Assembly (NCBI GenBank): GCA_017792345.1
Contig: CP051228.1
Coordinates: 1,736,001 to 1,800,000, forward strand
From: Mesoflavibacter sp.
Lineage (GTDB): Bacteria; Pseudomonadota; Alphaproteobacteria; UBA8366; Aestuariispiraceae
DNA length: 64,000 bases
Direction of reading: 5' to 3'
Shown here: piece after piece, positions 1-64,000 of the stretch
Position numbering within the stretch: position 1 is the stretch's first letter
Layout of the letters: every line of letters begins with the position of its first letter
Made by a program: the position numbers and the translations under genes
The notes under the pieces: model-generated
Told to the model about the DNA's origin: nothing
Database searches by the model: none
What the model saw: only the letters and a program-made list of their open reading frames with translations

Positions 1-105
1 AATCAGGTTCCAGACATCCGAACCGTCGTCCATCGTCGGCTTGCGAAAGACGAGGCCATCCGCCTCAACACCCTGATTTCCGTCCATTATGCCGTCGCGA
101 GGCAT
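1..105 (-). CDS. ectA: EctA, diaminobutyrate acetyltransferase (5' end only)
   Basis: Only the first 35 codons lie in the window; the rest runs off the left edge. EctA acetylates L-2,4-diaminobutyrate with acetyl-CoA, the second committed step of ectoine synthesis in the cytoplasm. The visible residues include FRKPTMDDGSDVWNLI (positions 20-35), which matches the conserved N-terminal start of the EctA GNAT domain. The ATG at 105 was chosen because a GGAGG lies seven bases upstream; an in-frame ATG at 87 has no such site. The gene is divergent from the MarR-type regulator at 380, as in many ectoine loci. I am fairly sure of the family although only a tenth or so of the protein is visible. Confidence 0.75.
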   Translation of the reverse strand, partial: MPRDGIMDGNQGVEADGLVFRKPTMDDGSDVWNLI

Positions 106-128
106 AGTTTCCTCCAAAAAGTTCCCGC

Positions 129-151
129 ATTAATTTGATGTACAAAGTAAT
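129..151. promoter_or_regulatory. Palindromic operator upstream of ectA
   Basis: The 23 bases read ATTA-N-TTTG-N5-CAAA-N-TAAT, an inverted repeat whose eight defined bases per arm all pair. It lies 24 bases upstream of the ectA start in the 274-base gap shared with the MarR-family gene. The size and symmetry fit a dimeric winged-helix repressor such as EctR. The link to that protein is inferred from position. The rest of the gap is AT-rich compared with its surroundings and must hold both divergent promoters, but I could not assign -10 and -35 boxes with confidence. Confidence 0.55.
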
Positions 152-379
152 AAGATTTCGCGTGAGCGCAACCCCGTCGAGCCAGAAACTCCAGAAAAAA
201 TTGCTCAATTACAGCATGTTGGCAGAGTTCCCTTACCCTCGAATGATCTGAAACCCGCATAGAATGGGCGATTCCTGGGTCTGATATTTCGTTTGCTAAA
301 CTAATTATCTTTTTGTGAAACCGACGGCGCGGAGTAGATTTCGTGCCATCAGGACAGATGCCGCACATCAGGAGGCCGC

Positions 380-865
380 ATGGACCCAAAGGCACGTCAC
401 GCCGTCACCGTGTTGCGCCAAATTCTGCGCGCGACGGAAGCCTATGACCGGATCGTCACCCGCGATACGGGCTTAACGTCGTCGCAACTGCTCATGGTTC
501 AGATTCTGGACGATGTCGGCGAGGCTTCGGCGGGCATGCTGGCGACGCGCATGGGGATTTCCCAGGCCACGATCACCAGCCTGTTGCACAAGCTGGAGAG
601 CAAGGGGCTGATCGCCCGAAAGCGCGGCGATACGGACCGGCGGCAGGTCTGGCTGTCGCTGACCGATGCCGGACGCACCACCCTGGCGCAGGCGCCCGAA
701 GGGTTGCAGACCAAGTTCGGCACCCGCTTCTCCTCCCTACCGGATTGGGAGCAATCCATGCTGATCGCGGGGTTGGAGCGGGTCGCCTCGCTGCTGGACG
801 CCGAGAATATCGACGCCTCCGCCGTCCTTACCATCGGCGAATTGGGCGGCGAACAGCCGGGTTAG
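380..865 (+). CDS. ectR: MarR-family regulator, EctR-like
   Basis: A 161-residue winged helix-turn-helix protein of the MarR family. The recognition helix is near residues 59-75 (GISQATITSLLHKLESKG) and the wing near 80-94 holds the family signature DTDRRQVW. The flanking N- and C-terminal helices would form the dimer interface. The ATG at 380 has a GGAGG five bases upstream. It is divergent from ectA, and MarR-type EctR proteins are known to repress ectABC in halotolerant methylotrophs and other proteobacteria, so it probably controls the ectoine genes through the palindrome at 129-151. The ligand or salt signal cannot be read from sequence. The gene symbol rests on context as much as on sequence. 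Confidence 0.7.
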   Translation: MDPKARHAVTVLRQILRATEAYDRIVTRDTGLTSSQLLMVQILDDVGEASAGMLATRMGISQATITSLLHKLESKGLIARKRGDTDRRQVWLSLTDAGRTTLAQAPEGLQTKFGTRFSSLPDWEQSMLIAGLERVASLLDAENIDASAVLTIGELGGEQPG

Positions 866-883
866 GGTGACTGCAGGTCACTG

Positions 884-922
884 CAGCCCCGTCATTCAGC
901 CCCGTCATTCAGCCCCGTCATT
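884..922. repeat. Three tandem copies of a 13-base unit
   Basis: The unit CAGCCCCGTCATT occurs three times head to tail at 884-896, 897-909 and 910-922. The last copy runs straight into the REP-like palindrome at 921-1002. The unit contains CCCGTCATT, the edge of that palindrome, so the array probably arose by slippage at the repeat boundary. Confidence 0.9.
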
Positions 923-1002
923 CCGGCGAAAGCCGGAATCCAGGGCCGCCGGCACACTCTATGCCTTATCCTCTGGACCCCGGCTTTCGCCGGGGTGACG
1001 GG
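914..1002. repeat. REP-like paired palindromes (type A)
   Basis: Two GC-rich hairpins face each other. The first is CCGGC-GAAA-GCCGG near 923-936 and the second is CCCCGGC-TTTC-GCCGGGG at 978-995. Their outer edges (GTCATTCC...GAATCCAG and CTGGACC...GGTGACGGG) are inverted copies, so the whole element could fold into one long stem. Related pairs occur at 36682-36791, 43018-43101 and 47400-47482, always between genes. Here it separates the convergent ectR-like gene and gshB and may act as a bidirectional terminator. Confidence 0.85.
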
Positions 1003-1028
1003 TCTTGAGGAAAAGTCCGACCAGCCCC

Positions 1029-1970
1029 CTATAGCCGCGCCTCGATCGCGTCCCAGACCAGGCCGGCCAGGTTGGAGCCGTCATAACGGTCGATTTCCTG
1101 AATGCCGGTGGGGGAGGTGACGTTGATTTCCGTCAGCTTGTCGCCGATCACGTCGATGCCGACGAAAATCAGGCCGCGCTCCTTCAACAGCGGACCGATC
1201 GCCTCGCAGATCTTGTGTTCGGCGGGGGTGATGCCGGATTTGTCCGGCCGGCCACCGACATGCATGTTCGACCGCGCCTCGCCCTCTGCCGGGACGCGGT
1301 TGATGGCGCCGACCGCCTTGCCGTCGACCAGAATGATGCGCTTGTCGCCCTGACGGACCTCGGGCATGTAGCGCTGCACCATCACCGGCTCGCGGCTTTG
1401 TGCCTCGAACATCTCCATCAACGAGTTCAGATTGCTGTCTTCCGGGCGCAGATGGAATACGCCGGCCCCGCCATTGCCGTAGAGCGGTTTGACGATGATA
1501 TCGCCGAACTCCTTGCGAAACGCACGGATCGCGGCCCGGTCCCGGGTGATCATGGTTTCCGGCATCAGGTCCGGAAAATGCGTCACCAGCAGCTTTTCCG
1601 GCGCATTGCGGACATGCGCCGGGTCATTCACCACCAGGGTCTCCGGATGAACATGCTCCAGAATGTGGGTCGCGGTGATGTAGCCCATATCGAAGGGCGG
1701 ATCCTGACGCATCAGGATCACGTCGACATCCGAACGCAGATCCAGCACACGCGGTTCGCCGAAGGTGAAATGGTTCCCTTTCTCGCGCCGCAGTTCCATT
1801 GGATGGGCCGTGGCGGTCACGCGCCCCCGGTCATAGGTCAACGCCATGGGCAGATAGTGGAACAGGCTGTGTCCGCGCGCCTGCGCCTCAAGTCCCAGAG
1901 CGAAACTGGAATCCCCGTTGATATCGATCGGCCCAACCGGGTCCATCTGGATGGCGACGCGCAGGCTCAT
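1029..1970 (-). CDS. gshB: Glutathione synthetase
   Basis: Ligates glycine to gamma-glutamylcysteine with ATP, the last step of glutathione synthesis in the cytoplasm. The 313-residue length is normal for the GshB family. The N-terminal substrate domain begins [18 protein letters not shown], typical of the family. The ATP-grasp part shows [12 protein letters not shown] (161-172), [10 protein letters not shown] (208-217), the NMHVGG loop (235-240) and the metal-binding EINVTSPTG (281-289). The open frame extends 67 codons further upstream without homology, so the ATG at 1970 giving [10 protein letters not shown] is preferred. It lies downstream of the SirB1-like, DolP-like and YraN genes on the same strand, a neighbourhood common for gshB in alphaproteobacteria. 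Confidence 0.95.
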
Positions 1971-2020
1971 TCTTGTTTTCCTCCCGAAACGGTCCCGGAT
2001 TCTCCCAGGAAACCGGCGGT

Positions 2021-2887
2021 TCAGTTCAGCTTTTCGCGCAGCTCCCCGACCAGCGCCTCGGCTTCCCGGCGCGGCTCGCTGCGTGTTTCCTTGGCGATAT
2101 AGGTTTCGAACGCATCGATGGCGGTGCGCGTCTTGCCGATATGGGCATTCATCAGCCCGGCCTCCCGCCACAGCGAGATCCGATCCGGCGCCAGCATCAG
2201 CATGGAATCGACGATGTTCAGCGCTTCTTCGACCCGGCGGGCCTGGATCAGGCGCAGTTTGATATTGTTCTGCAGCCGTATCAGCACGTCCCGGTCCGAG
2301 ATCGCGTCGTAATGCGCGGCCTCCAGCTCCGCCCCCGCGCCCGATGTGGCCTTCAGCAACGCACGCAGGGCGGGGGCATCCAGCGCGACCCCGCCATGGA
2401 ACGGATCGACGATCAGTCTTTCGCCGGGCGCGTCGAGACGCAGCAGGAAATGGCCGGGAAAATCGAGACCGTGCATCTCCCAGCCCTGGGACCGGGCGAG
2501 ATGCAGCATCAGGATGCCAAGCGCAACCGGCAGGCCTTTGCGCCGGTCGATCACCCGGATCATGTTGGCATTCTGCAGATCGTCGTAGGTATCTGCGTCC
2601 CCGGCATAGCCATGCAGGCCGAACAGGACGTGATTCAGCGCCGCCAGACGCAGTTCGGCATCGTCCGCCTCTCCGGCCGCCGCCGCCAGATCCCGCTCCA
2701 TCCGCGCGATATGGTCGCGGTACCCGGCAAGCCGCTCCGTCGGCGCATCGAAGGCGGCGAGCGCCAGCGCGCCGTCGAGAATATCCAGGGCACCGTCCCC
2801 GGCTTCGGCCAGACGGCGCAGCGTCGCCTCCGCCCAGGCCTCTCCGCCGGACGCGTCCTGGTCGCCGATGTCGTCGTCCTGGGTCAC
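2021..2887 (-). CDS. SirB1-like transglutaminase-fold protein with TPR-like tail
   Basis: A 288-residue protein of the SirB1/YchA family. The central part (about residues 95-160) has the family pattern [19 protein letters not shown], then [12 protein letters not shown] and [11 protein letters not shown], a transglutaminase-like fold. The C-terminal third (about 195-280) is helical and resembles a pair of TPR units. No signal peptide is seen, so it should be cytoplasmic. The start codon is GTG at 2887 with AGGA eight bases upstream, four bases after the stop of the DolP-like gene, so the two are probably cotranscribed; gshB follows 50 bases later. The biochemical function of the family is not settled and I do not assign one. 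Confidence 0.8.
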
Positions 2888-2891
2888 CCGG

Positions 2892-3527
2892 TTATTCCTG
2901 CGCCTTCTGCTCGGCCAGCCGCTTCAAAAGCGCGACCCGTTCCGGCGAATCCTTGATCAGGACATACGACACGACCCGGCGGACGCGCTCGATCGTGCGC
3001 GCATGGGCGATGACACGATCCAGTTCGGCCTGATTCTGCGCGATTCCCATCAGATAGAGCGTGCCGCCGGTGGCGTCGGCAATGTAGTTCACGGCCTGGA
3101 CGTCGCGGTCCAGGGTCACGGCGAGATCCAGCGCACTTTCGATCTTCAGGTCGTAACCGGTGTTGATGACCCCGACATCGGCGCCGATCAGCACCTCGTT
3201 GATCACCTCGACCACCCCTTCGGTCTGCCAGGTGGATTCGACCACCCGCACGCGGTCTTCGGCGTTCGGCACCACGCCGGTCAGCAGCACGCGCCCTTCG
3301 ACGACGGTCACATCGACCCGCTGAAAGGTTTCGAAATCCGCGTCGATCACCTTTTTCTGGATCGACAGTTCCGTGCTCTTGTCGGACAGGGCCTGTTCGA
3401 AGCCGCGTTCCTGCATGGCGGTCGACCCGGCCATCGCGGCGCCGCCGATGGCGACCCCGACCGGTGTGCAGGCGGTGTTGAGGGCGACGAGACCCAACAG
3501 GGCGAAGGCTGTCAGCAGACGGGACAT
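2892..3527 (-). CDS. dolP: BON-domain lipoprotein, DolP/YraP-like
   Basis: A 211-residue outer-membrane lipoprotein candidate: the signal peptide ends in the lipobox LNTAC with the acylated cysteine at residue 20. Two BON domains follow, at about 55-120 (with VEGRVLLTGVVPNAEDRVRV) and 125-195 (with GGTLYLMGIAQNQAELDRV), as in E. coli DolP, which supports outer-membrane integrity and binds anionic phospholipid. Its position next to yraN and the LpoA-like gene repeats the yraM-yraN-yraP order of enterobacteria, which supports the assignment. The ATG at 3527 was chosen because it begins the signal peptide; the longer open frame upstream has no homology. Confidence 0.85.
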   Translation of the reverse strand: MSRLLTAFALLGLVALNTACTPVGVAIGGAAMAGSTAMQERGFEQALSDKSTELSIQKKVIDADFETFQRVDVTVVEGRVLLTGVVPNAEDRVRVVESTWQTEGVVEVINEVLIGADVGVINTGYDLKIESALDLAVTLDRDVQAVNYIADATGGTLYLMGIAQNQAELDRVIAHARTIERVRRVVSYVLIKDSPERVALLKRLAEQKAQE

Positions 3528-3670
3528 TCTGAATCCTCTGAATGGCGAGGGGCCGGCCGGGACGGCGCGGACGGCGGGATTGTGTCGGACCAAAAGTAGG
3601 ATGCGTCGCCGCCGCCCGCAATGGTCCGCGCCGGATCGACGGTTTTTCCCGTCCGCACCGGGTCGATCCC

Positions 3671-4063
3671 TCACCCCTGGGGCCGCCACGCATCCGGCAG
3701 GTGCCTGGGAAGCCGGCGCGGCGCGACGGCAATCAGATCGAAGCGCAGATCCGCATCCGCCGCATCCCGCCGATGGCCCAGCCACCATTGCGCCGCCCGC
3801 TCGATGCGCCGGCACTGAACCGGGGTCAGTGCCTGCAGCGCCAGGGTCAGATCGTCCCGCGCCTTGACCTCGATGAAGGCGATCACGGCGCCGCGGCGCG
3901 CGATCAGATCGATCTCGCCCAGCGGGGTTTTCGCCCGGCGCGCCAGAACGCGGTATCCTTTCGCCCTCATCCACCAGGCGGCGAGGAATTCGGCACCCCG
4001 CCCGCGCCGTTCGGCCGCCTGCCGCCCCGGCCGGTCCGTCCCGCCGCGCCGCCACGCCCTCAC
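3671..4063 (-). CDS. yraN: YraN family (UPF0102) nuclease-like protein
   Basis: A 130-residue protein of the YraN family, which has an endonuclease-like fold related to Holliday-junction resolvases. The conserved features are GRGAEFLAAWWMRAKGYRVL (21-40), then GEIDLI (49-54) and FIEVKAR (63-69). D52, E65 and K67 match the metal-binding D-ExK arrangement of the fold. In E. coli the neighbours are lpoA and dolP, as here. The usual alphaproteobacterial partner rsmI is not found between yraN and the divergent LpoA-like gene. The substrate is not known; the family call is solid. Confidence 0.88.
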   Translation of the reverse strand: MRAWRRGGTDRPGRQAAERRGRGAEFLAAWWMRAKGYRVLARRAKTPLGEIDLIARRGAVIAFIEVKARDDLTLALQALTPVQCRRIERAAQWWLGHRRDAADADLRFDLIAVAPRRLPRHLPDAWRPQG

Positions 4064-4259
4064 GCCGCGGCCCCAATCGGTCGGCGCCCAGAAAAAGTCA
4101 AAATCCGGCCATGGCGATTACCGGAAATCGGGGTAAGTAGATCAAGATGCGCGCTTATGGCCCGGACCGGCCCGACCGGCGCGCCGATCAGTTTACTTGC
4201 CCGGATACGGCTTCTATCCTGTCCGGGCGCAGCCAGCGCGATGCGGGAGCCCGTAGACC

Positions 4260-5774
4260 ATGTTGCCTTTGCCATCGGCTGAAAAAGCCTTTCCCTGTCG
4301 GACCATCGCGTCGCGGACGGGCGCGATGATCGCGGTCTGCGCGGCCCTTATCCTGAGCGCCTGCGGTCCCGGCGGTCAATCGCCGACCGTGACCCTGCCG
4401 CCCAGCAGCACCACGCCGCAGCCGGGCGCCGTCGGACAAAGCGGCGATGCGCCGGAAGGCGCGCCGGCCATCGGTGGCGCGTTGACCCATCCGGGTGTCG
4501 GATCGCTGGCGCTGGGCGATTCTTCCCTCCTGGACCCGCCGCCCGATGCCGTACGGACGGTCGACGGTATTCCGGTCGCGATTCTGGTACCGCTCACGGG
4601 CCGCTTGGCCGGGCCGGGGAACGCGCTGTTGGAAGGCGCCCAGATGGCGCTCTTCGACGTCCGTAACACGGAAGTCCGCCTTGTCCCCATCGATACCGGC
4701 GGCAATGCGCTGGGCGCCGAACAGGCAGCCCGGGAAGCCGTGCAGCGCGGCGCCAAGCTGATCGTCGGACCCTTACTGGCTGAATCGGTGTCCGCTGTCC
4801 GCCCGATTGCCGAGGCAGCCGGGATCAAGGTCGTCGCCTTTTCCAATTCCAGCCGGGTCGCCGGCGGCCCGGTCTTCCTGGCCGGTTTCGCGCCGGAGGA
4901 GCAGGTCGACGCCATCGTCGCCCATGCCATGGCGGAGGGCCGGCGGAAATTCGCCATTCTGGCGCCGTCGAACGATTACGGGAATGTCTCCGTCGACGCC
5001 CTGCGCGACGCCGTGACCCAGCGCGGCGGAGAGTTCTCCCGTGTCGCCTTCTATGATCCGGAGGCGCTTGATTTTTCCGACCAGATTCAGCGCATTTCCG
5101 ATTATCAATCCCGCGTACAGGCGCTGGCCCAACAGCGCGCGGAGTTGCAGGCAATCGGCGACGAAGCGTCCAAGCGCGCGCTGAAGCGCCTGGAAATCCT
5201 GGAAACCTGGGGCGATCCTCCGTTCGACGCACTGCTTTTGCCGGTGCTGCAGCCGCAGACGCTGCAGATCCTGTCGGCCCAACTGGCCTATTACGACGTC
5301 GACCAGCCAGCCGTGCGCATTCTTGGCCTGCAGCGCTGGGACAGTTTTCCGGCGCTCGCCTCCGAGCCCGGCCTGATTGGCAGCCGCTATCCGGCCGCGC
5401 GGTCCAGCTTCCGGGAGCGCTTCGACCAGCGTTTTGCCCAGCTTTACGGCCATCCGCCGTCGGAATTGTCCGCCCTGGCCTATGACGTCACCGCCGTCGC
5501 CGCCTCCCTGGCCGGGGATGGCCGCCGCCCGCCGAAATACGATGTCGCGACACTGACGAATCCGGATGGGTTTATCGGCGCGGAGGGCCTGTTCCGGTTC
5601 ACCGAAAATGGCCTGGCCCAGCGCAGTTTCGCGATCATGGAAGTGCGGCAGTCGGGCGTGGCGCTGATTCAGGAGGCACCGGCCAGTTTCGACCTACCTC
5701 AGCCTGCCCTGACCCCGCCCGGACTGCCCTCAGCGGACCAGCCGGGAACGGTGCCGCCCCTCCCCAGTTCCTGA
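4260..5774 (+). CDS. Penicillin-binding protein activator, LpoA-like lipoprotein
   Basis: A 504-residue periplasmic lipoprotein. The N-terminus has a hydrophobic stretch ending in the lipobox ILSAC (cysteine about residue 35), followed by a Pro/Gly-rich linker. From residue 100 to about 450 it has a periplasmic-binding-protein fold of the branched-chain amino-acid type, opening with IPVAILVPLTGRLAGPG. This matches the C-terminal domain of LpoA (YraM), which activates PBP1A at the outer membrane; the N-terminal TPR domain of the enterobacterial protein is absent, as usual in alphaproteobacteria. It is divergent from yraN. An in-frame ATG at 4326 would give a shorter signal peptide and is a possible alternative start. 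Confidence 0.8.
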   Translation: MLPLPSAEKAFPCRTIASRTGAMIAVCAALILSACGPGGQSPTVTLPPSSTTPQPGAVGQSGDAPEGAPAIGGALTHPGVGSLALGDSSLLDPPPDAVRTVDGIPVAILVPLTGRLAGPGNALLEGAQMALFDVRNTEVRLVPIDTGGNALGAEQAAREAVQRGAKLIVGPLLAESVSAVRPIAEAAGIKVVAFSNSSRVAGGPVFLAGFAPEEQVDAIVAHAMAEGRRKFAILAPSNDYGNVSVDALRDAVTQRGGEFSRVAFYDPEALDFSDQIQRISDYQSRVQALAQQRAELQAIGDEASKRALKRLEILETWGDPPFDALLLPVLQPQTLQILSAQLAYYDVDQPAVRILGLQRWDSFPALASEPGLIGSRYPAARSSFRERFDQRFAQLYGHPPSELSALAYDVTAVAASLAGDGRRPPKYDVATLTNPDGFIGAEGLFRFTENGLAQRSFAIMEVRQSGVALIQEAPASFDLPQPALTPPGLPSADQPGTVPPLPSS

Positions 5775-5863
5775 TAGCCGACGCCCGGTCAGGGCTGGAA
5801 GGGCGGACCTGAAATTGCGTCTGGCCTTCCCGCACCGAATTGTCTATAAGCCGGTCCCGGTAA

Positions 5864-5940
5864 GCGCCTGTAGCTCAGCTGGATAGAGTGTCGCCCTCCG
5901 AAGGCGAAGGTCACAGGTTCGAATCCTGTCAGGCGCGCCA
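5864..5940 (+). tRNA. tRNA-Arg (anticodon CCG)
   Basis: The 77 bases fold as a complete tRNA. The acceptor stem is GCGCCTG with CAGGCGC, the D arm carries AGCTCAGCTGGATAGAG, the anticodon stem is TCGCC/GGCGA and the loop is CTCCGAA, placing anticodon CCG at 5898-5900. The T arm shows the standard GGTTCGAATCC. The 3' CCA is encoded. It reads CGG arginine codons, common in this GC-rich genome. It lies between the LpoA-like gene and convergent fabI. Confidence 0.97.
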
Positions 5941-5975
5941 TTTTCCCGACAGTTCTCCCCGTCAAACGCGTCCGT

Positions 5976-6740
5976 CTATCCGCGGACGTGAACACCGCCG
6001 TCGATATAGTGGACGCCGCCGGTGACATTGGCGGCTTCCGTGCTGGCCAGGAAGGCGGCATAGGCGCCGACATCCATCAGCGAGGCAAGCTTGCCGGTCG
6101 GGGCTTCATGTTCCGCGCGGTCCATCATGGTCTGGAAGTCGGCTATCCCCGATGCGGCGCGGGTCGGCATCGGCCCGGGGGACAGGGCGTGGACCGAAAT
6201 GCCCTTCCGGCCCAGTTCGGCCGCCAAATAGCGGGTCGCGGATTCCAGCGCCGCTTTGACCGGCCCCATGACGCCGTAATTGTCGACCACCTTTTCGGCG
6301 CCGTAATAGGACACGGTCATGCATGTGCCGCCTTCCGGCATCATCGGCTCCGCCAGTTTCGCCATGCGCAGGAAGGAATGGACCGAGATGTCCATCGCCG
6401 CCAGGAACCCGGCGCGCGAGCAATCGACCACCCGCCCGTGCAGATCCTGCTTTGGGCAGAAAGCGATGGAATGCAGGCAGATATCCAGCTGGCCCCAGCG
6501 GTCGCCGATTTCCCGGAACACCGTCGCCATCTGCAGATCGTCAGTAACGTCCAGCGGCATCAGGATCTCGGCGTCCAGCTCTTCCGCAACCGGCGCGACG
6601 AAGCGCTTGGCCTTTTCGTTCAGATAGGTGACGGCCAGATCGGCCCCCATTTCGCGAAATGCCCGGGCGCAGCCATAGGCGATGGAGTTTTCATTCGCGA
6701 TCCCGAGGATCAGCGCCTTTTTACCGGCCAAGGAATACAT
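5976..6740 (-). CDS. fabI: Enoyl-ACP reductase FabI
   Basis: NADH-dependent reduction of the enoyl-ACP double bond, the last step of each fatty-acid elongation cycle. The protein (254 residues) is an atypical short-chain dehydrogenase: GIANENSIAYG is the FabI form of the nucleotide-binding loop, HSIAFCPKQDL follows, and the catalytic region reads SYYGAEKVVDNYGVMGPVK, giving the Tyr-x6-Lys of FabI rather than the usual Tyr-x3-Lys. The C-terminus ends YIDGGVHVRG. The ATG at 6740 has GGTGAG just upstream; a GTG three codons earlier (6749) overlaps that site and is less likely. It is convergent with the tRNA gene. Some alphaproteobacteria carry several FabI copies, so this may not be the only one. 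Confidence 0.9.
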   Translation of the reverse strand: MYSLAGKKALILGIANENSIAYGCARAFREMGADLAVTYLNEKAKRFVAPVAEELDAEILMPLDVTDDLQMATVFREIGDRWGQLDICLHSIAFCPKQDLHGRVVDCSRAGFLAAMDISVHSFLRMAKLAEPMMPEGGTCMTVSYYGAEKVVDNYGVMGPVKAALESATRYLAAELGRKGISVHALSPGPMPTRAASGIADFQTMMDRAEHEAPTGKLASLMDVGAYAAFLASTEAANVTGGVHYIDGGVHVRG

Positions 6741-6830
6741 GACACTCACCCAGATCGATCAATGTTGCAGCGCAACATAGCGGGGTTTTCTGACGATTTG
6801 GAGTCGCATTGTGGCTTTGAGGGGTTGGGC

Positions 6831-7940
6831 CTAGCCGATGGCCTTGATCACCGAGGCCAGTCTTTCCGCGAAAATCGCCCGGTCCTGGGCGGTGCCTACC
6901 GTCACCCGGATACAGCGGTCCATCGGCGCGACGCCGGGCATGCGCACGAAAACGCCCGCCGCGTCCAGGGCGCGCAGAACCGCGCGGGCATATTCGCCGT
7001 CCCGTCCCATATCGATGGCGACGAAATTGGTCGCCGACGCCAGGGCACGCAAACCCAGCCGCGCGGCGGTTTCGGCATATTCGGCACGGCCGCGCGCGAC
7101 CTCCGCCACGACACCGGCGACGAAATCCGGATCGCGCAGCGAGGCGAGGGCGGCGGCCTGCGCCACACGGGTCATCTCGAAATGGTTCCGGACCTTGTTC
7201 AACCCGGTGATCAGATCGCGATGCGCGATGGTATAGCCGATCCGCAGCCCCGCCATGCCGTGGGCCTTGGAGAAGGTCCGCATCCGCATGACCTTCGGGT
7301 TTGATGTATCGATCGGCGGGGCCGTTCCGTCCGGCGCGAACTCGATATAGGCCTCGTCAAGCACCAGCACCGCGCCGTCCGGTACGCCGTCGATCAGGCG
7401 CTGCATCGTTTCGGCTTCGTACCAACTGCCCATCGGATTGTCGGGATTGGCGAAATAGCCCAGAGGCGCGCGGGTTTCGCGCATTTTTGCCAGAATTGCC
7501 TCGGGATCTTCGGCGTCATCGCGATAGGGAACGGTCTGCAGGGCCGCGCCGAAGCCGGCAACGTGATAGTTGAAGGTCGGATAGGCCCCGGCGGAGGTGA
7601 CGACCGGCGTGCCCGGTCCGGCCAGCATCCGCACCGTGTTGCCCAGAATCCCGTCGATCCCCGCACCGACAAGCACCTCCTCCGGCGCGACGCCGTGCTT
7701 TTCCGCCAGGGCGCTGCGCAGATCGTGGCTTTGCGCGTCGCCGTACCAGGCGCTGCGCGGCGCCTCGTCGATCAAGGCCTGCAGGGCTTTGGGCGACATG
7801 CCGAACGCGCTTTCATTCGCGCCGATGCGGGCGTCGAATGCCGAACCGCGCTGCCGCTCCAGGGTTTCCGGCCCGATGAAAGGGGTTGCGGCCGGCAGAC
7901 CGGCGACAAGGTCGGTGAAGGGGATTCCGGTATCCGCCAT
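6831..7940 (-). CDS. HisC-like PLP-dependent aminotransferase
   Basis: A 369-residue fold-type I aminotransferase of the histidinol-phosphate aminotransferase group. It shows GANESAFG near the N-terminus, DEAYIEF in the cofactor-binding part and TFSKAHGMAGLRIGY, where the lysine forms the Schiff base with PLP. The C-terminus has the substrate arginine motif CIRVTVGT. HisC-like enzymes transaminate histidinol phosphate or aromatic amino acids and sequence alone does not separate the two. No his, tyr or trp gene is adjacent, so I leave the substrate open. The ATG at 7940 (MADTGIPFTDL) begins the homologous region; an upstream extension looks non-coding. Confidence 0.82.
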   Translation of the reverse strand: MADTGIPFTDLVAGLPAATPFIGPETLERQRGSAFDARIGANESAFGMSPKALQALIDEAPRSAWYGDAQSHDLRSALAEKHGVAPEEVLVGAGIDGILGNTVRMLAGPGTPVVTSAGAYPTFNYHVAGFGAALQTVPYRDDAEDPEAILAKMRETRAPLGYFANPDNPMGSWYEAETMQRLIDGVPDGAVLVLDEAYIEFAPDGTAPPIDTSNPKVMRMRTFSKAHGMAGLRIGYTIAHRDLITGLNKVRNHFEMTRVAQAAALASLRDPDFVAGVVAEVARGRAEYAETAARLGLRALASATNFVAIDMGRDGEYARAVLRALDAAGVFVRMPGVAPMDRCIRVTVGTAQDRAIFAERLASVIKAIG

Positions 7941-8025
7941 GACAATCCTGCAAATTATGTGAAACCGCGTCGGAACCGCGGAGACTATCGACCGCGGCCC
8001 GGAATGCAAATCCCGTGAGGCGCGC

Positions 8026-8310
8026 TCAGCCGTCGGCGGCGTTGGGGAAGAGGGTCAGCTGCAGCAGATTGAGCTGCTGATCGTCCAGGCTGCGCGTCTC
8101 ATCCTCATAATAGGCTTCCAGGTATTCCATGAATTCCTGGTTCAGGAAGGCGTCGACGCTGAGACCCGCCCCATTGGCATCGCGCCGGACGAAGGGCGCC
8201 AGATGCGGCGGCAGGGCCAGCAGGAAGGATTCCGGCAAAGGAACGACCTTCGCCCGAGGATGACTGGACAGGGTTACCACCTTGTCGTCGTCACCGTCGT
8301 TCTGATCCAT
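8026..8310 (-). CDS. Small acidic protein of unknown function
   Basis: A 94-residue protein that I do not recognise. The start ATG at 8310 has AGGAGGG eight bases upstream, which supports translation. The N-terminus is very acidic (DQNDGDDD), followed by VVPLPESFLLALPPHLAPFV, and the C-terminal half is predicted helical and acidic. There is no signal peptide or membrane segment. It is divergent from the small membrane protein at 8452, with a 141-base gap that probably carries promoters for both. Confidence 0.6.
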   Translation of the reverse strand: MDQNDGDDDKVVTLSSHPRAKVVPLPESFLLALPPHLAPFVRRDANGAGLSVDAFLNQEFMEYLEAYYEDETRSLDDQQLNLLQLTLFPNAADG

Positions 8311-8451
8311 GGCCAGGCCCTCCTAATCCGTCACGAGCGAGTCCTATACCATGATTTGCGCGTGGCGGTAAAAAACCGAAACCGCGCCCGATCCCCCCAT
8401 AGTTTCCGGCATCGCAGATCGCCTGCGCAGATCACCCGACAGGAGTTCGCC

Positions 8452-8910
8452 ATGCCCCATGCCAGCGCCCGCCACCAGACCGGGGCCGACACCGCCATGA
8501 CCGAGATCGCCCTGGCCCTCGCCATGGCATTCTTCGCCATTCTGGTGCTTGCCCTGGTCTCCATGGGCGCGGGACAGCCGCCGAATACCGCCCCGAAGTC
8601 GGAAAGCGACATCCTGGCCGCCACATTGATCCCGCCCGGACAAGAAGGGTCGGCAACGCCTTTGGAAAGCCGGGACGTGCTGGTCGTCTATCACAGCGGA
8701 CGTTTTCTGGACCGCGATCTTGCACCCTTGTCCGATGCGGCGCTGGCGGCACTGTCGGCCATTCGGGAGGGAGAAGGGCGGGTGGTCTTGGCCGTCCCGC
8801 CGGACCTGCCGCTGGGGGAGGCGATGGCGGCGCGTGGCCGGATCGACCGCCCCGATCTGCTGGTCACCGTCCTGAATGCGGATTGGACGGCGCGGCTTCG
8901 GTCCGAGTGA
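8452..8910 (+). CDS. Small single-pass membrane protein of unknown function
   Basis: A 152-residue protein with one membrane segment (about residues 18-40, EIALALAMAFFAILVLALVS) and a C-terminal soluble domain of about 110 residues. The ATG at 8452 has AGGAG seven bases upstream; the open frame extends further but without a better site. The segment begins with a glutamate and is rich in Ala, Met and Phe, faintly like the plug helix of MotB or ExbD-type stator proteins, but no MotA/ExbB-like partner is nearby and the resemblance is too weak for a call. It precedes a lytic transglycosylase by 78 bases on the same strand, so the two may be cotranscribed. Confidence 0.6.
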   Translation: MPHASARHQTGADTAMTEIALALAMAFFAILVLALVSMGAGQPPNTAPKSESDILAATLIPPGQEGSATPLESRDVLVVYHSGRFLDRDLAPLSDAALAALSAIREGEGRVVLAVPPDLPLGEAMAARGRIDRPDLLVTVLNADWTARLRSE

Positions 8911-8988
8911 TCGGGATTCCGCACCCGGCCCTGCCATAGGGTCGATCGGGCCCAAGAATGCCCCGAAACTTGAAGAAGGAGGCGGCCG

Positions 8989-9897
8989 ATGCGCCGAAAC
9001 ACAATGATTTTCCCGCGCCGCATCGTGCCGGTCCTGGCTGCGTCCGCCCTGTTGCTCGGGCTCGGCCCGGCTCTTTCGGACAGGCCCGTCCTGGCCGCCA
9101 TTGCCCCGCCGGCGGGTTCCTCCCAGGCGGCGGTTCAGAAAATTCTGGTGGAGGAAGCGCTGATCGATGGCGTCGTGCCGCCAACCCTGGCACTGGCGGT
9201 GGCGCAGGTGGAATCGAATTTCGACGCCTCGGCGCTCAGCCATGCCGGTGCGCGCGGCGTCATGCAGATCATGCCCGCCACCGCACAGGGCGAATTCGGT
9301 GTTTCGGCGGACAGGCTCTACGACCCGCGGCTGAATGCGCGCCTGGGGGTCGCCTTCCTGCACAAGCTTTATGTCGCCTATGGCCGCCGCTGGGATCTGG
9401 CGCTGTCGCATTACAATGGCGGCAGCTTGACCCGGGTCGGCGGGCAATGGCGGCCGCATGGCTATACCAGCGGCTATGTCCAGAAGGTCATGCGCTATTG
9501 GAACGCCTATCAGCGGGCGCGCTGGGTCGGCGTGCTGGTGGCGGAAACCCGGCGCAACGAAACGCGGCTGGCAGCGGATGCGCCGCATGCCGACATCGGC
9601 ACGCAGGCACAGTTGGCCGCGGATTATGCCTATATGGAGGATCCAAAGATCGACCATGATTGGCGGGATTATCTGCGTGTCGCCGACCGGTGGATGAAAG
9701 CCGGGGGGCAGGAAGCGGGCGAAGCCGCGCCGGTCGATTTCAGCGAAACAGCCGCCGCCGACCCCGATTGGCATTATCCGCTGCGCGCCGGCGGCGCCCC
9801 CGTTTTGCCGGATACGGCGGGGCTGAAAGGGGCGGAACGCTTCCTGAATTCCAGCCGGTACTGGTCCAGGCCCACGCCTGGCGCAGTGTTCAACTGA
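8989..9897 (+). CDS. Periplasmic lytic transglycosylase (SLT domain)
   Basis: A 302-residue secreted enzyme predicted to cleave peptidoglycan between MurNAc and GlcNAc with 1,6-anhydro product formation. The signal peptide spans about residues 1-37. The SLT domain (about 60-180) has the catalytic glutamate at residue 75 in AVAQVESNFDASALS, followed by GARGVMQIMPATA and LSHYNGG, the family-1 motifs. The C-terminal 120 residues are not recognised. GAAGGAGG lies upstream of the ATG at 8989. It heads, at a distance of 117 bases, the three-gene run beginning at 10015; whether they belong together is unknown. Confidence 0.88.
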   Translation: MRRNTMIFPRRIVPVLAASALLLGLGPALSDRPVLAAIAPPAGSSQAAVQKILVEEALIDGVVPPTLALAVAQVESNFDASALSHAGARGVMQIMPATAQGEFGVSADRLYDPRLNARLGVAFLHKLYVAYGRRWDLALSHYNGGSLTRVGGQWRPHGYTSGYVQKVMRYWNAYQRARWVGVLVAETRRNETRLAADAPHADIGTQAQLAADYAYMEDPKIDHDWRDYLRVADRWMKAGGQEAGEAAPVDFSETAAADPDWHYPLRAGGAPVLPDTAGLKGAERFLNSSRYWSRPTPGAVFN

Positions 9898-10014
9898 CGG
9901 GAGGGCCATGGAATGGGAGCCGTCGGCTTTTTCGTGACACCCGGCGACGGCGCTGGCTACTCTGCCCGCGGACGCCGCAGCGCGCCGTCCAGGCAGTCAG
10001 GGGAGAGCCAGACC

Positions 10015-11475
10015 GTGTTGAGCGCCGCCCATCGGGTGATCACCGCCGGACAGAGCCCCGCCTTGCGCGATCTGTTCCGATCGCTGGCGGAAATCGAGGG
10101 CGCGGGCGGACCGAAATTTTCCCGCAAGGCGCTGCATGTCCTGGCCCAGGCCGTCGCCTGCCGGTCCTATGAACGCATGGCGCTGGAAACCGTCCATCTT
10201 GTGCGCGCCGCGGCGCTGACGGCGGGACGTCACGGCTTCGAAGGCGTGTTCTGGGGTATGGACCAGGCCACGGCCAGCGCCTTCCGAGGCCATTTTGCCG
10301 GCCGGGCGGAGATTCCGGGACGGCTGGCCGCGATCGACGGCGGTGTCGAGCTGCGCTATCCCGACGGGCGCTTTGCGGTTCGGTTCGGCCGGATGCCAAT
10401 CCTCTCCGCCTTTCTGGAATTCACGGTCGCCGCTATCGGGTTTGCGGCGCTGACCGACATTCTGGCCGGGATCGATGCGCCGGACGGAACGGTAGCGGCG
10501 CAATCGAAGGCCGCCAACGCCCTGTCCCGCGCGCTCTACGAGTTTCTGGGCGACCATCTGCCGACCGTGCAGGCCCAGCGCAAGTTCCGCAGCCTGATCG
10601 CCTTCCTGGAACGCGATCTGGGCCGGGATTTCCGTCCCGAAGCGATTGACGACGAAACGGTGCTGGATTTCTGGCGCGATGCCAGCAGCCCCGGTCGGGA
10701 GGGAAGCGGGGAGGGCGGCGACTTCCGCGCCTATCGCACCGTCGTCCTGGCCTTCCTGCGCCTGGTGGAACTGCTGGAGGATGGCGATGCGCTGGCCCGG
10801 TTCGAGCGCATGCACGCGATCGGTCCGGACCGGGAAGCGGGCGAGGTCGATCCGGGCGAGGATTCCTATCTGAACGGCGCCGAATGGGCACCCGAGAACC
10901 CGCTATCCGCCTTTGCCGAAGCGCCCCTGGATGCGGTCAAGTTCCTGAACAAACGGGAGACCGAGGCGCTGACCCTGCCGGCCGAGGAGGGCGCGCGTCT
11001 GCTGCGTCTGCCCCTGTCCTATCTTCGGGCGGAAACCTTCGGCACCGGGCAGCACCGATTGATCCAGGCCTTGCGGCGCAAGGCGGATCTGGCCGAAATC
11101 CGAACCATTGCCGAGGATGCGGCGCCGCAGACCTATACCGACCGGATCGCACTGCTGAACCGGATCGACGAGCATTTGCAGAAGCTCGCCCTGGCGTCGC
11201 TGCATGTTCTGGGCGGCGGCGGGGATGAGACCGCGCTTCGCGCTCGGAAGGCCTTCGAAGCCCTGTCCCGGCAAGGTTTTGAGGCTCACAGACTGAACGA
11301 TCCGGATATTCAGGCGGCGTTTCAGGAGGCGGCCGCTCCCTTGGCCGAACTGCGTGAGCGGGTCCGCACACTTCTGAACCGCCTGGAAGCCGGACCGGAT
11401 TGGGCACAGGCCTATCGCGACGATCAGGCGGCCTTCGCCGAACAATTCCTCATTCTGTATGGAGAGGCGGCATGA
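10015..11475 (+). CDS. Unrecognised 486-residue helical protein
   Basis: I do not recognise this protein. The reading frame opens at 9913, but the first 34 codons look non-coding and the GTG at 10015 has GGGGAGAG at the right distance, so I start there. It is mostly helical, with no signal peptide or clear membrane segment, one hydrophobic stretch near residue 130 (LEFTVAAIGFAALTDIL) that is probably a buried helix, and a linker rich in Gly and Glu near 225. Its stop overlaps the start of the next gene (ATGA at 11472-11475), so it is translationally coupled to it. It is the first gene of a three-gene run that ends with a Lon-like membrane protein. Confidence 0.7.
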   Translation: MLSAAHRVITAGQSPALRDLFRSLAEIEGAGGPKFSRKALHVLAQAVACRSYERMALETVHLVRAAALTAGRHGFEGVFWGMDQATASAFRGHFAGRAEIPGRLAAIDGGVELRYPDGRFAVRFGRMPILSAFLEFTVAAIGFAALTDILAGIDAPDGTVAAQSKAANALSRALYEFLGDHLPTVQAQRKFRSLIAFLERDLGRDFRPEAIDDETVLDFWRDASSPGREGSGEGGDFRAYRTVVLAFLRLVELLEDGDALARFERMHAIGPDREAGEVDPGEDSYLNGAEWAPENPLSAFAEAPLDAVKFLNKRETEALTLPAEEGARLLRLPLSYLRAETFGTGQHRLIQALRRKADLAEIRTIAEDAAPQTYTDRIALLNRIDEHLQKLALASLHVLGGGGDETALRARKAFEALSRQGFEAHRLNDPDIQAAFQEAAAPLAELRERVRTLLNRLEAGPDWAQAYRDDQAAFAEQFLILYGEAA

Positions 11476-12020
11476 GCGGCGCGTCCTGGCAATCCCGAAG
11501 CGAGATCGAGAAAGCGCGGATCGAGACGGCTTTCAGCGCGCGTCACGCCGCCGATCTGTGGCTGGATACCGCCGGTCCGGGACAGGCGAAACCCGCCGCC
11601 TTGCCAATCCTGTATCGCGCCGCGATGGACCCGACCGCGCCATTGCCGGCGGCGCTGGTGGCGCAGCTGACGACGGATACGCAGCTGAAGGCGGATTTCG
11701 ACCGCCTGCTGTCGCGGATCGCGGCCTGTCGGATGCCGCGTGCCGCCGCCGCCAGCAGCGGATCGCTGGACCGGCGGGAGGCGCAAGGCTTCGTGCTGCG
11801 CATTCGGCCGTCCCGCGCCGATCCGGATCAGGTCTATCTTTTGATCGACATCCCGGATCGGGCAGACACCCCACAAGTGTTGATGGCCCGCGGCAATGGG
11901 GAAATCCTACGGCGCGCGCTGGGCGAACCCCAGGACGGCATGTTTCGATTGATCCTGGAACGATCCGACCCGCTGCTGGCGGCCATCGGGGATCCGGCGA
12001 CGGAGATCGATCTGGTATGA
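11472..12020 (+). CDS. Unrecognised 182-residue protein
   Basis: The start ATG overlaps the stop of the preceding gene by four bases (ATGA), so the two are coupled. The protein is soluble, helical in the first 110 residues (with LTTDTQLKADFDRLLSRIA) and then probably beta-rich, with REAQGFVLRIRPS and PDQVYLLIDIPDRADTPQVL. I see no catalytic motif. The layout, a short helical part followed by a compact sheet domain, would suit an adaptor or regulator of the neighbouring proteins, but that is a guess. A 53-base gap separates it from the Lon-like gene on the same strand. Confidence 0.65.
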   Translation: MSGASWQSRSEIEKARIETAFSARHAADLWLDTAGPGQAKPAALPILYRAAMDPTAPLPAALVAQLTTDTQLKADFDRLLSRIAACRMPRAAAASSGSLDRREAQGFVLRIRPSRADPDQVYLLIDIPDRADTPQVLMARGNGEILRRALGEPQDGMFRLILERSDPLLAAIGDPATEIDLV

Positions 12021-12073
12021 CGTCGTCCGCCTGAGGGCGCGGCGGAGGTCGGTCGGGGATCGAAAGGCGGCTG

Positions 12074-13219
12074 ATGGGGGTGCGTGTTTACATTGCGACA
12101 ACGGAAGGGCCGGCCCTTATCCAGAGGGTCGCCGCCGAGGAATCCGACATTCCGCCGGTCGTCTGTCTGAATGGAACAACGGAAACCCTGCCGATCAGCG
12201 ACGCCTATGGACGGTTCGTGCGGCGCGGGTCGGGCATTGTCGCGAAGCTGACCGGGCACGATTCCTACAGGATCGACCTGGACCGGGGCATCGACGGCGG
12301 CAGTTCCTGGCAGTTGGGTGTCCTTCTGGCGCATCTGCTGATGGTTCAGGGACGTCTGGCCGGACCCCGCGATCCGGTCGACACCGTCATTTTCGCCACC
12401 GGGGAGGTTGACCGCGATCTGTTGATCCGCCCGGTTGGGCATATCGACCGGAAAGTCGCCGCCTGCCAGGCCGCCGTCGACGTGGAGGCGGCGGGAGGCG
12501 TGAGATGCCTGTTCCTCGTTCCGGCGGGTGACGGACCAATCGATCCCGCCGTGACCGCGATCGCGTCCCTGGAGGAGGCGGCGGCCTTATTGTCGATCCA
12601 TGTGCCGGGCGGAACCGCCGCACCGGCTCTGCCGCCGGCCCCGGCAACTAAGGAAAGCGGTTTTTCCGGGCGCCGCGCGATTTTGGGCCTCGGTGTCGTC
12701 CTTGCATTGGGTGCCGGTCTTTATGCCCAGCGGGATCGCATCTCTGCCCTTTGGCAGGATCCCACTCCGGAAAGTCCGCCGCAATCAACCGCCGCGCCGG
12801 TCGTGGAGTCTGCAGAGACGCCGGATCAGACCGGCATCGCCGCCGTGACCGTCCAGGCGCTGCTCGCACCCGCGGGCTTTTCCTGTCCCAGCCTTCGGTT
12901 TGCCCAACTGGACCTGGTGCCCGAGACGCCAGTGCGATTGTCCGATGGGCAAGTGCTTGAAGGTCAGGGTGCAACCTGCAAGCTGCGCTACAGATTCGAT
13001 GGGGCCGGCTTGGATGAAACGGCGCGCACCGGGGATTTTGAGATGGTGTGGCAGGCTGGCGGAGGAACCGTTAAGGCGGCCGGTCCAGCATCTGCCGATG
13101 CGCCGCTGGTTTTGGAGGTCGATTGGTCCGAAGAGTCCAACGATTCGGTCGTCCTGACGGTCTCACCAGAAGATGGCAGGGGCGATATCTTGGTGTTGCG
13201 TCACAGGATCACGCGGTAA
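12074..13219 (+). CDS. Membrane-anchored protein with Lon-like (S16) proteolytic domain
   Basis: A 381-residue protein in three parts. Residues 1-175 resemble the proteolytic domain of Lon: GIDGGSSWQLG (72-82) matches the DGPSAG serine loop with S77 at the nucleophile position, FATGEVDRDLLIRPVG (107-122) matches the TGEITLRGxVLPVGG strand pair, and HIDRKVAA places K127 exactly at the catalytic lysine. A membrane helix lies at about 202-218 (ILGLGVVLALGAGLYA). Residues 230-381 form a probable exported domain with two cysteines. There is no AAA+ module, so ATP-driven unfolding is absent or supplied in trans. By topology the peptidase part should be cytoplasmic. It closes the run begun at 10015. 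Family assignment is by motif only. Confidence 0.65.
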   Translation: MGVRVYIATTEGPALIQRVAAEESDIPPVVCLNGTTETLPISDAYGRFVRRGSGIVAKLTGHDSYRIDLDRGIDGGSSWQLGVLLAHLLMVQGRLAGPRDPVDTVIFATGEVDRDLLIRPVGHIDRKVAACQAAVDVEAAGGVRCLFLVPAGDGPIDPAVTAIASLEEAAALLSIHVPGGTAAPALPPAPATKESGFSGRRAILGLGVVLALGAGLYAQRDRISALWQDPTPESPPQSTAAPVVESAETPDQTGIAAVTVQALLAPAGFSCPSLRFAQLDLVPETPVRLSDGQVLEGQGATCKLRYRFDGAGLDETARTGDFEMVWQAGGGTVKAAGPASADAPLVLEVDWSEESNDSVVLTVSPEDGRGDILVLRHRITR

Positions 13220-13456
13220 GACGCAGTAGCAATTGAGGAATCCGCGCCGAAAACAACAATTGCAGTTCTTCGGGCCGTTTCAGCCCCAATATATAGCGGG
13301 TCGCTTACGTATGATGCGCATTTCCGGGCCATGGCGCACCGGATTCCGCATCATGCCTAGCCATTGAGTCGCCACACCCAATCAGGAAATGAAAGCGTCA
13401 CGGAAATTCCGGGCGAGAGGGCGCGTCATGGCACCCATCCCGCCCGGCTTTCCGCT

Positions 13457-14428
13457 TTAGACGACCAGCAGGGTCGATCCTGTGGTCTTGCGGGCTTCCA
13501 GATCCTTGTGGGCCTGAACGACATCCGCCAGGGCATAGCGCTGATTGATCTCGATCTTCAGCCCCTTGGCATAAGCATCGAACAGGGCAGTGGACGATTC
13601 GACCAGATCTTCGCGGCTTGCGGTATAGGTCATCAGGGTAGGCCGCGTCATGAAGAGCGAGCCCTTGGCCGACAGCGTGCCGAGATTGAAGTTCTGAATT
13701 GGTCCGGACGCGTTGCCGAAGCTGACGAACATGCCGCGCGGGCGCAAGGAATCGAGCGACCCGTCGACCGTCGCCGCCCCGACACCGTCATAGACAACCG
13801 GCACCCCGGCGCCGTCGGTGATTTCGCGAACGCGCTTCGCAACATCTTCCTGCCCGTAGAGAATGACGTGGTCGCAGCCATGGGCCTTCGCCAGCGCCGC
13901 CTTTTCCGGCGACCCGGCCGTACCGATGACGGTGGCGCCGATCTGTTTCAGCCATTGGCAGGCAATCAGGCCGACCCCGCCCGCAGCCGCCTGGAACAGG
14001 ACCGTATCGCCCGGCTGAACCGGGTAGGTCCGGCGGATCAGATATTCGACCGTCATGCCTTGCAGCATCATGCCGGCCGCGGCCTCGTTGCTGATCGAGT
14101 CCGGCAGCTTGATCAGGCGGTGCCAGGGCATCAGGCGTTCGGTCGCATAGGCGCCGACCGGCGGCGCCGCATAGGCGACCCGATCGCCGACCGCCAGTTC
14201 CGTCACGCCGTCGCCGACCGCCTCGACCACGCCGGCCGCTTCCAGGCCGATTGCGCTGGGCAGTTCCAACGGGTAGAGGCCCGTGCGGTGATAGACGTCG
14301 ATATAGTTCAGCCCGCAGAAATCCTGTTTGATGCGGACTTCGCCCGGTCCCGGGGCGCCGACCTGGACATCCTCAAAGACCATATTCTCCGGCCCGCCGG
14401 CCGTGTGGATGCGAACTGCCTTCGCCAT
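13457..14428 (-). CDS. NADPH:quinone reductase (Qor-like, zinc-free MDR)
   Basis: A 323-residue medium-chain dehydrogenase/reductase of the quinone oxidoreductase type. The N-terminal catalytic domain includes CGLNYIDVYHRTG, where the usual zinc-binding cysteine/histidine pattern is replaced as in Qor. The Rossmann domain has VLFQAAAGGVGLIACQ (about 144-159) and IGTAGSPEKAALAKA (about 169-183). It reduces quinones or related carbonyls with NADPH in the cytoplasm. The ATG at 14428 has GGAGGAG upstream. It is convergent with the Lon-like gene, from which it is separated by about 240 bases where I see no gene. Confidence 0.9.
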   Translation of the reverse strand: MAKAVRIHTAGGPENMVFEDVQVGAPGPGEVRIKQDFCGLNYIDVYHRTGLYPLELPSAIGLEAAGVVEAVGDGVTELAVGDRVAYAAPPVGAYATERLMPWHRLIKLPDSISNEAAAGMMLQGMTVEYLIRRTYPVQPGDTVLFQAAAGGVGLIACQWLKQIGATVIGTAGSPEKAALAKAHGCDHVILYGQEDVAKRVREITDGAGVPVVYDGVGAATVDGSLDSLRPRGMFVSFGNASGPIQNFNLGTLSAKGSLFMTRPTLMTYTASREDLVESSTALFDAYAKGLKIEINQRYALADVVQAHKDLEARKTTGSTLLVV

Positions 14429-14545
14429 GAACCCTGCTCCTCCCGTGAGGTTGATTGAAACTGCGTGAGAAACCTAGTCCGCGTTTCCGCCCGGGCCAAC
14501 CGTCAATGGATCAACAGTTTTCGGCGGGCACGGCACTAATCCGGA

Positions 14546-16570
14546 CTATTCCGCCGCCGAAACCAGTGCATCGCGCAAAGCCGCCGCCTCTGTGATCGGC
14601 AGGGAACAGACCGGCCCGCGGCAGAGATAGGCCGTGGCTTGCCCCTCCACCATGCCCTTGCCGGCGGCGGGATGGTTCTCCGGCAGCGGATCGTCCGGGC
14701 CATAGGCCGCGATCATCCGGTCCGCGAGCGGCGCGGCCTCGGCGGCCCGTCGCAGAGCCTCCGCCGCCGGATCGCCGGACGGACCAATGACGACAATCTG
14801 CGCCCCGTCTTCCAGGTAGCGTGCCCCCTCGATGACATTGGAATAGGGGAAGAAATTGCGCTCCATCTCCCCGGCGAAGGCTCGAACGATCTCCTCCGCC
14901 CGCGCGCCGTAGCGTGCCTTGCCCGTGCGCCAGGCGAGTTGCGCGAGTGCGAAGACCAGCAGCCCGTTCCCCGACGGGGTTGCGTTGTCGCCGCCGGATT
15001 TGGTCCGTGCGACCAATGCCTCCGCATCGTCCGGCGTCAGGAAATAGGCGCCGCCTTCCGTGTCTCGATAGTGACGGTCCAGAACCTCGACCCAGATTTC
15101 AGCCCGATCGAGATAGGCCGTCTCGCCGGTCGCTTCCAGCAGGGCCAGCGCTGCGCGGATCATCGCGGCATAATCGTCCACCGTCGCCGCATGACGGGCG
15201 CGGCCCTCGCGGTAGGCATGGCGCAGGCGATCGCCGTCCGCCATCGGTCCGGCCACGAAGTCGAAGGCGCGGCGCGCCATTTCAATCCAGTCCGGCCGGT
15301 CGAACGCCCGACCGGCCCGGGCAAGCGCCGCGACGGTAAGGCCGTTCCAGTCCGTCAGGACCTTGTCGTCCTTTAGGGGAGGGACCCTCTTATCCCGCTC
15401 GGCCAGCAGGATCTTTCGGCTTTCCGCCAGGCATTGTTCGGTTTCCGCGTCGGGGAGGGCGTCCAGGTGGAGGCGGTTCAGGATCGTCTTCCCTTCCCAA
15501 TTGCCGCCCGGCCGGATGTCGTAGTGATCGTTGAATACCGCCGCCGCGTCACCCAGCAGCGCGTCGACTTCGTCGGCGTCCCAAACGTAGTACTTGCCCT
15601 CTTCACCCTCACTATCCGCATCCCGCGCCGAGGCGAAGGCGCCTTCCGGAACGGTCATGTCGTCGCGCAGCCAGGCGACCGTTTCCTCCGCCCGCTGCCG
15701 GTAAAGCGGATTGCCGCCGTCGCACCAGACCAGGGTCAGCATGTCGAGAAGCTGCGCATTGTCGTACAGCATCTTCTCAAAATGCGGAACCAACCAGATC
15801 CGGTCGACGGTGTAACGGGCGAAACCGCCGCCGAGATGATCATAAATTCCGCCTTCGCACATCTGGCGCAGGGCGAAATGCACCGCCTTGCGATACCGGG
15901 AATCGCCAATTCTGCCGCCCGCCGACCAAAGCTGCTTCAGGACGGCGCATTGCGGAAATTTCGGCGCGTCGCCCAGGCCGCCATGCTCCCGGTCCATGGC
16001 CTGAAGAATGCGCCCCGCAATCTCATCAGCGGTGCGGCGGTCGATCCCATCGCCGGATTTCGGGTTTGCCAGCGCCGCCAACCCGTCGCGCAGCGCGGTC
16101 ACATTCTGGTCGATGCGGTCCGGGGCGTCGCGATAGGTCTTTGCGACCTGGCGCAGGACCTCCGGAAAGCCGGGGCGCCCCCAGCGTGATTCCGGCGGAA
16201 AATAGGTCCCGCCCCAGAACGGATCTCCGGCCGGGGTCAGGAACATGGTCAGCGGCCAGCCGCCCTGTTGACCCAGCATGGCCAAGGCCGACTGATAGAT
16301 CGTGTCGATATCCGGCCGCTCTTCCCGGTCGACCTTGATGTTCACGAACAGCTCGTTCATCAGGTCGGCCGTCGCGGGGTTTTCGAAACTCTCATGCGCC
16401 ATGACATGACACCAATGGCAGGCGGCATATCCGACGGAGAGCAGGATCGGCTTGTTATCCTCCGCCGCCTCGGCGAGGGCGTCCGGACCCCAGGCCCGCC
16501 AATGCACCGGATTGTCCTGATGTTGCAGAAGATAGGGGCTCGTTTCCTGCCCCAGCGCGTTGCCGGTCAT
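14546..16570 (-). CDS. DUF255 thioredoxin-domain protein (YyaL/SSP411 family)
   Basis: A 674-residue protein. The N-terminal 165 residues form the DUF255 thioredoxin-like domain with the CHWCHVMAHESF motif (about 50-61), VDREERPDID and GGWPLTMFLTP. The remainder is an (alpha/alpha)6-barrel like that of glycoside hydrolases and N-acylglucosamine epimerase, ending with a CRG...C stretch. Length and domain order are normal for the family, which occurs in bacteria and in mammalian sperm (SSP411). The reaction is not established. GGGAGGGG lies just upstream of the ATG at 16570. It stands alone on the minus strand. Confidence 0.9.
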   Translation of the reverse strand: MTGNALGQETSPYLLQHQDNPVHWRAWGPDALAEAAEDNKPILLSVGYAACHWCHVMAHESFENPATADLMNELFVNIKVDREERPDIDTIYQSALAMLGQQGGWPLTMFLTPAGDPFWGGTYFPPESRWGRPGFPEVLRQVAKTYRDAPDRIDQNVTALRDGLAALANPKSGDGIDRRTADEIAGRILQAMDREHGGLGDAPKFPQCAVLKQLWSAGGRIGDSRYRKAVHFALRQMCEGGIYDHLGGGFARYTVDRIWLVPHFEKMLYDNAQLLDMLTLVWCDGGNPLYRQRAEETVAWLRDDMTVPEGAFASARDADSEGEEGKYYVWDADEVDALLGDAAAVFNDHYDIRPGGNWEGKTILNRLHLDALPDAETEQCLAESRKILLAERDKRVPPLKDDKVLTDWNGLTVAALARAGRAFDRPDWIEMARRAFDFVAGPMADGDRLRHAYREGRARHAATVDDYAAMIRAALALLEATGETAYLDRAEIWVEVLDRHYRDTEGGAYFLTPDDAEALVARTKSGGDNATPSGNGLLVFALAQLAWRTGKARYGARAEEIVRAFAGEMERNFFPYSNVIEGARYLEDGAQIVVIGPSGDPAAEALRRAAEAAPLADRMIAAYGPDDPLPENHPAAGKGMVEGQATAYLCRGPVCSLPITEAAALRDALVSAAE

Positions 16571-16729
16571 GTCCCCTCCCAGATCTCAGATGCCTGTTGT
16601 CGGCGCGGCGGCACTGGACAGCGCCTGTTCTCTACATAGGATGAACGGCGGGATACGCCAACCGGCACCCGACCGATCGTTTGGCCGGGGCAGCGCAATT
16701 GGGCAACGCAACATGGAAAGGAACGCCGG

Positions 16730-16984
16730 ATGAAGATATCGATCGATATCGATTGCACCCCCGATGAGGCCCGCCGGTTTCTGGGACTTCCCGATGTCGC
16801 GCCGATGCAGGAAGCCCTGATGCGTCAGATTCAGGAGCGGATGGAGGCAAACCTGAAAGCCTTGGAACCGGAGGCGCTGTTCCAGACCTGGCTTCCGGCA
16901 TCGATTCAGGGCATGGAGCAGTTGCAGAAGATGTTCTGGGCCCAAATGGGCGGCGCCACGGATGGTAAGAAGGGCGGCGACTGA
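16730..16984 (+). CDS. Small conserved alphaproteobacterial protein (DUF6489-like)
   Basis: An 84-residue protein, MKISIDIDCTPDEARRFLGLP at the start, then a long amphipathic helix. I take it to be the small family often found just before mnmE in alphaproteobacteria (DUF6489). The start has AAGGA seven bases upstream. There is no membrane segment or signal peptide. It ends 37 bases before mnmE on the same strand and is probably cotranscribed with it. Function unknown; the opening (regular beta strand, then DEARRFLGLP) recalls polyhydroxyalkanoate-granule associated proteins but not closely enough to claim. Confidence 0.75.
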   Translation: MKISIDIDCTPDEARRFLGLPDVAPMQEALMRQIQERMEANLKALEPEALFQTWLPASIQGMEQLQKMFWAQMGGATDGKKGGD

Positions 16985-17021
16985 GGCACTGGGCGCGGGC
17001 CATTTCCAACGGGTTTCTGAT

Positions 17022-18350
17022 ATGACCGATACGATTTTCGCCCTGGGCAGCGGCCCGGCGCCCGCGGGCGTCGCCGTGATCCGGGTATCGGGTCCGGCCG
17101 CGGCTCAGGCAGTGTGTGCGGTGGCCGGCCTGTCCGCATTGCCGGAGGCCCGGCGCGCCGTTTTCAGGCCTTTGCGACATCCCGCATCCGCGGAGGTGCT
17201 GGATCACGGCCTTGTTCTGTGGCTGCCGGGGCCGGGAACTTTTACCGGTGAGGATGTGGCCGAGTTTCAAGGGCATGGCGGGGTCGCATCCATCAACGCG
17301 TTGCTGAATGCCTTGTCCGATCTCGAAGGATGCCGCCAGGCCGAGGCGGGGGAATTCACCCGCCGCGCCTTCGCCAATGGCCGGATGGATCTGACCGAGG
17401 TCGAGGGCCTGGCCGATTTGATCGCCGCTGAGACCGAAGCCCAGCGTCGGTTGGCCCTCCGGCTCGCGGCCGGGGAGGGGCGGGACCGGTATCAGGATTG
17501 GACCGATCGGCTGGTTCGGGTGCTGGCTTATCTCGAAGCGGCCGTGGATTTTCCGGAGGACGATCTGCCGGAGTCGATGCTTGACCGTAATGAAATCGAG
17601 ATCCGCGCTCTGCTGAGGGAGTGGACGCAAGATATTGAATTGGGTGCGCTGTCTTCGGGGATCCGGGATGGCGTCCGTGTTGCGATTGTTGGAGCGCCGA
17701 ATGTTGGGAAGTCGTCGCTGCTGAATCGGCTGGCCGGACGGGAGGCCGCCATCGTCTCCGACATTGCCGGCACCACACGGGATGTTGTTGAGGTGCGCAT
17801 GGATCTCGGGGGCTATCTTGTCACTCTGGCCGATACGGCCGGTCTGCGCGATACGCGGGATCAGATTGAGGAGGAGGGGGTGCGCCGCGCCCTACGCACG
17901 GCTGAAAGCGCCGACCTCGTCCTGTTTCTGAGCGATGATGCCGCCGACTTTGGCACGCCATCGCATGAGCGGGTCCAGCGTACCGAAAGCGATGTGATTT
18001 CTGTCCTGACGAAGGCGGATCTGAGCGCTCATGACAGTCATGCTGGGAACGCCGTAATCCCCGTGTCGTCCAAAACCGGCGCCGGCATTGGGGACCTGCT
18101 CAAGACATTGGAGACGGCCTGCAGAGATAGGTTGGCCGTTTCCGCCGGGGCCGTCGCGGTGCGTGCCCGACACCGGGATGCCCTGTCCCGCGCGGCCGAA
18201 GCCCTTGAGCGTGCCCTGTCCCAGCCGGATGCCGCGCTTGCCGGAGAGGACATTCGCCTAGCCCTGAGCGAGATGGGTCGCATAACCGGGCGCGTGGACG
18301 TCGAAGCCGTTCTGGATGTGCTTTTTGGCGAGTTTTGTATCGGTAAGTAG
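17022..18350 (+). CDS. mnmE: tRNA modification GTPase MnmE
   Basis: With MnmG it installs the 5-carboxymethylaminomethyl group on wobble uridine 34 of certain tRNAs. The 442-residue protein has the N-terminal folate-binding domain (TIFALGSGPAPAGVAVIRVSG region), a helical domain interrupted by a Ras-like GTPase with GAPNVGKSS (224-232), the G2 loop GTTRD (250-254) and DTAG (271-274), and ends with the essential FCIGK (438-442) whose cysteine is needed for modification. The ATG at 17022 gives the conserved start MTDTIFA; a 20-codon extension upstream is unlikely. mnmG follows after a 261-base gap that carries two parS sites. Confidence 0.97.
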   Translation: MTDTIFALGSGPAPAGVAVIRVSGPAAAQAVCAVAGLSALPEARRAVFRPLRHPASAEVLDHGLVLWLPGPGTFTGEDVAEFQGHGGVASINALLNALSDLEGCRQAEAGEFTRRAFANGRMDLTEVEGLADLIAAETEAQRRLALRLAAGEGRDRYQDWTDRLVRVLAYLEAAVDFPEDDLPESMLDRNEIEIRALLREWTQDIELGALSSGIRDGVRVAIVGAPNVGKSSLLNRLAGREAAIVSDIAGTTRDVVEVRMDLGGYLVTLADTAGLRDTRDQIEEEGVRRALRTAESADLVLFLSDDAADFGTPSHERVQRTESDVISVLTKADLSAHDSHAGNAVIPVSSKTGAGIGDLLKTLETACRDRLAVSAGAVAVRARHRDALSRAAEALERALSQPDAALAGEDIRLALSEMGRITGRVDVEAVLDVLFGEFCIGK

Positions 18351-18355
18351 GGCAA

Positions 18356-18371
18356 TGTTTCACGTGAAACA
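18356..18371. promoter_or_regulatory. parS site 1
   Basis: TGTTTCACGTGAAACA, a perfect 16-base palindrome identical to the canonical bacterial parS that ParB-CTP clamps load on. It lies six bases after the mnmE stop codon. Two further sites are at 18497 and 20586, and parA-parB lie 3-4 kb away. Confidence 0.97.
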
Positions 18372-18496
18372 CCACCAAGGACCTGTGGATTGGCAAGAAC
18401 GGGGGGTCCTGTCGAAGTTCTCCGCCACTCATTCCGATGCAAGCCAAGTTTCACGATTTTCTGGGTCCTGATGACTGTCGGCCACTTGGACACCGA

Positions 18497-18512
18497 TGTT
18501 TCACGTGAAACA
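18497..18512. promoter_or_regulatory. parS site 2
   Basis: A second perfect copy of TGTTTCACGTGAAACA in the mnmE-mnmG gap, 141 bases from the first and about 100 bases before mnmG. The rest of this 261-base gap holds no gene that I can see and probably carries the mnmG promoter. Confidence 0.97.
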
Positions 18513-18611
18513 TTTCCCGTCTCGCCCCTGTGAAATGCGGGCCGACCCATCCTTTCTATTGACCCGATTTCATCCTCGGCGTATATCCTCGCGCGGAAAG
18601 GATCCGAGGCC

Positions 18612-20501
18612 ATGGGCGCGGACAAAACCCTCCCCAAGACGAAGTGGGACGTCATCGTCGTAGGCGGCGGACATGCCGGCTGCGAGGCGGCGGCTGCGTC
18701 GGCACGCCTTGGCGCCGACACCTTGCTGGTCACCCATAAGCTGGAGACCATCGGGGAAATGTCCTGCAACCCCGCCATCGGGGGTCTGGGCAAGGGCCAC
18801 CTTGTCCGGGAGATCGACGCCCTGGACGGGGTCATGGGCCGGGTCATCGACCAGGCCGGAATCCAGTTCCGGATGCTGAACCGGAGCAAAGGGCCGGCGG
18901 TCCAAGGGCCGCGCTCCCAGGCGGACCGCAAACTCTATCGCGAAGCCATGCAGAAAGAGCTGGCGGGCCAGGCCAATCTGACGCTGCACGCCGCCGCGGT
19001 GGAAGATTTGATCCTTGATCCAAACGGCCGACTAACCGGGATTGTCCTGGGCGACGGCACGACCCTTGAAACCGGCGCGGTGGTTCTCACTACGGGGACC
19101 TTCCTGCGCGGCATGATCCACTGCGGCCAAGAGCGTATCCCGGCCGGTCGGGTCGGCGATGCTCCCGCCCTGGGGCTCTCCAAGACATTGGAGCGGGCCG
19201 GATTTGCCCTGGGTCGCCTGAAGACCGGCACCCCGCCAAGACTGGACGGCAACACCATCGATTGGTCGGGCCTCGACCGACAGGATGCGGACCCGGTGCC
19301 CGAACCTTTCTCGATGCTGACCGAGAAGATCACGGTGCCCCAGATCCCGTGTCATATCACCTATACCAACGATACGACCCACACCGCGATACGCGACAAC
19401 CTTCACCTATCCGCGATGTATGGCGGGATGATCGAAGGGATCGGCCCGCGATACTGTCCATCGATCGAAGACAAGGTCGTCAAGTTCGCGGACAAGCCCC
19501 GGCACCAGATCTTTCTCGAGCCGGAGGGTTTGGATGATTCGACCGTTTATCCGAACGGTATCTCGAATTCTCTTCCGGCATCGGTGCAGGCCGCTTTCTT
19601 GAAGACCATTCCGGGACTGGAGACGGCCGAAATCCTGCGCCCGGGATATGCAATCGAATATGATCATGTCGACCCTCGGGAGCTGCATCCGACCCTGGAA
19701 ACCCGTCGCGTCCCGGGCCTCTATCTCGCCGGTCAGATCAACGGAACGACCGGCTATGAAGAAGCCGCTGCGCAAGGGCTGATGGCCGGGCTGAATGCCG
19801 CCCGAAATGTCGGCGGCAATCCGGACCCGATCATCCTGGACCGGGCGGACGCGTATATCGGGGTCATGATTGACGACCTGACCACGCGCGGCGCCGACGA
19901 GCCTTACCGGATGTTCACCTCCCGCGCCGAGTACCGGTTGCGTCTGCGGGCCGATAATGCCGATCAAAGATTGACCCCACTGGGTCAGCAGATCGGATGC
20001 CTGTCCCCAGAGCGCGAACGGGCCTGGGACCAGAAACACACCGCTCTATCCGCGGCGCGCGAGTTGATGCAGGATCTCAGGGCAACACCCCAGGAACTTG
20101 GACGGCACGACATCGCCGTGCGCGCCGATGGCAAGATTCGCAGCGCGGCCGAAGTCCTGGCGTTGCCGGAAATGACGCTCGAACGGATCGCGGCGATCTG
20201 GCCGCAGCTCTCCCAAATTGATCGCGCCATCACGCCGCAGATCGAGATCGATGCCCGATACGCCGCCTATCTGCAGCGTCAGGACTCCGACATCCGCGCC
20301 TATCGCCGCGACGAGGCACTCCATTTGCCGGAAGATCTCGATTTCGCGACAGTCGGTGGGCTGAGCAATGAGATGGTGCAGCGCCTGAGCCGAGCGCGGC
20401 CGCGCACTCTGGGTCAGGCCGCCCGTCTTCCCGGCGTCACGCCCGCCGCTGTTGTCGCGTTGATGCGGCATGTAAAGCGCGGCGATACGAAAGCCGCTTA
20501 G
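18612..20501 (+). CDS. mnmG: tRNA uridine 5-carboxymethylaminomethyl modification enzyme MnmG (GidA)
   Basis: FAD-dependent partner of MnmE in wobble-uridine modification. The 629-residue length is typical. The FAD-binding loop [12 protein letters not shown] is at about residues 16-27, followed by the family signatures [20 protein letters not shown] and [13 protein letters not shown]; the mid part has LKTGTPPRL and the cysteine region [26 protein letters not shown] is the second flavin motif. The C-terminal helical domain binds MnmE. The ATG at 18612 follows GGATCCGAGG. rsmG begins four bases after its stop, so the two are one transcription unit. Confidence 0.98.
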
Positions 20502-20505
20502 AGCC

Positions 20506-21183
20506 ATGGCCGGCGTCGACCGCGGGCGACCCGGTTCGCCATCGGGTTCCGGGTTCTCTCCATCGGATTTCCAGAATTCTACGGGCGTTTCACGTGAAAC
20601 AATGGATGCCCTGACTCTCTATGCGGGTCTGCTGGAGAAATGGCAGAAGCGCATCAATCTCGTCGGGCCAAAGACCGTCGCAGACCTCTGGTCCCGCCAC
20701 TTCCTGGATTCCGCCCAGCTCGCCTCCCTCATTCCGCCCGGATCGACCCGCCTGGTCGATCTTGGCAGCGGCGCGGGCTTCCCGGGTCTGGTCCTCTGCA
20801 TACTGACCGGGCTCGAAACCCATCTGATCGAATCCGACACCCGCAAATGCGCCTTCCTGCGTGAGGCCGGCCGGGCCGCCGGCGTCTCCGCGCAACTGAC
20901 CGTCCACGCCAAAAGGGCCGAAACGGTCGACTTGCCTCCGGCCGACATCATCACAGCCCGCGCCCTGGCGCCGCTTCCAGATCTTCTGAGTCTGGCATTC
21001 CCCTTCTGGGGAAATTCTACTCTCGGGCTCTTCCTGAAGGGAAAACGGCACCAAGAGGAATTGACTGCTGCAAAATATGGATGGTATATAAATTACAGCA
21101 CGATTCCGAGCCGGGTTGATCCGGATTCCGTGATTCTGTCGGTCAGCGGGCTGAAACGGTCCGATACGGCGGATTCGCCGTAG
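20506..21183 (+). CDS. rsmG: 16S rRNA (guanine-527-N7)-methyltransferase RsmG (GidB)
   Basis: Methylates N7 of G527 in 16S rRNA with S-adenosylmethionine; loss gives low-level streptomycin resistance in several bacteria. The 225-residue protein shows INLVGPKTVADLWSRHFLDS, then LVDLGSGAGFPGLVL (SAM-binding motif I) and ITARALAPLPDLL. The N-terminal VSRET is encoded by a parS palindrome (20586-20601), a feature shared with other alphaproteobacterial gidB genes. The start at 20506, four bases after mnmG, keeps that segment in frame; an ATG at 20603 would exclude it. The C-terminal 25 residues are less typical. Confidence 0.95.
   Translation: MAGVDRGRPGSPSGSGFSPSDFQNSTGVSRETMDALTLYAGLLEKWQKRINLVGPKTVADLWSRHFLDSAQLASLIPPGSTRLVDLGSGAGFPGLVLCILTGLETHLIESDTRKCAFLREAGRAAGVSAQLTVHAKRAETVDLPPADIITARALAPLPDLLSLAFPFWGNSTLGLFLKGKRHQEELTAAKYGWYINYSTIPSRVDPDSVILSVSGLKRSDTADSP
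20586..20601. promoter_or_regulatory. parS site 3, inside rsmG
   Basis: CGTTTCACGTGAAACA differs from the perfect palindrome only in its first base. It lies within the rsmG coding region, where it encodes Val-Ser-Arg-Glu-Thr. It is 2.1 kb from site 2 and 0.7 kb from parA. With sites 1 and 2 it makes a compact centromere of about 2.2 kb. Confidence 0.95.
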
Positions 21184-21303
21184 CAGGCAGACGGGCAGGG
21201 GAGATAGCGCGGATCGTGCCGGGCCCGATACAGGGCCGGCGTGGCGCCCGCGATCCCGCGACTTACGCCGCGACGTTGGCACAGCAAGGAAGGAATTGCG
21301 CCG

Positions 21304-22128
21304 ATGTATGCGAAGTTGCCCGAAAAATTGACCCGGCCCCGCGCCGATGGCACGGCCCGGATTGTGGCCATCGCGAATCAGAAGGGCGGTGTCGGCAAAA
21401 CGACGACGGCCATCAATCTCGCCACGGCCCTGGCCGCCTGTGAGAAGAAGGTGCTGATCGTCGACATCGATGCCCAGGGGAACGCCTCGACGGGCCTCGG
21501 CATCGACCGCCGCGACCGGGCGCTCAGCTCTTACGATCTGCTGTTCGGGCGGGAGCGGGCGGAAGCCGTTGCCGTCGCCACGGCGATCCCCGGCCTCAGC
21601 ATCGTCCCGGCCTCGATCCATCTGTCGGGGGCAGAGATCGAACTGGTCGAGGAAGACCGTCGCGAGTTTCGGCTGCGCGAGGCTCTGCGCGGTGCGGTCA
21701 CGGAATATGATTATGTCCTGATCGATTGCCCGCCGGCGCTCGGCCTGCTGACACTGAATGCGCTCTGCGCCGCGGATTCCGTCCTGGTCCCGCTGCAATG
21801 CGAATTCTACGCCCTGGAAGGGTTGAGCCATCTGATGGGCACGATCGAGCGGGTGAAGCGCGCCTTCAACCCGCGCCTCGACATCCAGGGCGTGGTCCTG
21901 ACCATGTATGACCGCCGCAACAATCTGTCCGACATGGTGGCCGCCGACGTTCGGGCGCATCTGGGCGACAAGGTTTACGAGACGGTCATTCCCCGCAATG
22001 TCCGGGTGTCCGAGGCACCGAGCTACGGCAAGCCGGTGATCCTTTACGACATGGATTGCCGGGGATCGCAGGCCTATATCCACCTGGCGAGCGAGGTCCT
22101 GAAGCGCGAGAGGAGGGTTTCGGCATGA
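21304..22128 (+). CDS. parA: Chromosome partitioning ATPase ParA
   Basis: A deviant-Walker ATPase that moves ParB-parS complexes by a nucleoid-bound gradient. The P-loop KGGVGKTTT spans about residues 27-35, with both signature lysines; switch regions are VDIDAQGNAS and DYVLIDCPPALGLLT. The 274-residue length is close to that of chromosomal ParA. I chose the ATG at 21304, with AAGGAAGG upstream; a start at 21241 would add 21 unlikely residues. The stop overlaps the parB start (ATGA at 22125-22128), so the pair is coupled, which keeps their ratio fixed. Confidence 0.96.
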   Translation: MYAKLPEKLTRPRADGTARIVAIANQKGGVGKTTTAINLATALAACEKKVLIVDIDAQGNASTGLGIDRRDRALSSYDLLFGRERAEAVAVATAIPGLSIVPASIHLSGAEIELVEEDRREFRLREALRGAVTEYDYVLIDCPPALGLLTLNALCAADSVLVPLQCEFYALEGLSHLMGTIERVKRAFNPRLDIQGVVLTMYDRRNNLSDMVAADVRAHLGDKVYETVIPRNVRVSEAPSYGKPVILYDMDCRGSQAYIHLASEVLKRERRVSA

Positions 22129-23114
22129 CGGCGGCCGCGGAAGACACACGCAAGCGCGGATTGGGGCGGGGCCTGTCCGCCCTGTTCGGTGAAGACAGCG
22201 ACATGGGCGGCGGCTATAGCGAGCCGGCCGTCCGGACCTCAAAGACGGTGCCGATCGAATTCCTGCGGCCCAATCCCAGCCAGCCGCGCAAGCGCTTCGA
22301 CGAAGCGGCGATCGACGGCCTGGTCGATTCGATCCGCCAACAGGGCGTGCTGCAGCCGCTGCTGGTCCGGCCGCATCCCGACGACGCCAACGCCTATGAG
22401 ATCGTCGCCGGCGAACGCCGCTGGCGGGCGGCCCAGCGGGCACAGCTGCATGAAGTGCCGGTCGTCATCAAGGAACTGTCGGATTCCGACACGCTTGAGA
22501 TCGCGCTGATCGAGAACATCCACCGCGAGGATCTGACCCCGCTGGAGGAAGCCGAAGGCTATCAGCGCCTGATCGAGGAATTCGGACACACCCAGGACGT
22601 TCTGGCCAAGGCCGTCGGCAAGAGCCGCAGCCATGTCGCCAATATGCTGCGGCTGCTGGGCCTGCCGGAGGAACTGAAAAGCCTTTTGGACGACGGGTTG
22701 ATCACCAGCGGCCATGCCCGCGCGCTATTGGGCGCATCCAATGCCGAGGCGCTGGCCCAGGATATCGTCAAGAAGGGCCTGAATGTCCGCCAGACCGAGA
22801 AACTGGTGCAGGATTCCAAGCCGAACGCGGCGCGGACCGAAACCGGCATGCGCAAGCTCAAGGGCCGGATCGAAGGCAGCGCCGGCACCGGTGGTGCTGC
22901 GACGGCCGCGCCGGCAGAGAAAGATCCCAACACCGCGGCCATGGAGCGCAGCCTGTCCGATCTCTTGGGCATGACCGTGTCGATCGATCTTATGGGCGGT
23001 GGAGAATCCGGGCGCCTCAGCATCGGCTTCGACAATTTCGATCAGCTGGACGATGTCATCGAGAGGTTGAATCGCGGCGGCGTTCCGGCCAAAGCCGACA
23101 TCGTGGAGATGTAG
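22125..23114 (+). CDS. parB: Chromosome partitioning protein ParB
   Basis: A CTP-dependent DNA clamp that loads on parS. The 329-residue protein begins with a conserved basic stretch (KRGLGRGLSALFGE) that in other species contacts ParA. The CTP-binding and clamp part shows NPSQPRKRFDEAAIDGLVDS, then VAGERRWRAAQRA and LIENIHREDLTPLEEAEGY. The helix-turn-helix for parS is at about 165-185 (GKSRSHVANMLRLL). The C-terminal 50 residues are the dimerisation domain. The ATG at 22125 overlaps the parA stop. It is convergent with holA, 27 bases away. Confidence 0.97.
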   Translation: MTAAAEDTRKRGLGRGLSALFGEDSDMGGGYSEPAVRTSKTVPIEFLRPNPSQPRKRFDEAAIDGLVDSIRQQGVLQPLLVRPHPDDANAYEIVAGERRWRAAQRAQLHEVPVVIKELSDSDTLEIALIENIHREDLTPLEEAEGYQRLIEEFGHTQDVLAKAVGKSRSHVANMLRLLGLPEELKSLLDDGLITSGHARALLGASNAEALAQDIVKKGLNVRQTEKLVQDSKPNAARTETGMRKLKGRIEGSAGTGGAATAAPAEKDPNTAAMERSLSDLLGMTVSIDLMGGGESGRLSIGFDNFDQLDDVIERLNRGGVPAKADIVEM

Positions 23115-23141
23115 CCTAATCGGCGGCGACGGATGTGGTAG

Positions 23142-24191
23142 TCAGCGTCGCCCGGGCCGCCGTCCGCCCTGTCGCCGCGCCAGGGCGCCGACCTGATGCA
23201 GGGTTCGATGACAGAGGACCCAGTCCGGCGCCCCACTGCGCTTGCACGCCGCCTCCGCCTCCAAAAGCAAGGTCAAGGCCTCGCCCACCGCGATGGGGGA
23301 CCAGCGCTTCACGCTCGCCTCGAACCGCGCCTTCACCTTGAAGAAGATCGGCGGTTTCAGTGCCGCCATGGCGCCCGGAAGCGGGGTCCCGGCGGCGACG
23401 AGATCCTGCACCCGCCGCAGCCGCAGCATGTGATTGCCCGCCATCCGCAGCAGGGCAACCGGCGCGACCGCCTCTTCCGCCGCCAAATCCAGCGCCCGGT
23501 CCAAAGTCCCGGATTCTCCATCGACCATCGCATAGATGACGTCGTCCATGGTCGAAACCGAACTATCCCCGATTAGGGTCGCGACCGTATCGACATCCAG
23601 ATGGCCTTCCGGCCCGGCATAAAGCGCCAGTTTCTCGATTTCCGACCGGCTCACACCGCGATCCGACCCGAGATGATCCACCAGATAGTGCCGCGCCTCC
23701 CGATCGATCCGAACAGACATAGGACGCAGCCCCTCATCGATCAAACGGTCAATCCCGCCGGCCTCATCGAGATAGCAGGGCAGGGCGGCGGCGCAGGGGG
23801 CCGCTTCAAACGCTTTGCGCAGTTTGGATTTCGCGGCCAGTTCCCCCGATGTGACCAGGACCAGCGCATCGCCGACCGGATCGTCGAGGAAGGAAAGAAA
23901 TGCGTCGCCCAGGGCATCCGCCGCGTCGCGGATCAGCACCACCCGCCGACCGCCGGTCATAGCGATCGCCGCAGCCTCGTCACCCAGCAGGCCGGGGTCG
24001 GATTTCACCGACTCCGCGTTCAACTCGGCGACCAGGAATGGATCATCCAGGGAGGGCACCACCGTCAGCGCCAACGCGGTCAGCCTTTCCCGCGCCAATC
24101 CGGAATCCGGTCCGTAGAACAGAACCGCGCGCAGATCCGGAGGCGGCTTGCGCAGAAACCCGTCGATCGCACCGGTGGCAATCTTCACCAT
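23142..24191 (-). CDS. holA: DNA polymerase III delta subunit HolA
   Basis: The 349-residue clamp-loader subunit that opens the beta sliding clamp. It begins MVKIATGAIDGFLRKPP and continues LFYGPDSGLARERL, a degenerate P-loop as expected for delta, which does not bind ATP. The later part has VDHLGSDRGVSRSEIEKL and the helical collar domain ending near RTLHQVGALARR. Ten bases separate its start from the stop of lptE on the same strand, so the two are in one operon, as in most alphaproteobacteria. Identification is clear from order and from the conserved segments. Confidence 0.93.
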   Translation of the reverse strand: MVKIATGAIDGFLRKPPPDLRAVLFYGPDSGLARERLTALALTVVPSLDDPFLVAELNAESVKSDPGLLGDEAAAIAMTGGRRVVLIRDAADALGDAFLSFLDDPVGDALVLVTSGELAAKSKLRKAFEAAPCAAALPCYLDEAGGIDRLIDEGLRPMSVRIDREARHYLVDHLGSDRGVSRSEIEKLALYAGPEGHLDVDTVATLIGDSSVSTMDDVIYAMVDGESGTLDRALDLAAEEAVAPVALLRMAGNHMLRLRRVQDLVAAGTPLPGAMAALKPPIFFKVKARFEASVKRWSPIAVGEALTLLLEAEAACKRSGAPDWVLCHRTLHQVGALARRQGGRRPGRR

Positions 24192-24200
24192 TCGACCCGC

Positions 24201-24752
24201 CTAGCCCTGAACCAGGCGGCGCTTCTCGAAGAAAGTGGCGATCTGCAGCCGAAGATCGTCGGCAATCACGCGAAGCGACCGCTCGATGGCGTTCCGCTCG
24301 GCCACCAGGGCGGCATAGTCGGATTCCGACGTCGAATAGCTCGCCACGGCACGGGATTGGAACTGGAAGGTCTCCTCAAAGGCCGACAAGGTCGCATAGG
24401 CAAACACCTGGACCTCCGCGCGCGTCGTCGTCGCATCCAATTGAACGCCCAGATCCCTGGACGTCACATCCAGTTCCGTCGACAGAACATAGAGTGGCTT
24501 CACCGGGCGGCCGGACGGGTTGAACCGGTCCAATAGGAGATTATGCAGGAACTGACCTTCGCGATCCTTGATGATCCCGATCTTAGTCGCGGCAAGGTCC
24601 AAGGTCGTGTCGCGGTTCGTATCGTGCGAAGACGTGCCATAGACCGGCTGAAACCCGCAGCCCGCCAAGGAGGAAAGCGCGACGGCGGCCCCAGAGAGCA
24701 AAATCGCTCGGCGCAGGATGTTCTTTGAGGGTGAAGGCGCGGTTCTCGGCAT
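24201..24752 (-). CDS. lptE: LPS-assembly lipoprotein LptE
   Basis: LptE plugs the LptD barrel that inserts lipopolysaccharide in the outer membrane. The 183-residue protein has a signal peptide ending LSSLAGC (lipidated cysteine at 32), followed directly by GFQPVYG, the typical start of mature alphaproteobacterial LptE. The later part has LLLDRFNPSG and the helix-forming tail. I chose the ATG at 24752, which starts the signal peptide; the longer open frame above it has no homology. In most relatives leuS lies just upstream of lptE; here a DUF3576 gene lies there instead, 41 bases away. Confidence 0.88.
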   Translation of the reverse strand: MPRTAPSPSKNILRRAILLSGAAVALSSLAGCGFQPVYGTSSHDTNRDTTLDLAATKIGIIKDREGQFLHNLLLDRFNPSGRPVKPLYVLSTELDVTSRDLGVQLDATTTRAEVQVFAYATLSAFEETFQFQSRAVASYSTSESDYAALVAERNAIERSLRVIADDLRLQIATFFEKRRLVQG

Positions 24753-24793
24753 CGTTACACCCTTGCAACAATTTTCCGGACGAAAGAATTCGA

Positions 24794-25309
24794 TCAGTTC
24801 AAGATCGCCTGGCTGTCGATGCGCAACTGCCGGGCACGGGTCAGGATGGCATTTTCGATACGCGCCGCGGAGCCTTCGGCAATCGGCGCGTCCGTCCAAG
24901 CGCCGCCAGCGCCCTGGACCTGTTTGAACAACGACACCCGCACCCCGTCGGCCCGCAATTCCCGGTTCAGAATATAGACCTGCATCTTGTAGCGTTCGTT
25001 GGGCGCCTCAGGCAGCGAATACCATTCGGTGATAATCACGCCACCATGGGCATCGACCTGCGCCATCGGAAAGAAGGCGATCGTATCCAGCGACGCCCGC
25101 CACAGATATCCATTCACCGCGATGCCGCCTGGCCCGCCCGCACCGGCGGGGCTGTCGCCCCCGATGGTGATGGAATCCCCGAAGATGCTGCCTTGCGCGC
25201 GCATGTCGCGGGTCAGCGCATCCCGCTCGACATCGACCGGCTTGAAACCGCCGCATGCCGCGAGAGCCGCAAGACACATCGTCATAAGTACAAATCGAAG
25301 GCGCCGCAT
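24794..25309 (-). CDS. DUF3576 lipoprotein
   Basis: A 171-residue exported protein with a lipobox ending LAALAAC (cysteine 19). The body has NGYLWRASLDTIAFFPMAQVD and GGVIITEWYSLP, which I recognise as the DUF3576 family of alphaproteobacterial lipoproteins. The C-terminus is helical. It usually precedes leuS-lptE-holA; here leuS is missing and lptE follows after 41 bases on the same strand, so it is probably cotranscribed with lptE and holA. The function is unknown; the setting suggests the outer membrane. Confidence 0.85.
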   Translation of the reverse strand: MRRLRFVLMTMCLAALAACGGFKPVDVERDALTRDMRAQGSIFGDSITIGGDSPAGAGGPGGIAVNGYLWRASLDTIAFFPMAQVDAHGGVIITEWYSLPEAPNERYKMQVYILNRELRADGVRVSLFKQVQGAGGAWTDAPIAEGSAARIENAILTRARQLRIDSQAILN

Positions 25310-25421
25310 CTATCCAACCACCGGTCCGTTGCTCCGGATACTCGCGTCCTTGGTACTGAAATTTTCGACTCCCGGCAAGCCCGCCGGATGGGAGACCCAA
25401 AACCCTGGATCGGTGTCGCAA

Positions 25422-25459
25422 AAGCCCAAAAAAGAAAGGGGCGGCCGAAGCCGCCCCTT
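25422..25459 (-). terminator. Rho-independent terminator of the porin gene
   Basis: On the minus strand the sequence reads GGGGCGGC-TTCG-GCCGCCCC followed by TTTCTTTTTT. This is an eight-pair GC stem closed by a stable TTCG tetraloop, then a T-rich tract, about 25 bases after the porin stop. It is the clearest intrinsic terminator in the window. Confidence 0.93.
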
Positions 25460-25483
25460 CCCAAACCCGATGGGTTTCCGCGA

Positions 25484-26608
25484 TTAGAAGGTAACGCGGG
25501 TACCCAGGATCACGACGGTCGCGTCGTTGGAGTTCGCAGCGACGCCGGAGCCCGCTTCGTTTTCCAGGTCGAACCAGTAACCGTTCAGGTGAGCCGACAG
25601 ACCTTCCGCGATGTTGTAGTTCACACCAGCGTGCAGGATCGAGACTTCGTCGTCCTGGCCGTTGCCGTCCGTGTCGTTCTCAGACTGTTGGTACATGATC
25701 GACACTGCGCCCGGGCCGAAGTTGTAAGACGCACCGACGTTCCAGCCGTCGCCCGCGTCACAATTCGTGACCGTCTTCACGCAGTTCGAGTCGCCGTTGT
25801 CCAGGAACGCACCAGCGATCTGGAAGCCAGCGAAACCAACCGTCGCACCGACCATGTACGAGCCGACGTCTTCGTTGTCGACACCGTTCACACCCGACTG
25901 GTCGTCGGCAATGCCGTACGAACCGTCAACACCCAGCGTCACGTCGCCGAACGAACCCGACCAACCGGCAGCGAATTCCCAAGCATTCGCGTTACCGTCG
26001 TTGTTCGTGCCCTGCGCCTGCAGGAACGTCGAGTTCGGCGAGTACGAAACACCAGCGCTGAAACCACCGAAGTTCGGCGTGATGTAGCCGATCTTGTTCG
26101 CGTCACCGGTCATGCCAGCGTGCGAAGCGTAGTAGTGCAGAGCCGTGCTCATGCCCAGGAAGTTGACGTGACGAAGGGCGTTGTTGCCGTCCGTACCCCA
26201 CGTACCAACCTGAACCGAGTGACCCGACGTACCGGCCGCCAGATCGGACACGCCGTCTTCGCCACCGATGAACAGACGGCCGAAACCGCCCGTGAAGTCC
26301 AGCCACGCTTCGTCGAACGTACCAGCGTTGCCGCCGGCACCGCCGTTGGCCCAACGCCACTGGATGTTCGCACGGTACTTCAGGCCGTTGTCAGCCGAAC
26401 CGCGCGCATCCCAAACCAGCTCAGACTGCTGCTCGTTCGCCGTCACGTTGAAACCGGTACCGGCATCAGCCTGGTCACCGTCAAACATAACAGCTTCGTA
26501 AGCCAGAGCGCCCGAGAACGTCATCACCGGGGCTTCAGCCGCCGCAGTACCAGCCGTCAGCAGGGACGCACCGGCCAGCGCCGACGTGGTCAACAGAACT
26601 TTCTTCAT
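25484..26608 (-). CDS. Outer-membrane porin
   Basis: A 374-residue trimeric-type porin. The signal peptide (1-24) ends GTAAAEA; the mature protein has many short alternating strands, is rich in Gly, Asn and Asp, lacks a long hydrophobic run, and ends in the terminal strand VVILGTRVTF with C-terminal phenylalanine, the BAM recognition signal. Two cysteines near 300 (NCVKTVTNC) may form a loop disulfide. GGAGGTATGAA before the ATG is the strongest ribosome site in the window, and the gene uses GTT, GGT and AAC-type codons more than its neighbours, as expected for an abundant protein. A strong terminator follows. It should allow general diffusion of small solutes. Confidence 0.92.
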   Translation of the reverse strand: MKKVLLTTSALAGASLLTAGTAAAEAPVMTFSGALAYEAVMFDGDQADAGTGFNVTANEQQSELVWDARGSADNGLKYRANIQWRWANGGAGGNAGTFDEAWLDFTGGFGRLFIGGEDGVSDLAAGTSGHSVQVGTWGTDGNNALRHVNFLGMSTALHYYASHAGMTGDANKIGYITPNFGGFSAGVSYSPNSTFLQAQGTNNDGNANAWEFAAGWSGSFGDVTLGVDGSYGIADDQSGVNGVDNEDVGSYMVGATVGFAGFQIAGAFLDNGDSNCVKTVTNCDAGDGWNVGASYNFGPGAVSIMYQQSENDTDGNGQDDEVSILHAGVNYNIAEGLSAHLNGYWFDLENEAGSGVAANSNDATVVILGTRVTF

Positions 26609-26936
26609 TTCATACCTCCAAATCAGACCAGGCTAGTCGCCTATTTTGTGGTCCCCGACATGCGGCTGTTAGAACCCATGTCCTTATTGCCATCGTCGTA
26701 CAAACCGCCAGGGCGTTTCACACCACGACAACGTGATAGTCGACCTTCAACCATGTGTTCGAATGAAACGCAATGAGTGCGCATGGACCGGGCCGCTATT
26801 CCACCGGCCATGTGACAAGATTGCAACAAGCCGTCTTCTTGCTGAGTTTCCCTCTAGTTAGCCGGACCCGGCCGCGCCATTCTCTGCCGCGCCGCACAAT
26901 GAAGGATACCCCCGCAGACCACCCTCGCAGGCCGGG
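26609..26936. other. 328-base gap upstream of the porin
   Basis: No gene is evident. The 30 bases next to the porin hold its strong Shine-Dalgarno; the promoter should lie at about 26650-26760, where local AT content is higher, but I could not fix -10 and -35 boxes. Short open frames here on both strands lack ribosome sites. The part near 26880-26936 lies after the stop of the cupin gene and shows no clear terminator. Confidence 0.5.
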
Positions 26937-28154
26937 TCAGTTTTCCGGGCGGAGCACGCCCATCCCGATCAGCTCCTGCAGCAGGCGATCCAGATCCGCA
27001 GTCGGCAAGCCGGCATGCGCGTCCAGGTAATCGCCCCGACCAAAGGACGGCCGCCCCACGATCCAGTCGACAACGGCCTCGCGGCCCGGCGGAATGGGCA
27101 CGCCGCCGCGCGGTCCGACCAACGCCGCCCGGCCACCCTGACGCACAACCTTGAAGCCGGGTCCGGTCCGCGCGAAACGCTTCTCCACCACCTCAACCGG
27201 CAGGGAGAAGCCCATGCGATGGTTTCGGTAGCCCGCTTGATGCGCCCGAATGGCGTCCAGGACGCCGGGATCACGCGACAAGGACCGCAAACGATCACCC
27301 AGATCCGCAATCGCCGCGGCCAGGGCCTCCGGACCCGCATCAGACCGAGGAAGGTTCATCCGGAAAGCCTCGTCCTCGACCGCGAAATCGCTCAGCGCCC
27401 CGATCACATCCAACCCGATCACGCTGGTGACCCCGAAGGCCATGTGAATCGTGCCGCCGCTGGTCGCCAGCGCGTCGTGATACCAGCCACGCGGCAGATA
27501 CAGGACATCACCCGGCCGCATGGTCACTTCCATCAGCAAATCGCCGCGCTGCTGCTCGTGGGCCGGTTCGGCATAGGCATCGTTCTGATGCCGGGCATGA
27601 CGGATCGGGTGCGGCATCCGCGTATTGTAGACACGCCAGACCTTCTCGCCCTCGACATGCAAGGCGAATACGTCATGGGTATCGAAATGCGAATTAAACG
27701 CCTGGCGCTGTTTCCAGGAACAATACAGATTGACCTGCGTCTTGGCATCGTAGGCGGCCTCAAACGCGTCGGCAAGCGCGCTCAGCTCCGGTGTCAATGT
27801 ATCGATGTCGTTCGCCACCAGCGACGCGCCCTGGCGCAGGAACTCCATTACCTTTTCCGGCACCGGCTGCAGCACCGAATTGCCCGCCCGGTCATCGACA
27901 CTTTCGCAATAGGCGCGCGCCGGGACCGGCTGACGGTCCGCCACAAGCATCAAGGACTTGTTGGTCCAGATCGCCGTCTTGTTCAGCAAGCGGGTCAGGA
28001 TATCCCAATCCATCAACCCGCCGAACTTGCCGGCATCGCCCGGAATATGCAGCGGCTTCCTGTCATAGTAGTCCGCGAAGAAAGTTTCGGGTGTCACCGG
28101 TGCAATGATATCGGCGAAGGCCGGGCGATCGCCGGCATTCTCAAAAATCGACAT
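26937..28154 (-). CDS. JmjC/cupin-type protein hydroxylase (RoxA/YcfD-like)
   Basis: A 405-residue Fe(II)/2-oxoglutarate oxygenase of the cupin_4 type. The N-terminal part has ETFFADYYDRKPLHIPGD, the family start. The iron ligands are H156 and D158 in SHFDTHDVF and H226 in GWYHDALA; VEGEKVWRVY and PGDVLYLPRGWYHD complete the double-stranded beta-helix. The C-terminal part is a winged-helix-like region. Relatives hydroxylate ribosomal protein side chains, but the substrate here is open. It starts two bases after the stop of the TPR-sulfotransferase gene, so they are surely cotranscribed and possibly act on the same protein. The start at 28154 (MSIFENAGD) begins the homologous part. Confidence 0.85.
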   Translation of the reverse strand: MSIFENAGDRPAFADIIAPVTPETFFADYYDRKPLHIPGDAGKFGGLMDWDILTRLLNKTAIWTNKSLMLVADRQPVPARAYCESVDDRAGNSVLQPVPEKVMEFLRQGASLVANDIDTLTPELSALADAFEAAYDAKTQVNLYCSWKQRQAFNSHFDTHDVFALHVEGEKVWRVYNTRMPHPIRHARHQNDAYAEPAHEQQRGDLLMEVTMRPGDVLYLPRGWYHDALATSGGTIHMAFGVTSVIGLDVIGALSDFAVEDEAFRMNLPRSDAGPEALAAAIADLGDRLRSLSRDPGVLDAIRAHQAGYRNHRMGFSLPVEVVEKRFARTGPGFKVVRQGGRAALVGPRGGVPIPPGREAVVDWIVGRPSFGRGDYLDAHAGLPTADLDRLLQELIGMGVLRPEN

Positions 28155-28156
28155 GG

Positions 28157-29983
28157 CTAAAGCGACTCCTCGTAACGCGCGGGCAAGGCGCCCAATTCGG
28201 CCAGCAACGGGCCCAGCTTGCCGTCGAACCGTTTCCAACGGGCGACCGAACTCTTGTAGATCGGCCGCCGAACCTGCAGGCGGCTCGCGGTCAGAACGTC
28301 GCGGTCCGTCTCGAAGAATTTGGCCATGGCGGGATCCCAGTCCAGGCCAAGGCGGCCGAGAACCGGCATCACGGTCCCTTCCATATCCGCCACCATGCCT
28401 TCGTACCGGACCGGCGTAATGGCGCTGTCCCAGTCGCGCCAGAAGGTCATCAGCCGGTCGTATTCCCGGTAGTAATGGCCGATATCGCCCAGGTCGTGGT
28501 CGAAGAGCAGATCGCTGCCGAACTTCTGGACATAGATCGACCAACTGACATCCAAGGGATGGCGTTCGGTATTGAGGATAAGGGCTGCCGGAAACATCCG
28601 GCGGATCAGGCCGACATTGACGAAATTGATCGGCAGCTTGTCCGTCACGTGCCGCGCGTTCGGATCGATCGCATCCAGCGACGCGAGATAATCCGCCGCC
28701 ATCTCCTCCAAGGCGCTGTCGGACAGGCCTGCGATGAATCCGGCGAAGTCACCGTCCGGCGGCAGGCGGTCCGTTATGACGCGCGGTATGTCCATCAATT
28801 CGCCCGCGCCGGCGATCGCGGAATGCGAGGCGAGAACCTGCTCCAGCAGTGACGTGCCTGAACGGGGCATGCCGACGATGAAAACCGGCCTGCGGGACGC
28901 ACGCGCGCCTTCCGGCGCCACTGCGTCCTGCGGCGGCAGGGTTCGAAAAATGTCGATCAAGGAATCGTAAAGGCGCTCGGTACCGCGCCGGTCATATTCC
29001 TTGCCGACGCTTTTCAGACCGGCCTTGAACGCCGATTGGGCGCGGCCGTAGAACCGAAACGCGGCATCATAGTCACCCTGTGCTTCATAGGCCTGGGCGA
29101 TGCGATGCGACAGGATGGGCGGCGGATCGGCGGCAAGCCCCTGGCGCTGAAAGGCTGCCAGACCCTCCTTGCGGTAGTCGGCCGGGCTGCGATCCCCCTC
29201 GCCGGACCGGGATTCGACCAGATCCGCATAATCGAACCAGGCGGTCGGGTCGTCGCCATTCTCCGCTATCAACGCCTTCAAAAGGCCCCGTGCCTCATCG
29301 AAAGCGCCTTTGTTGACCAGAAGCGACGCCAGGCGCAGACGCAGTTCCCGGCCGGACGGCACCGCCCGGACGGCCTCCCTGAGAACCGCCAAGGCGCCAT
29401 TCAGGTCCCCCTGTGTCGTCAGGGCGTCCGCCAGGTTGAGCAGGACCGACCCGTCCTTGGGACAGCGCTGGCGGCCGCGCTTCAGTATCTCCAAGGCCTG
29501 ACCGGTTTCGCCCAATGAAGTCAGCAATCCGCCGAGATTGGCGTATGAATCCGGATAGTTGGGCCGAGCCGCGACCGCCGCCTCGAAGGCCGGAATGGCC
29601 AGATCGAAACGCTGCAAGCCTCTATAGGCAATACCCAGATTGTTCAGAATGACCGCTTCGCGCGGCATCTTCCGGCGCAGGTCCTCAAAGATTTTCGCGG
29701 CCTCGCCATAGCGCTGCTGGTCCAGCCGGACGATGCCCATTCCGCTCAACGCCGCCGCGTTGTTGCGGTCGGCGGCATAGCTTTTCTCAAAGAACTTGGC
29801 CGCGTCTTTCAGGTCGCCGTTTTGATGATGCAGCACCCCCATCAAATAGAGCGCGTTCGGCTCCTTCGGCGCGGATTTCAGGATCGCGCTCCCAATCCGC
29901 CGGGCCTCGTCGGTCTGCCCCGCGTTCAGCCGATCGAAAGCCTGCTTCAATTGGCTCTGGATATGGAACGGCGGAGACGGCAT
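28157..29983 (-). CDS. TPR-repeat sulfotransferase
   Basis: A 608-residue fusion. Residues 1-300 are tandem tetratricopeptide repeats (for example NALYLMGVLHHQNGDLKDAA and NLGIAYRGLQRFDLAIPAFE). Residues 360-600 are a PAPS-dependent sulfotransferase with the 5'-phosphosulfate loop FIVGMPRSGTSLLEQVL at about 365-381 and the 3'-phosphate motif ERHPLDVSWSIYVQ. No signal peptide is present, so it should work in the cytoplasm. TPR-linked sulfotransferases resemble tyrosylprotein sulfotransferase and may modify proteins. The start is either ATG 29983 or GTG 29995; neither has a clear ribosome site. The JmjC-type gene follows immediately. Confidence 0.88.
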   Translation of the reverse strand: MPSPPFHIQSQLKQAFDRLNAGQTDEARRIGSAILKSAPKEPNALYLMGVLHHQNGDLKDAAKFFEKSYAADRNNAAALSGMGIVRLDQQRYGEAAKIFEDLRRKMPREAVILNNLGIAYRGLQRFDLAIPAFEAAVAARPNYPDSYANLGGLLTSLGETGQALEILKRGRQRCPKDGSVLLNLADALTTQGDLNGALAVLREAVRAVPSGRELRLRLASLLVNKGAFDEARGLLKALIAENGDDPTAWFDYADLVESRSGEGDRSPADYRKEGLAAFQRQGLAADPPPILSHRIAQAYEAQGDYDAAFRFYGRAQSAFKAGLKSVGKEYDRRGTERLYDSLIDIFRTLPPQDAVAPEGARASRRPVFIVGMPRSGTSLLEQVLASHSAIAGAGELMDIPRVITDRLPPDGDFAGFIAGLSDSALEEMAADYLASLDAIDPNARHVTDKLPINFVNVGLIRRMFPAALILNTERHPLDVSWSIYVQKFGSDLLFDHDLGDIGHYYREYDRLMTFWRDWDSAITPVRYEGMVADMEGTVMPVLGRLGLDWDPAMAKFFETDRDVLTASRLQVRRPIYKSSVARWKRFDGKLGPLLAELGALPARYEESL

Positions 29984-30120
29984 GTAAGGGCTCACGACTG
30001 GACGGCGGGTTGGGCGATGCGCACTATGGCCATCGTCAGGTCGGAGTGCAAATTCTTCGCCCGGCGCGGCTTAGGCGCCGCGGAACACGCCAAGAAACGA
30101 CAGGATTTCGGAGGGACCGC

Positions 30121-30792
30121 ATGAGTGCGATCGACGGGTATCGGCAGGTTCTGGATGCCATCGCGGCGGCAGAGAAGGAAGCCCGCCGTGCAGCGGGCGA
30201 GGTACGCCTGGTCGCGGTGTCGAAAACCTTCGGCGCCGAGGAAATCCGGCCCGTTCTGACGGCAGGCCAAACCCTGTTCGGGGAAAACCGCGTGCAGGAA
30301 GCGGAGGATAAATGGCCCGCCCTGAAGGAAGCGTTTCCTGACACGATCCTGCACCTAATCGGTCCGTTGCAGTCAAACAAGACCAAGAACGCGGTCGCGC
30401 TGTTCGACGCCATCGAATCCGTGGACCGGCCGAAAATCGCCCGGGCCATTGCCAAGGAAGCCGAGAAACAGGGCCGGATGCCGGACGTCTTCCTGCAGAT
30501 CAACACCGGCGAAGAACCGCAGAAGGCCGGCACGCTGCCGGGCGAGGCGGATGCCTTTATCGCCGAGGCCCGCGATGTCCTGAACCTGCCGGTCAAAGGT
30601 CTTATGTGCATCCCGCCGGTGGATGAGCCCCCGGCGCCGCATTTCATGCTGTTGGCCAAGATTGCCGCGCGGAACGGCCTGACCGGCCTGTCCATGGGCA
30701 TGAGCGCGGATTTCGAGACCGCCATCCGCTTCGGTGCCACGCATATCCGCGTCGGCAGCGCCATTTTCGGCGCCCGGCCCAAACCCGCCTAA
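30121..30792 (+). CDS. yggS: YggS-family PLP homeostasis protein
   Basis: A 223-residue PLP-binding protein of the YggS/PLPBP family, which buffers pyridoxal phosphate and affects amino-acid pools. LVAVSKTF (about 30-37) carries the PLP lysine; GENRVQEAEDKW, HLIGPLQSNK, LMCIPP and LSMGMSADFETAI with IRVGSAIFG follow in the order known for the single-domain TIM-barrel fold. GGAGG lies before the ATG at 30121. It is divergent from the TPR-sulfotransferase and convergent with the YkuD gene, with only three bases between stops. Confidence 0.95.
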   Translation: MSAIDGYRQVLDAIAAAEKEARRAAGEVRLVAVSKTFGAEEIRPVLTAGQTLFGENRVQEAEDKWPALKEAFPDTILHLIGPLQSNKTKNAVALFDAIESVDRPKIARAIAKEAEKQGRMPDVFLQINTGEEPQKAGTLPGEADAFIAEARDVLNLPVKGLMCIPPVDEPPAPHFMLLAKIAARNGLTGLSMGMSADFETAIRFGATHIRVGSAIFGARPKPA

Positions 30793-30795
30793 CGG

Positions 30796-31308
30796 CTACA
30801 GCGCCGCGCGAATATCCAGATAGGCCTCGTCCGCCACCGCGCCCAGCAAATCCTGCAAGACCGGGCGGTCCAGGGCGATGCAGCCGGCTGTCGGTTTGCC
30901 CTCGGGATTGCGGCAATGCAGGAAGATCGCGCTGCCGGCTCCGGGCACGACTGGATCGCTGTTGTGATCGGTCGTGACGACGATGTCGTAAAGCCCATCG
31001 GCTCGCCACATCGCCTCATGCGACGCCGGATAGGGCCTCAGAACATGGCGGTTATAGGCCGGATCGTGCGGCGCGTCGCACCAGCCATCCTGTTCGCTCA
31101 GGGGCGAGACCGGCAGGCGGCAGCGCGGCGGGTCGACGCGGTCGGGGCGGAAGTAGACCCGCACCAAACGCCACCGGCCGATCGGCGTCGCGCCATCGCC
31201 CTCGCGTTTCCGCGCGGCGTCGATCAATCCGCTGCGTCCCATCGCGCAAGGGACGACGTCGCCACCCGGCAGAATCAGCCGGGTCCCGTCGGTCACGATG
31301 TCCGTCAT
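30796..31308 (-). CDS. YkuD-type L,D-transpeptidase domain protein
   Basis: A 170-residue protein made of little more than the YkuD fold. The catalytic site is IFLHCRNPEGKPTAGCIAL with H131 and C143; GDGATPIGRWRL and YNRHVLRPY are the other conserved parts. YkuD enzymes make 3-3 cross-links in peptidoglycan or attach lipoproteins to it. No signal peptide precedes the domain, and the start MTDIVTDGTRLIL begins the first strand, so the protein as read would stay in the cytoplasm. Either export is unusual or the enzyme acts on another substrate. The family call is firm; location is not. Confidence 0.85.
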   Translation of the reverse strand: MTDIVTDGTRLILPGGDVVPCAMGRSGLIDAARKREGDGATPIGRWRLVRVYFRPDRVDPPRCRLPVSPLSEQDGWCDAPHDPAYNRHVLRPYPASHEAMWRADGLYDIVVTTDHNSDPVVPGAGSAIFLHCRNPEGKPTAGCIALDRPVLQDLLGAVADEAYLDIRAAL

Positions 31309-31347
31309 GCCCCAATCCCGTGAAGTTCAACGCCCTGACCGTCCCCA

Positions 31348-32574
31348 CTATTGCTTCATGGATTCATATTTCTGCAAGGCTTCCATCATCGCGGCGGGCA
31401 GATCCTCCGCCGGGACAGGGTCGAAGAAGGCGGCGGATTGGGTCCTGCCACCGCCCTGTTCCGCCGTCGCGGACGCGGTGGAAGGGTCGCGCGCCGGTTC
31501 CGGCGATGGGGCGGGAGACGGCGCAGGCGGCGGTGCCGCCGCGGTCTCCGGCGCGGCCGCCACATTCGGCGGCGGGGCCGTCATCGGGGCCTGCGGCGCG
31601 GTCATGGCAGCCTGCGGCGCGGAAGCCGATTGCTGCGACAGGCGCATCAGCATATTGGCGGCCTCGGGCGACAGGGTGGGAACGCCCTGCGCCGCGGCGG
31701 CGGCTGGGTTCACGGGCGCGGAAACAGGCGTCGGTCCGACATCCAATTGCTGACCGGGTACGCGGTTCAGAACCGTCGGAGCCCCCGGCGGCCGCAGGAC
31801 GGCCATGGGTGAGTTCCCCGAAGGCTGCGCGGCAAAGGGCGACCCGACCGGTTGGGCTGCCATCAAGGGGCTGGCCTGGCTGCGCAGCGGGGTCTCCGCC
31901 TGAACGGCCGGCTGTGCCGCCATCTGAGCCGCCGGCCCTTGCGCGCCCGCGGCCGGCGCGATCATCGCGGGCTCGAAGGACGCGGGATCGGACGATGTAT
32001 CCGCCTCAGCCAAAGCGCCGCCGCCCAATTCCGGATCGACGGCGTCCGGCTCTCCACTAAAGGCCGCCACCATGGATCCGGCGACATCGCGCCCGGTCAG
32101 ATCTTCGCTGACATTATCCGCCAGGGCAGACGCGAAACCGAGCGGTCCGCCATAGAGCGTCCCGCCGGCCAATCGCGCGCCAGGGCTGATCTCGTCCCCC
32201 GTCATCGCGCGATAGACCGTTGAGACTCCTGGAATATGCTGCAGCGGATTGACGATATCGATCAGATCCGCAATGCCGAAACCATCCTCGCCGAAAAATT
32301 GATCATGGCGGATACCGACCGGCGCTTCGCCGCTTTGGCGCTCCTCCGGGCGGCTCGGCAGGCGCGTATAGGCGATATTCCCTGCGGCCTCGTTCCCCGC
32401 CGCTTCATGCGCCCGAGCCTGTTGCGGCGGTGCGGCGCGGGACAATGCGGCGGCGAAGCGGCCCTGTTCCTGCATTTCTTCCGGCCGACCGCGCCGAAGG
32501 GCGGCATGGCTCTGCGCCGGTACGCCGGCGGATTGCAGGGACCAGGACGGCAGATCCGTCTGTGGCTGTGTCAT
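31348..32574 (-). CDS. Proline/alanine-rich low-complexity protein
   Basis: A 408-residue protein that I do not recognise. The first 110 residues are ordinary in composition, with GFGIADLIDIVNPLQHIPGVSTVY near 93-116. A helix-breaking Gly-rich stretch (GARLAGGTLYGGPLGFASAL) follows. From about 170 to 390 it is very rich in Ala, Pro, Gln and Met, probably disordered, with repeats such as MTAPQAPMTAPP. The C-terminal 20 residues (MMEALQKYESMKQ) look like a conserved helix. There is no signal peptide. It is divergent from the response regulator gene across 175 bases. The shape suggests a scaffold or surface-linked protein, but nothing is certain. Confidence 0.6.
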   Translation of the reverse strand: MTQPQTDLPSWSLQSAGVPAQSHAALRRGRPEEMQEQGRFAAALSRAAPPQQARAHEAAGNEAAGNIAYTRLPSRPEERQSGEAPVGIRHDQFFGEDGFGIADLIDIVNPLQHIPGVSTVYRAMTGDEISPGARLAGGTLYGGPLGFASALADNVSEDLTGRDVAGSMVAAFSGEPDAVDPELGGGALAEADTSSDPASFEPAMIAPAAGAQGPAAQMAAQPAVQAETPLRSQASPLMAAQPVGSPFAAQPSGNSPMAVLRPPGAPTVLNRVPGQQLDVGPTPVSAPVNPAAAAAQGVPTLSPEAANMLMRLSQQSASAPQAAMTAPQAPMTAPPPNVAAAPETAAAPPPAPSPAPSPEPARDPSTASATAEQGGGRTQSAAFFDPVPAEDLPAAMMEALQKYESMKQ

Positions 32575-32749
32575 GGGACGCCTCTCTCTCCTTCTCCAGC
32601 GCCAAGCCAAGCAATCCCCGTGCCATTTTGATGGCGCCGGTATTCCCCATTTCGTGACTTTCCCAGGCCGGGGCGCTTCGTGCTATGGTCCGCCCGCAAC
32701 GGCGATCCCCCGCAACGGGCGGATCGGAGAGCGGCATACCGGGAGACCC

Positions 32750-33436
32750 ATGAGCGGCAAGAAAATCCTTCTATGCGACGATGACGACGCCCTGCGTCAG
32801 TCGCTCGCGGAACAGCTTCAGCTTCACGAGGAATTCGAGACGATCCAGGTCGGCGCGGCGGGCGATGCCATCGCCGTGGCGAAGGAGCATCATTTCGACG
32901 CTATTGTGCTGGATGTCGGCCTGCCCGACATGGATGGGCGCGAGGCCTGCCGCCTGCTGCGGCGCAACGGCGTAAAATGCCCGGTCCTGATGCTGACCGC
33001 CCATGATTCCGATTCCGACACCATTCTGGGTCTCGACGCGGGCGCCAACGATTATGTCGCCAAGCCGTTCCGCCTGAATGTGCTGCTGGCCCGGCTGCGC
33101 GCCCAGCTGCGCCAGCATGAGCAGAGCGAGGATGCCGTCTTTGCCATCGGTCCCTACAGCTTCCGCCCGGCGCAGAAACTGCTGTTGGAGGAAGAGAAGA
33201 ACAAGAAGATCCGCCTGACCGAAAAGGAAACGGCGATCCTCAAATATCTCTATCGCGCCGGGATGAAGGTGATCTCCCGCGACACGTTGCTGGGCGAAGT
33301 CTGGGGCTATAATGCCGGGGTCACGACCCATACGCTGGAGACCCATGTCTACCGCCTGCGCCAGAAGATCGAGCGCGATCCGTCCAATGCGGAAATCCTG
33401 GTGACGGAGCCCGGCGGCTACAAGCTGGTGCCTTAG
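32750..33436 (+). CDS. OmpR/PhoB-family response regulator
   Basis: A 228-residue two-domain regulator. The receiver (1-120) has the acidic pocket CDDDDA (9-14), phosphoacceptor D55 in IVLDVGLPDMDG, the threonine in MLTAHD and the lysine in VAKPFR. The C-terminal winged helix (about 130-228) includes LTEKETAILKYL and THTLETHVYRLRQKIE, the DNA-recognition helix. No histidine kinase is next to it, so its partner is elsewhere. The ATG at 32750 gives a conserved start; the longer open frame is not used. Its stop codon overlaps the stop of the convergent MFS gene. Confidence 0.93.
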   Translation: MSGKKILLCDDDDALRQSLAEQLQLHEEFETIQVGAAGDAIAVAKEHHFDAIVLDVGLPDMDGREACRLLRRNGVKCPVLMLTAHDSDSDTILGLDAGANDYVAKPFRLNVLLARLRAQLRQHEQSEDAVFAIGPYSFRPAQKLLLEEEKNKKIRLTEKETAILKYLYRAGMKVISRDTLLGEVWGYNAGVTTHTLETHVYRLRQKIERDPSNAEILVTEPGGYKLVP

Positions 33437-34698
33437 GAGCGAACGGCCTGCGGGCTGTTGCCCTTGGGACCGGCCGCCCGAATCCGGCGATGAATTGCCA
33501 GCGCGGCAGCCGTTGCGCAGAGGGTCGACAATGCCGCCGTCCACCATCCGGCGGACCAGCCCAGCGCGCTCGACCCGACCCAACCGACAATGATCGGACC
33601 GGCCAGAACACCCAGATTGCGGCCGCTCATCAGCATGCCGAAGGCAGCGGTCCCGGCGCCCCCCGGACCCAGGATCCGGCCCGGCAGGGCGAAAAGACAG
33701 GTCGGTGTAACGCCGGCGAAAAATCCGTAAGCCAGCAGCACCGCGATTCCGGTCCAATCCGTTCCCGCAAACGGACCCAGGAACAGCACAACCACCTGGC
33801 CGGCCAGGACCGCCGCCAGCAGCCGCGCGATGGGCAGGCCGGAGGTCAGCAGGATCGCGGCGAACAGGTTGCAGGCGGCGATCGCCGCCACTGTCAGACC
33901 ATACATTTCCTTCGCGCGGGCATGGTTCAGCCCGCGGTCGGCGACCAGATATTCCGGCAACCAGCTTAACACCGCGATATTCTGCAACGCCCAGAAACTG
34001 AAACACAGCGCGACCAGGATCAGGACACGCCGGGCCGAAGGCGGCAGGTCCGGCGCACCGCCCTTCGCGGTCGGCAAGGCGAGACGCCGCCCGTCGCCCC
34101 GGGCCAGATAGAGGGTCCACAGGGCCATCCCGACCGCCAGAATCACACCGCCCCACCAGACGCTGGGCCAGACCGATCCCGCCGGAAGCACGCTCTCCGC
34201 CGCGCGGCCGATCAGCGTCGCCACCAATCCGCCCAACGGAATCCAGGTTGCCGACAACGCCGCCGCCAAGGGCAGATGGCGCGGCGCGGCATTGCGGGTC
34301 ATCAAGGTCGGTCCGGCGACGGCCAGGATCGCCATGGCGAGGCCTTCCAACGCCCGGCCGGCCAGAACCGCCCAACCGCTCTGCGGCCAAACGAGAATGG
34401 GCATCGCGCCAACCACCACCAGGACGCAGCCTGCGACCAGCCAGGCCGCCGTCGACTGGCGCTGCATCGCCAGGCCGATTTTCAGGGACAGGCCGAGACC
34501 GATCACGGCGAATACCGACATGAATCCGCCCGCCAGCTCAGGACCATAATCGAACCGATCCAGCATTTCCGGCAGAACCGGCGGCAGTTTCAGCTGTTGA
34601 TAGGCCGCCAGGAGCGCGACGCAGAGCCCGAAAGCGATGCCGGTCCAATCGCTGCGGCGCCCCACTTCCCGAGGGTCGCTGGCCGGTCCGTCGGTCAT
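33433..34698 (-). CDS. Major facilitator superfamily transporter
   Basis: A 421-residue membrane protein with twelve predicted helices in two bundles, split by a cytoplasmic loop near 200-215 (RGDGRRLALPTAKGG). Helix 1 begins after WTGIAFGLCVALL and the conserved loop after helix 2 is degenerate (MQRQSTAAW). The family is related to nitrate/cyanate and drug exporters in general outline, but I cannot assign a substrate. The reading frame continues upstream past 36 kb, but homology and the charge pattern begin at MTDGPASDPREVG (34698). Four bases overlap with the stop of the response regulator on the opposite strand. Confidence 0.88.
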   Translation of the reverse strand: MTDGPASDPREVGRRSDWTGIAFGLCVALLAAYQQLKLPPVLPEMLDRFDYGPELAGGFMSVFAVIGLGLSLKIGLAMQRQSTAAWLVAGCVLVVVGAMPILVWPQSGWAVLAGRALEGLAMAILAVAGPTLMTRNAAPRHLPLAAALSATWIPLGGLVATLIGRAAESVLPAGSVWPSVWWGGVILAVGMALWTLYLARGDGRRLALPTAKGGAPDLPPSARRVLILVALCFSFWALQNIAVLSWLPEYLVADRGLNHARAKEMYGLTVAAIAACNLFAAILLTSGLPIARLLAAVLAGQVVVLFLGPFAGTDWTGIAVLLAYGFFAGVTPTCLFALPGRILGPGGAGTAAFGMLMSGRNLGVLAGPIIVGWVGSSALGWSAGWWTAALSTLCATAAALAIHRRIRAAGPKGNSPQAVRS

Positions 34699-34887
34699 GA
34701 CGCTGAAACTCCAATTCGGTGGTGGAAAGCGCCGCGCCTTTCGCCGGTCGGCAGGGCGGCACATGGTTTGCGTTCCCAAGACACCCGCTATAGCATCCGC
34801 CTCGGGGCATGTCCCGCCACGATCGCGGCGGCGGCATTCAGAAAATTTCCCGGGGGAGAGCGTTCCGGGGGAGAAAGAGGGATTGCC

Positions 34888-35730
34888 ATGGCGCGCGACC
34901 AGGGACGCCCGGAATTCTTCGTGAAGTTCTGGGGCACCCGGGGCAGCATCGCCTGTTCCGGCCCGGACACGATGCGCTATGGCGGCAACACTTCCTGCAT
35001 CGAGGTGATGTGCGGCAGTCAGCGCCTGATCTTCGACGGCGGGACGGGTCTGCGCAAACTGGGCAGGGAAATCGCCCAGGAAGGGCCGCAGGATATCGAC
35101 CTGTTCCTGACCCACACCCATCTGGACCATATTATCGGCCTGCCCTTTTTCGTACCGTTTCACATTCCGGGCAACAACCCGCGGGTCTGGGCGGGCAATC
35201 TGCTGCCCGACCGGACGCTGAAAGGCACGCTGTCCGACATGATGCAGGCGCCGCTGTTCCCGGTGCCGCCCGAAACCTTCCGCGCCAATGTGGAATTCCA
35301 CGATTTCGTGGCCGGGGACACGCTGGAACCGGGGCCCGGGATCGTGCTGAAAACCGCGCCGCTGAACCATCCGAACGGCGCCTGCGGGTACCGCGTCGAA
35401 TTCGCCGGCCGGTCGATCTGTTACATCACCGATACCGAACACTATCCGGAAGGTCGCGATCAGACCGTGGTCGATCTGGTCCAGGGATCGGACATCATGA
35501 TCTACGACGCGACCTATACCGAGGAGGAATATCCCCGCTTCGTCGGTTTCGGGCATTCGACCTGGGAAGAGGCGGTGCGCGTTGCCGACGCCGCATCGGT
35601 AAAGACGCTGGTCCTGTTCCATCACGAACCGACCCATACCGACGAGTTCATGGACGATATCGCCGAAGCGGTGGACGAGGCACGGCCCGGCAGCCTCGTC
35701 GCGCGCGAAGGCATGATGATGCGGCCCTGA
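34888..35730 (+). CDS. MBL-fold metallohydrolase
   Basis: A 280-residue metallo-beta-lactamase-fold protein. The N-terminal strand FVKFWGTRGSIACSG and the glycine-rich FDGGTGLRKLG are typical of the PhnP/RNase Z side of the fold. The metal site HTHLDH covers H76, H78, D80 and H81; further ligands are H in APLNHPNG, D in ITDTEH and H in LFHHEPTH. It probably hydrolyses a phosphodiester, but the substrate is not known. GGGGGAGAAAGAGGGATTGCC before the ATG gives a usable ribosome site. A methyltransferase gene follows after 36 bases on the same strand. Confidence 0.88.
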   Translation: MARDQGRPEFFVKFWGTRGSIACSGPDTMRYGGNTSCIEVMCGSQRLIFDGGTGLRKLGREIAQEGPQDIDLFLTHTHLDHIIGLPFFVPFHIPGNNPRVWAGNLLPDRTLKGTLSDMMQAPLFPVPPETFRANVEFHDFVAGDTLEPGPGIVLKTAPLNHPNGACGYRVEFAGRSICYITDTEHYPEGRDQTVVDLVQGSDIMIYDATYTEEEYPRFVGFGHSTWEEAVRVADAASVKTLVLFHHEPTHTDEFMDDIAEAVDEARPGSLVAREGMMMRP

Positions 35731-35766
35731 GGCCGAACACCCTGACGCCGGTAAAGGACCGCCGCG

Positions 35767-36627
35767 ATGTACGGCTCCTCCCCTCTGTTGCGCCGGTTGG
35801 CGCTGGGACTTCCGACGATCCTCGGCCTCGCCAAGCGGGGCTATTTCATTCCCTACCGCTATGCCGCCGGGATACCGGCACGCGCCGAGCGCGCCGCCTT
35901 TCCGTTCATCGAAGACCTGTTCCGGGCGCGGGAACAGGATTTCCTCGACCTGCTGGACGTGCCGGACGATTTGATCCTGTCCCTGGCCGACCGGTTCAAC
36001 TGGCCGGCGCCGCCATCGCCGCGCTGGCAGCAGGTCTGGTTTCCGCGCCTCGATGCATTGGCGGCCTATCTGCTGGTCCGCCGGCACCGGCCTAGGCGGA
36101 TCGTGGAAATCGGCAGCGGCCATTCGACCCGCTTCGCCGCCGCCGCGATCCGCGATGACGGACTGGAAACCGAAATCCGCGCCGTCGACCCCGATCCCAG
36201 GGCCGATCTGGAACATCTGAAATGCGTCAGTTTTCACCGGATGCCGCTACAGGACGTGCCGCTGTCGGAATTCGAAGACCTGGCGCCCGGCGATTTCCTG
36301 ATGATCGATTCCAGCCATATCGCCATGCCGGGCAGCGATGTCGACATTCTGCTCGGCCGCATCGTGCCGGCCCTGCCGCCCGGTGTCTTTATCCAGATCC
36401 ACGACATGTTCCTGCCCGATCCCTATCCCGAAAACTGGACCTGGCGCGGCTATAACGAGCAATTGCCGGTGGCGACCCTGATCGCCGGCGGCGCGGTGGA
36501 GCCGGTCTGGTCCAGCCGCTGGGTCGCCACACGGCACCCCGCCGTCGTGGAGACAGGCCCGATCGCCAAGATACCGATCTGGGAGGACGTGCCCGAAACC
36601 TCCCTCTGGCTGCGCAAGATCCGCTGA
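35767..36627 (+). CDS. SAM-dependent methyltransferase (class I)
   Basis: A 286-residue protein with a Rossmann-type methyltransferase core at about 95-230. Motif I is RIVEIGSGHSTRFAAAAI, the acidic end of strand 2 is RAVDPDPRADL and DFLMIDSSHIAMPGSD resembles the methyltransf_24 group. The first 90 residues are extra, with ILGLAKRGYFIPYRY. The later region FIQIHDMFLPDPYPENW is conserved in proteins that act on glycans or small secondary metabolites, but the substrate is not known. It follows the MBL gene by 36 bases. The REP cluster at 36682 lies after it. Confidence 0.82.
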   Translation: MYGSSPLLRRLALGLPTILGLAKRGYFIPYRYAAGIPARAERAAFPFIEDLFRAREQDFLDLLDVPDDLILSLADRFNWPAPPSPRWQQVWFPRLDALAAYLLVRRHRPRRIVEIGSGHSTRFAAAAIRDDGLETEIRAVDPDPRADLEHLKCVSFHRMPLQDVPLSEFEDLAPGDFLMIDSSHIAMPGSDVDILLGRIVPALPPGVFIQIHDMFLPDPYPENWTWRGYNEQLPVATLIAGGAVEPVWSSRWVATRHPAVVETGPIAKIPIWEDVPETSLWLRKIR

Positions 36628-36681
36628 GGGTCGGGGTTTTCTGGGCAAGCGAATGACTGTGTGAAATCGTGCCGGAGGGCC

Positions 36682-36791
36682 CTGGATTCCCGCCTTCGCG
36701 GGAATGACGGAATGAGTTCAGCCAGCAAGGAGACAGGGGGCGAGATCACAGATCCCCCTCCTTCGTCATCCCCGCGTAGGCGGGGATCCAG
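36682..36791. repeat. REP-like paired palindromes (type A)
   Basis: Two inverted hairpins. The first, 36682-36710, is CTGGATTCCCGCC-TTC-GCGGGAATGACG in order; the second, 36764-36791, is CGTCATCCCCGC-GTA-GGCGGGGATCCAG. They face each other across about 55 bases, opposite in order to the copy at 914. The flanking bases (ATCGTGCCGGAGGGCC) recur next to the copies at 43074 and 47455, so the mobile unit is longer than the hairpin. It separates the methyltransferase from dnaQ; the rest of this 225-base gap is otherwise empty. Confidence 0.88.
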
Positions 36792-36852
36792 GGGCTTAGG
36801 CACGACACTGGCCCGCTTCCAGAGAGTCTCCAGGAACGTACTTGCGGAGATA

Positions 36853-37551
36853 TTACTCCGCAGCGGTCCAGATCGGGTTGCTGATCTTGGCCAGGAAGGC
36901 CTTGTGGGCCGCTTCTTCCTCGGCGCTCGGCGCGTGGGGGCGAGGGACCCGAACCGGCCGGTCGGTCATGCTGGCGACCCGGGCCGTGGATTTCGCCGTG
37001 GTCTGCGCCGGGCCGTCCTCGCCGAAGGTCAGGCCGGTCTGCCGCCCGCCGGTCAGCTCGATATAGACTTCCGCCAGCAATTCCGCGTCCAACAGCGCGC
37101 CGTGCTTGGTCCGCGCAGAATTGTCGATACCGAAGCGTTTGCACAGCGCATCCAGGCTGGCGGCGGCCCCGGGGAACTTCTCACGCGCCATGGCAACGGT
37201 GTCGATCGCCTGGCTCATCGGCAAGGTCGGGCGTCCGCAGGCCTTCAATTCCCAGTTCAGGAACTTCATGTCGAAGGACGCGTTATGGATCACCAGCTTG
37301 GCGTCACCGACGAATTCCAGGAAATCCTCGACCACGTCCTGAAACAGCGGCTTGTCGGCCAGAAAAGCTTCCGACAGGCCATGGACCTGGAACGCCTCCA
37401 CCGGCATGTCGCGTTCGGGATTCAGATAGATGTGATAGGTCTTGCCCGTCGGAACGCGATTGATCAGCTCGACCCCGCCGATTTCGACCACACGGTGGCC
37501 GCCGGCCGGGTCCAGGCCGGTCGTTTCCGTATCGAAACAGATCTCACGCAT
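36853..37551 (-). CDS. dnaQ: DNA polymerase III epsilon subunit (proofreading exonuclease)
   Basis: A 232-residue 3'-5' exonuclease that proofreads for the replicative polymerase. Exo I is CFDTETTGLDP with D7 and E9; Exo II HNASFDMKFLNWEL and Exo IIIe HGALLDAELLAEVY complete the DEDDh site. The C-terminal tail after GGRQTGL is the clamp/alpha-binding region. It overlaps coaE by eight bases. This is the last gene of the ppsR-maf-aroE-coaE-dnaQ operon that leads away from the candidate origin. In most relatives secB follows; here a REP element and a methyltransferase follow. Confidence 0.96.
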   Translation of the reverse strand: MREICFDTETTGLDPAGGHRVVEIGGVELINRVPTGKTYHIYLNPERDMPVEAFQVHGLSEAFLADKPLFQDVVEDFLEFVGDAKLVIHNASFDMKFLNWELKACGRPTLPMSQAIDTVAMAREKFPGAAASLDALCKRFGIDNSARTKHGALLDAELLAEVYIELTGGRQTGLTFGEDGPAQTTAKSTARVASMTDRPVRVPRPHAPSAEEEAAHKAFLAKISNPIWTAAE

Positions 37552-38161
37552 GCGGGCTTCTCCACCGGTTTCGCGGTTCGACAGGCATTGTGAGGGTGTT
37601 CTGCAGCGCCCGCAAGACCGGGCGGCGGCCCAGGGACGACCAGATCACCACATCGGCCCGGCGGCGTTTCTCCGTCTCCGGCATCTGGCGCGACCGGATG
37701 TCCCGCAGCTTTTCCGGCGTCATGCCAGGCCGGGCCAGCACCCGCTGAGCCTGAATGAAAAGCGGCGCGGTGATCGCGATGGTCAGGTCGCACAGCCGAT
37801 CGCCGCCGGTTTCGAACAGCAGAGGCACATCCAGCACCGCCGCCGGCCGCCCCTGCAGGGCGCAGGCCTTCAGGAAGGCATTACGGTCCGCGGCGACCAT
37901 GGGATGCAGGATCGATTCCAGGCGTTTCAACGCCGCCTTGTCCCCGAATACCTTGGGTCCCAGCGCCGCCCGGTCGACCGCGCCGTTCTTCGTCGCACCA
38001 GGAAAGGCAGCCTCGATCCGGGCGACCGCCGCGCCGCCCGGCCCGGTCAGGCGATGGACCGACGCGTCGGCGTCATGCACCGGAACGCCCATCCGGCGCA
38101 GCATGGCGCTGGCCGTGCTTTTCCCCATGCCGATCGATCCGGTCAGGCCGATCACGATCAT
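37544..38161 (-). CDS. coaE: Dephospho-CoA kinase
   Basis: Phosphorylates the 3'-hydroxyl of dephospho-CoA, the last step of CoA synthesis. The 205-residue protein begins MIVIGLTGSIGMGKSTAS, the P-loop; VHDADASVHRL and the lid region IRSRQMPETEKRRRAD with the conserved Q and K are present. The start overlaps the aroE stop (ATGA at 38158-38161), and the end overlaps dnaQ by eight bases. Both point to a tight operon. Confidence 0.96.
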   Translation of the reverse strand: MIVIGLTGSIGMGKSTASAMLRRMGVPVHDADASVHRLTGPGGAAVARIEAAFPGATKNGAVDRAALGPKVFGDKAALKRLESILHPMVAADRNAFLKACALQGRPAAVLDVPLLFETGGDRLCDLTIAITAPLFIQAQRVLARPGMTPEKLRDIRSRQMPETEKRRRADVVIWSSLGRRPVLRALQNTLTMPVEPRNRWRSPHA

Positions 38162-39003
38162 CGCGCCATCGCCCCCAGCACGATCCGGCGCAGATCGTCA
38201 TCCACGGACGGCCGTTCGGGCGGATGAAACCAAGCCTCGAATCCCGGAACGGCCTGATGCAGCAGCATGCCCAAACCATCCACCGTCGCGTTGCCCCGTG
38301 CCCGCGCCGCTGCCAGCAATCCGGTTTCCAACGGCTTGTAGACGATATCGGTGACAAAGGCCGATCCCGGCAGCGCGGCCAGATCGATCTCCAAGGGCGG
38401 CTGGCCGGTCATCCCGAGGCTGCTCGTATTGACCAGCAGAGCGCAATCTTCCAATGCGGGCGCCGTCACCGCCGATAGCCGCGCCCTGCCCGACCCGGCG
38501 AGGTCTTCGATCAGCCGTTCCGCGCGCGCCACCGTCCGATTGGCGATGCGGATCTCCGCAAAGCCCAAATCCTGCAGGGCCGCTACCACGGCGCGCGCCG
38601 CACCGCCGGCGCCCAGGACCACAGCCGCGCCCCGTCCGGTTCCGGTCCAGCCCGGGGCGGTTTCGAGATTGCGCCGGAAGCCATAGAGATCGGTATTGCG
38701 CCCTTCGATCGTCCCGTCCGGCAGCCGGACCACCGTATTGACCGCACCCAGACGCCGGGCGGAATCGTCGACGCGGTCGCAGAAGCGGAAAGCGGCCTCC
38801 TTATGCGGGACGGTGACATTCATCCCCGCCCAGCCTTCGTCGTGCAAAAGCGCCGTCATATCGGTTTCGAAAGTCTCAGGCGCGATCTCCCGGCGCTCGT
38901 ACCGGCCCGGCAGGCCAAAACGCTTCAGCCAGGTGCCGTGCAACACCGGCGACAGGGATTGCGCGATGGGCATGCCCACCACACCGGCGACCGGAAAACT
39001 CAT
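38158..39003 (-). CDS. aroE: Shikimate dehydrogenase
   Basis: NADPH-dependent reduction of 3-dehydroshikimate in the shikimate pathway. The 281-residue protein shows the substrate loop MPIAQSLSPVLHGTWL, the catalytic lysine in NVTVPHKEAAF, VVLGAGGAARAVVAAL for the cofactor and NTSSLGMTG. It ends with the conserved QAVPGFEAWF. The start overlaps the maf stop by four bases. In alphaproteobacteria the place between maf and coaE is standard for aroE. Confidence 0.96.
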   Translation of the reverse strand: MSFPVAGVVGMPIAQSLSPVLHGTWLKRFGLPGRYERREIAPETFETDMTALLHDEGWAGMNVTVPHKEAAFRFCDRVDDSARRLGAVNTVVRLPDGTIEGRNTDLYGFRRNLETAPGWTGTGRGAAVVLGAGGAARAVVAALQDLGFAEIRIANRTVARAERLIEDLAGSGRARLSAVTAPALEDCALLVNTSSLGMTGQPPLEIDLAALPGSAFVTDIVYKPLETGLLAAARARGNATVDGLGMLLHQAVPGFEAWFHPPERPSVDDDLRRIVLGAMAR

Positions 39004-39635
39004 GACGTGATCGCCCCATGCTGCCGCAGGAAACCCAGCAAAGGCAGCAACGGCAGGCCCAAAACGGTGAAATAGTCGCCCTCGACCCGGCTAAACAATT
39101 GTGCGCCCAGCCCTTCCAGCCGGTATCCGCCGACGGAGCCGAGCCCGTCCTCGCCCACCGCATCGATATAGCGGGTGATGAAATCGGCGCTCAAATTGCG
39201 CATCGTCATATGGGCCGGTTCGACCAGACCCCAGAGCCGTTGGCCGTCGCGCATCACGGACACGCCGGCGAAGAGGCTGTGGCGATGGCCGCCCAGCGTT
39301 TCCAGATGGGCCCTCAGGTGATCCAAATCCGGCGGCTTGTCGAACCAGACGCCGTTGCAATCCAGGGTCTGATCGGCGCCGATGACCAACGCGCCCGGAT
39401 GGCGGCGGCTGACCTTCAGGGCCTTCAGATCGGACAGGGCTTCCGCGACCTGGGCGGCACTTGCCCCCTCGGCGCGCAGCGATTCCTTGACCGCATCCTC
39501 ATCGACATTGGCCGGATCGATTTCGACGGTCAGTCCCGCGCCGCGCAGCAGATCGGCGCGCGTCCGGCTGCCGGAAGCCAGGACAATCGTCATGGACTGG
39601 CCGATGGCCGTCATACTCGCACCGCGATCCGTCAT
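39000..39635 (-). CDS. maf: Maf-type nucleotide pyrophosphatase
   Basis: A 211-residue Maf protein; the family removes pyrophosphate from dTTP, UTP or modified nucleotides. The signature LASGSRTRADLLRGAG lies at about residues 18-33, KAL...HPGALVIGADQTL in the middle, and GGYRLEGLGAQLFSRVEGDY near the C-terminus. The first 14 residues before MTIVLASGS are extra. I keep the ATG at 39635 because it overlaps the ppsR stop (ATGA), the same coupling used along the operon; starts at 39614 or 39593 are possible. Confidence 0.93.
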   Translation of the reverse strand: MTDRGASMTAIGQSMTIVLASGSRTRADLLRGAGLTVEIDPANVDEDAVKESLRAEGASAAQVAEALSDLKALKVSRRHPGALVIGADQTLDCNGVWFDKPPDLDHLRAHLETLGGHRHSLFAGVSVMRDGQRLWGLVEPAHMTMRNLSADFITRYIDAVGEDGLGSVGGYRLEGLGAQLFSRVEGDYFTVLGLPLLPLLGFLRQHGAITS

Positions 39636-40492
39636 TCCGCCCCACCCGGCCGGACGCCGCGGCTTTCCAGACGGCGATCGAAATGTTGGATGACGGCGGC
39701 CGCGGTTTCCTCGATCGACCGGCGGGATACGTCGATGACCGGCCAGTTCCGCTCCCGGCAGATCCGGCGGCAGGTCATGACTTCCTGTTTCACCGTTTCC
39801 AGATCGACATAGTCGGTCTCGTCATCCTCGGCGATCATCTTCAGCCGGTTTTTGCGGATCTGGACCAGGCTGGCCGGATCCTTGGTCAGGCCGACGACCA
39901 GCGGCGCATTGGCGTCCGTCATATGCAGCAATTCTTCCGGCAGGCCGATCCCGGGCACGAAGGGCACGTTGGCCGCCTTGATGCCACGGTTCGCCAGATA
40001 GATGCAGGTCGGCGTTTTCGAGGTGCGCGACACGCCGGTCAGGATCACATCGGCGCTGCGCAGATTCCAAAGGCCCTGCCCGTCGTCATGGGTCAGGGCA
40101 AACTGCATCGCGTCGATCCGGCTGAAATAATCGGCGTCCAGGGCGTGCTGGCGGCCCGGTTGCTGCCGCGCCGGTTCGCCCAGATAATTCTCGAACGCGT
40201 TGATGAAGGGATCCAGAACCGAGATACAGGGCACCCGCAGCTGGCGGCAGCCATCCATCAAATGACGGCGCAGTTCCTGATTGACGAAGGTGAAGAGCAC
40301 GATGCCCGGCGATTCCGAAACTTTCTGCAGAATCTGGTCGACCTTCGCCGTGCTTCGGACAAGGTTCCAGTGATGCTCGACCCCTTCGACATCTTCGAAC
40401 TGCACGATACAGGCCCGGGCGATCGCCTGAACCGTCTCGCCGGTCGAATCCGAAACGAGGTAAAGCTGAATGTCGCGCATGCCGTCGGCCAT
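39632..40492 (-). CDS. ppsR: PPDK/PEP-synthase regulatory kinase-pyrophosphorylase (DUF299)
   Basis: A 286-residue bifunctional enzyme that phosphorylates and dephosphorylates pyruvate phosphate dikinase or PEP synthase with ADP. IQLYLVSDSTGETVQAIARA opens the family domain and VILTGVSRTSKTPTCIYLA carries the P-loop-like GVSRTSKT. It is the homologue of the gene that borders the Caulobacter and Rickettsia origins (RP001 type). The start is MADGMRDIQ at 40492, or the second ATG at 40480; neither has a good ribosome site. It heads the leftward operon and lies right at the candidate oriC. Confidence 0.92.
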   Translation of the reverse strand: MADGMRDIQLYLVSDSTGETVQAIARACIVQFEDVEGVEHHWNLVRSTAKVDQILQKVSESPGIVLFTFVNQELRRHLMDGCRQLRVPCISVLDPFINAFENYLGEPARQQPGRQHALDADYFSRIDAMQFALTHDDGQGLWNLRSADVILTGVSRTSKTPTCIYLANRGIKAANVPFVPGIGLPEELLHMTDANAPLVVGLTKDPASLVQIRKNRLKMIAEDDETDYVDLETVKQEVMTCRRICRERNWPVIDVSRRSIEETAAAVIQHFDRRLESRGVRPGGAE

Positions 40493-40857
40493 GGGGAGAA
40501 AACCCTGTCGAAAACCTGTGAACAGTTTATGGGACAAACCGCCCGGTCGACGCAATCCCGGACACCATCCCCACTGACCCTTCCTTTTCGCATCCGGTTA
40601 TGCGCATCGGGATAACCGACGGACGAGAAGATTCCCCTGTGGAGAGATAATCTGTCACGGAACGGTCATCCCCATGACTCTCAAGCGACGCATTCCATGG
40701 CCCGCAAGGCATCCCACAGCTTGTTTCGAAGTTGCCCACAGTTCCGGAGCTTCGAATACCCGTCCTGTGGATCAGCGCGGGATAGGATTTAATCCCCGGT
40801 TCTGCACCCCCCAAAAACAACCACTCTCTTTTCTATTAAATAATATTACTTATAAGG
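40493..40857. other. Candidate chromosomal replication origin (oriC)
   Basis: The gap between ppsR and hemE, 399 bases up to the hemE start, is the place of oriC in Caulobacter and Rickettsia. Near matches to the DnaA box (TTATNCACA or TGTGNATAA) are TGTGGATCA at 40766 (8 of 9), TTGCCCACA at 40732, TGTGGAGAG at 40638 and TGTGTATCG at 40872 (7 of 9 each), and a weak TGTGAACAG at 40517. An inverted repeat CGGTTAT/ATAACCG lies at 40595-40618. An AT-rich run at about 40829-40856 would be the unwinding element. Genes on both sides point away. Experimental proof is lacking. Confidence 0.75.
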
Positions 40858-40869
40858 ATGAGCCCATGA
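40858..40869 (+). other. Mini-reading frame 1 before hemE
   Basis: ATG-AGC-CCA-TGA, three codons, starting right in the AAGG of the sequence ATAAGG. It overlaps the next mini-frame by four bases (ATGA). It is too short for a gene but forms part of a coupled chain into hemE. Confidence 0.4.
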
Positions 40870-40895
40870 TCTGTGTATCGAAAGCCCTTCCATGA
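40866..40895 (+). other. Nine-codon leader frame coupled to hemE
   Basis: The frame reads MICVSKALP and stops at 40893-40895, overlapping the hemE ATG (ATGA at 40892). AAGGA lies seven bases upstream of its ATG, while hemE itself has no Shine-Dalgarno. Ribosomes would thus reach hemE by reinitiation. A DnaA-like box (40872-40880) overlaps the frame. Confidence 0.5.
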
Positions 40896-41938
40896 CCGTA
40901 TTGCGATCCCCGAAACCCTTCCTGAGGGCCCTATCCGGTCAGGTGCAGGATGTCCCGCCGATCTGGCTGATGCGCCAGGCCGGTCGCTATCTGCCCGAAT
41001 ACCGTGCCGTCCGCGCGGAGGTCGGGGGGTTTCTCGATCTTTGCTACGATCCGGACCGCGCCTGTGAAGTGACGTTGCAGCCGATCCGGCGCTTCGGCTT
41101 CGATGCGGCGATCCTGTTTTCGGACATTCTCGTCCTGCCGCATGCCTTGCAGCAGAAGGTCTGGTTCGTCGAAGGCGAAGGGCCGAAACTGGAGCCGCTG
41201 CGCGACGCGTCCGATCTGGCGATCCTGCAGCCCGACGCGGTTCTGGGTCATTTGCGTCCGGTCTTCGAAACGGTCGCCAAGCTGAACGCCGCCCTGCCGA
41301 TGGAAACCGCGCTGATCGGCTTTGCCGGCGCGCCCTGGACCGTCGCGACCTACATGATCGAAGGCGGGTCGTCGCGCGACTTCGCCAAGACGAAGATCTG
41401 GACCTATCGCGATCCGGACAGCTTTCAGCGGCTGATCGATATCCTGGTCGACGCCACCGCCGATTATCTGGTCGCGCAGATCGATGCGGGCGCCGATGCG
41501 GTGCAGTTGTTCGATTCCTGGGCCGGCGCGCTGGACGAGGCCGGATTCCGGCGCTGGTCCTTGGAGCCCGCGAAAGCGATCGTGGAGAGGGTCCGTGCCC
41601 GCCATCCCGACGTGCCGATCATCGGTTTTCCCCGCGCCGCCGGACCGCTTTACATGGATTACGCGGCCGAAACCGGGGTCACGGCGGTGTCCCTGGACCA
41701 GGGCCTGCCCGCCGAATGGGCCGCCCGGACCCTGCCGCGCGACGTGGTGACGCAGGGCAATCTGGATCCGATGGCGCTTCTGGCAGGCGGTGCGGCGCTG
41801 GATCGGGCCGTGGATCATATCCTTCAAGCCTTTGACGGCCGGCCGCATATCTTCAATCTGGGCCACGGCATCATCAAGGAAACGCCGCCGGATCACGTGG
41901 AAAGGCTGGTCGCCCGGATACGCCGCGCTACTTCGTGA
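40892..41938 (+). CDS. hemE: Uroporphyrinogen decarboxylase
   Basis: Converts uroporphyrinogen III to coproporphyrinogen III in heme synthesis. The 348-residue protein has the signature [17 protein letters not shown] at about 24-40, the substrate aspartate in [30 protein letters not shown] and the final FNLGHGI. The ATG at 40892 lacks its own ribosome site and overlaps the stop of a nine-codon leader. It leads the rightward operon hemE-hemH, the usual right border of the alphaproteobacterial origin. Confidence 0.97.
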
Positions 41939-41963
41939 GGCGAACGCAACAGAGCCAACCGCC

Positions 41964-42983
41964 ATGTCCCCGACCCTGCCGCGCAATCATCCGCCCCTGA
42001 CGACGCCGAAAACCGGTGTTCTGCTGGTCAATTTGGGCACGCCGGACGGGCATGACGTCAAAAGCATGCGCCGCTATCTGGGCGAGTTCCTGTCCGATAC
42101 CCGCGTCATCGAAGCCCCGAAATGGCTGTGGTGGCCGATCCTGCACGGGATCATCCTGAACACCCGGCCGAAGAAATCCGGCGCGGCCTATCGCAAGATC
42201 TGGATGACGGAGACGGATGAGAGCCCGCTGCGCCATTACACCCGCGCCCAGGCCCAGGAACTGGCGCCGCGCTTGGAGGCGGAGGGCGTGATCGTCGACT
42301 GGGCCATGCGCTATGGCTCCCCGTCGCTGGCGCAGGGGATCGATTCCCTGTGCAACCGGGGCTGCCAGCGAATCCTCTTGATGCCGCTCTATCCCCAATA
42401 TTCCGCCGCGACCACCGCCTCCGTCGTCGACAAGGCGAATGCCCATCTCGCCCGCCTGCGCCGCCAGCCCGCCACACGGGTCTTGCCGACCTTCCATGAC
42501 GAACCGTCCTATATCCGGGCGCTGGGCGACAGCGTGCGCGCCGCGCTGAAGGACGGGCCGGAACCGGATCGCCTGCTGTGCAGCTTCCACGGCATGCCCC
42601 GCGAGACCCTGGACAAGGGCGATCCCTATCACTGCTTCTGCCAGAAGACCGCGCGGCTGCTGCGCGAGGATCTGGGCTGGCCGCAGGACCGGTTTCAGGT
42701 CGTCTTCCAGTCCCGTTTCGGCCCCAAGGAATGGCTGCAACCCTATGCCGAACCGACGGTCGCGGGCCTGGCCAAGGAAGGCGTGAAAAGCATCGCCATG
42801 ATCTCCCCCGGTTTCGTCTCCGATTGCGTCGAGACCCTGGAGGAACTGGCCATCGGCCTGCGCGAGACGTTCGAGGAAAACGGCGGAGATCGCTTCACCT
42901 ACATCCCCTGCCTCAACGCCACCCCGCCGATGATCGACCTGCTGGAGACCCTCGCCCGACGCGAATTGGGCGGCTGGATTTGA
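41964..42983 (+). CDS. hemH: Ferrochelatase
   Basis: Inserts Fe(II) into protoporphyrin IX (or coproporphyrin), the last step of heme synthesis. The 339-residue protein has GVLLVNLGTPD, the mid-chain LMPLYPQYSAATTASV, the metal-site histidine in LLCSFHGMPRETL and the conserved VVFQSRFGPKEWLQPY. The ATG at 41964 begins the conserved part, 25 bases after hemE, so the two are cotranscribed. A REP pair follows before hemJ. Confidence 0.96.
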   Translation: MSPTLPRNHPPLTTPKTGVLLVNLGTPDGHDVKSMRRYLGEFLSDTRVIEAPKWLWWPILHGIILNTRPKKSGAAYRKIWMTETDESPLRHYTRAQAQELAPRLEAEGVIVDWAMRYGSPSLAQGIDSLCNRGCQRILLMPLYPQYSAATTASVVDKANAHLARLRRQPATRVLPTFHDEPSYIRALGDSVRAALKDGPEPDRLLCSFHGMPRETLDKGDPYHCFCQKTARLLREDLGWPQDRFQVVFQSRFGPKEWLQPYAEPTVAGLAKEGVKSIAMISPGFVSDCVETLEELAIGLRETFEENGGDRFTYIPCLNATPPMIDLLETLARRELGGWI

Positions 42984-43017
42984 GTCCGTGGTGTGATCGG
43001 AACGGCTTGTGCCATTC

Positions 43018-43101
43018 GTCATCCCCGCGAAAGCGGGGATCCAGAGGATCGGGCAAGATCGTGCCGCAATGCCCTGGATTCCCGCCTTCGCGGGAATGAC
43101 G
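43018..43101. repeat. REP-like paired palindromes (type A)
   Basis: GTCATCCCCGC-GAAA-GCGGGGATCCAG lies at 43018-43044 and CTGGATTCCCGCC-TTC-GCGGGAATGACG at 43074-43101, inverted relative to each other. The bases between them include ATCGTGCCG, as beside the copy at 36682. It fills most of the 170 bases between hemH and hemJ. Confidence 0.88.
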
Positions 43102-43153
43102 CCAGAATGGCAACGAACCTGGCTCAGACCAATCTAGATGCGGGGAGCGGATT

Positions 43154-43576
43154 ATGTACGAATGGATAAAGGCGCTGCATGTCATGTCGGTCATCTCCTG
43201 GATGGCCGTGCTGCTCTATCTGCCGCGGCTCTATGTCTATCACGCGGGCGCCGAGGCCGGGTCGGACAAGTCGGAAACCTTCAAGGTGATGGAGCGCCGC
43301 CTGCTGCGCGGGATCGGCAATCCGGCGATGGTCGCGACCTGGATTTTCGGTCTCTGGGCGGCCTATGACGCCTATTGGTTCTCCGCCGGATGGTTCCACG
43401 CCAAGATGGCGCTGGTGCTGTTGATGACCGGTTATCACATGGTCATGGCGCGCTGGCGCAAGGATTTCGAGGCCGACCGCAACACGCGGACGGAACGCTT
43501 CTACCGCTTCATGAACGAGGTCCCCGCCGTTCTGATGGTCGGGATCGTCATACTGGTGATCGTAAAACCGTTCTGA
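43154..43576 (+). CDS. hemJ: Protoporphyrinogen oxidase HemJ
   Basis: A 140-residue membrane enzyme that oxidises protoporphyrinogen IX with the respiratory chain in bacteria lacking HemG and HemY. It begins MYEWIKALHVMSVISWMAVL with the essential His9, has four membrane helices, and shows LPRLYVYHA and WFHAKMALVLLMTGYHMVM. GGGGAG lies before the ATG. Its place between hemH and rho is standard, but here a toxin-antitoxin pair separates it from rho. Confidence 0.95.
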   Translation: MYEWIKALHVMSVISWMAVLLYLPRLYVYHAGAEAGSDKSETFKVMERRLLRGIGNPAMVATWIFGLWAAYDAYWFSAGWFHAKMALVLLMTGYHMVMARWRKDFEADRNTRTERFYRFMNEVPAVLMVGIVILVIVKPF

Positions 43577-43577
43577 T

Positions 43578-43958
43578 CTACCAGCTTTCCAGGCGCAGGC
43601 CCGGAATCGCGCGATAGGCCTCCGGCGCGCCGGTGACGAGGATCAGGCCGTTGGCCCTTGCCGTGGCGGCGATCATCGCCCGGTCGGCATCGATCGACGA
43701 TGCGGCGCGGATTTCGCCGGCATGGATGGCCGCGTCATGGTCGAAGGCCCGGACGGTCAGGCGCATGGCGAATTCCTTGACGATCCGCCGGTTCCGTTCC
43801 GGCCGTTCCGTGCGCTCCGCCCCCTCGAACAGGGCCGCCAGAGAGATCGCGGAAACGCCCAGCTCGTCGGCATGGGCGTTGAACCGGACCCGCAGCCCCT
43901 CCTCCCGGTCGCGGATGGCGCGAAGGCAGGTGTCGGTGTCCAGCAGATACCCCGCCAT
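43578..43958 (-). CDS. vapC: VapC-type PIN-domain toxin
   Basis: A 126-residue PIN nuclease. The acidic residues are D7 and D9 in YLLDTDT, the glutamate in AALFEGAE and the aspartates in SSIDADRAMIAATA, in the order of the VapC active site. VapC toxins cleave tRNA or rRNA. The ATG at 43958 overlaps the stop of the antitoxin (TGATG), the usual coupling. Two bases separate it from the convergent hemJ stop. The pair looks like a recent insertion in the hem-rho cluster. Confidence 0.88.
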   Translation of the reverse strand: MAGYLLDTDTCLRAIRDREEGLRVRFNAHADELGVSAISLAALFEGAERTERPERNRRIVKEFAMRLTVRAFDHDAAIHAGEIRAASSIDADRAMIAATARANGLILVTGAPEAYRAIPGLRLESW

Positions 43959-44179
43959 CACCGCACCCTTTCGTCGCCGGGCCGGCCGTCCGGCATGAAA
44001 TCACCGGTTACGCCGGGGGCGGCGAAGAAATCGTCCCACAGCGCCCCGCCCGGCGCGATGACCCGCGCATTGCCGATCTCCGCGATCTCGACCGCGGTGA
44101 CATGGGCGGGAAAGGCCAGTGCCTTCGGAATGCGCACGGCTTGGGTTCGGTTGTTCGTGAAGATCGTCGTTTTGGTCAT
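43958..44179 (-). CDS. vapB: VapB-type antitoxin (AbrB-like)
   Basis: A 73-residue antitoxin. The N-terminal MTKTTIFTNNRTQAVRIPKAL is the AbrB/MazE-like swapped-hairpin DNA-binding motif of VapB proteins; the C-terminal part, rich in Asp and Phe (WDDFFAAPGVTGDF), would block the toxin. It starts at 44179, just after a set of four palindromic GTATA-containing sites that probably serve as its operator. It is the first gene of the vapBC pair. Confidence 0.85.
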   Translation of the reverse strand: MTKTTIFTNNRTQAVRIPKALAFPAHVTAVEIAEIGNARVIAPGGALWDDFFAAPGVTGDFMPDGRPGDERVR

Positions 44180-44519
44180 ACGGTCCCGCTCGCTCGGTAT
44201 ATACCCAACACGTATACGAAACTGCGACCGTTGTATATGTTCAAAGTATATCCGTGAGCGATTTGAAGGCATTGTCACCGCTCTTCATGAAACCTCCATT
44301 TGACTTCCGACGCGATGCGGCCTATTTGAAACGTGTCGGGCACGAGGTCCGGCACATCGCACCCCGGACATCCGGGTCTCCAAAAACGCACGGTTCCAAC
44401 CGAACAGCCATCGACCCGGCAGAGTCGTACCCGATATCACCATTTGTCGGGCCCTTCGGAACGCAGCGTCCTGAAAGATTCCCTGTCACACATCCCTCGC
44501 GACAGAGCACAAGAAACTC
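44180..44519. other. 340-base gap between vapB and rho
   Basis: The part nearest vapB holds four short palindromes at 44197-44252, described separately. The rest, up to rho, must carry the rho promoter and leader. I see no gene and no strong hairpin. Short open frames here lack ribosome sites. The region is less GC-rich than the flanking genes. Confidence 0.6.
44197..44252. promoter_or_regulatory. Four GTATA palindromes, probable vapBC operator
   Basis: GTATATAC (44197-44204), CGTATACG (44211-44218), TGTATATG (44232-44239) and AGTATATC (44245-44252) share a GTATA core and have centre-to-centre spacings of 14, 21 and 13 bases. VapB-VapC complexes commonly bind such short repeats to repress their own promoter. 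Confidence 0.65.
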
Positions 44520-45791
44520 ATGCATCTCAAAGAACTGAAACAGAAGACCCCGCCCGAACTCCTGGCCTTCGCGGAAGAGCTGGAGATCGAAAACGCCTCG
44601 AACCTGCGCAAGCAGGAGCTGATGTTCGCCTGCCTCAAGCAATTGGCGATGAACGATGTGGCGATCTATGGCGAAGGGGTCCTGGAAGTTCTGTCCGACG
44701 GGTTCGGCTTCCTGCGCTCGCCCGAGGCGAACTATCTCGCCGGGCCGGACGACATCTATGTCTCGCCCAGCCAGGTCCGCCGTTTCGGCCTGCGCACCGG
44801 CGACACGGTCGAGGGTCAGATCCGCGCGCCGAAGGATGGCGAGCGCTATTTCGCCCTGCTGAAGGTCAACAAGGTCAATTTCGACGAGCCGGATTCGGTT
44901 CGGCATCGAATCAATTTCGACAACCTGACGCCGCTCTATCCGGACGAGAAGCTGCAGCTCGAGATCGAAGGCAATGACGATCAGAAGAGCAAGAAGAAGG
45001 AACAGTCGACCCGGGTCATCGATCTGGTCGCGCCGCTGGGTAAGGGTCAGCGCGCGCTGATCGTCGCGCCGCCGCGCACCGGTAAGACGATGCTGATGCA
45101 AAATGTCGCGCATGCGATTTCGCAGAACCACCCGGAAGTCTATCTACTGGTGCTGCTGATCGACGAGCGGCCGGAGGAAGTGACGGATATGCAGCGCTCC
45201 GTGAAGGGCGAGGTCGTGTCCTCCACCTTCGACGAGCCGGCGCAGCGCCACGTCCAGGTCGCCGAAATGGTGATCGAAAAGGCCAAGCGCCTGGTCGAAC
45301 ACAAGCGCGACGTCGTCATCCTGCTGGATTCCATCACCCGCCTGGCCCGCGCCTACAACACGGTCGTCCCGTCCTCGGGCAAGGTCCTGACCGGCGGTGT
45401 CGACGCCAATGCCCTGCAGCGTCCGAAACGCTTCTTCGGCGCGGCGCGGAATATCGAGGAAGGCGGCTCGCTGACCATCATCTCGACCGCGCTGATCGAT
45501 ACCGGCAGCCGCATGGACGAAGTCATCTTCGAAGAGTTCAAGGGCACCGGTAACTCGGAAATCATTCTGGACCGCAAGCTCTCCGACAAGCGCACCTTCC
45601 CGGCCATCGACATCACCAAGTCGGGCACCCGCAAGGAAGAACTGCTGGTCGACAAGGGCACCCTGTCGAAGATGTGGGTCCTGCGCCGCATCCTCATGCC
45701 GATGGGCGTGGTCGACGCGATGGAATTCCTGCTCGACAAGATCAAGCATTCGAAGAACAACAACGAGTTCTTCGACAGCATGAACCAGTAA
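44520..45791 (+). CDS. rho: Transcription termination factor Rho
   Basis: A 423-residue hexameric RNA helicase. The N-terminal domain has [20 protein letters not shown], the cold-shock-like RNA site [13 protein letters not shown] and [17 protein letters not shown]. The ATPase has the P-loop [24 protein letters not shown], the Q/R loop and the secondary site near [12 protein letters not shown]. Length and order match Rho of alphaproteobacteria. The ATG at 44520 has a weak ribosome site. It is separated from hemJ by the vapBC insertion. Confidence 0.98.
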
Positions 45792-45804
45792 TCCGTGCTG
45801 CTGC

Positions 45805-45883
45805 GCTCCTGCGAAAGCGGGAGCCTCCTTCCCTCCGGTCGGGGCTGTGACCCGACGAAGATTCCTGCTTTCGCAGGAATGCC
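45805..45883. repeat. REP-like element, type B
   Basis: GCTCCTGCGAAAGCGGGAGCC at its left end (two hairpin arms) and ATTCCTGC-TTTC-GCAGGAAT at 45861-45880, with about 35 bases between. The two ends are inverted copies. It differs from type A in lacking GTCAT and CCAG. Copies occur at 46468 and 47498. It follows rho and may end its transcript. Confidence 0.85.
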
Positions 45884-45919
45884 ATGTGGGGGCGGACAGT
45901 CAATGCGGGGGTCTACGCC

Positions 45920-46459
45920 GTGACCGTCTGGATTGCTCTTCTGCGCGGCATCAATGTCGGCGGCAGCCACAAGCTGCCGATGGCCGACTTGCGGGAAATG
46001 CTGACCAGCCTGGGGTTCGGTGCGGCCCGGACCTATATCCAAAGCGGTAACTGCATTTTCGAAAGTGGCGATGGCCCGGCCGAAGCGTTGGCCGAGACGA
46101 TCGAAAGCGCCATAGCCGCCCGGTTCGGGTTCCGGCCCCGCACGATGGTTCTGTCCAAGGATGATTTTGACGCCTCTATTGCCGCCAATCCCTATGCCGC
46201 GGCAGGTGCAGCCGATCCCAAGAGCGTCCATTTCTATTTTCTGTACGAACCGGCCCGGAATGCCGATTTGTCCGCCTTGGACAAAGTGCGGAAAGCCAAT
46301 GAGGTCTTCACCCTGACGGATCGCGTGTTCTACCTTCACGCACCGGAAGGGATCGGCCGTTCGAAACTGGCGGAGAAAGCGGAGAAATGCCTCGGCGTCG
46401 CCGCGACGGCCCGGAACTTCCGCTCCGTTACGTCCATCGCGGAACTGGCAGGCTCATAA
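45920..46459 (+). CDS. DUF1697 family protein
   Basis: A 179-residue protein of the DUF1697 family. It begins TVWIALLRGINVGGSHKLPM, the strongest signature, followed by YIQSGNCIFES and the later YFLYEPARNADL and ATARNFRSVT. No membrane segment is present. The start is a GTG at 45920 with GGGGG upstream; an in-frame ATG at 45884 would put 12 residues from the repeat before the homologous part. The function of the family is not known. It lies between two type B repeats. Confidence 0.88.
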   Translation: MTVWIALLRGINVGGSHKLPMADLREMLTSLGFGAARTYIQSGNCIFESGDGPAEALAETIESAIAARFGFRPRTMVLSKDDFDASIAANPYAAAGAADPKSVHFYFLYEPARNADLSALDKVRKANEVFTLTDRVFYLHAPEGIGRSKLAEKAEKCLGVAATARNFRSVTSIAELAGS

Positions 46460-46467
46460 CGACCGTT

Positions 46468-46535
46468 GTCCTGCGAAAACGGGAGCCTTCTTAGGACAGC
46501 AGCGGATTTGAGAGGATTCCTGCTTTCGCAGGAAT
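46468..46535. repeat. REP-like element, type B
   Basis: GTCCTGCGAAAACGGGAGCC at 46468-46487 and GATTCCTGC-TTTC-GCAGGAAT at 46515-46535, the same pair as at 45805. It lies between the DUF1697 gene and kynA. Confidence 0.83.
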
Positions 46536-46573
46536 GCGTTATGGGTTGTGGCAACAATTCAAAGGAATCCGCC

Positions 46574-47374
46574 ATGACCGATGCGCCGCCTGACATCTCC
46601 TATGCCGACTATCTGGGCTTGGACACCCTGTTCGACAGCCAGCATCCGCGCTCGGACGCTCATGACGAGCTGCTGTTCATCATTCAGCACCAGACGTCGG
46701 AATTGTGGATGCGCCTTGCCCTGCATGAGTTGCATGCGGCGCGCGCGGCGATCCTGGCCGGGGAGACACGGCCGTCGTTTAAGATGCTGACCCGGGTGGC
46801 GCGGATCTTCGAACAGTTGAACAGCGCCTGGGACGTGCTGCGCACCATGACGCCGTCGGAATACACCACCTTCCGTCCGTCCTTGGCCAATTCCTCCGGA
46901 TTCCAATCCTTTCAGTATCGCGAGATCGAATTCCTGCTGGGCAACCGCAACAAGGCCTTGATGGATATGCATGAATCCCGCCCGGCCGTGATGGATCGGT
47001 TGCGTAACGAATTACAGATTCCGAGCCTTTACGACGCGGCGCTGGGTCAGCTGGCTGCAGCCGGTCTTACGATTCCGGAGACGGTGCGGGACCGCGATCT
47101 GTCGACCCGGCACGAGCCCGATCCGGCGGTGGAGGAGGCCTGGCGCACGGTCTACCGCACGCCTCAGACCCATTGGGAACTCTATGAGCTGGGCGAGAAG
47201 CTGGTCGATCTGGAAGACTATTTCCGACGCTGGCGCTTCAACCATGTCACGACGGTCGAAAGGGTGATCGGGGCCAAACGCGGCACCGGCGGCACCAGCG
47301 GCGTCCCCTATCTGCGCCGGATGCTGGAAACCGTGCTGTTCCCGGAACTCTGGTCCGTGCGCACGGCGCTATAG
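46574..47374 (+). CDS. kynA: Tryptophan 2,3-dioxygenase
   Basis: Opens the indole ring of tryptophan to N-formylkynurenine, the first step of the kynurenine pathway. The 266-residue heme protein has ELLFIIQHQTSELWMRLALH with the active-site histidine, the mid-chain FRPSLANSSGFQSFQYREIE, and RFNHVTTVERVIGAKRGTGG with the heme-ligand histidine. AAAGGA precedes the ATG at 46574. The next kynurenine genes are not nearby, so it seems to stand alone; a REP cluster flanks each side. Confidence 0.95.
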   Translation: MTDAPPDISYADYLGLDTLFDSQHPRSDAHDELLFIIQHQTSELWMRLALHELHAARAAILAGETRPSFKMLTRVARIFEQLNSAWDVLRTMTPSEYTTFRPSLANSSGFQSFQYREIEFLLGNRNKALMDMHESRPAVMDRLRNELQIPSLYDAALGQLAAAGLTIPETVRDRDLSTRHEPDPAVEEAWRTVYRTPQTHWELYELGEKLVDLEDYFRRWRFNHVTTVERVIGAKRGTGGTSGVPYLRRMLETVLFPELWSVRTAL

Positions 47375-47399
47375 GGCGGTGCGAGGCACCTAGGTTTCC

Positions 47400-47482
47400 G
47401 TCATTCCCGCGCAGGCGGGAATCCAGAGCTCCGTGCAGGATTGTGCCCGTTTTCCTGGATCCCCGCCTGCGCGGGAATGACG
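47400..47482. repeat. REP-like paired palindromes (type A)
   Basis: GTCATTCCCGC-GCAG-GCGGGAATCCAG at 47400-47426 and CTGGATCCCCGCC-TGC-GCGGGAATGACG at 47455-47482. The bases between carry GATTGTGCCC, again similar to the flank at 36682 and 43074. A type B element follows directly. Confidence 0.88.
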
Positions 47483-47497
47483 GCGTCCCAAATGTGC

Positions 47498-47572
47498 GCT
47501 CCTGCGAAAGCAGGAGCCTTCGCAGGGTGGGCACGTTGCCGGGATGATGAAGGTTCCTGCTTTCGCAGGAAC
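47498..47572. repeat. REP-like element, type B
   Basis: GCTCCTGC-GAAA-GCAGGAGCC at 47498-47518 and GTTCCTGC-TTTC-GCAGGAAC at 47553-47572. With the type A pair at 47400 it fills the 213 bases between convergent kynA and secB and probably serves as their terminators. Confidence 0.85.
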
Positions 47573-47587
47573 ACGGCCGTTATGGGA

Positions 47588-48136
47588 TCACGCCTCGGCG
47601 GTCTCGCCTTCCGCCGTGTCCTTACCTTCGGCCGCCTTCTGGGCCTCTTCCTGGGCGGCGAGGCGGCGGCGGTAGAGCTGAACGAAATCGAACGGGGCCA
47701 GCAGCAGCATGGAGAAGCCGCCGGACCGCGTGGAATCGCAGACGATCTGACGCACGAAGGGGAACAGCATGCGCGGTACTTCGACCAACAGCAGGGCGTT
47801 CAGCGCCTCTTTCGGCACCTGGCCGACTCGCACGATGGCGGCATAGGCCAGTTCCAGGATATAGGCGGTCTGCCCGTCCTGTTCGGCCTTCACCTCAACC
47901 GTCAGGACGACTTCCACATCGCGCCCGCCCAGGGCGGCGGTCTGCACGTCGATGACGATACTCGCCTCCGGTGCGGCGCTGCTGGCAAAGGTCTGCGGCG
48001 CGTTCGGGTTCTCGAAGGACAGGTCCTTGATGTATTGCCGCATGATCTGATACGGCGGCTCGGCCTGGGTGCCGGGATTGGCCGTCTTCGGGATATCGCT
48101 GGGGTTAGCGGGCGCGGTGTCGCGATCGTCTGCCAT
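47588..48136 (-). CDS. secB: Protein-export chaperone SecB
   Basis: Keeps preproteins unfolded for SecA. The 182-residue protein has QYIKDLSFENPNAP, the conserved EVVLTVEVKAE, and LLVEVPRMLFPFVRQIVCD with the SecA contact, followed by LLLAPFDFVQLY. The C-terminal tail is long and acidic. The ATG at 48136 begins the conserved part; 83 bases separate it from the histidine-phosphatase gene on the same strand. In many relatives secB adjoins dnaQ; here it lies 10 kb away on the other side of the origin. Confidence 0.95.
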   Translation of the reverse strand: MADDRDTAPANPSDIPKTANPGTQAEPPYQIMRQYIKDLSFENPNAPQTFASSAAPEASIVIDVQTAALGGRDVEVVLTVEVKAEQDGQTAYILELAYAAIVRVGQVPKEALNALLLVEVPRMLFPFVRQIVCDSTRSGGFSMLLLAPFDFVQLYRRRLAAQEEAQKAAEGKDTAEGETAEA

Positions 48137-48219
48137 GGGGTTCACTGTCCGTCTTTTGGGTCGGGAAAGCCCGGCAACCGGGCCATCCGACGAAGTTCTG
48201 AAGGGCTGCGGGTCCGCTA

Positions 48220-48792
48220 TCACACATCCGGGACACAGACAACCTCGGCCCCCGCCGGATGCGGTAGCGTCGGGTCCAGGCGCAGGACGGTCGCGTTCTT
48301 GACCCGGTGCCCGGTCAGCGAGCGGATGAAGCCCCAATGGGTCACGACCAGCGCCTCTGCCCAATCTTCCGTCGCCGCCATGCGCTGGCGGTATGCGATG
48401 GCCCGGCGGTCGACCTCGTGCTCCTGTTCCGGACCCGGCCACCATTCCTCGTCCAAATGGCCGAAATCCAGATGCGGCCATTGGGCCAGCAGGTCGGTTC
48501 GCGTGGTCCCGATGTCGCAGGTGAAATGGGCATGCTCGCGGATATCTGCATCGATCTGGACCGGCAGATCCAGCGCGTCCGCCAGGATCGCCGCCGATTG
48601 CAGGGTGCGCGAATAGGGCGACGCGACGATCCGGCGCAGCCCGTCGCGATGGGTTTCGGCGATGAAGGCCGCGGCCGCGGCGATCTGGCGCCGACCGATT
48701 TCGGTCAGATGCGGGTCGCGGATGCCCGGATCGACCGGGTTCTGGGCGAAACGCACATTGAATTCGGACTGTCCGTGACGCACCAGGATCAC
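48220..48792 (-). CDS. Histidine phosphatase family protein
   Basis: A 190-residue protein of the phosphoglycerate-mutase-like superfamily. LVRHGQSEFNVRF carries the phosphorylated histidine and arginine; IVASPYSRTLQSA and VVTHWGFIRSL give the second arginine and histidine. It probably removes phosphate from a small molecule or protein, but I cannot fix the substrate. The start overlaps the fxsA stop by four bases (ATGA at 48789-48792), so both are coupled. secB follows. Confidence 0.88.
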   Translation of the reverse strand: MILVRHGQSEFNVRFAQNPVDPGIRDPHLTEIGRRQIAAAAAFIAETHRDGLRRIVASPYSRTLQSAAILADALDLPVQIDADIREHAHFTCDIGTTRTDLLAQWPHLDFGHLDEEWWPGPEQEHEVDRRAIAYRQRMAATEDWAEALVVTHWGFIRSLTGHRVKNATVLRLDPTLPHPAGAEVVCVPDV

Positions 48793-49355
48793 GGCTTGCG
48801 CTCCGGCGTATCGCCGCTGGGCGGCAGGCTTTCATCGCCACCCTGGTTGTCGTCGCGGTTCCAGGGGGAATTCGGATCCGGGTCGGAGACGTCCTCGAAT
48901 TCGCCGTCGATCACCGGTCCGCGCCCGCCGCGGCCAGGTCCGCCGCCCGGCGGATTTCCCGCCCCGCCCAGACCGTCGGCATGGACATGGAACCGGCCGC
49001 TGGCCCGCATGCTGCCGATCACCGTCTTCGCCAGCGCGGCGCGCAGCGGCGGGATCAGCAGCACGAAGCCCAGCGCGTCGGTCAGAAAACCCGGCGTCAG
49101 CAGCAATGCGCCGGCCACCAGAATGCACAGGCCGGCGATCACTTCGTCGACCGGCATCTGGTTGCGGTTCATGGCGGCGCGGGCGCGCTCCATGGTCTGC
49201 AATCCCTGCTGGCGGACCAGCCAGGTGCCGATGATCGCCGTCGCGAAGATCGTGATGACCGTCCATACGGTGCCGATCGCGCCGCCGATTTCGATGAAAA
49301 GGGCGATTTCCGCTATCGGAACGGCGATGAAGAGAAGAAGGATCAGGAACGGCAT
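48789..49355 (-). CDS. fxsA: FxsA-family membrane protein
   Basis: A 188-residue inner-membrane protein. The first 120 residues have the FxsA helices: MPFLILLLFIAVPIAEIALF, then a second hydrophobic segment with GTVWTVITIFATAIIGTWLV, and the conserved ILVAGALLLTPGFLTDALGF. The C-terminal 70 residues are Gly- and Pro-rich and probably disordered. FxsA in E. coli suppresses F-plasmid exclusion of phage T7; its normal role is not known. It is divergent from timA across about 150 bases, which contain an inverted repeat (GCGTCCC-GGC-GGGACGC at 49424-49440). Confidence 0.88.
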   Translation of the reverse strand: MPFLILLLFIAVPIAEIALFIEIGGAIGTVWTVITIFATAIIGTWLVRQQGLQTMERARAAMNRNQMPVDEVIAGLCILVAGALLLTPGFLTDALGFVLLIPPLRAALAKTVIGSMRASGRFHVHADGLGGAGNPPGGGPGRGGRGPVIDGEFEDVSDPDPNSPWNRDDNQGGDESLPPSGDTPERKP

Positions 49356-49504
49356 CTTGCCCTTTCGCGGGTGACGGCTTACATCTGAACCACGCAAACG
49401 GTGCGCGGTTCGCGCCTCAAGGGGCGTCCCGGCGGGACGCATTCCCCAGAGGTAGGATGGCGCGCCGTGAAAGGCAATGGTTAGACCTGGTAGCAGAGAG
49501 CGGT

Positions 49505-50179
49505 ATGTCCATCGAACTTCTGATTTACGCGGCCGTCGCTCTGTTCCTGGTATTTCGCCTGTTCAGCGTTCTCGGCAAGCGAACCGGGCATCAAAAACGG
49601 CCGGACTTTCCGCCGGGTGCCGCGCCGGAGCGCGAGGAAAGCCGTTCGGGCGAAGCCCAGGACAATGTGGTCCGCATCCCCAGCGCCAATGACGGCGACG
49701 CCCCGGAAAGCGCGCAATTCAGCGGTCCGGCGGGCGAGGGCCTGCGGGCAATCCGCGGTGCCGACCGCAATTTCGATCCGGATTCCTTCGTCGACGGCGC
49801 CAAGAAGGCGTTCGAAATGATCGTCACCGCCTATGCCGAAGGCGACCGCAAAACGCTGAAGAACCTGTTGGACAAGGCGACCTATGACAGTTTCTCCGGT
49901 GCGATCGACGCGCGGGAGAAGGCGGGCCACCGCATGGAGGACATGCTGGTCGGTATCGATTCCGCCGAGATCACCGAGGCAAGCCTGGACAAGGACATCG
50001 CCCGCGTCACCGTCACTTTCGCCAGCCAGCAGGTCAATGTGACCTATGATGGCGAGGGCCGCGTGGTGGATGGTGATCCGTCGACCGTCGAGACCGTGTC
50101 CGACGAATGGACCTTTGCCCGCAGCGTGAAATCCAGCGATCCCAACTGGCAATTGGTCGAAACCCGGGTCGCGGCCTGA
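49505..50179 (+). CDS. TimA/Tim44-like domain protein
   Basis: A 224-residue membrane-anchored protein. An N-terminal helix (MSIELLIYAAVALFLVFRLF) is followed by a charged linker and a Tim44-like domain from about 85 to 222, with NFDPDSFVDGAKKAFEMIV and SDEWTFARSVKSSDPNWQL. Relatives in alphaproteobacteria (TimA) are thought to relate to the mitochondrial import protein Tim44. The start at 49505 has AGAG upstream. mltA follows after five bases, so the two are one operon. Confidence 0.9.
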   Translation: MSIELLIYAAVALFLVFRLFSVLGKRTGHQKRPDFPPGAAPEREESRSGEAQDNVVRIPSANDGDAPESAQFSGPAGEGLRAIRGADRNFDPDSFVDGAKKAFEMIVTAYAEGDRKTLKNLLDKATYDSFSGAIDAREKAGHRMEDMLVGIDSAEITEASLDKDIARVTVTFASQQVNVTYDGEGRVVDGDPSTVETVSDEWTFARSVKSSDPNWQLVETRVAA

Positions 50180-50184
50180 TCAAA

Positions 50185-51429
50185 ATGCAGCCACGGTTCC
50201 GCCCGTTCCGAACCTTCGCGCTCTGCGCGATGGCGGCGATTGCCCTTGCCGCCTGCGAGGCGGAAAAGGACGAAAAGGAACCGGAACCCGCCCCGGTGGC
50301 GCCGGCTCCGGCCGGGATGACCCTGTCGGCTGTGGGGTTCGATGCACTGCCGGACTGGCGCGCGGACGATCTGTCCGGTGCCCGTGACGCGCTGTCACGC
50401 TCCTGCGCGCGGATCCTGACCCTGAAGCCTGAAACCGAAATCGGCAGCGGCGCGCTGCAGACGACGGCGATGGATTGGCGCGCCGCCTGTCAGGCGCTGG
50501 ACGCCGTACCGGATGGGGCGGATGCGCTGCGCGACTATTTCGAAGGCTTCTTCCAGCCCTTTGCCGTGGCCGACGCGGCGGATGGCGACGCCCCCGACGC
50601 GGATCAGGGGCTGTTCACCGGCTATTTTGAGGCGGAACTGACCGGGTCGCGGATTCGGGACAAGACCTTCGCCACGCCGATCTACGCCCGGCCGGAGGAT
50701 CTGATCACCGTCGATCTTGGCCTGTTCGACCCGGAGCTGAAGGGCAAAGGCATTGTCGGCGCGGTTGAGAAGGGCAAGCTGAAACCCTATCCGACACGCG
50801 GCGAGATCGAAGCGGGCGCGCTGAACGGCAAGAACCTCGAATTGTTGTGGATCGACGATCCGGTCGATGTGTTCCTGCTGCAGGTCCAGGGGTCGGGCCG
50901 TGTCATCCTGCCGGATGGCGAGGTCGTGCGGGTCGGCTTTGCCGCCCATAACGGCCATGGCTACCGCTCCATTGGGCGCCGCCTGATCGATATGGGCGAA
51001 TTGCAGGCCCATGAAGCGAGCTGGAACGGCATCCGCAACTGGGTCGAAAGCCATCCCGACAAGGCGGCCGAACTCTTCGCCTATAATCCGCGTTTCATCT
51101 TCTTCCGCCAGTTGGACGGCGACGGGCCGATCGGGGCGGAGGGTGTCGCCCTGACACCGGAACGCAGCCTGGCGGTCGACACGGCGTTCATCCCGTTGGG
51201 CGCGCCGATCTGGCTCGACACCGTCCGGCCGGGCGGTAGCGCGGAACCGATGCGCCGCCTGATGGTCGCCCAGGACAAGGGCGGTGCGATCAAGGGCGTG
51301 ATCCGCGGCGATTTCTTCTGGGGCTATGGCGATGCCGCCCTTGCGGAGGCCGGACGCATGAAGTCGACGGGTCGCTATTTCCTGTTACTTCCCAAGCCCT
51401 TGGCGGACCGGGTGAAGGCGACGAGTTAA
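50185..51429 (+). CDS. mltA: Membrane-bound lytic murein transglycosylase A
   Basis: A 414-residue outer-membrane lipoprotein that cleaves peptidoglycan to 1,6-anhydro products. The lipobox ends LAAC (cysteine 24). FTGYFEAELTGSRI, VQGSGRVILPDGEVVRVGF and the 3D domain with VAQDKGGAIKGVIRGDFFWG, which holds the catalytic aspartate, are in the usual order. The start follows the timA stop by five bases. smr lies downstream after 239 bases where I see a small inverted repeat (CGACTT-GGC-AAGTCG at 51440) and no gene. Confidence 0.95.
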   Translation: MQPRFRPFRTFALCAMAAIALAACEAEKDEKEPEPAPVAPAPAGMTLSAVGFDALPDWRADDLSGARDALSRSCARILTLKPETEIGSGALQTTAMDWRAACQALDAVPDGADALRDYFEGFFQPFAVADAADGDAPDADQGLFTGYFEAELTGSRIRDKTFATPIYARPEDLITVDLGLFDPELKGKGIVGAVEKGKLKPYPTRGEIEAGALNGKNLELLWIDDPVDVFLLQVQGSGRVILPDGEVVRVGFAAHNGHGYRSIGRRLIDMGELQAHEASWNGIRNWVESHPDKAAELFAYNPRFIFFRQLDGDGPIGAEGVALTPERSLAVDTAFIPLGAPIWLDTVRPGGSAEPMRRLMVAQDKGGAIKGVIRGDFFWGYGDAALAEAGRMKSTGRYFLLLPKPLADRVKATS

Positions 51430-51668
51430 CCTGTTCATCCGACTTGGCAAGTCGTTAAAGCGGGCTCGATTCCTTGCCATCCGGGCCGGCGCCGACCATT
51501 GTCGATAGCCTAATTGAGAATTCGGTTGAAGGCCCTCATGTCGGATTTCAGCATCCCGCCAGAATCCCCTCAGAACCCGCCCGTGATCTGCGGTGTCGAA
51601 CGGACAATCGAACCGAGCACGCTCGGGCCGTCGTGCCCGCCCCTCTCAATCGTTTCGACTCCGTAACG

Positions 51669-52235
51669 ATGCCGCGCCGCCGGAAAGATGCCGACGACAA
51701 GGCCTTGTGGGAGGCCGTGAAGGCGACCGCGACGCCGGTTGTCCGGGATACGGTGTTCCGCGACAGCCTGGAATCCGCCATCGCCGCGCCGCCCGAGGCG
51801 GAGAAAGCCAAGAAAGCGGCAAAACGGCGGCCCGTTGTACGGCCCCCCGCCGCTGTACTTCCCGAGGCCCTGCCTCAGCCTAAGCGTGCCCGGGAGCTTT
51901 CCCATGGCTGTGCGCCCGGCGTCGACCGGCGGACGGCGGAAAGGCTGAAAAAGGGCCGGATGGAGATTGAGGGACGTCTGGACCTGCATGGGATGAGCCG
52001 CGAGGACGCCCATCGCGCGACATTGAGTTTCGTGTCCGGCGCGCGCCTGTCTGGAAAGCGCTGTATCCTGATCGTCACCGGCAAGGGCAAGGGCATTCTG
52101 CAGAGCGAACTGCCGCGATGGCTCAACCTGCCGCCGATCCGCGAGCAGATCCTCAGCTTCAGCCACGCCCGGCCGCAGGATGGCGGGTCCGGTGCGGTCT
52201 ATATCCTGTTGAAACGGGACAGAAGCGTGCCCTAG
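51669..52235 (+). CDS. smr: Smr-domain nuclease-like protein
   Basis: A 188-residue protein. The first 95 residues are basic and Pro/Ala-rich; the Smr domain covers 100-185 with RLDLHGMSREDAH and VTGKGKGILQSELPRWL. The LDLHGM and TGKG motifs are the marks of the domain, which in MutS2 nicks DNA and in other proteins cuts RNA. The ATG at 51669 begins the conserved N-terminus; a longer frame is open upstream but looks non-coding. The location after mltA is standard for the alphaproteobacterial smr gene. Confidence 0.9.
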   Translation: MPRRRKDADDKALWEAVKATATPVVRDTVFRDSLESAIAAPPEAEKAKKAAKRRPVVRPPAAVLPEALPQPKRARELSHGCAPGVDRRTAERLKKGRMEIEGRLDLHGMSREDAHRATLSFVSGARLSGKRCILIVTGKGKGILQSELPRWLNLPPIREQILSFSHARPQDGGSGAVYILLKRDRSVP

Positions 52236-52247
52236 GCGCCAGGCAGC

Positions 52248-52835
52248 CTACGCCGCCGGCAGGCCGGGCAGGGGTCGGGTATCCTTCAGGGATCTGCCGC
52301 GAATATGGGCGTCGAACACACCGCGGAGGGCGTCCACCGCCGCCGGGTCCTTCCCGCTGCCGCTGCCGTAGTAGATTCCCAGGCAATCCTCGACCAAGCC
52401 GGCGACATCGCCGATCGGGCGGCCCGTCGCCTGGGCGATCCCGTTCAGGTCGTGAGAGACCGACAGCGCCAGATTGGCCTTTGCGACCTCGCTTATGAAG
52501 GCGGAATAGAAGGAGCCGAACCCGTTCTTCGCCCCCATCAGGTCGAGAACGGCGCAGGTCGGCGGCGCGGCGGCTTGGTCGCGTTTCAGGATCCCGTCAA
52601 CCATGGTCCCGATCTGGGTGACCACGGTCGGACACATGCGGCTGGGGTCCATCGTGTCGGCCCAGATGTCGATGCAATTGATATCCGGCCGATAGAACGG
52701 CAGGGCCGCCACGGCGTGGAACATTTCTTCGACATTGCTTTGCGTCGGCTGCCCATCATGGACCCATACGATGAAATCCCCATCATCGCTGGGTCTGATA
52801 AGGCAGGAATAACCCGACCGTACCGTCCTGAACAT
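52248..52835 (-). CDS. Unrecognised 195-residue protein
   Basis: I do not recognise this protein. It begins MFRTVRSGYSCLIRPSDDGD, then has a probable strand-helix fold with FIVWVHDGQPTQSNVEEMF and NCIDIWADTMDPSR. The C-terminal half is helical. Neither a signal peptide nor a membrane segment is present. GGAGG lies nine bases before the ATG at 52835; an upstream extension of six codons would need a TTG start. It is divergent from the XRE-type regulator and convergent with smr. An even alpha/beta pattern near the N-terminus recalls STAS- or SpoIIAA-like folds, but this is not firm. Confidence 0.65.
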   Translation of the reverse strand: MFRTVRSGYSCLIRPSDDGDFIVWVHDGQPTQSNVEEMFHAVAALPFYRPDINCIDIWADTMDPSRMCPTVVTQIGTMVDGILKRDQAAAPPTCAVLDLMGAKNGFGSFYSAFISEVAKANLALSVSHDLNGIAQATGRPIGDVAGLVEDCLGIYYGSGSGKDPAAVDALRGVFDAHIRGRSLKDTRPLPGLPAA

Positions 52836-52995
52836 TGTAACGCAGCCTCCCAATCACCCAGGGACCACGCTAAGCTACATGAACAAGTTTAATCAATTCA
52901 TAACATTGCATTTTCTTGCATGCGTTGTGGGTACGGCGGCGTTTATACCGCGCGTCGTCCGGAAAGGCCCCGACGCGGGAAAGGAAAGGCGGAAA

Positions 52996-53346
52996 ATGAC
53001 CACACCCTTCGGCCAACGGCTACGCGATCTCAGGCGGGAACGCGGCGTGACCTTGAAAGACCTCGCTGAGGCCCTGGGGGTCAGCCAGGCCTATCTCTCC
53101 GCGCTGGAGACGGGGCGACGGCCAAGGCCCACCCCTGTCCGGGTCGATCAGATCTGCGCCTATTTCGGGATCATCTGGGACGAGGCGGAAAGCCTGAAGG
53201 ACCTGGCCCGGCTGTCGCAACCGCGCATCACCATCGACACCACGGGCCTGTCGCCGGAAGCGACCCGTCTGGCCAACCGACTGGCGCAGCGCATAAGACG
53301 ACTGGACGGCAAGAAAATTCAGCGTCTCCTGGAAACTCTGGGATGA
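52996..53346 (+). CDS. XRE-family helix-turn-helix regulator
   Basis: A 116-residue DNA-binding protein. FGQRLRDLRRERGVTLKDLA, then EALGVSQAYLSALETGRRP, is a classic lambda-repressor-type helix-turn-helix at about residues 4-45. The tail has a conserved DTTGLSPEATRLANRLAQ. I start at the ATG at 52996 with AAGGCGG upstream; the frame is open from 52879 but the first 39 residues lack homology. A similar regulator often follows smr in alphaproteobacteria. The target genes are not known. Confidence 0.85.
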   Translation: MTTPFGQRLRDLRRERGVTLKDLAEALGVSQAYLSALETGRRPRPTPVRVDQICAYFGIIWDEAESLKDLARLSQPRITIDTTGLSPEATRLANRLAQRIRRLDGKKIQRLLETLG

Positions 53347-53452
53347 GAGTTTGGAATCCTTTCGATTTACCAAATATCAACTAGTTCCGTTTCAATATTA
53401 ACGTGTTTCGCCATGGAATGTGGCGTGGGTTGGAAGGGAATGATCGGCGACT

Positions 53453-55150
53453 ATGGCCGGTGAAAAGCGGGAAACACGCGACAGCGTGACAAGCCGGGGT
53501 CGGCGCTCGGCCCAATTCGGCAATATGGTCGCAGCGCATCTTCTGCCGACCTTCACCCTTGTCATCGGTGTGATCGCGGTCGGCGCGGGCCTCTTGTTCT
53601 ATTCCGCTCATCAGCAGAACTCGGTCGCGCAGAATGCCGGCCGACATCTGGCCCAGACCGCCATTTCCGTGGTCGCCGAGGAGATCGAGGCCTTCGTCCG
53701 GGACTATGCCTATTGGGACGCGACGGCCGAACACCTGATCGTAGACAACAATCCCGATTGGGCCGATGAGAATGTCGGTACTTGGGCGATCGAGGGTTTG
53801 GGAATGTCCGGGGCCCTGGTTTTGGGCGCTGACAACCGCGTCATCAATGCCGCCGATTTTCATGATGCCGACCGGTTTCGCGAGACCGGGCAGTTGCGGA
53901 AGTCCCTGGTCGCGCTGATCGCCCATGCCCGTGACTTCAGCCGGACCGGTGACGAAATGCCCCCGGCCGCGACCGGTGTCTTCCGCGATGGTTACGGCAT
54001 CCATCTTGCGGCGGCGGCGGTGATCCAATGGGAGGACGGCACCGACGGGCCGCTCGACGGGTCGGAGCCGGGCGTACTGTTGTTCTATCGCACCATAGAC
54101 GAAACAATGCTGGCCGATCTGGAGGCGCGTTTCCTGCTCAGCGCGCCGCGCCTGGTCTTGAACGATCCGGGTGGCGGCATGGTGCCGCTCCGTTCCGTCG
54201 ACGGCCGTGTGCTGGCCGGGCTCGCCTGGCAATCGGAAACGCCGGGCTCGGACATGCTCAAGAACCTAGCCCTGCCGCTTCTGGCCTCCGTCGTGATTAT
54301 GAGCATTCTGGTCGGGATGATCGTGGTTCGCGTGGTCCATTCCGCCCGTCAGGTCCGCATCTATCAGGCGGACCTGGAAGCCCAGACCCGGAAACTGCGC
54401 GCCGCGTGGAGCGAGGCTGAGAATGCGAACCGCAGCAAGTCCCGCTTCCTGGCGATGATGAGCCATGAACTGCGCACGCCGTTGAACGCGGTGATCGGGT
54501 TTTCCGATTTCATGCGCCAGGCACCGCAGGAGGTGATGGACTACGACCGGGTGCGGGGCTATGCCGAGGATATCCATACCAGCGGCACCTTTCTTCTGGC
54601 CCTGATCAACGACATCCTGGACATGTCGAAGATCGAATCGAACCGGTATGAGCTGTACGAAGAAGAGATCGATCTCGACCCCATTCTGGAGCAGTCGGCG
54701 GCCCTGGTGCGGGGCATGGCCAAGGAGCGCGGGATCCGCCTGTCGGTGCCGCCTTCAGGGCAGCGTCTGCAGGTCGATGCCCGGGCCTTGAAACAGATCC
54801 TGCTGAACCTCCTGTCGAACGCGGTCAAGTTCTCGAATGCCGGCGGGATTGTCCGGGTCGACCACACGGTTCAGGACGGGATGGTGCGGATTGCCGTTAC
54901 CGATACCGGGATCGGCATGGCGCCCGCCGAAATCGAAAAGGCACTGACGCCCTTCGGGCAGGCCAAGGATGCGCATATCCGCAACATGGACGGGACAGGA
55001 CTGGGTCTGAATATCGCGAAGTCGCTTGCCATCCTGCATGGCGGCGATCTCGAGCTGAGCTCGTCCCCGGGCAAGGGCACCACGGTTACGATCCTGCTGC
55101 CGGAATCCCGGTTGATCAGCGCGTCCGCCGGTGCAGTATCCGCGGCCTGA
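53453..55150 (+). CDS. Membrane sensor histidine kinase with CHASE4 domain
   Basis: A 565-residue kinase. Two membrane helices, at about 26-50 and 271-294, enclose a periplasmic CHASE4 domain with the family motif RDYAYWDATAEHL at about 83-95. A short coiled coil (304-328) leads to HisKA with H338 in MMSHELRTPLNAV. The ATPase has the N box NLLSNAVKFSN, DTGIGMAP and GTGLGLNIAKSL. The kinase resembles PleC/DivJ in the catalytic half, but no partner regulator is adjacent. The ligand of the sensor is not known. The ATG at 53453 has GGAAGGG some distance upstream. Confidence 0.93.
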   Translation: MAGEKRETRDSVTSRGRRSAQFGNMVAAHLLPTFTLVIGVIAVGAGLLFYSAHQQNSVAQNAGRHLAQTAISVVAEEIEAFVRDYAYWDATAEHLIVDNNPDWADENVGTWAIEGLGMSGALVLGADNRVINAADFHDADRFRETGQLRKSLVALIAHARDFSRTGDEMPPAATGVFRDGYGIHLAAAAVIQWEDGTDGPLDGSEPGVLLFYRTIDETMLADLEARFLLSAPRLVLNDPGGGMVPLRSVDGRVLAGLAWQSETPGSDMLKNLALPLLASVVIMSILVGMIVVRVVHSARQVRIYQADLEAQTRKLRAAWSEAENANRSKSRFLAMMSHELRTPLNAVIGFSDFMRQAPQEVMDYDRVRGYAEDIHTSGTFLLALINDILDMSKIESNRYELYEEEIDLDPILEQSAALVRGMAKERGIRLSVPPSGQRLQVDARALKQILLNLLSNAVKFSNAGGIVRVDHTVQDGMVRIAVTDTGIGMAPAEIEKALTPFGQAKDAHIRNMDGTGLGLNIAKSLAILHGGDLELSSSPGKGTTVTILLPESRLISASAGAVSAA

Positions 55151-55275
55151 CCGCCCCGAATGCGGCGCAATGTCCTGCCGAATGGTTTTGCCGCGTTAAC
55201 CAAATCACGTCATTGTGATCGCCACTCGGGTCGCCGGGATGGGCGGCCTGTATCAGCGCTTGGTTTAGGAACATC

Positions 55276-55854
55276 GTGGCGGAAAAATTCGATCCACGTT
55301 CCGGCGTGCCGGCTTCGACCGACGCCGCGAAGCTTTTTTTGTCGGTCTGGCGGGATTTGACGCGCCGCAGCGCGCCGGATCTGCCGCTGAAATCCGACCT
55401 GGACCCGGCCGCGCTGACGGCCGCTTTACCGCATTTCTGGCTTTACCGGCAGATGCCCGACCGCACGATCCTGTGCCATTTCACCGGCGAGGACGTCACC
55501 TCCGCCTGGGGCGCGCCGACGCGCGGAAAACCGCTCAGCCAGATCATTCGCAACGGCATGCACAAGCCTGTCGAGGCGCGCTTCAATCTGGCCATGGAGC
55601 GCGGGCTCCTGGTGCATGGCATCAACCATACGCCGGGCGTCGAACATTCCTATGCCGAACGCATTTACGGTCCTTTGCGGGACGAGGACGGCACGCTTTA
55701 TGTCGCCGGGATTTCGGTCTATCGCAGCGCCGGTCCCGAACTCCTGGAAAACGCGCTGCAAAGCCTGGAAATGGATGCCCTGCGCGCCTATGACGCCCTG
55801 ACGCTCGACTATATCGGCACCTTCCACGGCACCGATCTCGATCCGCTGGGGTGA
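55276..55854 (+). CDS. PAS-domain protein
   Basis: A 192-residue protein of the alphaproteobacterial PAS_5 type. It has LPHFWLYRQMPDRTILCHFT, RGKPLSQIIRNGMHKPVEAR and RIYGPLRDEDGTLYVAGISV, a complete single PAS fold, with no output domain. The start is GTG at 55276 with AGGA upstream. It follows the kinase by 125 bases on the same strand and might sense alongside it, but a shared job is only suggested by position. Confidence 0.75.
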   Translation: MAEKFDPRSGVPASTDAAKLFLSVWRDLTRRSAPDLPLKSDLDPAALTAALPHFWLYRQMPDRTILCHFTGEDVTSAWGAPTRGKPLSQIIRNGMHKPVEARFNLAMERGLLVHGINHTPGVEHSYAERIYGPLRDEDGTLYVAGISVYRSAGPELLENALQSLEMDALRAYDALTLDYIGTFHGTDLDPLG

Positions 55855-55882
55855 GGGGGCCGGAGGACGGTCAGCCTAGCGA

Positions 55883-56281
55883 TCAGCGGGCCGCCAGAAC
55901 GTCGATCTCGACCAGATAATCGGGTTTCCCTAGCGCCGGGACGCAGACCAGCGTCCAAGGCGGCAAGCGGTCGCCATGGAGTTCCTTGTGAACCGCGACA
56001 TAGGCCGCAATGTTCTCCTGACCGACGATATAGCTGGTGACCTTCACCACATGCTCCGGCCCCATCCCGGCTTCGGCCAGTATGGCGAAGACATTCTCCC
56101 AAGCCTGCCGGCTCTGCGCCTCGGCACCCTCGCGGCAGGACCCGTCGGACGCCTCGCCGAGTTGCCCGGACAGGGTCAGGAGATCGCGCACGCCTTCCGT
56201 AAGGAAACCGTGATTATAGGCACTGGCGGGCGGTGCGATCTGCGGCGGGTTGAGGGACTTCGGCGGCATTCGATCATCCAT
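55883..56281 (-). CDS. RidA-family protein
   Basis: A 132-residue protein of the RidA/YjgF/UK114 family, which deaminate reactive enamine or imine intermediates. It has the family pattern LLTLSGQLGE, TSYIVGQENIAAYVAVHKE and PPWTLVCVPALGKPDYLVEID. The usual R in the R-S motif near the end of the chain is not seen; LVCVPALGKPDYLVEI replaces it, so true imine deaminase activity is uncertain. It is convergent with the PAS gene. Confidence 0.85.
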   Translation of the reverse strand: MDDRMPPKSLNPPQIAPPASAYNHGFLTEGVRDLLTLSGQLGEASDGSCREGAEAQSRQAWENVFAILAEAGMGPEHVVKVTSYIVGQENIAAYVAVHKELHGDRLPPWTLVCVPALGKPDYLVEIDVLAAR

Positions 56282-56347
56282 TCTATCGAATTACAGGACT
56301 TATAGATGGAGCCGGGGGAAGGCCGCTCGCGCTCCGAGGAGAAGTCC

Positions 56348-56995
56348 TTAGCCATCGCGCAATTCAGCGACATATTGCCGGAAGGCCTCCCGGTCCTTCA
56401 CCTGCTTCGGCAGGATCAGGAAGTCGCGTACCGCCCGGACATCTTCTTCATCCCCGCAATAGCGCACCCGAATGATGACGTTGAACGGCAGGCCGTGACC
56501 TGCTCCGGTAGAGGCACGCGGTCCGAATCCGGCGCCGACCCGGCCGAGAATGCAAGAAAACTCCGCCTCGTCGAACTCGGCATACCAGCCGCCGTTGTTT
56601 GAGTAGCTCGAGCCAAATTTGACCCGGCCAGAAAGATCGCCGTCCGTCGCGTCGTTATGCTTCGCCCAGTCGACGAATTCATCCTCGTCATAGATCTGCC
56701 GGACCGTTTCCTTGCTGAAAAGGGAATAGAATCCTCTTAGGATCTGCGCATTGTAATAGCCGCCTTCGGTACCCGTAAAAACGGTTTCGATCGGATGCTC
56801 GTTATTGCGCAGCTCAAGTTTGTATAGGATCGAATCCCGGATGATTGGCGCCGGAAGCCAAATCAACGCATCGGCCAACTCTTTGTCGGAAACCTTATCG
56901 ATGGAGATCGGCGTGCCACCGGAATCGCGCGGCCCGTCGGATTGGCATGCGGCTACGATCAGAGCTAAGCCGAGCGCGGCGAACAATCGAAACAT
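56348..56995 (-). CDS. Unrecognised lipoprotein
   Basis: A 215-residue exported protein with a lipobox IVAAC (cysteine 17). The rest is not recognised: ADALIWLPAPIIRDSILYKLE, a central NNGGWYAEFDEAEFSCILG and VIIRVRYCGDEEDVRAVRDF; two cysteines may form a disulfide. GGAGAGAG lies before the ATG at 56995. It precedes no clear operon; hslU ends 84 bases away on the same strand, so it might be read from hslVU transcripts. Confidence 0.7.
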   Translation of the reverse strand: MFRLFAALGLALIVAACQSDGPRDSGGTPISIDKVSDKELADALIWLPAPIIRDSILYKLELRNNEHPIETVFTGTEGGYYNAQILRGFYSLFSKETVRQIYDEDEFVDWAKHNDATDGDLSGRVKFGSSYSNNGGWYAEFDEAEFSCILGRVGAGFGPRASTGAGHGLPFNVIIRVRYCGDEEDVRAVRDFLILPKQVKDREAFRQYVAELRDG

Positions 56996-57079
56996 GAGAC
57001 TCTCTCCGGCAACCTGCAACTACCGGTTCAGAGTACCCAGCATCCCACGCGTCGCAAGGACCAATCCTGCCACGCGCCG

Positions 57080-58408
57080 CTACAAAATGAACTTCGACAG
57101 GTCCGCGTTCTTGGCCAGGTTGCCGACCTGGGCGTGGACATAGGCGGCGTCGATTTCGAAAGTCTCGCCGTCCGGCTTGTCGGACGCGCTGTAGGAGATT
57201 TCTTCCAGCAGCTTTTCCAGCACCGTGTGCAGACGCCGCGCGCCGATATTCTCGACCGATGCGTTGATCTCGGCGGCCAGCTTGGCCAGCGCGTCGATCG
57301 CATCCTCGGTGAAGGACAGGGTCAGCGCTTCCGTCCCCATCAGGGCGACATACTGCTTGATCAGGCTGTTATCCGGTTCGGTCAGGATGCGGCGGAAATC
57401 CTCCTCGGTCAGCGCGTTCAGGCTGACCCGGATCGGCAGGCGGCCCTGCAGTTCCGGCAGCAGGTCGCTCGGCTTCGCCAAGTGGAACGCGCCGGACGCG
57501 ATGAACAGGATATGGTCGGTCTTCACCGCGCCGTGCTTGGTCGCGACCGTCGTGCCCTCAATCAGCGGCAGCAGGTCGCGCTGCACGCCTTCGCGGCTGA
57601 CATCGCCGCCGGAGCGTTCCGACCGCACGGTGATCTTGTCGATCTCGTCGATGAAGGCGATGCCGTTCTGCTCGACATTGTGGATCGCGGCCAGCTTGAT
57701 CGCCTCGTGGTCGACCAGCTTGTCGGCCTCCTCGGCGACCAAAACCTCATAGCTTTCCCGCACGGTCATCTTGCGCGCCTTGGTGCGGCCGCCGCCCAGG
57801 GCCTTCCCGAAGATGTCGTTCAGGTTCAGCATGCCCATCTGGGCGCCCGGCATGCCGGGAATGTCCATGGTCGGCAGGCCCATGCCGCCGGTATCCTGGA
57901 CATGGATTTCGATTTCCTTGTCGTCCAGGGAGCCCTCGCGCAGCTTCTTGCGGAAGGTCTGACGCGTCGCGTCGCCGGCCTTGTCGCCGACCAGGGCGTC
58001 GATCACCCGCTCCTCCGCCGACAATTCGGCCTTGGCGTGGACCTCGCGGCGCTGGTTCTCGGTCTCCATCTGGATCGCGACCTCGACCAGATCGCGCACG
58101 ATCTGCTCCACATCGCGGCCGACATAGCCGACTTCGGTGAATTTCGTCGCCTCGACCTTGATGAAGGGCGCGCGGGCCAGCTTGGCCAGACGCCGGGCGA
58201 TCTCGGTCTTGCCGCAACCGGTCGGACCGATCATCAGGATGTTCTTCGGCAGGACCTCTTCGCGCATTTCGGGCTCAAGCTGCAGCCGGCGCCAGCGGTT
58301 GCGCAGCGCGATGGCGACGGCCTTCTTGGCGTCGTTCTGACCGACGATGAACCGGTCGAGTTCGGAGACGATCTCGCGGGGGCTGAAACTCGGGCTCTTG
58401 TCGCTCAC
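57080..58408 (-). CDS. hslU: ATP-dependent protease ATPase subunit HslU
   Basis: The unfoldase that feeds HslV. The 442-residue AAA+ protein has [20 protein letters not shown], the Walker [12 protein letters not shown] (61-71), the pore motif [16 protein letters not shown], Walker B in [11 protein letters not shown] and the C-terminal [17 protein letters not shown] with a final LSKFIL, which inserts into HslV. The start is a GTG at 58408 overlapping the hslV stop (GTGA), so the two are coupled. Confidence 0.97.
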
Positions 58409-58971
58409 GTGTCCAGGCTTTCCAGGGTGATGTTCTCATTGGTGTAGATGCAGATATCGGCCGCGACCTTCATCGACCGGCGGGCGATATCCTCGGCGCT
58501 CATATCGTCGCGGTCGGCGAGCGCCCGGGCGGCGGCCAGGGCATAGGCTCCGCCCGATCCGATGCCGATCAGACCGTCTTCGGGTTCCAGCACGTCGCCG
58601 GTGCCGCTGAGGATCAGCGAAACGTCCTTGTCGACCACGGCCATCATCGCCTCCAGGCGGCGCAGATAGCGGTCGGTGCGCCAGTCCTTGGCCAGTTCGA
58701 CGCAGGCCCGGGTCAATTGCGCCGGATATTGCTCCAGCTTCGCTTCCAGCCGTTCGAACAGGGTGAAGGCGTCGGCGGTCGCCCCGGCGAAACCGACGAT
58801 CACCTTGCCGTCGGCCAGCGGGCGGACCTTGCGCGCATTGGATTTGAACACGGTGTTGCCCAGGCTGACCTGGCCGTCACCGGCGATGACCACCTTGTCG
58901 CCCTTGCGGACGGACAGGATCGTGGTGCCATGGAAAACCGGCGCGTCGCCGGCAGAAGATTGCTGCGTCAT
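58405..58971 (-). CDS. hslV: ATP-dependent protease peptidase subunit HslV
   Basis: A 188-residue threonine peptidase. A 15-residue propeptide ends in HG and the mature N-terminus is T16 in [19 protein letters not shown], the catalytic threonine. [19 protein letters not shown] and [16 protein letters not shown] follow. The ATG at 58971 keeps the usual alphaproteobacterial propeptide. hslU follows with a four-base overlap. Confidence 0.96.
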
Positions 58972-59040
58972 GCCCGCCGATATGGGCGACTGGGCCCGGA
59001 AGGTCAACTCCGGCCCGCAGGCGACGTCAGGACCATGGCG

Positions 59041-60471
59041 TCAGGATGGCGGCGGCGATCCGTCGACGGTCATGTTGAGATATTCCAGCGCCGAGGCGAT
59101 GGGAATGAACAGGCTCAAGGAATCCGTGGCCTGCCCGCCTGAATTCGCGACCGCTACCGTGACGCCGAGAATATTGCCGTTCTCATCGACCAGCGCCCCG
59201 CCGCTATTGCCGCCATGGACGGCCGCATCGGCCTGGATCAGCGGCGGTTCCCGCCCGGTCAGGCCCTTGGGCCGAATGCTGCTGACGATGCCGCGGGTCA
59301 CGGTGGCTTCCAGCACCTGTTGTGCCGGGGTGCCGATTACGAAAACCGGCGCCGCGACCTTCGGATAGGCGAGATGCAGCGGCAAGGGTTTCAGGCCGCT
59401 GACCGGCACCCGCAACAGGGCCACATCGCGGACCTTGTGGCGGCGCACCACATCGGCGGCCATTTCCAGGCCGGACGGGAACCGGACGCGCACCGTCTCG
59501 GCCTCGCCGACCACATGATGATTGGTCAGGATATAACCGTCCTCCCGGACGACGAAACCGGATCCATGCCCGCCGGCCCCGACCACAACGGTCACGACGG
59601 ACCCGGTCACCGCGTCCGACACCTCGTGAAAAGGCCTCTGCGACAGCGGCAGGTTCGGCAGCACGAAGACCGGCGCGGAACTCGGTGCGGCGGAGCCGGA
59701 TTCCGGCAGGTCTGCGGTTTGCGCCGTCGGGCCGAGTTTGCCGGAGACCGCGGCGACAAAATCCGCGTCGCCCGCCAGCCGGTCGGCCGACGCCGCGAAG
59801 GCGCCGCGCCACGCCTCCATGAACCCCGTCGTCGACGCCTTGGATTTCAGAAAATACCCATTGGAGGTGAACTGCGCGATTTCCCGCTGCTGGACCACGT
59901 CATAGACGCTCCAGGTCACGTCCAGATAGACCTCGCCGGCATATTTGCCCAGCGGCCGTCCGTCCCACCAATGGTGTTCCTCACAGAAATTGCCGCGCAT
60001 CTCGTCGATGCGGGCGGCGATGAGATACTGCGCGCGGTCGATTTCGTCCGGGACGTTGAACAGTTTTCCGGGATCGGTGGTCACGTCGAAACCACGGCCG
60101 GTCATCGTATCGAAGAAGGCGATGCCCAGATCGTCGCGCCAGCCGGACAATTGCTGCGAGGCGCCGATCCAGGTTTCCGTGACTTCGCCGGTATAGCCGT
60201 AATTGCACAGACCCACACTGGTCCCCGATACGCCGTCGGCCGGGTAATGCGCGACGATCGTGCCGGACCGGATTCCGGACACGACCCTTTCGAAAGCGAT
60301 CGGTTTGGTGCCTTCAACGCGGACGAAGTCGGCCCGCGTATCCTGCGCGACCGGGATATCCATCGTCGGTGTCGTGTTGCATGCGGTTAGGGCGGCACAG
60401 GCGGCCAGCAGGCAGGCCGACGGCACAAAGGTCGCGATGCGGCGCGCCCAATTCGATTCACCAAATACCAT
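59041..60471 (-). CDS. Trypsin-like serine protease with N-terminal lipoprotein domain
   Basis: A 476-residue exported protein. The signal peptide ends LTAC (cysteine 31). Residues 35-245 are an unrecognised domain with conserved Trp/Tyr-rich stretches such as YLDVTWSVYDVVQQREIAQF. Residues 285-470 are a trypsin-like (S1C, DegP-like) protease with H319 in ILTNHHVVG, D349 in KVRDVALLRV and S423 in AVHGGNSGGAL. There is no PDZ domain. GGGAG lies before the ATG at 60471. It lies next to hslV on the same strand, 69 bases upstream, and probably acts in envelope quality control, but this is inferred. Confidence 0.88.
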   Translation of the reverse strand: MVFGESNWARRIATFVPSACLLAACAALTACNTTPTMDIPVAQDTRADFVRVEGTKPIAFERVVSGIRSGTIVAHYPADGVSGTSVGLCNYGYTGEVTETWIGASQQLSGWRDDLGIAFFDTMTGRGFDVTTDPGKLFNVPDEIDRAQYLIAARIDEMRGNFCEEHHWWDGRPLGKYAGEVYLDVTWSVYDVVQQREIAQFTSNGYFLKSKASTTGFMEAWRGAFAASADRLAGDADFVAAVSGKLGPTAQTADLPESGSAAPSSAPVFVLPNLPLSQRPFHEVSDAVTGSVVTVVVGAGGHGSGFVVREDGYILTNHHVVGEAETVRVRFPSGLEMAADVVRRHKVRDVALLRVPVSGLKPLPLHLAYPKVAAPVFVIGTPAQQVLEATVTRGIVSSIRPKGLTGREPPLIQADAAVHGGNSGGALVDENGNILGVTVAVANSGGQATDSLSLFIPIASALEYLNMTVDGSPPPS

Positions 60472-60551
60472 ATGCGTCTCCCGACAAAACAATCGGGGGA
60501 AGAATATGGAACAAATGCTGAACCGCCAAGAAAATTCAAGCGGGACGGGAA

Positions 60552-61181
60552 TCAGGCGGACGTGTCGACCTTCTCCGTATCATCCGGCGGCGGTGCCGCG
60601 TCGCCCTTGGCGACCAGCACCATGGCCGGGCGCAGCAGGCGATCGTGCAGCTTATAGCCCGATTGCAGGACCTGGACGACGGTGCCGGCCGGCTTGCCGG
60701 TGCCGGGCACTTCCTGGATCGCCTGATGTTCCGCATAGTTGAACTTCTCGTCCAACGGATCGATCTTGGCGATGCTGTTCTTCTGGAAGGCGTCCAGCAG
60801 CATCTTTTCGGTCATTTCGACCCCGACCAGCAGGTTCTTCATGACCTCGTTGTCGGCCCGGTGCTCTTCCGGCACGGCCTCGACGGCGCGGCGCAGATTG
60901 TCGACCACCGGCAGCAATTCCTTGGCCAGGCCGGACGCGGCATACTTCAGCGTGTCGCTGCGCTCCTTGTCGGCGCGGCGGCGGACATTTTCCGCCTCGG
61001 CCACGGCGCGCAGCGCGCGGTCGCGCATCGCCGCCAGTTCGGATTTCAGCTGGACGACCTCATCGCTGTCTTCCGGTGCGGTTTCGACATCGGCACCGGC
61101 TTCCTCCACCGCGGCTTCGGCCGCGGCATCCGCCGCTTCCTGTTCGGTTTCGTCCGACTGGGTCTTCTTATCCTCGCTCAT
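60552..61181 (-). CDS. grpE: Nucleotide exchange factor GrpE
   Basis: Releases ADP from DnaK. The 209-residue protein has an acidic, disordered N-terminus, a long helix (AAMRDRALRAVAEAENVRRR), the four-helix part DEKFNYAEHQAIQEVPG and the beta domain with GTVVQVLQSGYKLHDRLLRP. The ATG at 61181 is the start; hrcA lies 115 bases upstream on the same strand. I found no CIRCE element (TTAGCACTC-N9-GAGTGCTAA) in the upstream gaps. Confidence 0.95.
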   Translation of the reverse strand: MSEDKKTQSDETEQEAADAAAEAAVEEAGADVETAPEDSDEVVQLKSELAAMRDRALRAVAEAENVRRRADKERSDTLKYAASGLAKELLPVVDNLRRAVEAVPEEHRADNEVMKNLLVGVEMTEKMLLDAFQKNSIAKIDPLDEKFNYAEHQAIQEVPGTGKPAGTVVQVLQSGYKLHDRLLRPAMVLVAKGDAAPPPDDTEKVDTSA

Positions 61182-61296
61182 ACTCACCGCCTGTTTGCGT
61201 TCATACCTTAAAAGGGTCGCGGGGGGCGTAGCCCATTCCGGGTGACGCCTCAAGTCCCGCTGCGAAATCCGCCGATCTTCTCCCGTTCTCGCCGGT

Positions 61297-62352
61297 TCAG
61301 GTTCTGGTGCCGCCGACCAGCCGGCCAATCACCTTGGCCGTATAATCGACCATGGGAATGATCCGGGCGTAATTCATCCGGGTCGGGCCCAGAACGCCGA
61401 TGGCGCCGACGATCTTCTGACCGTCCTCGCCGCCGCGATACGGGGCGACGATCATGGAACAGCCGGCCAGCGAGAACAGGTCGTTCTCGGCACCGATGAA
61501 GATCTGGACGCCCTGCGCGACCTCGGCCGCGTCCAGCAGCTTCCACAGGTTCTCCTTGGCTTCCAGGGCCGAGAACAGGCTGCGGATCCGTTCCAGATCG
61601 GCGATGGCCGTTACGTCCTCCAGCAGATTGGACTGACCGGACACGATCAGGACCCCTTCGCCGGACGTCACATCCGACCAGGTCGCCAGACCGGTTTCGA
61701 CCACCTTTGCCGTCAACTCGTCAATCTGGGCACGATGGGCCTGAATTTCATCCGCAATCACACTGCGGGCGTCGGCGATGGACCGGCCGACCAGCTTGGC
61801 CGTCAGATAATTCGTCGCCTCGATCAGGGTGGAGGAGGGCAGGCCCATCGGCAGGTCGATGACCCGGTTTTCCACCATGCCGCTTTCGGTGACCATCACG
61901 ACCAGCGCCCGGCCCGGGCCCAACGGCACGAATTCGATATGTTTCAGCACGCCGTCGGTTTTCGGCGCGGTGACCAGTCCGGCGCAGCGGCTCAACCCCG
62001 ACATCAGGGTCGAGGTTTCCTCCAGCATCTGGGTGACCGACCGGCCGGCCGTCGCGCATTGCCGCTCGATCATGGCGCGGTCGTCGCTGCTCAACTGGCC
62101 GCTTTGCAGCAAGCCGTCGACGAACAGCCTGACCCCCATATCGGTGGGCAGACGCCCAGCCGAGGTATGCGGTGCATAGAGCAGCCCGGCCTCTTCCAGA
62201 TCCGCCATGACATTGCGGATCGTGGCCGGCGACAGGCCCATATCCAGACGCCGCGACAGCGTGCGCGAGCCGACGGGTTCGCCGGTTTCGACGAAGGCCT
62301 CCACGACCAGGCGCAGGATGTCTCGGGATCGATCGTTCAGCTCGGTTATCAT
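61297..62352 (-). CDS. hrcA: Heat-inducible transcription repressor HrcA
   Basis: A 351-residue repressor of groE and other chaperone genes by CIRCE sites. It begins with [20 protein letters not shown], followed by the winged helix-turn-helix with [22 protein letters not shown] and [13 protein letters not shown]. The C-terminal GAF-like domain has the final [18 protein letters not shown]. The ATG at 62352 gives the normal start. It lies upstream of grpE and divergent from rph, with 153 bases between. Confidence 0.95.
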
Positions 62353-62505
62353 GGCAGCGCAAATGTAGGTAGGGCCCGGCGGAGCGTCAATTGCCCCGCG
62401 GCGAAGCGGCATTTGCCCCGCACTGGACGGAACCCGTGGGAAAGGCTAAAGCGTAAAGCACTTAACCATAGTCAGAACCGTTGCAATTTGTCCCAGGGAG
62501 AAACG

Positions 62506-63219
62506 ATGCGCCCGTCCGGCCGTGCCGCAGATCAGCTTAGAGAAATCGTCCTCGAACCGGAGGTCGCGCGTTATGCCGAAGGGTCGTGTCTGGCGAAATT
62601 CGGTCATACGCATGTCCTGTGCACCGCGTCGGTCGAGGATGGCGTCCCGCCGTTTCTGCGCAATACGGGCAAGGGCTGGGTGACGGCGGAATACGGCATG
62701 CTGCCGCGCTCCACCCACAGCCGGATGGACCGCCGCCGCACCGCCGACAGCGGCCGGTCGCAGGAAATCTCGCGGCTGATCGGGCGGTCCCTGCGGGCCG
62801 TTACGGATACGAAACTATTGGGCGAGCGCCAGATCCGGGTCGATTGCGACGTGATCCAGGCCGATGGCGGCACCCGCACGGCGGCCACGACCGGCGGCTT
62901 TGTCGCCCTGGCGCTGGCAATCCAGCATATGGTCAAGCTGGGCGCGGTTCAGAAATCGCCGCTGACCGGCTCCATCGCCGCGATCTCCTGCGGCCTCTAC
63001 AAGGGCGAGGCGGTGCTGGATCTCGATTACGACGAGGATTCCTCGGCCCAGGCGGATGCGAATTTCGTGCTGACCGGCACCGGCGGCCTGGTCGAGATTC
63101 AGGGCACGGCGGAAGGCGAGCCGTTCAGCGAGAATCAGTTCCTGGCGCTCCTGCGCCTGGCGCGTAAGGGCTGCGCGGAACTGACGGCAGCGCAAAACGC
63201 CGTTCTGGCCAACGGCTGA
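62506..63219 (+). CDS. rph: Ribonuclease PH
   Basis: A phosphorolytic 3' exoribonuclease that trims tRNA ends. The 237-residue protein has [48 protein letters not shown] and the phosphate site DADSGRS-like [13 protein letters not shown]. The C-terminal part [18 protein letters not shown] is diagnostic. AGGGAG lies before the ATG. rdgB and hemW follow on the same strand, as usual in alphaproteobacteria. Confidence 0.97.
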
Positions 63220-63241
63220 GCGGGGCGGGGACAGGAACCGA

Positions 63242-63841
63242 ATGGCGCGGCATTTCGACGGGGACAAGCTGGTCATCGCCAGCCATAACGAAGGCAAGGT
63301 CCGCGAAATCGCAGATCTGCTGAAACCCTTCGACGTAAAGGTCTTCTCCGCCGCCATGCTCGACCTGCCGGAGCCGGAAGAGACCGGCTACACCTTCCTG
63401 GCCAATGCCGAATTGAAGGCCCGTGCCGCCGCGACGGCCGCGAACATGCCGGCGCTGGCCGACGATTCCGGTCTGGCGGTGGCGGCGCTGGACGGCGCGC
63501 CCGGCATCTATTCGGCGCGCTGGGGCGGCAAGACCAAAAATTTCGACCTGGCCATGAACCGCGTGCACCGCGCCCTGATCGACCAGGAAGATAAATCCGC
63601 CGCCTTCATCTGTGCGCTGGCGCTGGTCTGGCCCGACGGCCATCTGGAAGCCTTCGAGGGCCGGGTCGAAGGATCGATCGTGGAGCCGGGACGGGGCAGT
63701 CAGGGTTTCGGCTATGACCCGATCTTCGTTCCGGAAGGGGATCGCCGGACCTTCGGGGAGATGAATCCGGACGAAAAGCACGCGATCAGCCACCGCGCCG
63801 ACGCCTTCAACCAGTTGGTCGCGGCCTGCTTCTCGAAATGA
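63242..63841 (+). CDS. rdgB: Non-canonical purine NTP pyrophosphatase (dITP/XTP)
   Basis: A 199-residue Ham1-family enzyme that removes ITP and XTP from the nucleotide pool. [14 protein letters not shown] opens the domain; [21 protein letters not shown] holds the metal site and [15 protein letters not shown] is the base pocket. The end, [12 protein letters not shown], is also conserved. The stop overlaps the hemW start by four bases (ATGA). Confidence 0.96.
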
Positions 63842-64000
63842 GCCCGCAGCCCGAAAGAGCGGAAACGGCGGCGCGCGCGCCGCTGGCGCTCTATATCCAT
63901 TGGCCCTTCTGCAAGGCCAAATGCCCCTATTGCGATTTCAACAGCCATGTCCGGGACGGCATCGACCAGGCGCGCTGGCGCAAGGCGCTGCTGACGGAAC
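63838..64000 (+). CDS. hemW: HemW-like radical SAM protein (5' end only)
   Basis: Only the first 54 residues lie in the window. [20 protein letters not shown] carries the CxxxCxxC iron-sulfur motif of radical SAM proteins in the HemW form, which is a heme chaperone rather than a coproporphyrinogen dehydrogenase. The ATG overlaps the rdgB stop. The gene runs off the right end. Confidence 0.9.

Follow-up and report, generated by a model that had tools for sequence, protein, structure and literature searches.

Lon peptidases form MEROPS family S16, with the LonA, LonB and LonC groups, and both the Lon fold family and Lon domains that lack a motor are already known. Proteins of the YlbL type are built as transmembrane helix, PDZ domain and Lon domain. 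In Zorya systems, the helix protein ZorB carries an OmpA domain. In CalpL, the CRISPR-associated Lon protease of the CalpL/T/S system and a Lon-SAVED protein, ligand-driven oligomerisation precedes the cutting of bound CalpT into two fragments (PMC11417357, PMC12751052).

The locus described here lies in a window of 64,000 nucleotides, the whole stretch of DNA that was analysed, from a genome of the family Aestuariispiraceae (contig CP051228.1). Its central gene, C, encodes a Lon-like peptidase domain joined to a membrane helix, and is preceded on the same strand by genes for two proteins, A and B. The features to which the text refers are the following:

8452..8910, plus strand: T, a small protein with one membrane helix (AMTEIALALAMAFF...) that carries an invariant Glu (19-row alignment)
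8989..9897, plus strand: SLT lytic transglycosylase with a hydrophobic segment at its N-terminus (Pfam SLT, E 4.1e-21)
9913..11475, plus strand: A, about 490-520 aa, without a known family, likely start GTG 10015
11472..12020, plus strand: B, a helical N-domain and a beta C-domain, without a known family, in ATGA overlap with A
11733..11762, plus strand: B residues 88-97 (MPRAAAASSG), candidate site of cleavage or docking; the best conserved ten-residue stretch of B, at a dip in pLDDT
12074..13219, plus strand: C, Lon-like peptidase domain, membrane helix and C-terminal domain with two conserved Cys (381 aa ORF)
12074..12601, plus strand: C residues 1-176, Lon proteolytic domain fold (AF2; VIA-align model range 1-175/177)
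12305..12307, plus strand: Ser78 of C, predicted nucleophile (39/39 rows; forced HHalign, low column confidence)
12452..12454, plus strand: Lys127 of C, predicted catalytic lysine (39/39 rows; inside the HHalign-aligned Lon region)
12671..12751, plus strand: C residues 200-226, predicted helix taken as membrane anchor (AF2; hydrophobic stretch in 37/39 rows, positive-inside bias)
12842..13216, plus strand: C residues 257-381, beta-rich, low confidence, probably periplasmic (AF2; conserved Cys271 and Cys302)
13457-14428, opposite strand: oxidoreductase-like gene 3' of C, named by eye

The start of T at 8452 is suggested by the homologue in locus L014, and A probably begins at GTG 10015, as its homologues and an upstream GGGAGAG indicate.

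Compared with Lon, C shares the fold, the Ser-Lys dyad and the landmarks TGE...PVG...K, but it has no AAA+ domain, is membrane-anchored and is missed by Pfam Lon_C. It has in common with YlbL a membrane-bound Lon domain without AAA+, whereas it gives no PDZ match and its Lon domain, predicted to be cytoplasmic, precedes the helix. With CalpL the likeness appears to lie in the mode of working, a Lon domain acting with dedicated partner proteins, as C would with A and B; C is nevertheless probably not a CalpL member. In C, a membrane helix and an outside domain come after the Lon domain, no SAVED or CARF domain is recognised, and profile matches to such proteins are weak; the PADLOC match of window C spans residues 69-135 only, and the part after the helix is of low confidence in AF2. 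By eye, no sigma factor or Cas protein was noticed among the neighbours of the C loci inspected. A narrow literature search, which took in few subscription journals, found no paper on the architecture of C, on the partners A and B or on the envelope cluster described below, and none in the same literature linked a Lon protease with DUF4384, ExbB/TolR, ZorA/ZorB or nSTAND. The word Lon is absent from PMC7159879 and PMC8195603.

Residues 1-176 of C almost certainly adopt the Lon fold, which bears out the Lon-type peptidase domain that an earlier note on this DNA had recognised at the start of the chain. The analysis is based on an alignment of 39 rows, comprising the window protein and 38 of the 43 loci obtained in a search for related loci in genome contigs (L112, at a contig end, the near-duplicates L117 and L139, the fused L151 and the 1454-aa L153 were left out). 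In the AF2 model of full-length C built with it, the ten-residue blocks of residues 1-150 have pLDDT values of 94-98, and those after residue 150 up to 180 have 78, 96 and 90. With this model, Foldseek returns nine PDB matches at E<=0.001, each of them a Lon or RadA Lon-like domain, and VIA-align reaches Z 14.7 over 148-149 residues against RadA and M. jannaschii Lon, its best 50 entries being exclusively Lon, RadA or ComM. The family profile of C, when compared with the PDB, matches 39 sequences at E<=1 (best E 0.0012), all of which are named Lon, protease La, endopeptidase La or TTC1975 peptidase. HHalign scores the family at 90% against Lon of the same order (E 1.6e-6, with window residues 106-172 aligned) and at 49% against a LonB-like set, versus a maximum of 1.7% against 15 non-Lon profiles. 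Single-sequence searches give no Pfam or NCBIfam family for the window protein and chance-level best rows in the PDB (SUMO-2, with E 0.22, and glutamate dehydrogenase). Pfam Lon_C is absent from the matches of 11 C members, and its three matches in the window's genome do not include C. As regards family S16, C has the fold and a predicted Ser-Lys dyad and falls outside the curated Lon_C profile.

Ser78 and Lys127 do not vary in any of the 39 rows, some of which are as low as 21% identical to the window protein, and they are among only nine invariant columns of the alignment. The earlier note had placed the nucleophile at S77, a position that varies (S, N, E, M, L, Y, R, K); it is Ser78 that is conserved at the DGPSAG position, and a forced HHalign alignment pairs the Lon serine with it, at low per-column confidence. 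K127 had been rightly taken as the catalytic lysine, and the expected serine and lysine are thus both kept in homologues. The SW...K pattern is also retained, by eye, in the C proteins of L151, L153, L071, L073 and L074. C is predicted to be an active peptidase and probably is one. RadA and ComM, which are thought to use the Lon fold as a scaffold or oligomeriser, are found among the top structural matches, RadA in a tie with Lon, and it could be argued from this that C is a membrane-bound scaffold or oligomeriser that has retained the fold and cleaves nothing. The preservation of both residues across so divergent a set, next to a neighbour as variable as S77, makes this reading unlikely, and C is considered below as a peptidase.

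A hydrophobic stretch of 17 residues is present after the Lon domain in 37 of the 39 rows, and the remaining two rows end short there. In the window protein this stretch is below the 19-residue hydropathy cut of 1.6, and AF2 still models a helix at residues 200-226, in line with the single membrane helix proposed earlier. Over the 37 rows, the mean net charge is +2.8 in the ten residues that precede the stretch and -0.35 in the ten that follow it, so that the Lon domain is probably inside and the C-terminal domain, which the earlier note had called exported, in the periplasm. AF2 confidence is poor across this C-terminal part, in which Cys271 is kept in 38 of 39 rows and Cys302 in 36 of 39, and perhaps they form a disulphide. 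No unfoldase domain is found on the window chain, and the absence of an AAA+ motor holds for it, but in L153, a divergent homologue, the chain includes a STAND NTPase.

The genes upstream of C were described in the earlier note as encoding two unrecognised proteins coupled by ATGA, and this is what is found: the stop of A and the start of B share ATGA at 11472-11475, and none of A, B and C is in Pfam. For A, searches against Pfam and NCBIfam give nothing usable (a single chance-level Pfam row, E 0.18), no Pfam family is common to more than one of 33 A members, and the profile of A has no relative in the PDB at E<=1. B has no Pfam or NCBIfam family, and its AF2 model has a pLDDT of 88.5. Structural matches of B to CBM56 (Foldseek E 5e-3, over 70 columns only) and to MATH and other VIA-align entries (Z <=5.5) were dismissed as common beta arrangements. 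The view of both partners as cytoplasmic is compatible with B, which has no predicted membrane segment in a hydropathy scan; A may touch the membrane, as its residues 130-148, numbered from 10012, form one hydrophobic stretch that passes the cut-off. Residues 88-97 of B (MPRAAAASSG) have the highest mean information of all ten-residue windows, with A93 and A94 kept in 35 of 35 sequences. The block 91-100, between the helical and the beta domain, has a pLDDT of 75, as against 94 and 95 in the flanking blocks; a second, deeper dip at 31-40 (pLDDT 66) is not conserved.

The three genes keep their order, as the earlier note had anticipated. C is found in 13 of 59 genomes sampled at increasing distance, with A and B next to it in order in the window and in each of the 12 relatives retrieved. 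By HMM count, A, B and C lie in order on one strand in 25 of 29 loci (28 and the window) and in 38 of 43 genome-contig loci, two overlapping sets that have some contigs in common. The exceptions are diverse. C is alone in L068/L150, with B on another contig of the same genome; A is missing from L071 and also from L073 and L074, whose B is very divergent (in L073 it is seen with the wider profile only); L133 and L141 have neither A nor B; L115 is at a contig edge and L153 is rearranged. Across 385 genomes of the class, C is present in at least 19 and B in at least 21, which include 19 of 19 C-bearing ones (Fisher 3e-30, kinship ignored). Presence is patchy within the window's genus (2 of 6 genomes). 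The loci belong mainly to Alphaproteobacteria, with some Gammaproteobacteria and one Binatia MAG, and named carriers include Aestuariispira insulae, from the window's family, Terasakiella, Nisaea, Curvivirga, Pseudogemmobacter and Agaribacter.

Some divergent loci show other arrangements. The protein encoded at L153:9992-14353 in Pseudogemmobacter bohemicus, some 1450 aa long, joins the Lon-like domain to an NTPase of the nSTAND1 clade (E 1.3e-65); the strand of this gene also carries a homologue of A, and the opposite strand a weak one of B. L151:9977-11767 encodes, in a single chain, a Lon-like domain, a helix, a sub-threshold CsgG-like part (Pfam E 0.027) and DUF4384. In L073 and L074, C is followed by a secreted-looking gene, a trypsin-like protease, an OmpA-like protein and a NagZ-like hydrolase (OmpA named by HMM, the others by eye). 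In L059 (G340), the A gene is broken into two ORFs, that of C has an in-frame stop and c12, one of the families introduced below, seems frameshifted near its end, defects that reflect either decay or sequencing errors.

The idea of a membrane peptidase with two cytoplasmic partners is too narrow as a description of the locus: T and SLT (8452-9897) belong to the same cluster, and a block of about eight genes co-occurs with it elsewhere in the genome. Overall, the observations of the earlier note hold with the one correction of Ser78, and its interpretation is partly supported. Clustering of neighbours across loci gives the recurrent order c19, T, SLT (one or two), A, B, C, c9, c10, c11, c12, c15, c16, c20, to which some loci add OmpA (c28) and cX. 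Of these families, c19 is CsgG-like by eye and DUF4384 by Pfam, c9 is a lipoprotein by its box, c10 is a coiled coil by eye and c12 has three hydrophobic segments in the copy of the window's genome; in the block that accompanies A-B-C, which takes in predicted lipoproteins, periplasmic proteins and the c12 membrane protein, OmpA and DUF4384 alone reach the Pfam cut-off. Both T and SLT are represented in most loci including the window: 21 of 29 have a homologue of T, and 22 of 29 have one of SLT ahead of A, counting L071, where A is absent. c10 lies near C in 14 of 29 loci and in 13 of 43 genome-contig loci, many of these stretches stopping at contig ends. In the window relatives L014, L015, L016 and L022, c9-c20 do not adjoin C, and in the window's own genome c9-c10-c11-c12-c15-c16-c20-cX are found at about C1:1,426,700-1,433,300, some 315 kb from C.

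The co-occurrence of this block with the three genes is evident at the level of the order, where B is present in 13 of 43 genomes and c10 in these 13 and one more (Fisher 3.8e-10), and c12 is found in the same 14 genomes as c10. The one genome of the order that has c10 alone, G038, is 62% complete. In G022, the c10 and c12 matches come from a divergent second copy (L109), and the usual cluster stops at a contig edge; L109 (G022:C11) itself follows the order T, SLT, A, B, C, except that B is replaced by an unrecognised ORF, and continues with c9-c12, c16 and c20. Among the 385 genomes of the class, c10 is present in at least 19, of which at least 14 also bear C (Fisher 9e-18, kinship ignored), and among the matches listed there are five genomes with C and without c10 and five with the converse. 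In three of the c10-only genomes (L222, L223, L224) the order is c19-T-SLT-c9-c10..., A-B-C being missing between SLT and c9, while the contigs of the other two are too short to judge that absence. The c19 protein of L222-L224 ends, by eye, in a peptidoglycan-binding-like repeat. Conversely, when c10 was sought in 20 C-bearing genomes, some of them from the class sample, seven were positive: it is beside C in two, G418 and, with one copy out of two, G321, elsewhere in five of the remaining 18 and absent from 13. A single obligate system made of A-B-C and the block was ruled out, as each occurs without the other. Because the block occurs without A-B-C and vice versa, A-B-C looks like an add-on, or plug-in, module of the machine that the block would encode, one that exists elsewhere too.

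As to the nature of this machine, c12 and T offer a weak, sequence-based lead towards ion channels of the ZorA kind, which is not an assignment to these families. One ZorA2 model of PADLOC weakly matches 9 of 13 c12 members (best E 2.5e-4), and the PADLOC model of KwaA matches three of the 13 (best E 1.8e-4). Pfam MotA_ExbB matches two of the 13 (best E 0.1), with other membrane families scoring better, and a search of the window's genome with it does not detect c12. HHalign against TolQ, ExbB and MotA profiles from relatives gives at most 7.8%, and membership of c12 in these families is not claimed. The Pfam matches of c12 members are scattered over 31 families, mostly of membrane proteins, with DUF6008 at 1.6e-4 in one member, and were set aside as composition noise. 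The Glu at the start of the T helix is invariant in 19 of 19 rows, and its context resembles that of the MotB helix; T is MotB/TolR-like by appearance only, no Pfam family is common to more than one of its 19 members, and OmpA is not among their matches. The profiles of c12 and T give one chance-level row apiece against the PDB. The genome that contains the window (G000) also has two MotA_ExbB matches that overlap in different frames at the contig start (G000:C1:3068-3621), and another TolQ-like match near the contig end, possibly a frameshift or an assembly end effect. The cluster resembles Zorya and the Tol, Exb and Mot systems in the weakly ZorA-like c12, the T helix with its invariant Glu and, in some loci, an OmpA gene, but it differs from them in lacking a significant Pfam MotA_ExbB match and in adding SLT, a Lon-like protease and many unknown proteins. 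In contrast to ZorB, T (138-152 aa) has no OmpA domain, and OmpA is a separate gene where it is present.

The ZorA matches of c12 invite the reading that the whole set is a Zorya-like defence system, with infection sensed by an ion-driven machine of the envelope and C acting as effector or switch protease. Among the 39 C members, PADLOC matches CARF-Lon in nine, CRISPR-Lon in four and SAVED-Lon-TM in three, and the C homologue of L153 is fused to nSTAND1, an NTPase clade named in a paper on conflict systems (PMC8195603). All of these matches are weak, however, with the exception of nSTAND1. Furthermore, PADLOC at E<=1 matched C and c12 alone among A, B, C, T, c10, c11, c12, c16, c20 and cX, and the patchy presence within the genus fits defence and simple loss alike. 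A defence role seems rather improbable. Membrane-tethered Lon proteins with broad roles do exist, archaeal LonB and Bacillus subtilis YlbL among them, but the view of C as a general inner-membrane quality-control peptidase with A and B as adaptors is harder still to sustain, given a window chain without a detectable unfoldase domain, so tight a genetic link to B and a distribution limited to at least 19 of 385 genomes.

The reading that we prefer, with a probability of about 0.4, is that C drives the cleavage of its partner B in response to the state of the envelope. According to this model, C would be a Ser-Lys peptidase of the Lon fold, tethered beneath the inner membrane by a single helix and bearing a cysteine-paired sensor domain in the periplasm, and would form with A and B a portable three-protein module. 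In many carriers, this module would be plugged into an undescribed trans-envelope machine, whose parts would be a weakly ZorA/TolQ-like membrane protein, a MotB/TolR-like helix with its Glu, lytic transglycosylases, predicted lipoproteins, a CsgG-like/DUF4384 protein and sometimes OmpA. C would oligomerise when a certain state of the envelope or the machine is sensed outside, and would then clip B once, at the conserved AAASSG loop between the two domains of B; the cut would alter the A-B complex and, with it, the machine. The computation shows the fold, the invariant dyad, the gene order, the co-occurrence, the topology bias and the position of the B motif, while the activity of C, the role of B as its substrate, the sensed signal and the output are inferred. 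B is the natural candidate substrate of C, and its cleavage at the AAASSG loop is a guess, as a docking site would look alike. A broader proposal, which we put forward as rather doubtful, is that A-B-C is a portable module of proteolytic signalling, through which a state sensed outside would be turned into one cut in a partner protein. Here it would be plugged into a so far undescribed, ion-driven machine of the envelope with some ten gene families, the majority of which have no Pfam entry, and elsewhere into STAND-NTPase or CsgG/DUF4384 contexts.

If the cleavage model is true, Lon peptidases would gain a membrane-tethered, motor-free branch with invariant predicted catalytic residues, and regulated proteolysis would be tied to an envelope complex, so that C may represent a novel type of signalling protease in bacteria. 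The locus would also bring together about twelve co-occurring gene families, many of them unannotated, in bacteria for which strain records exist (Aestuariispira, Terasakiella, Nisaea and Curvivirga).
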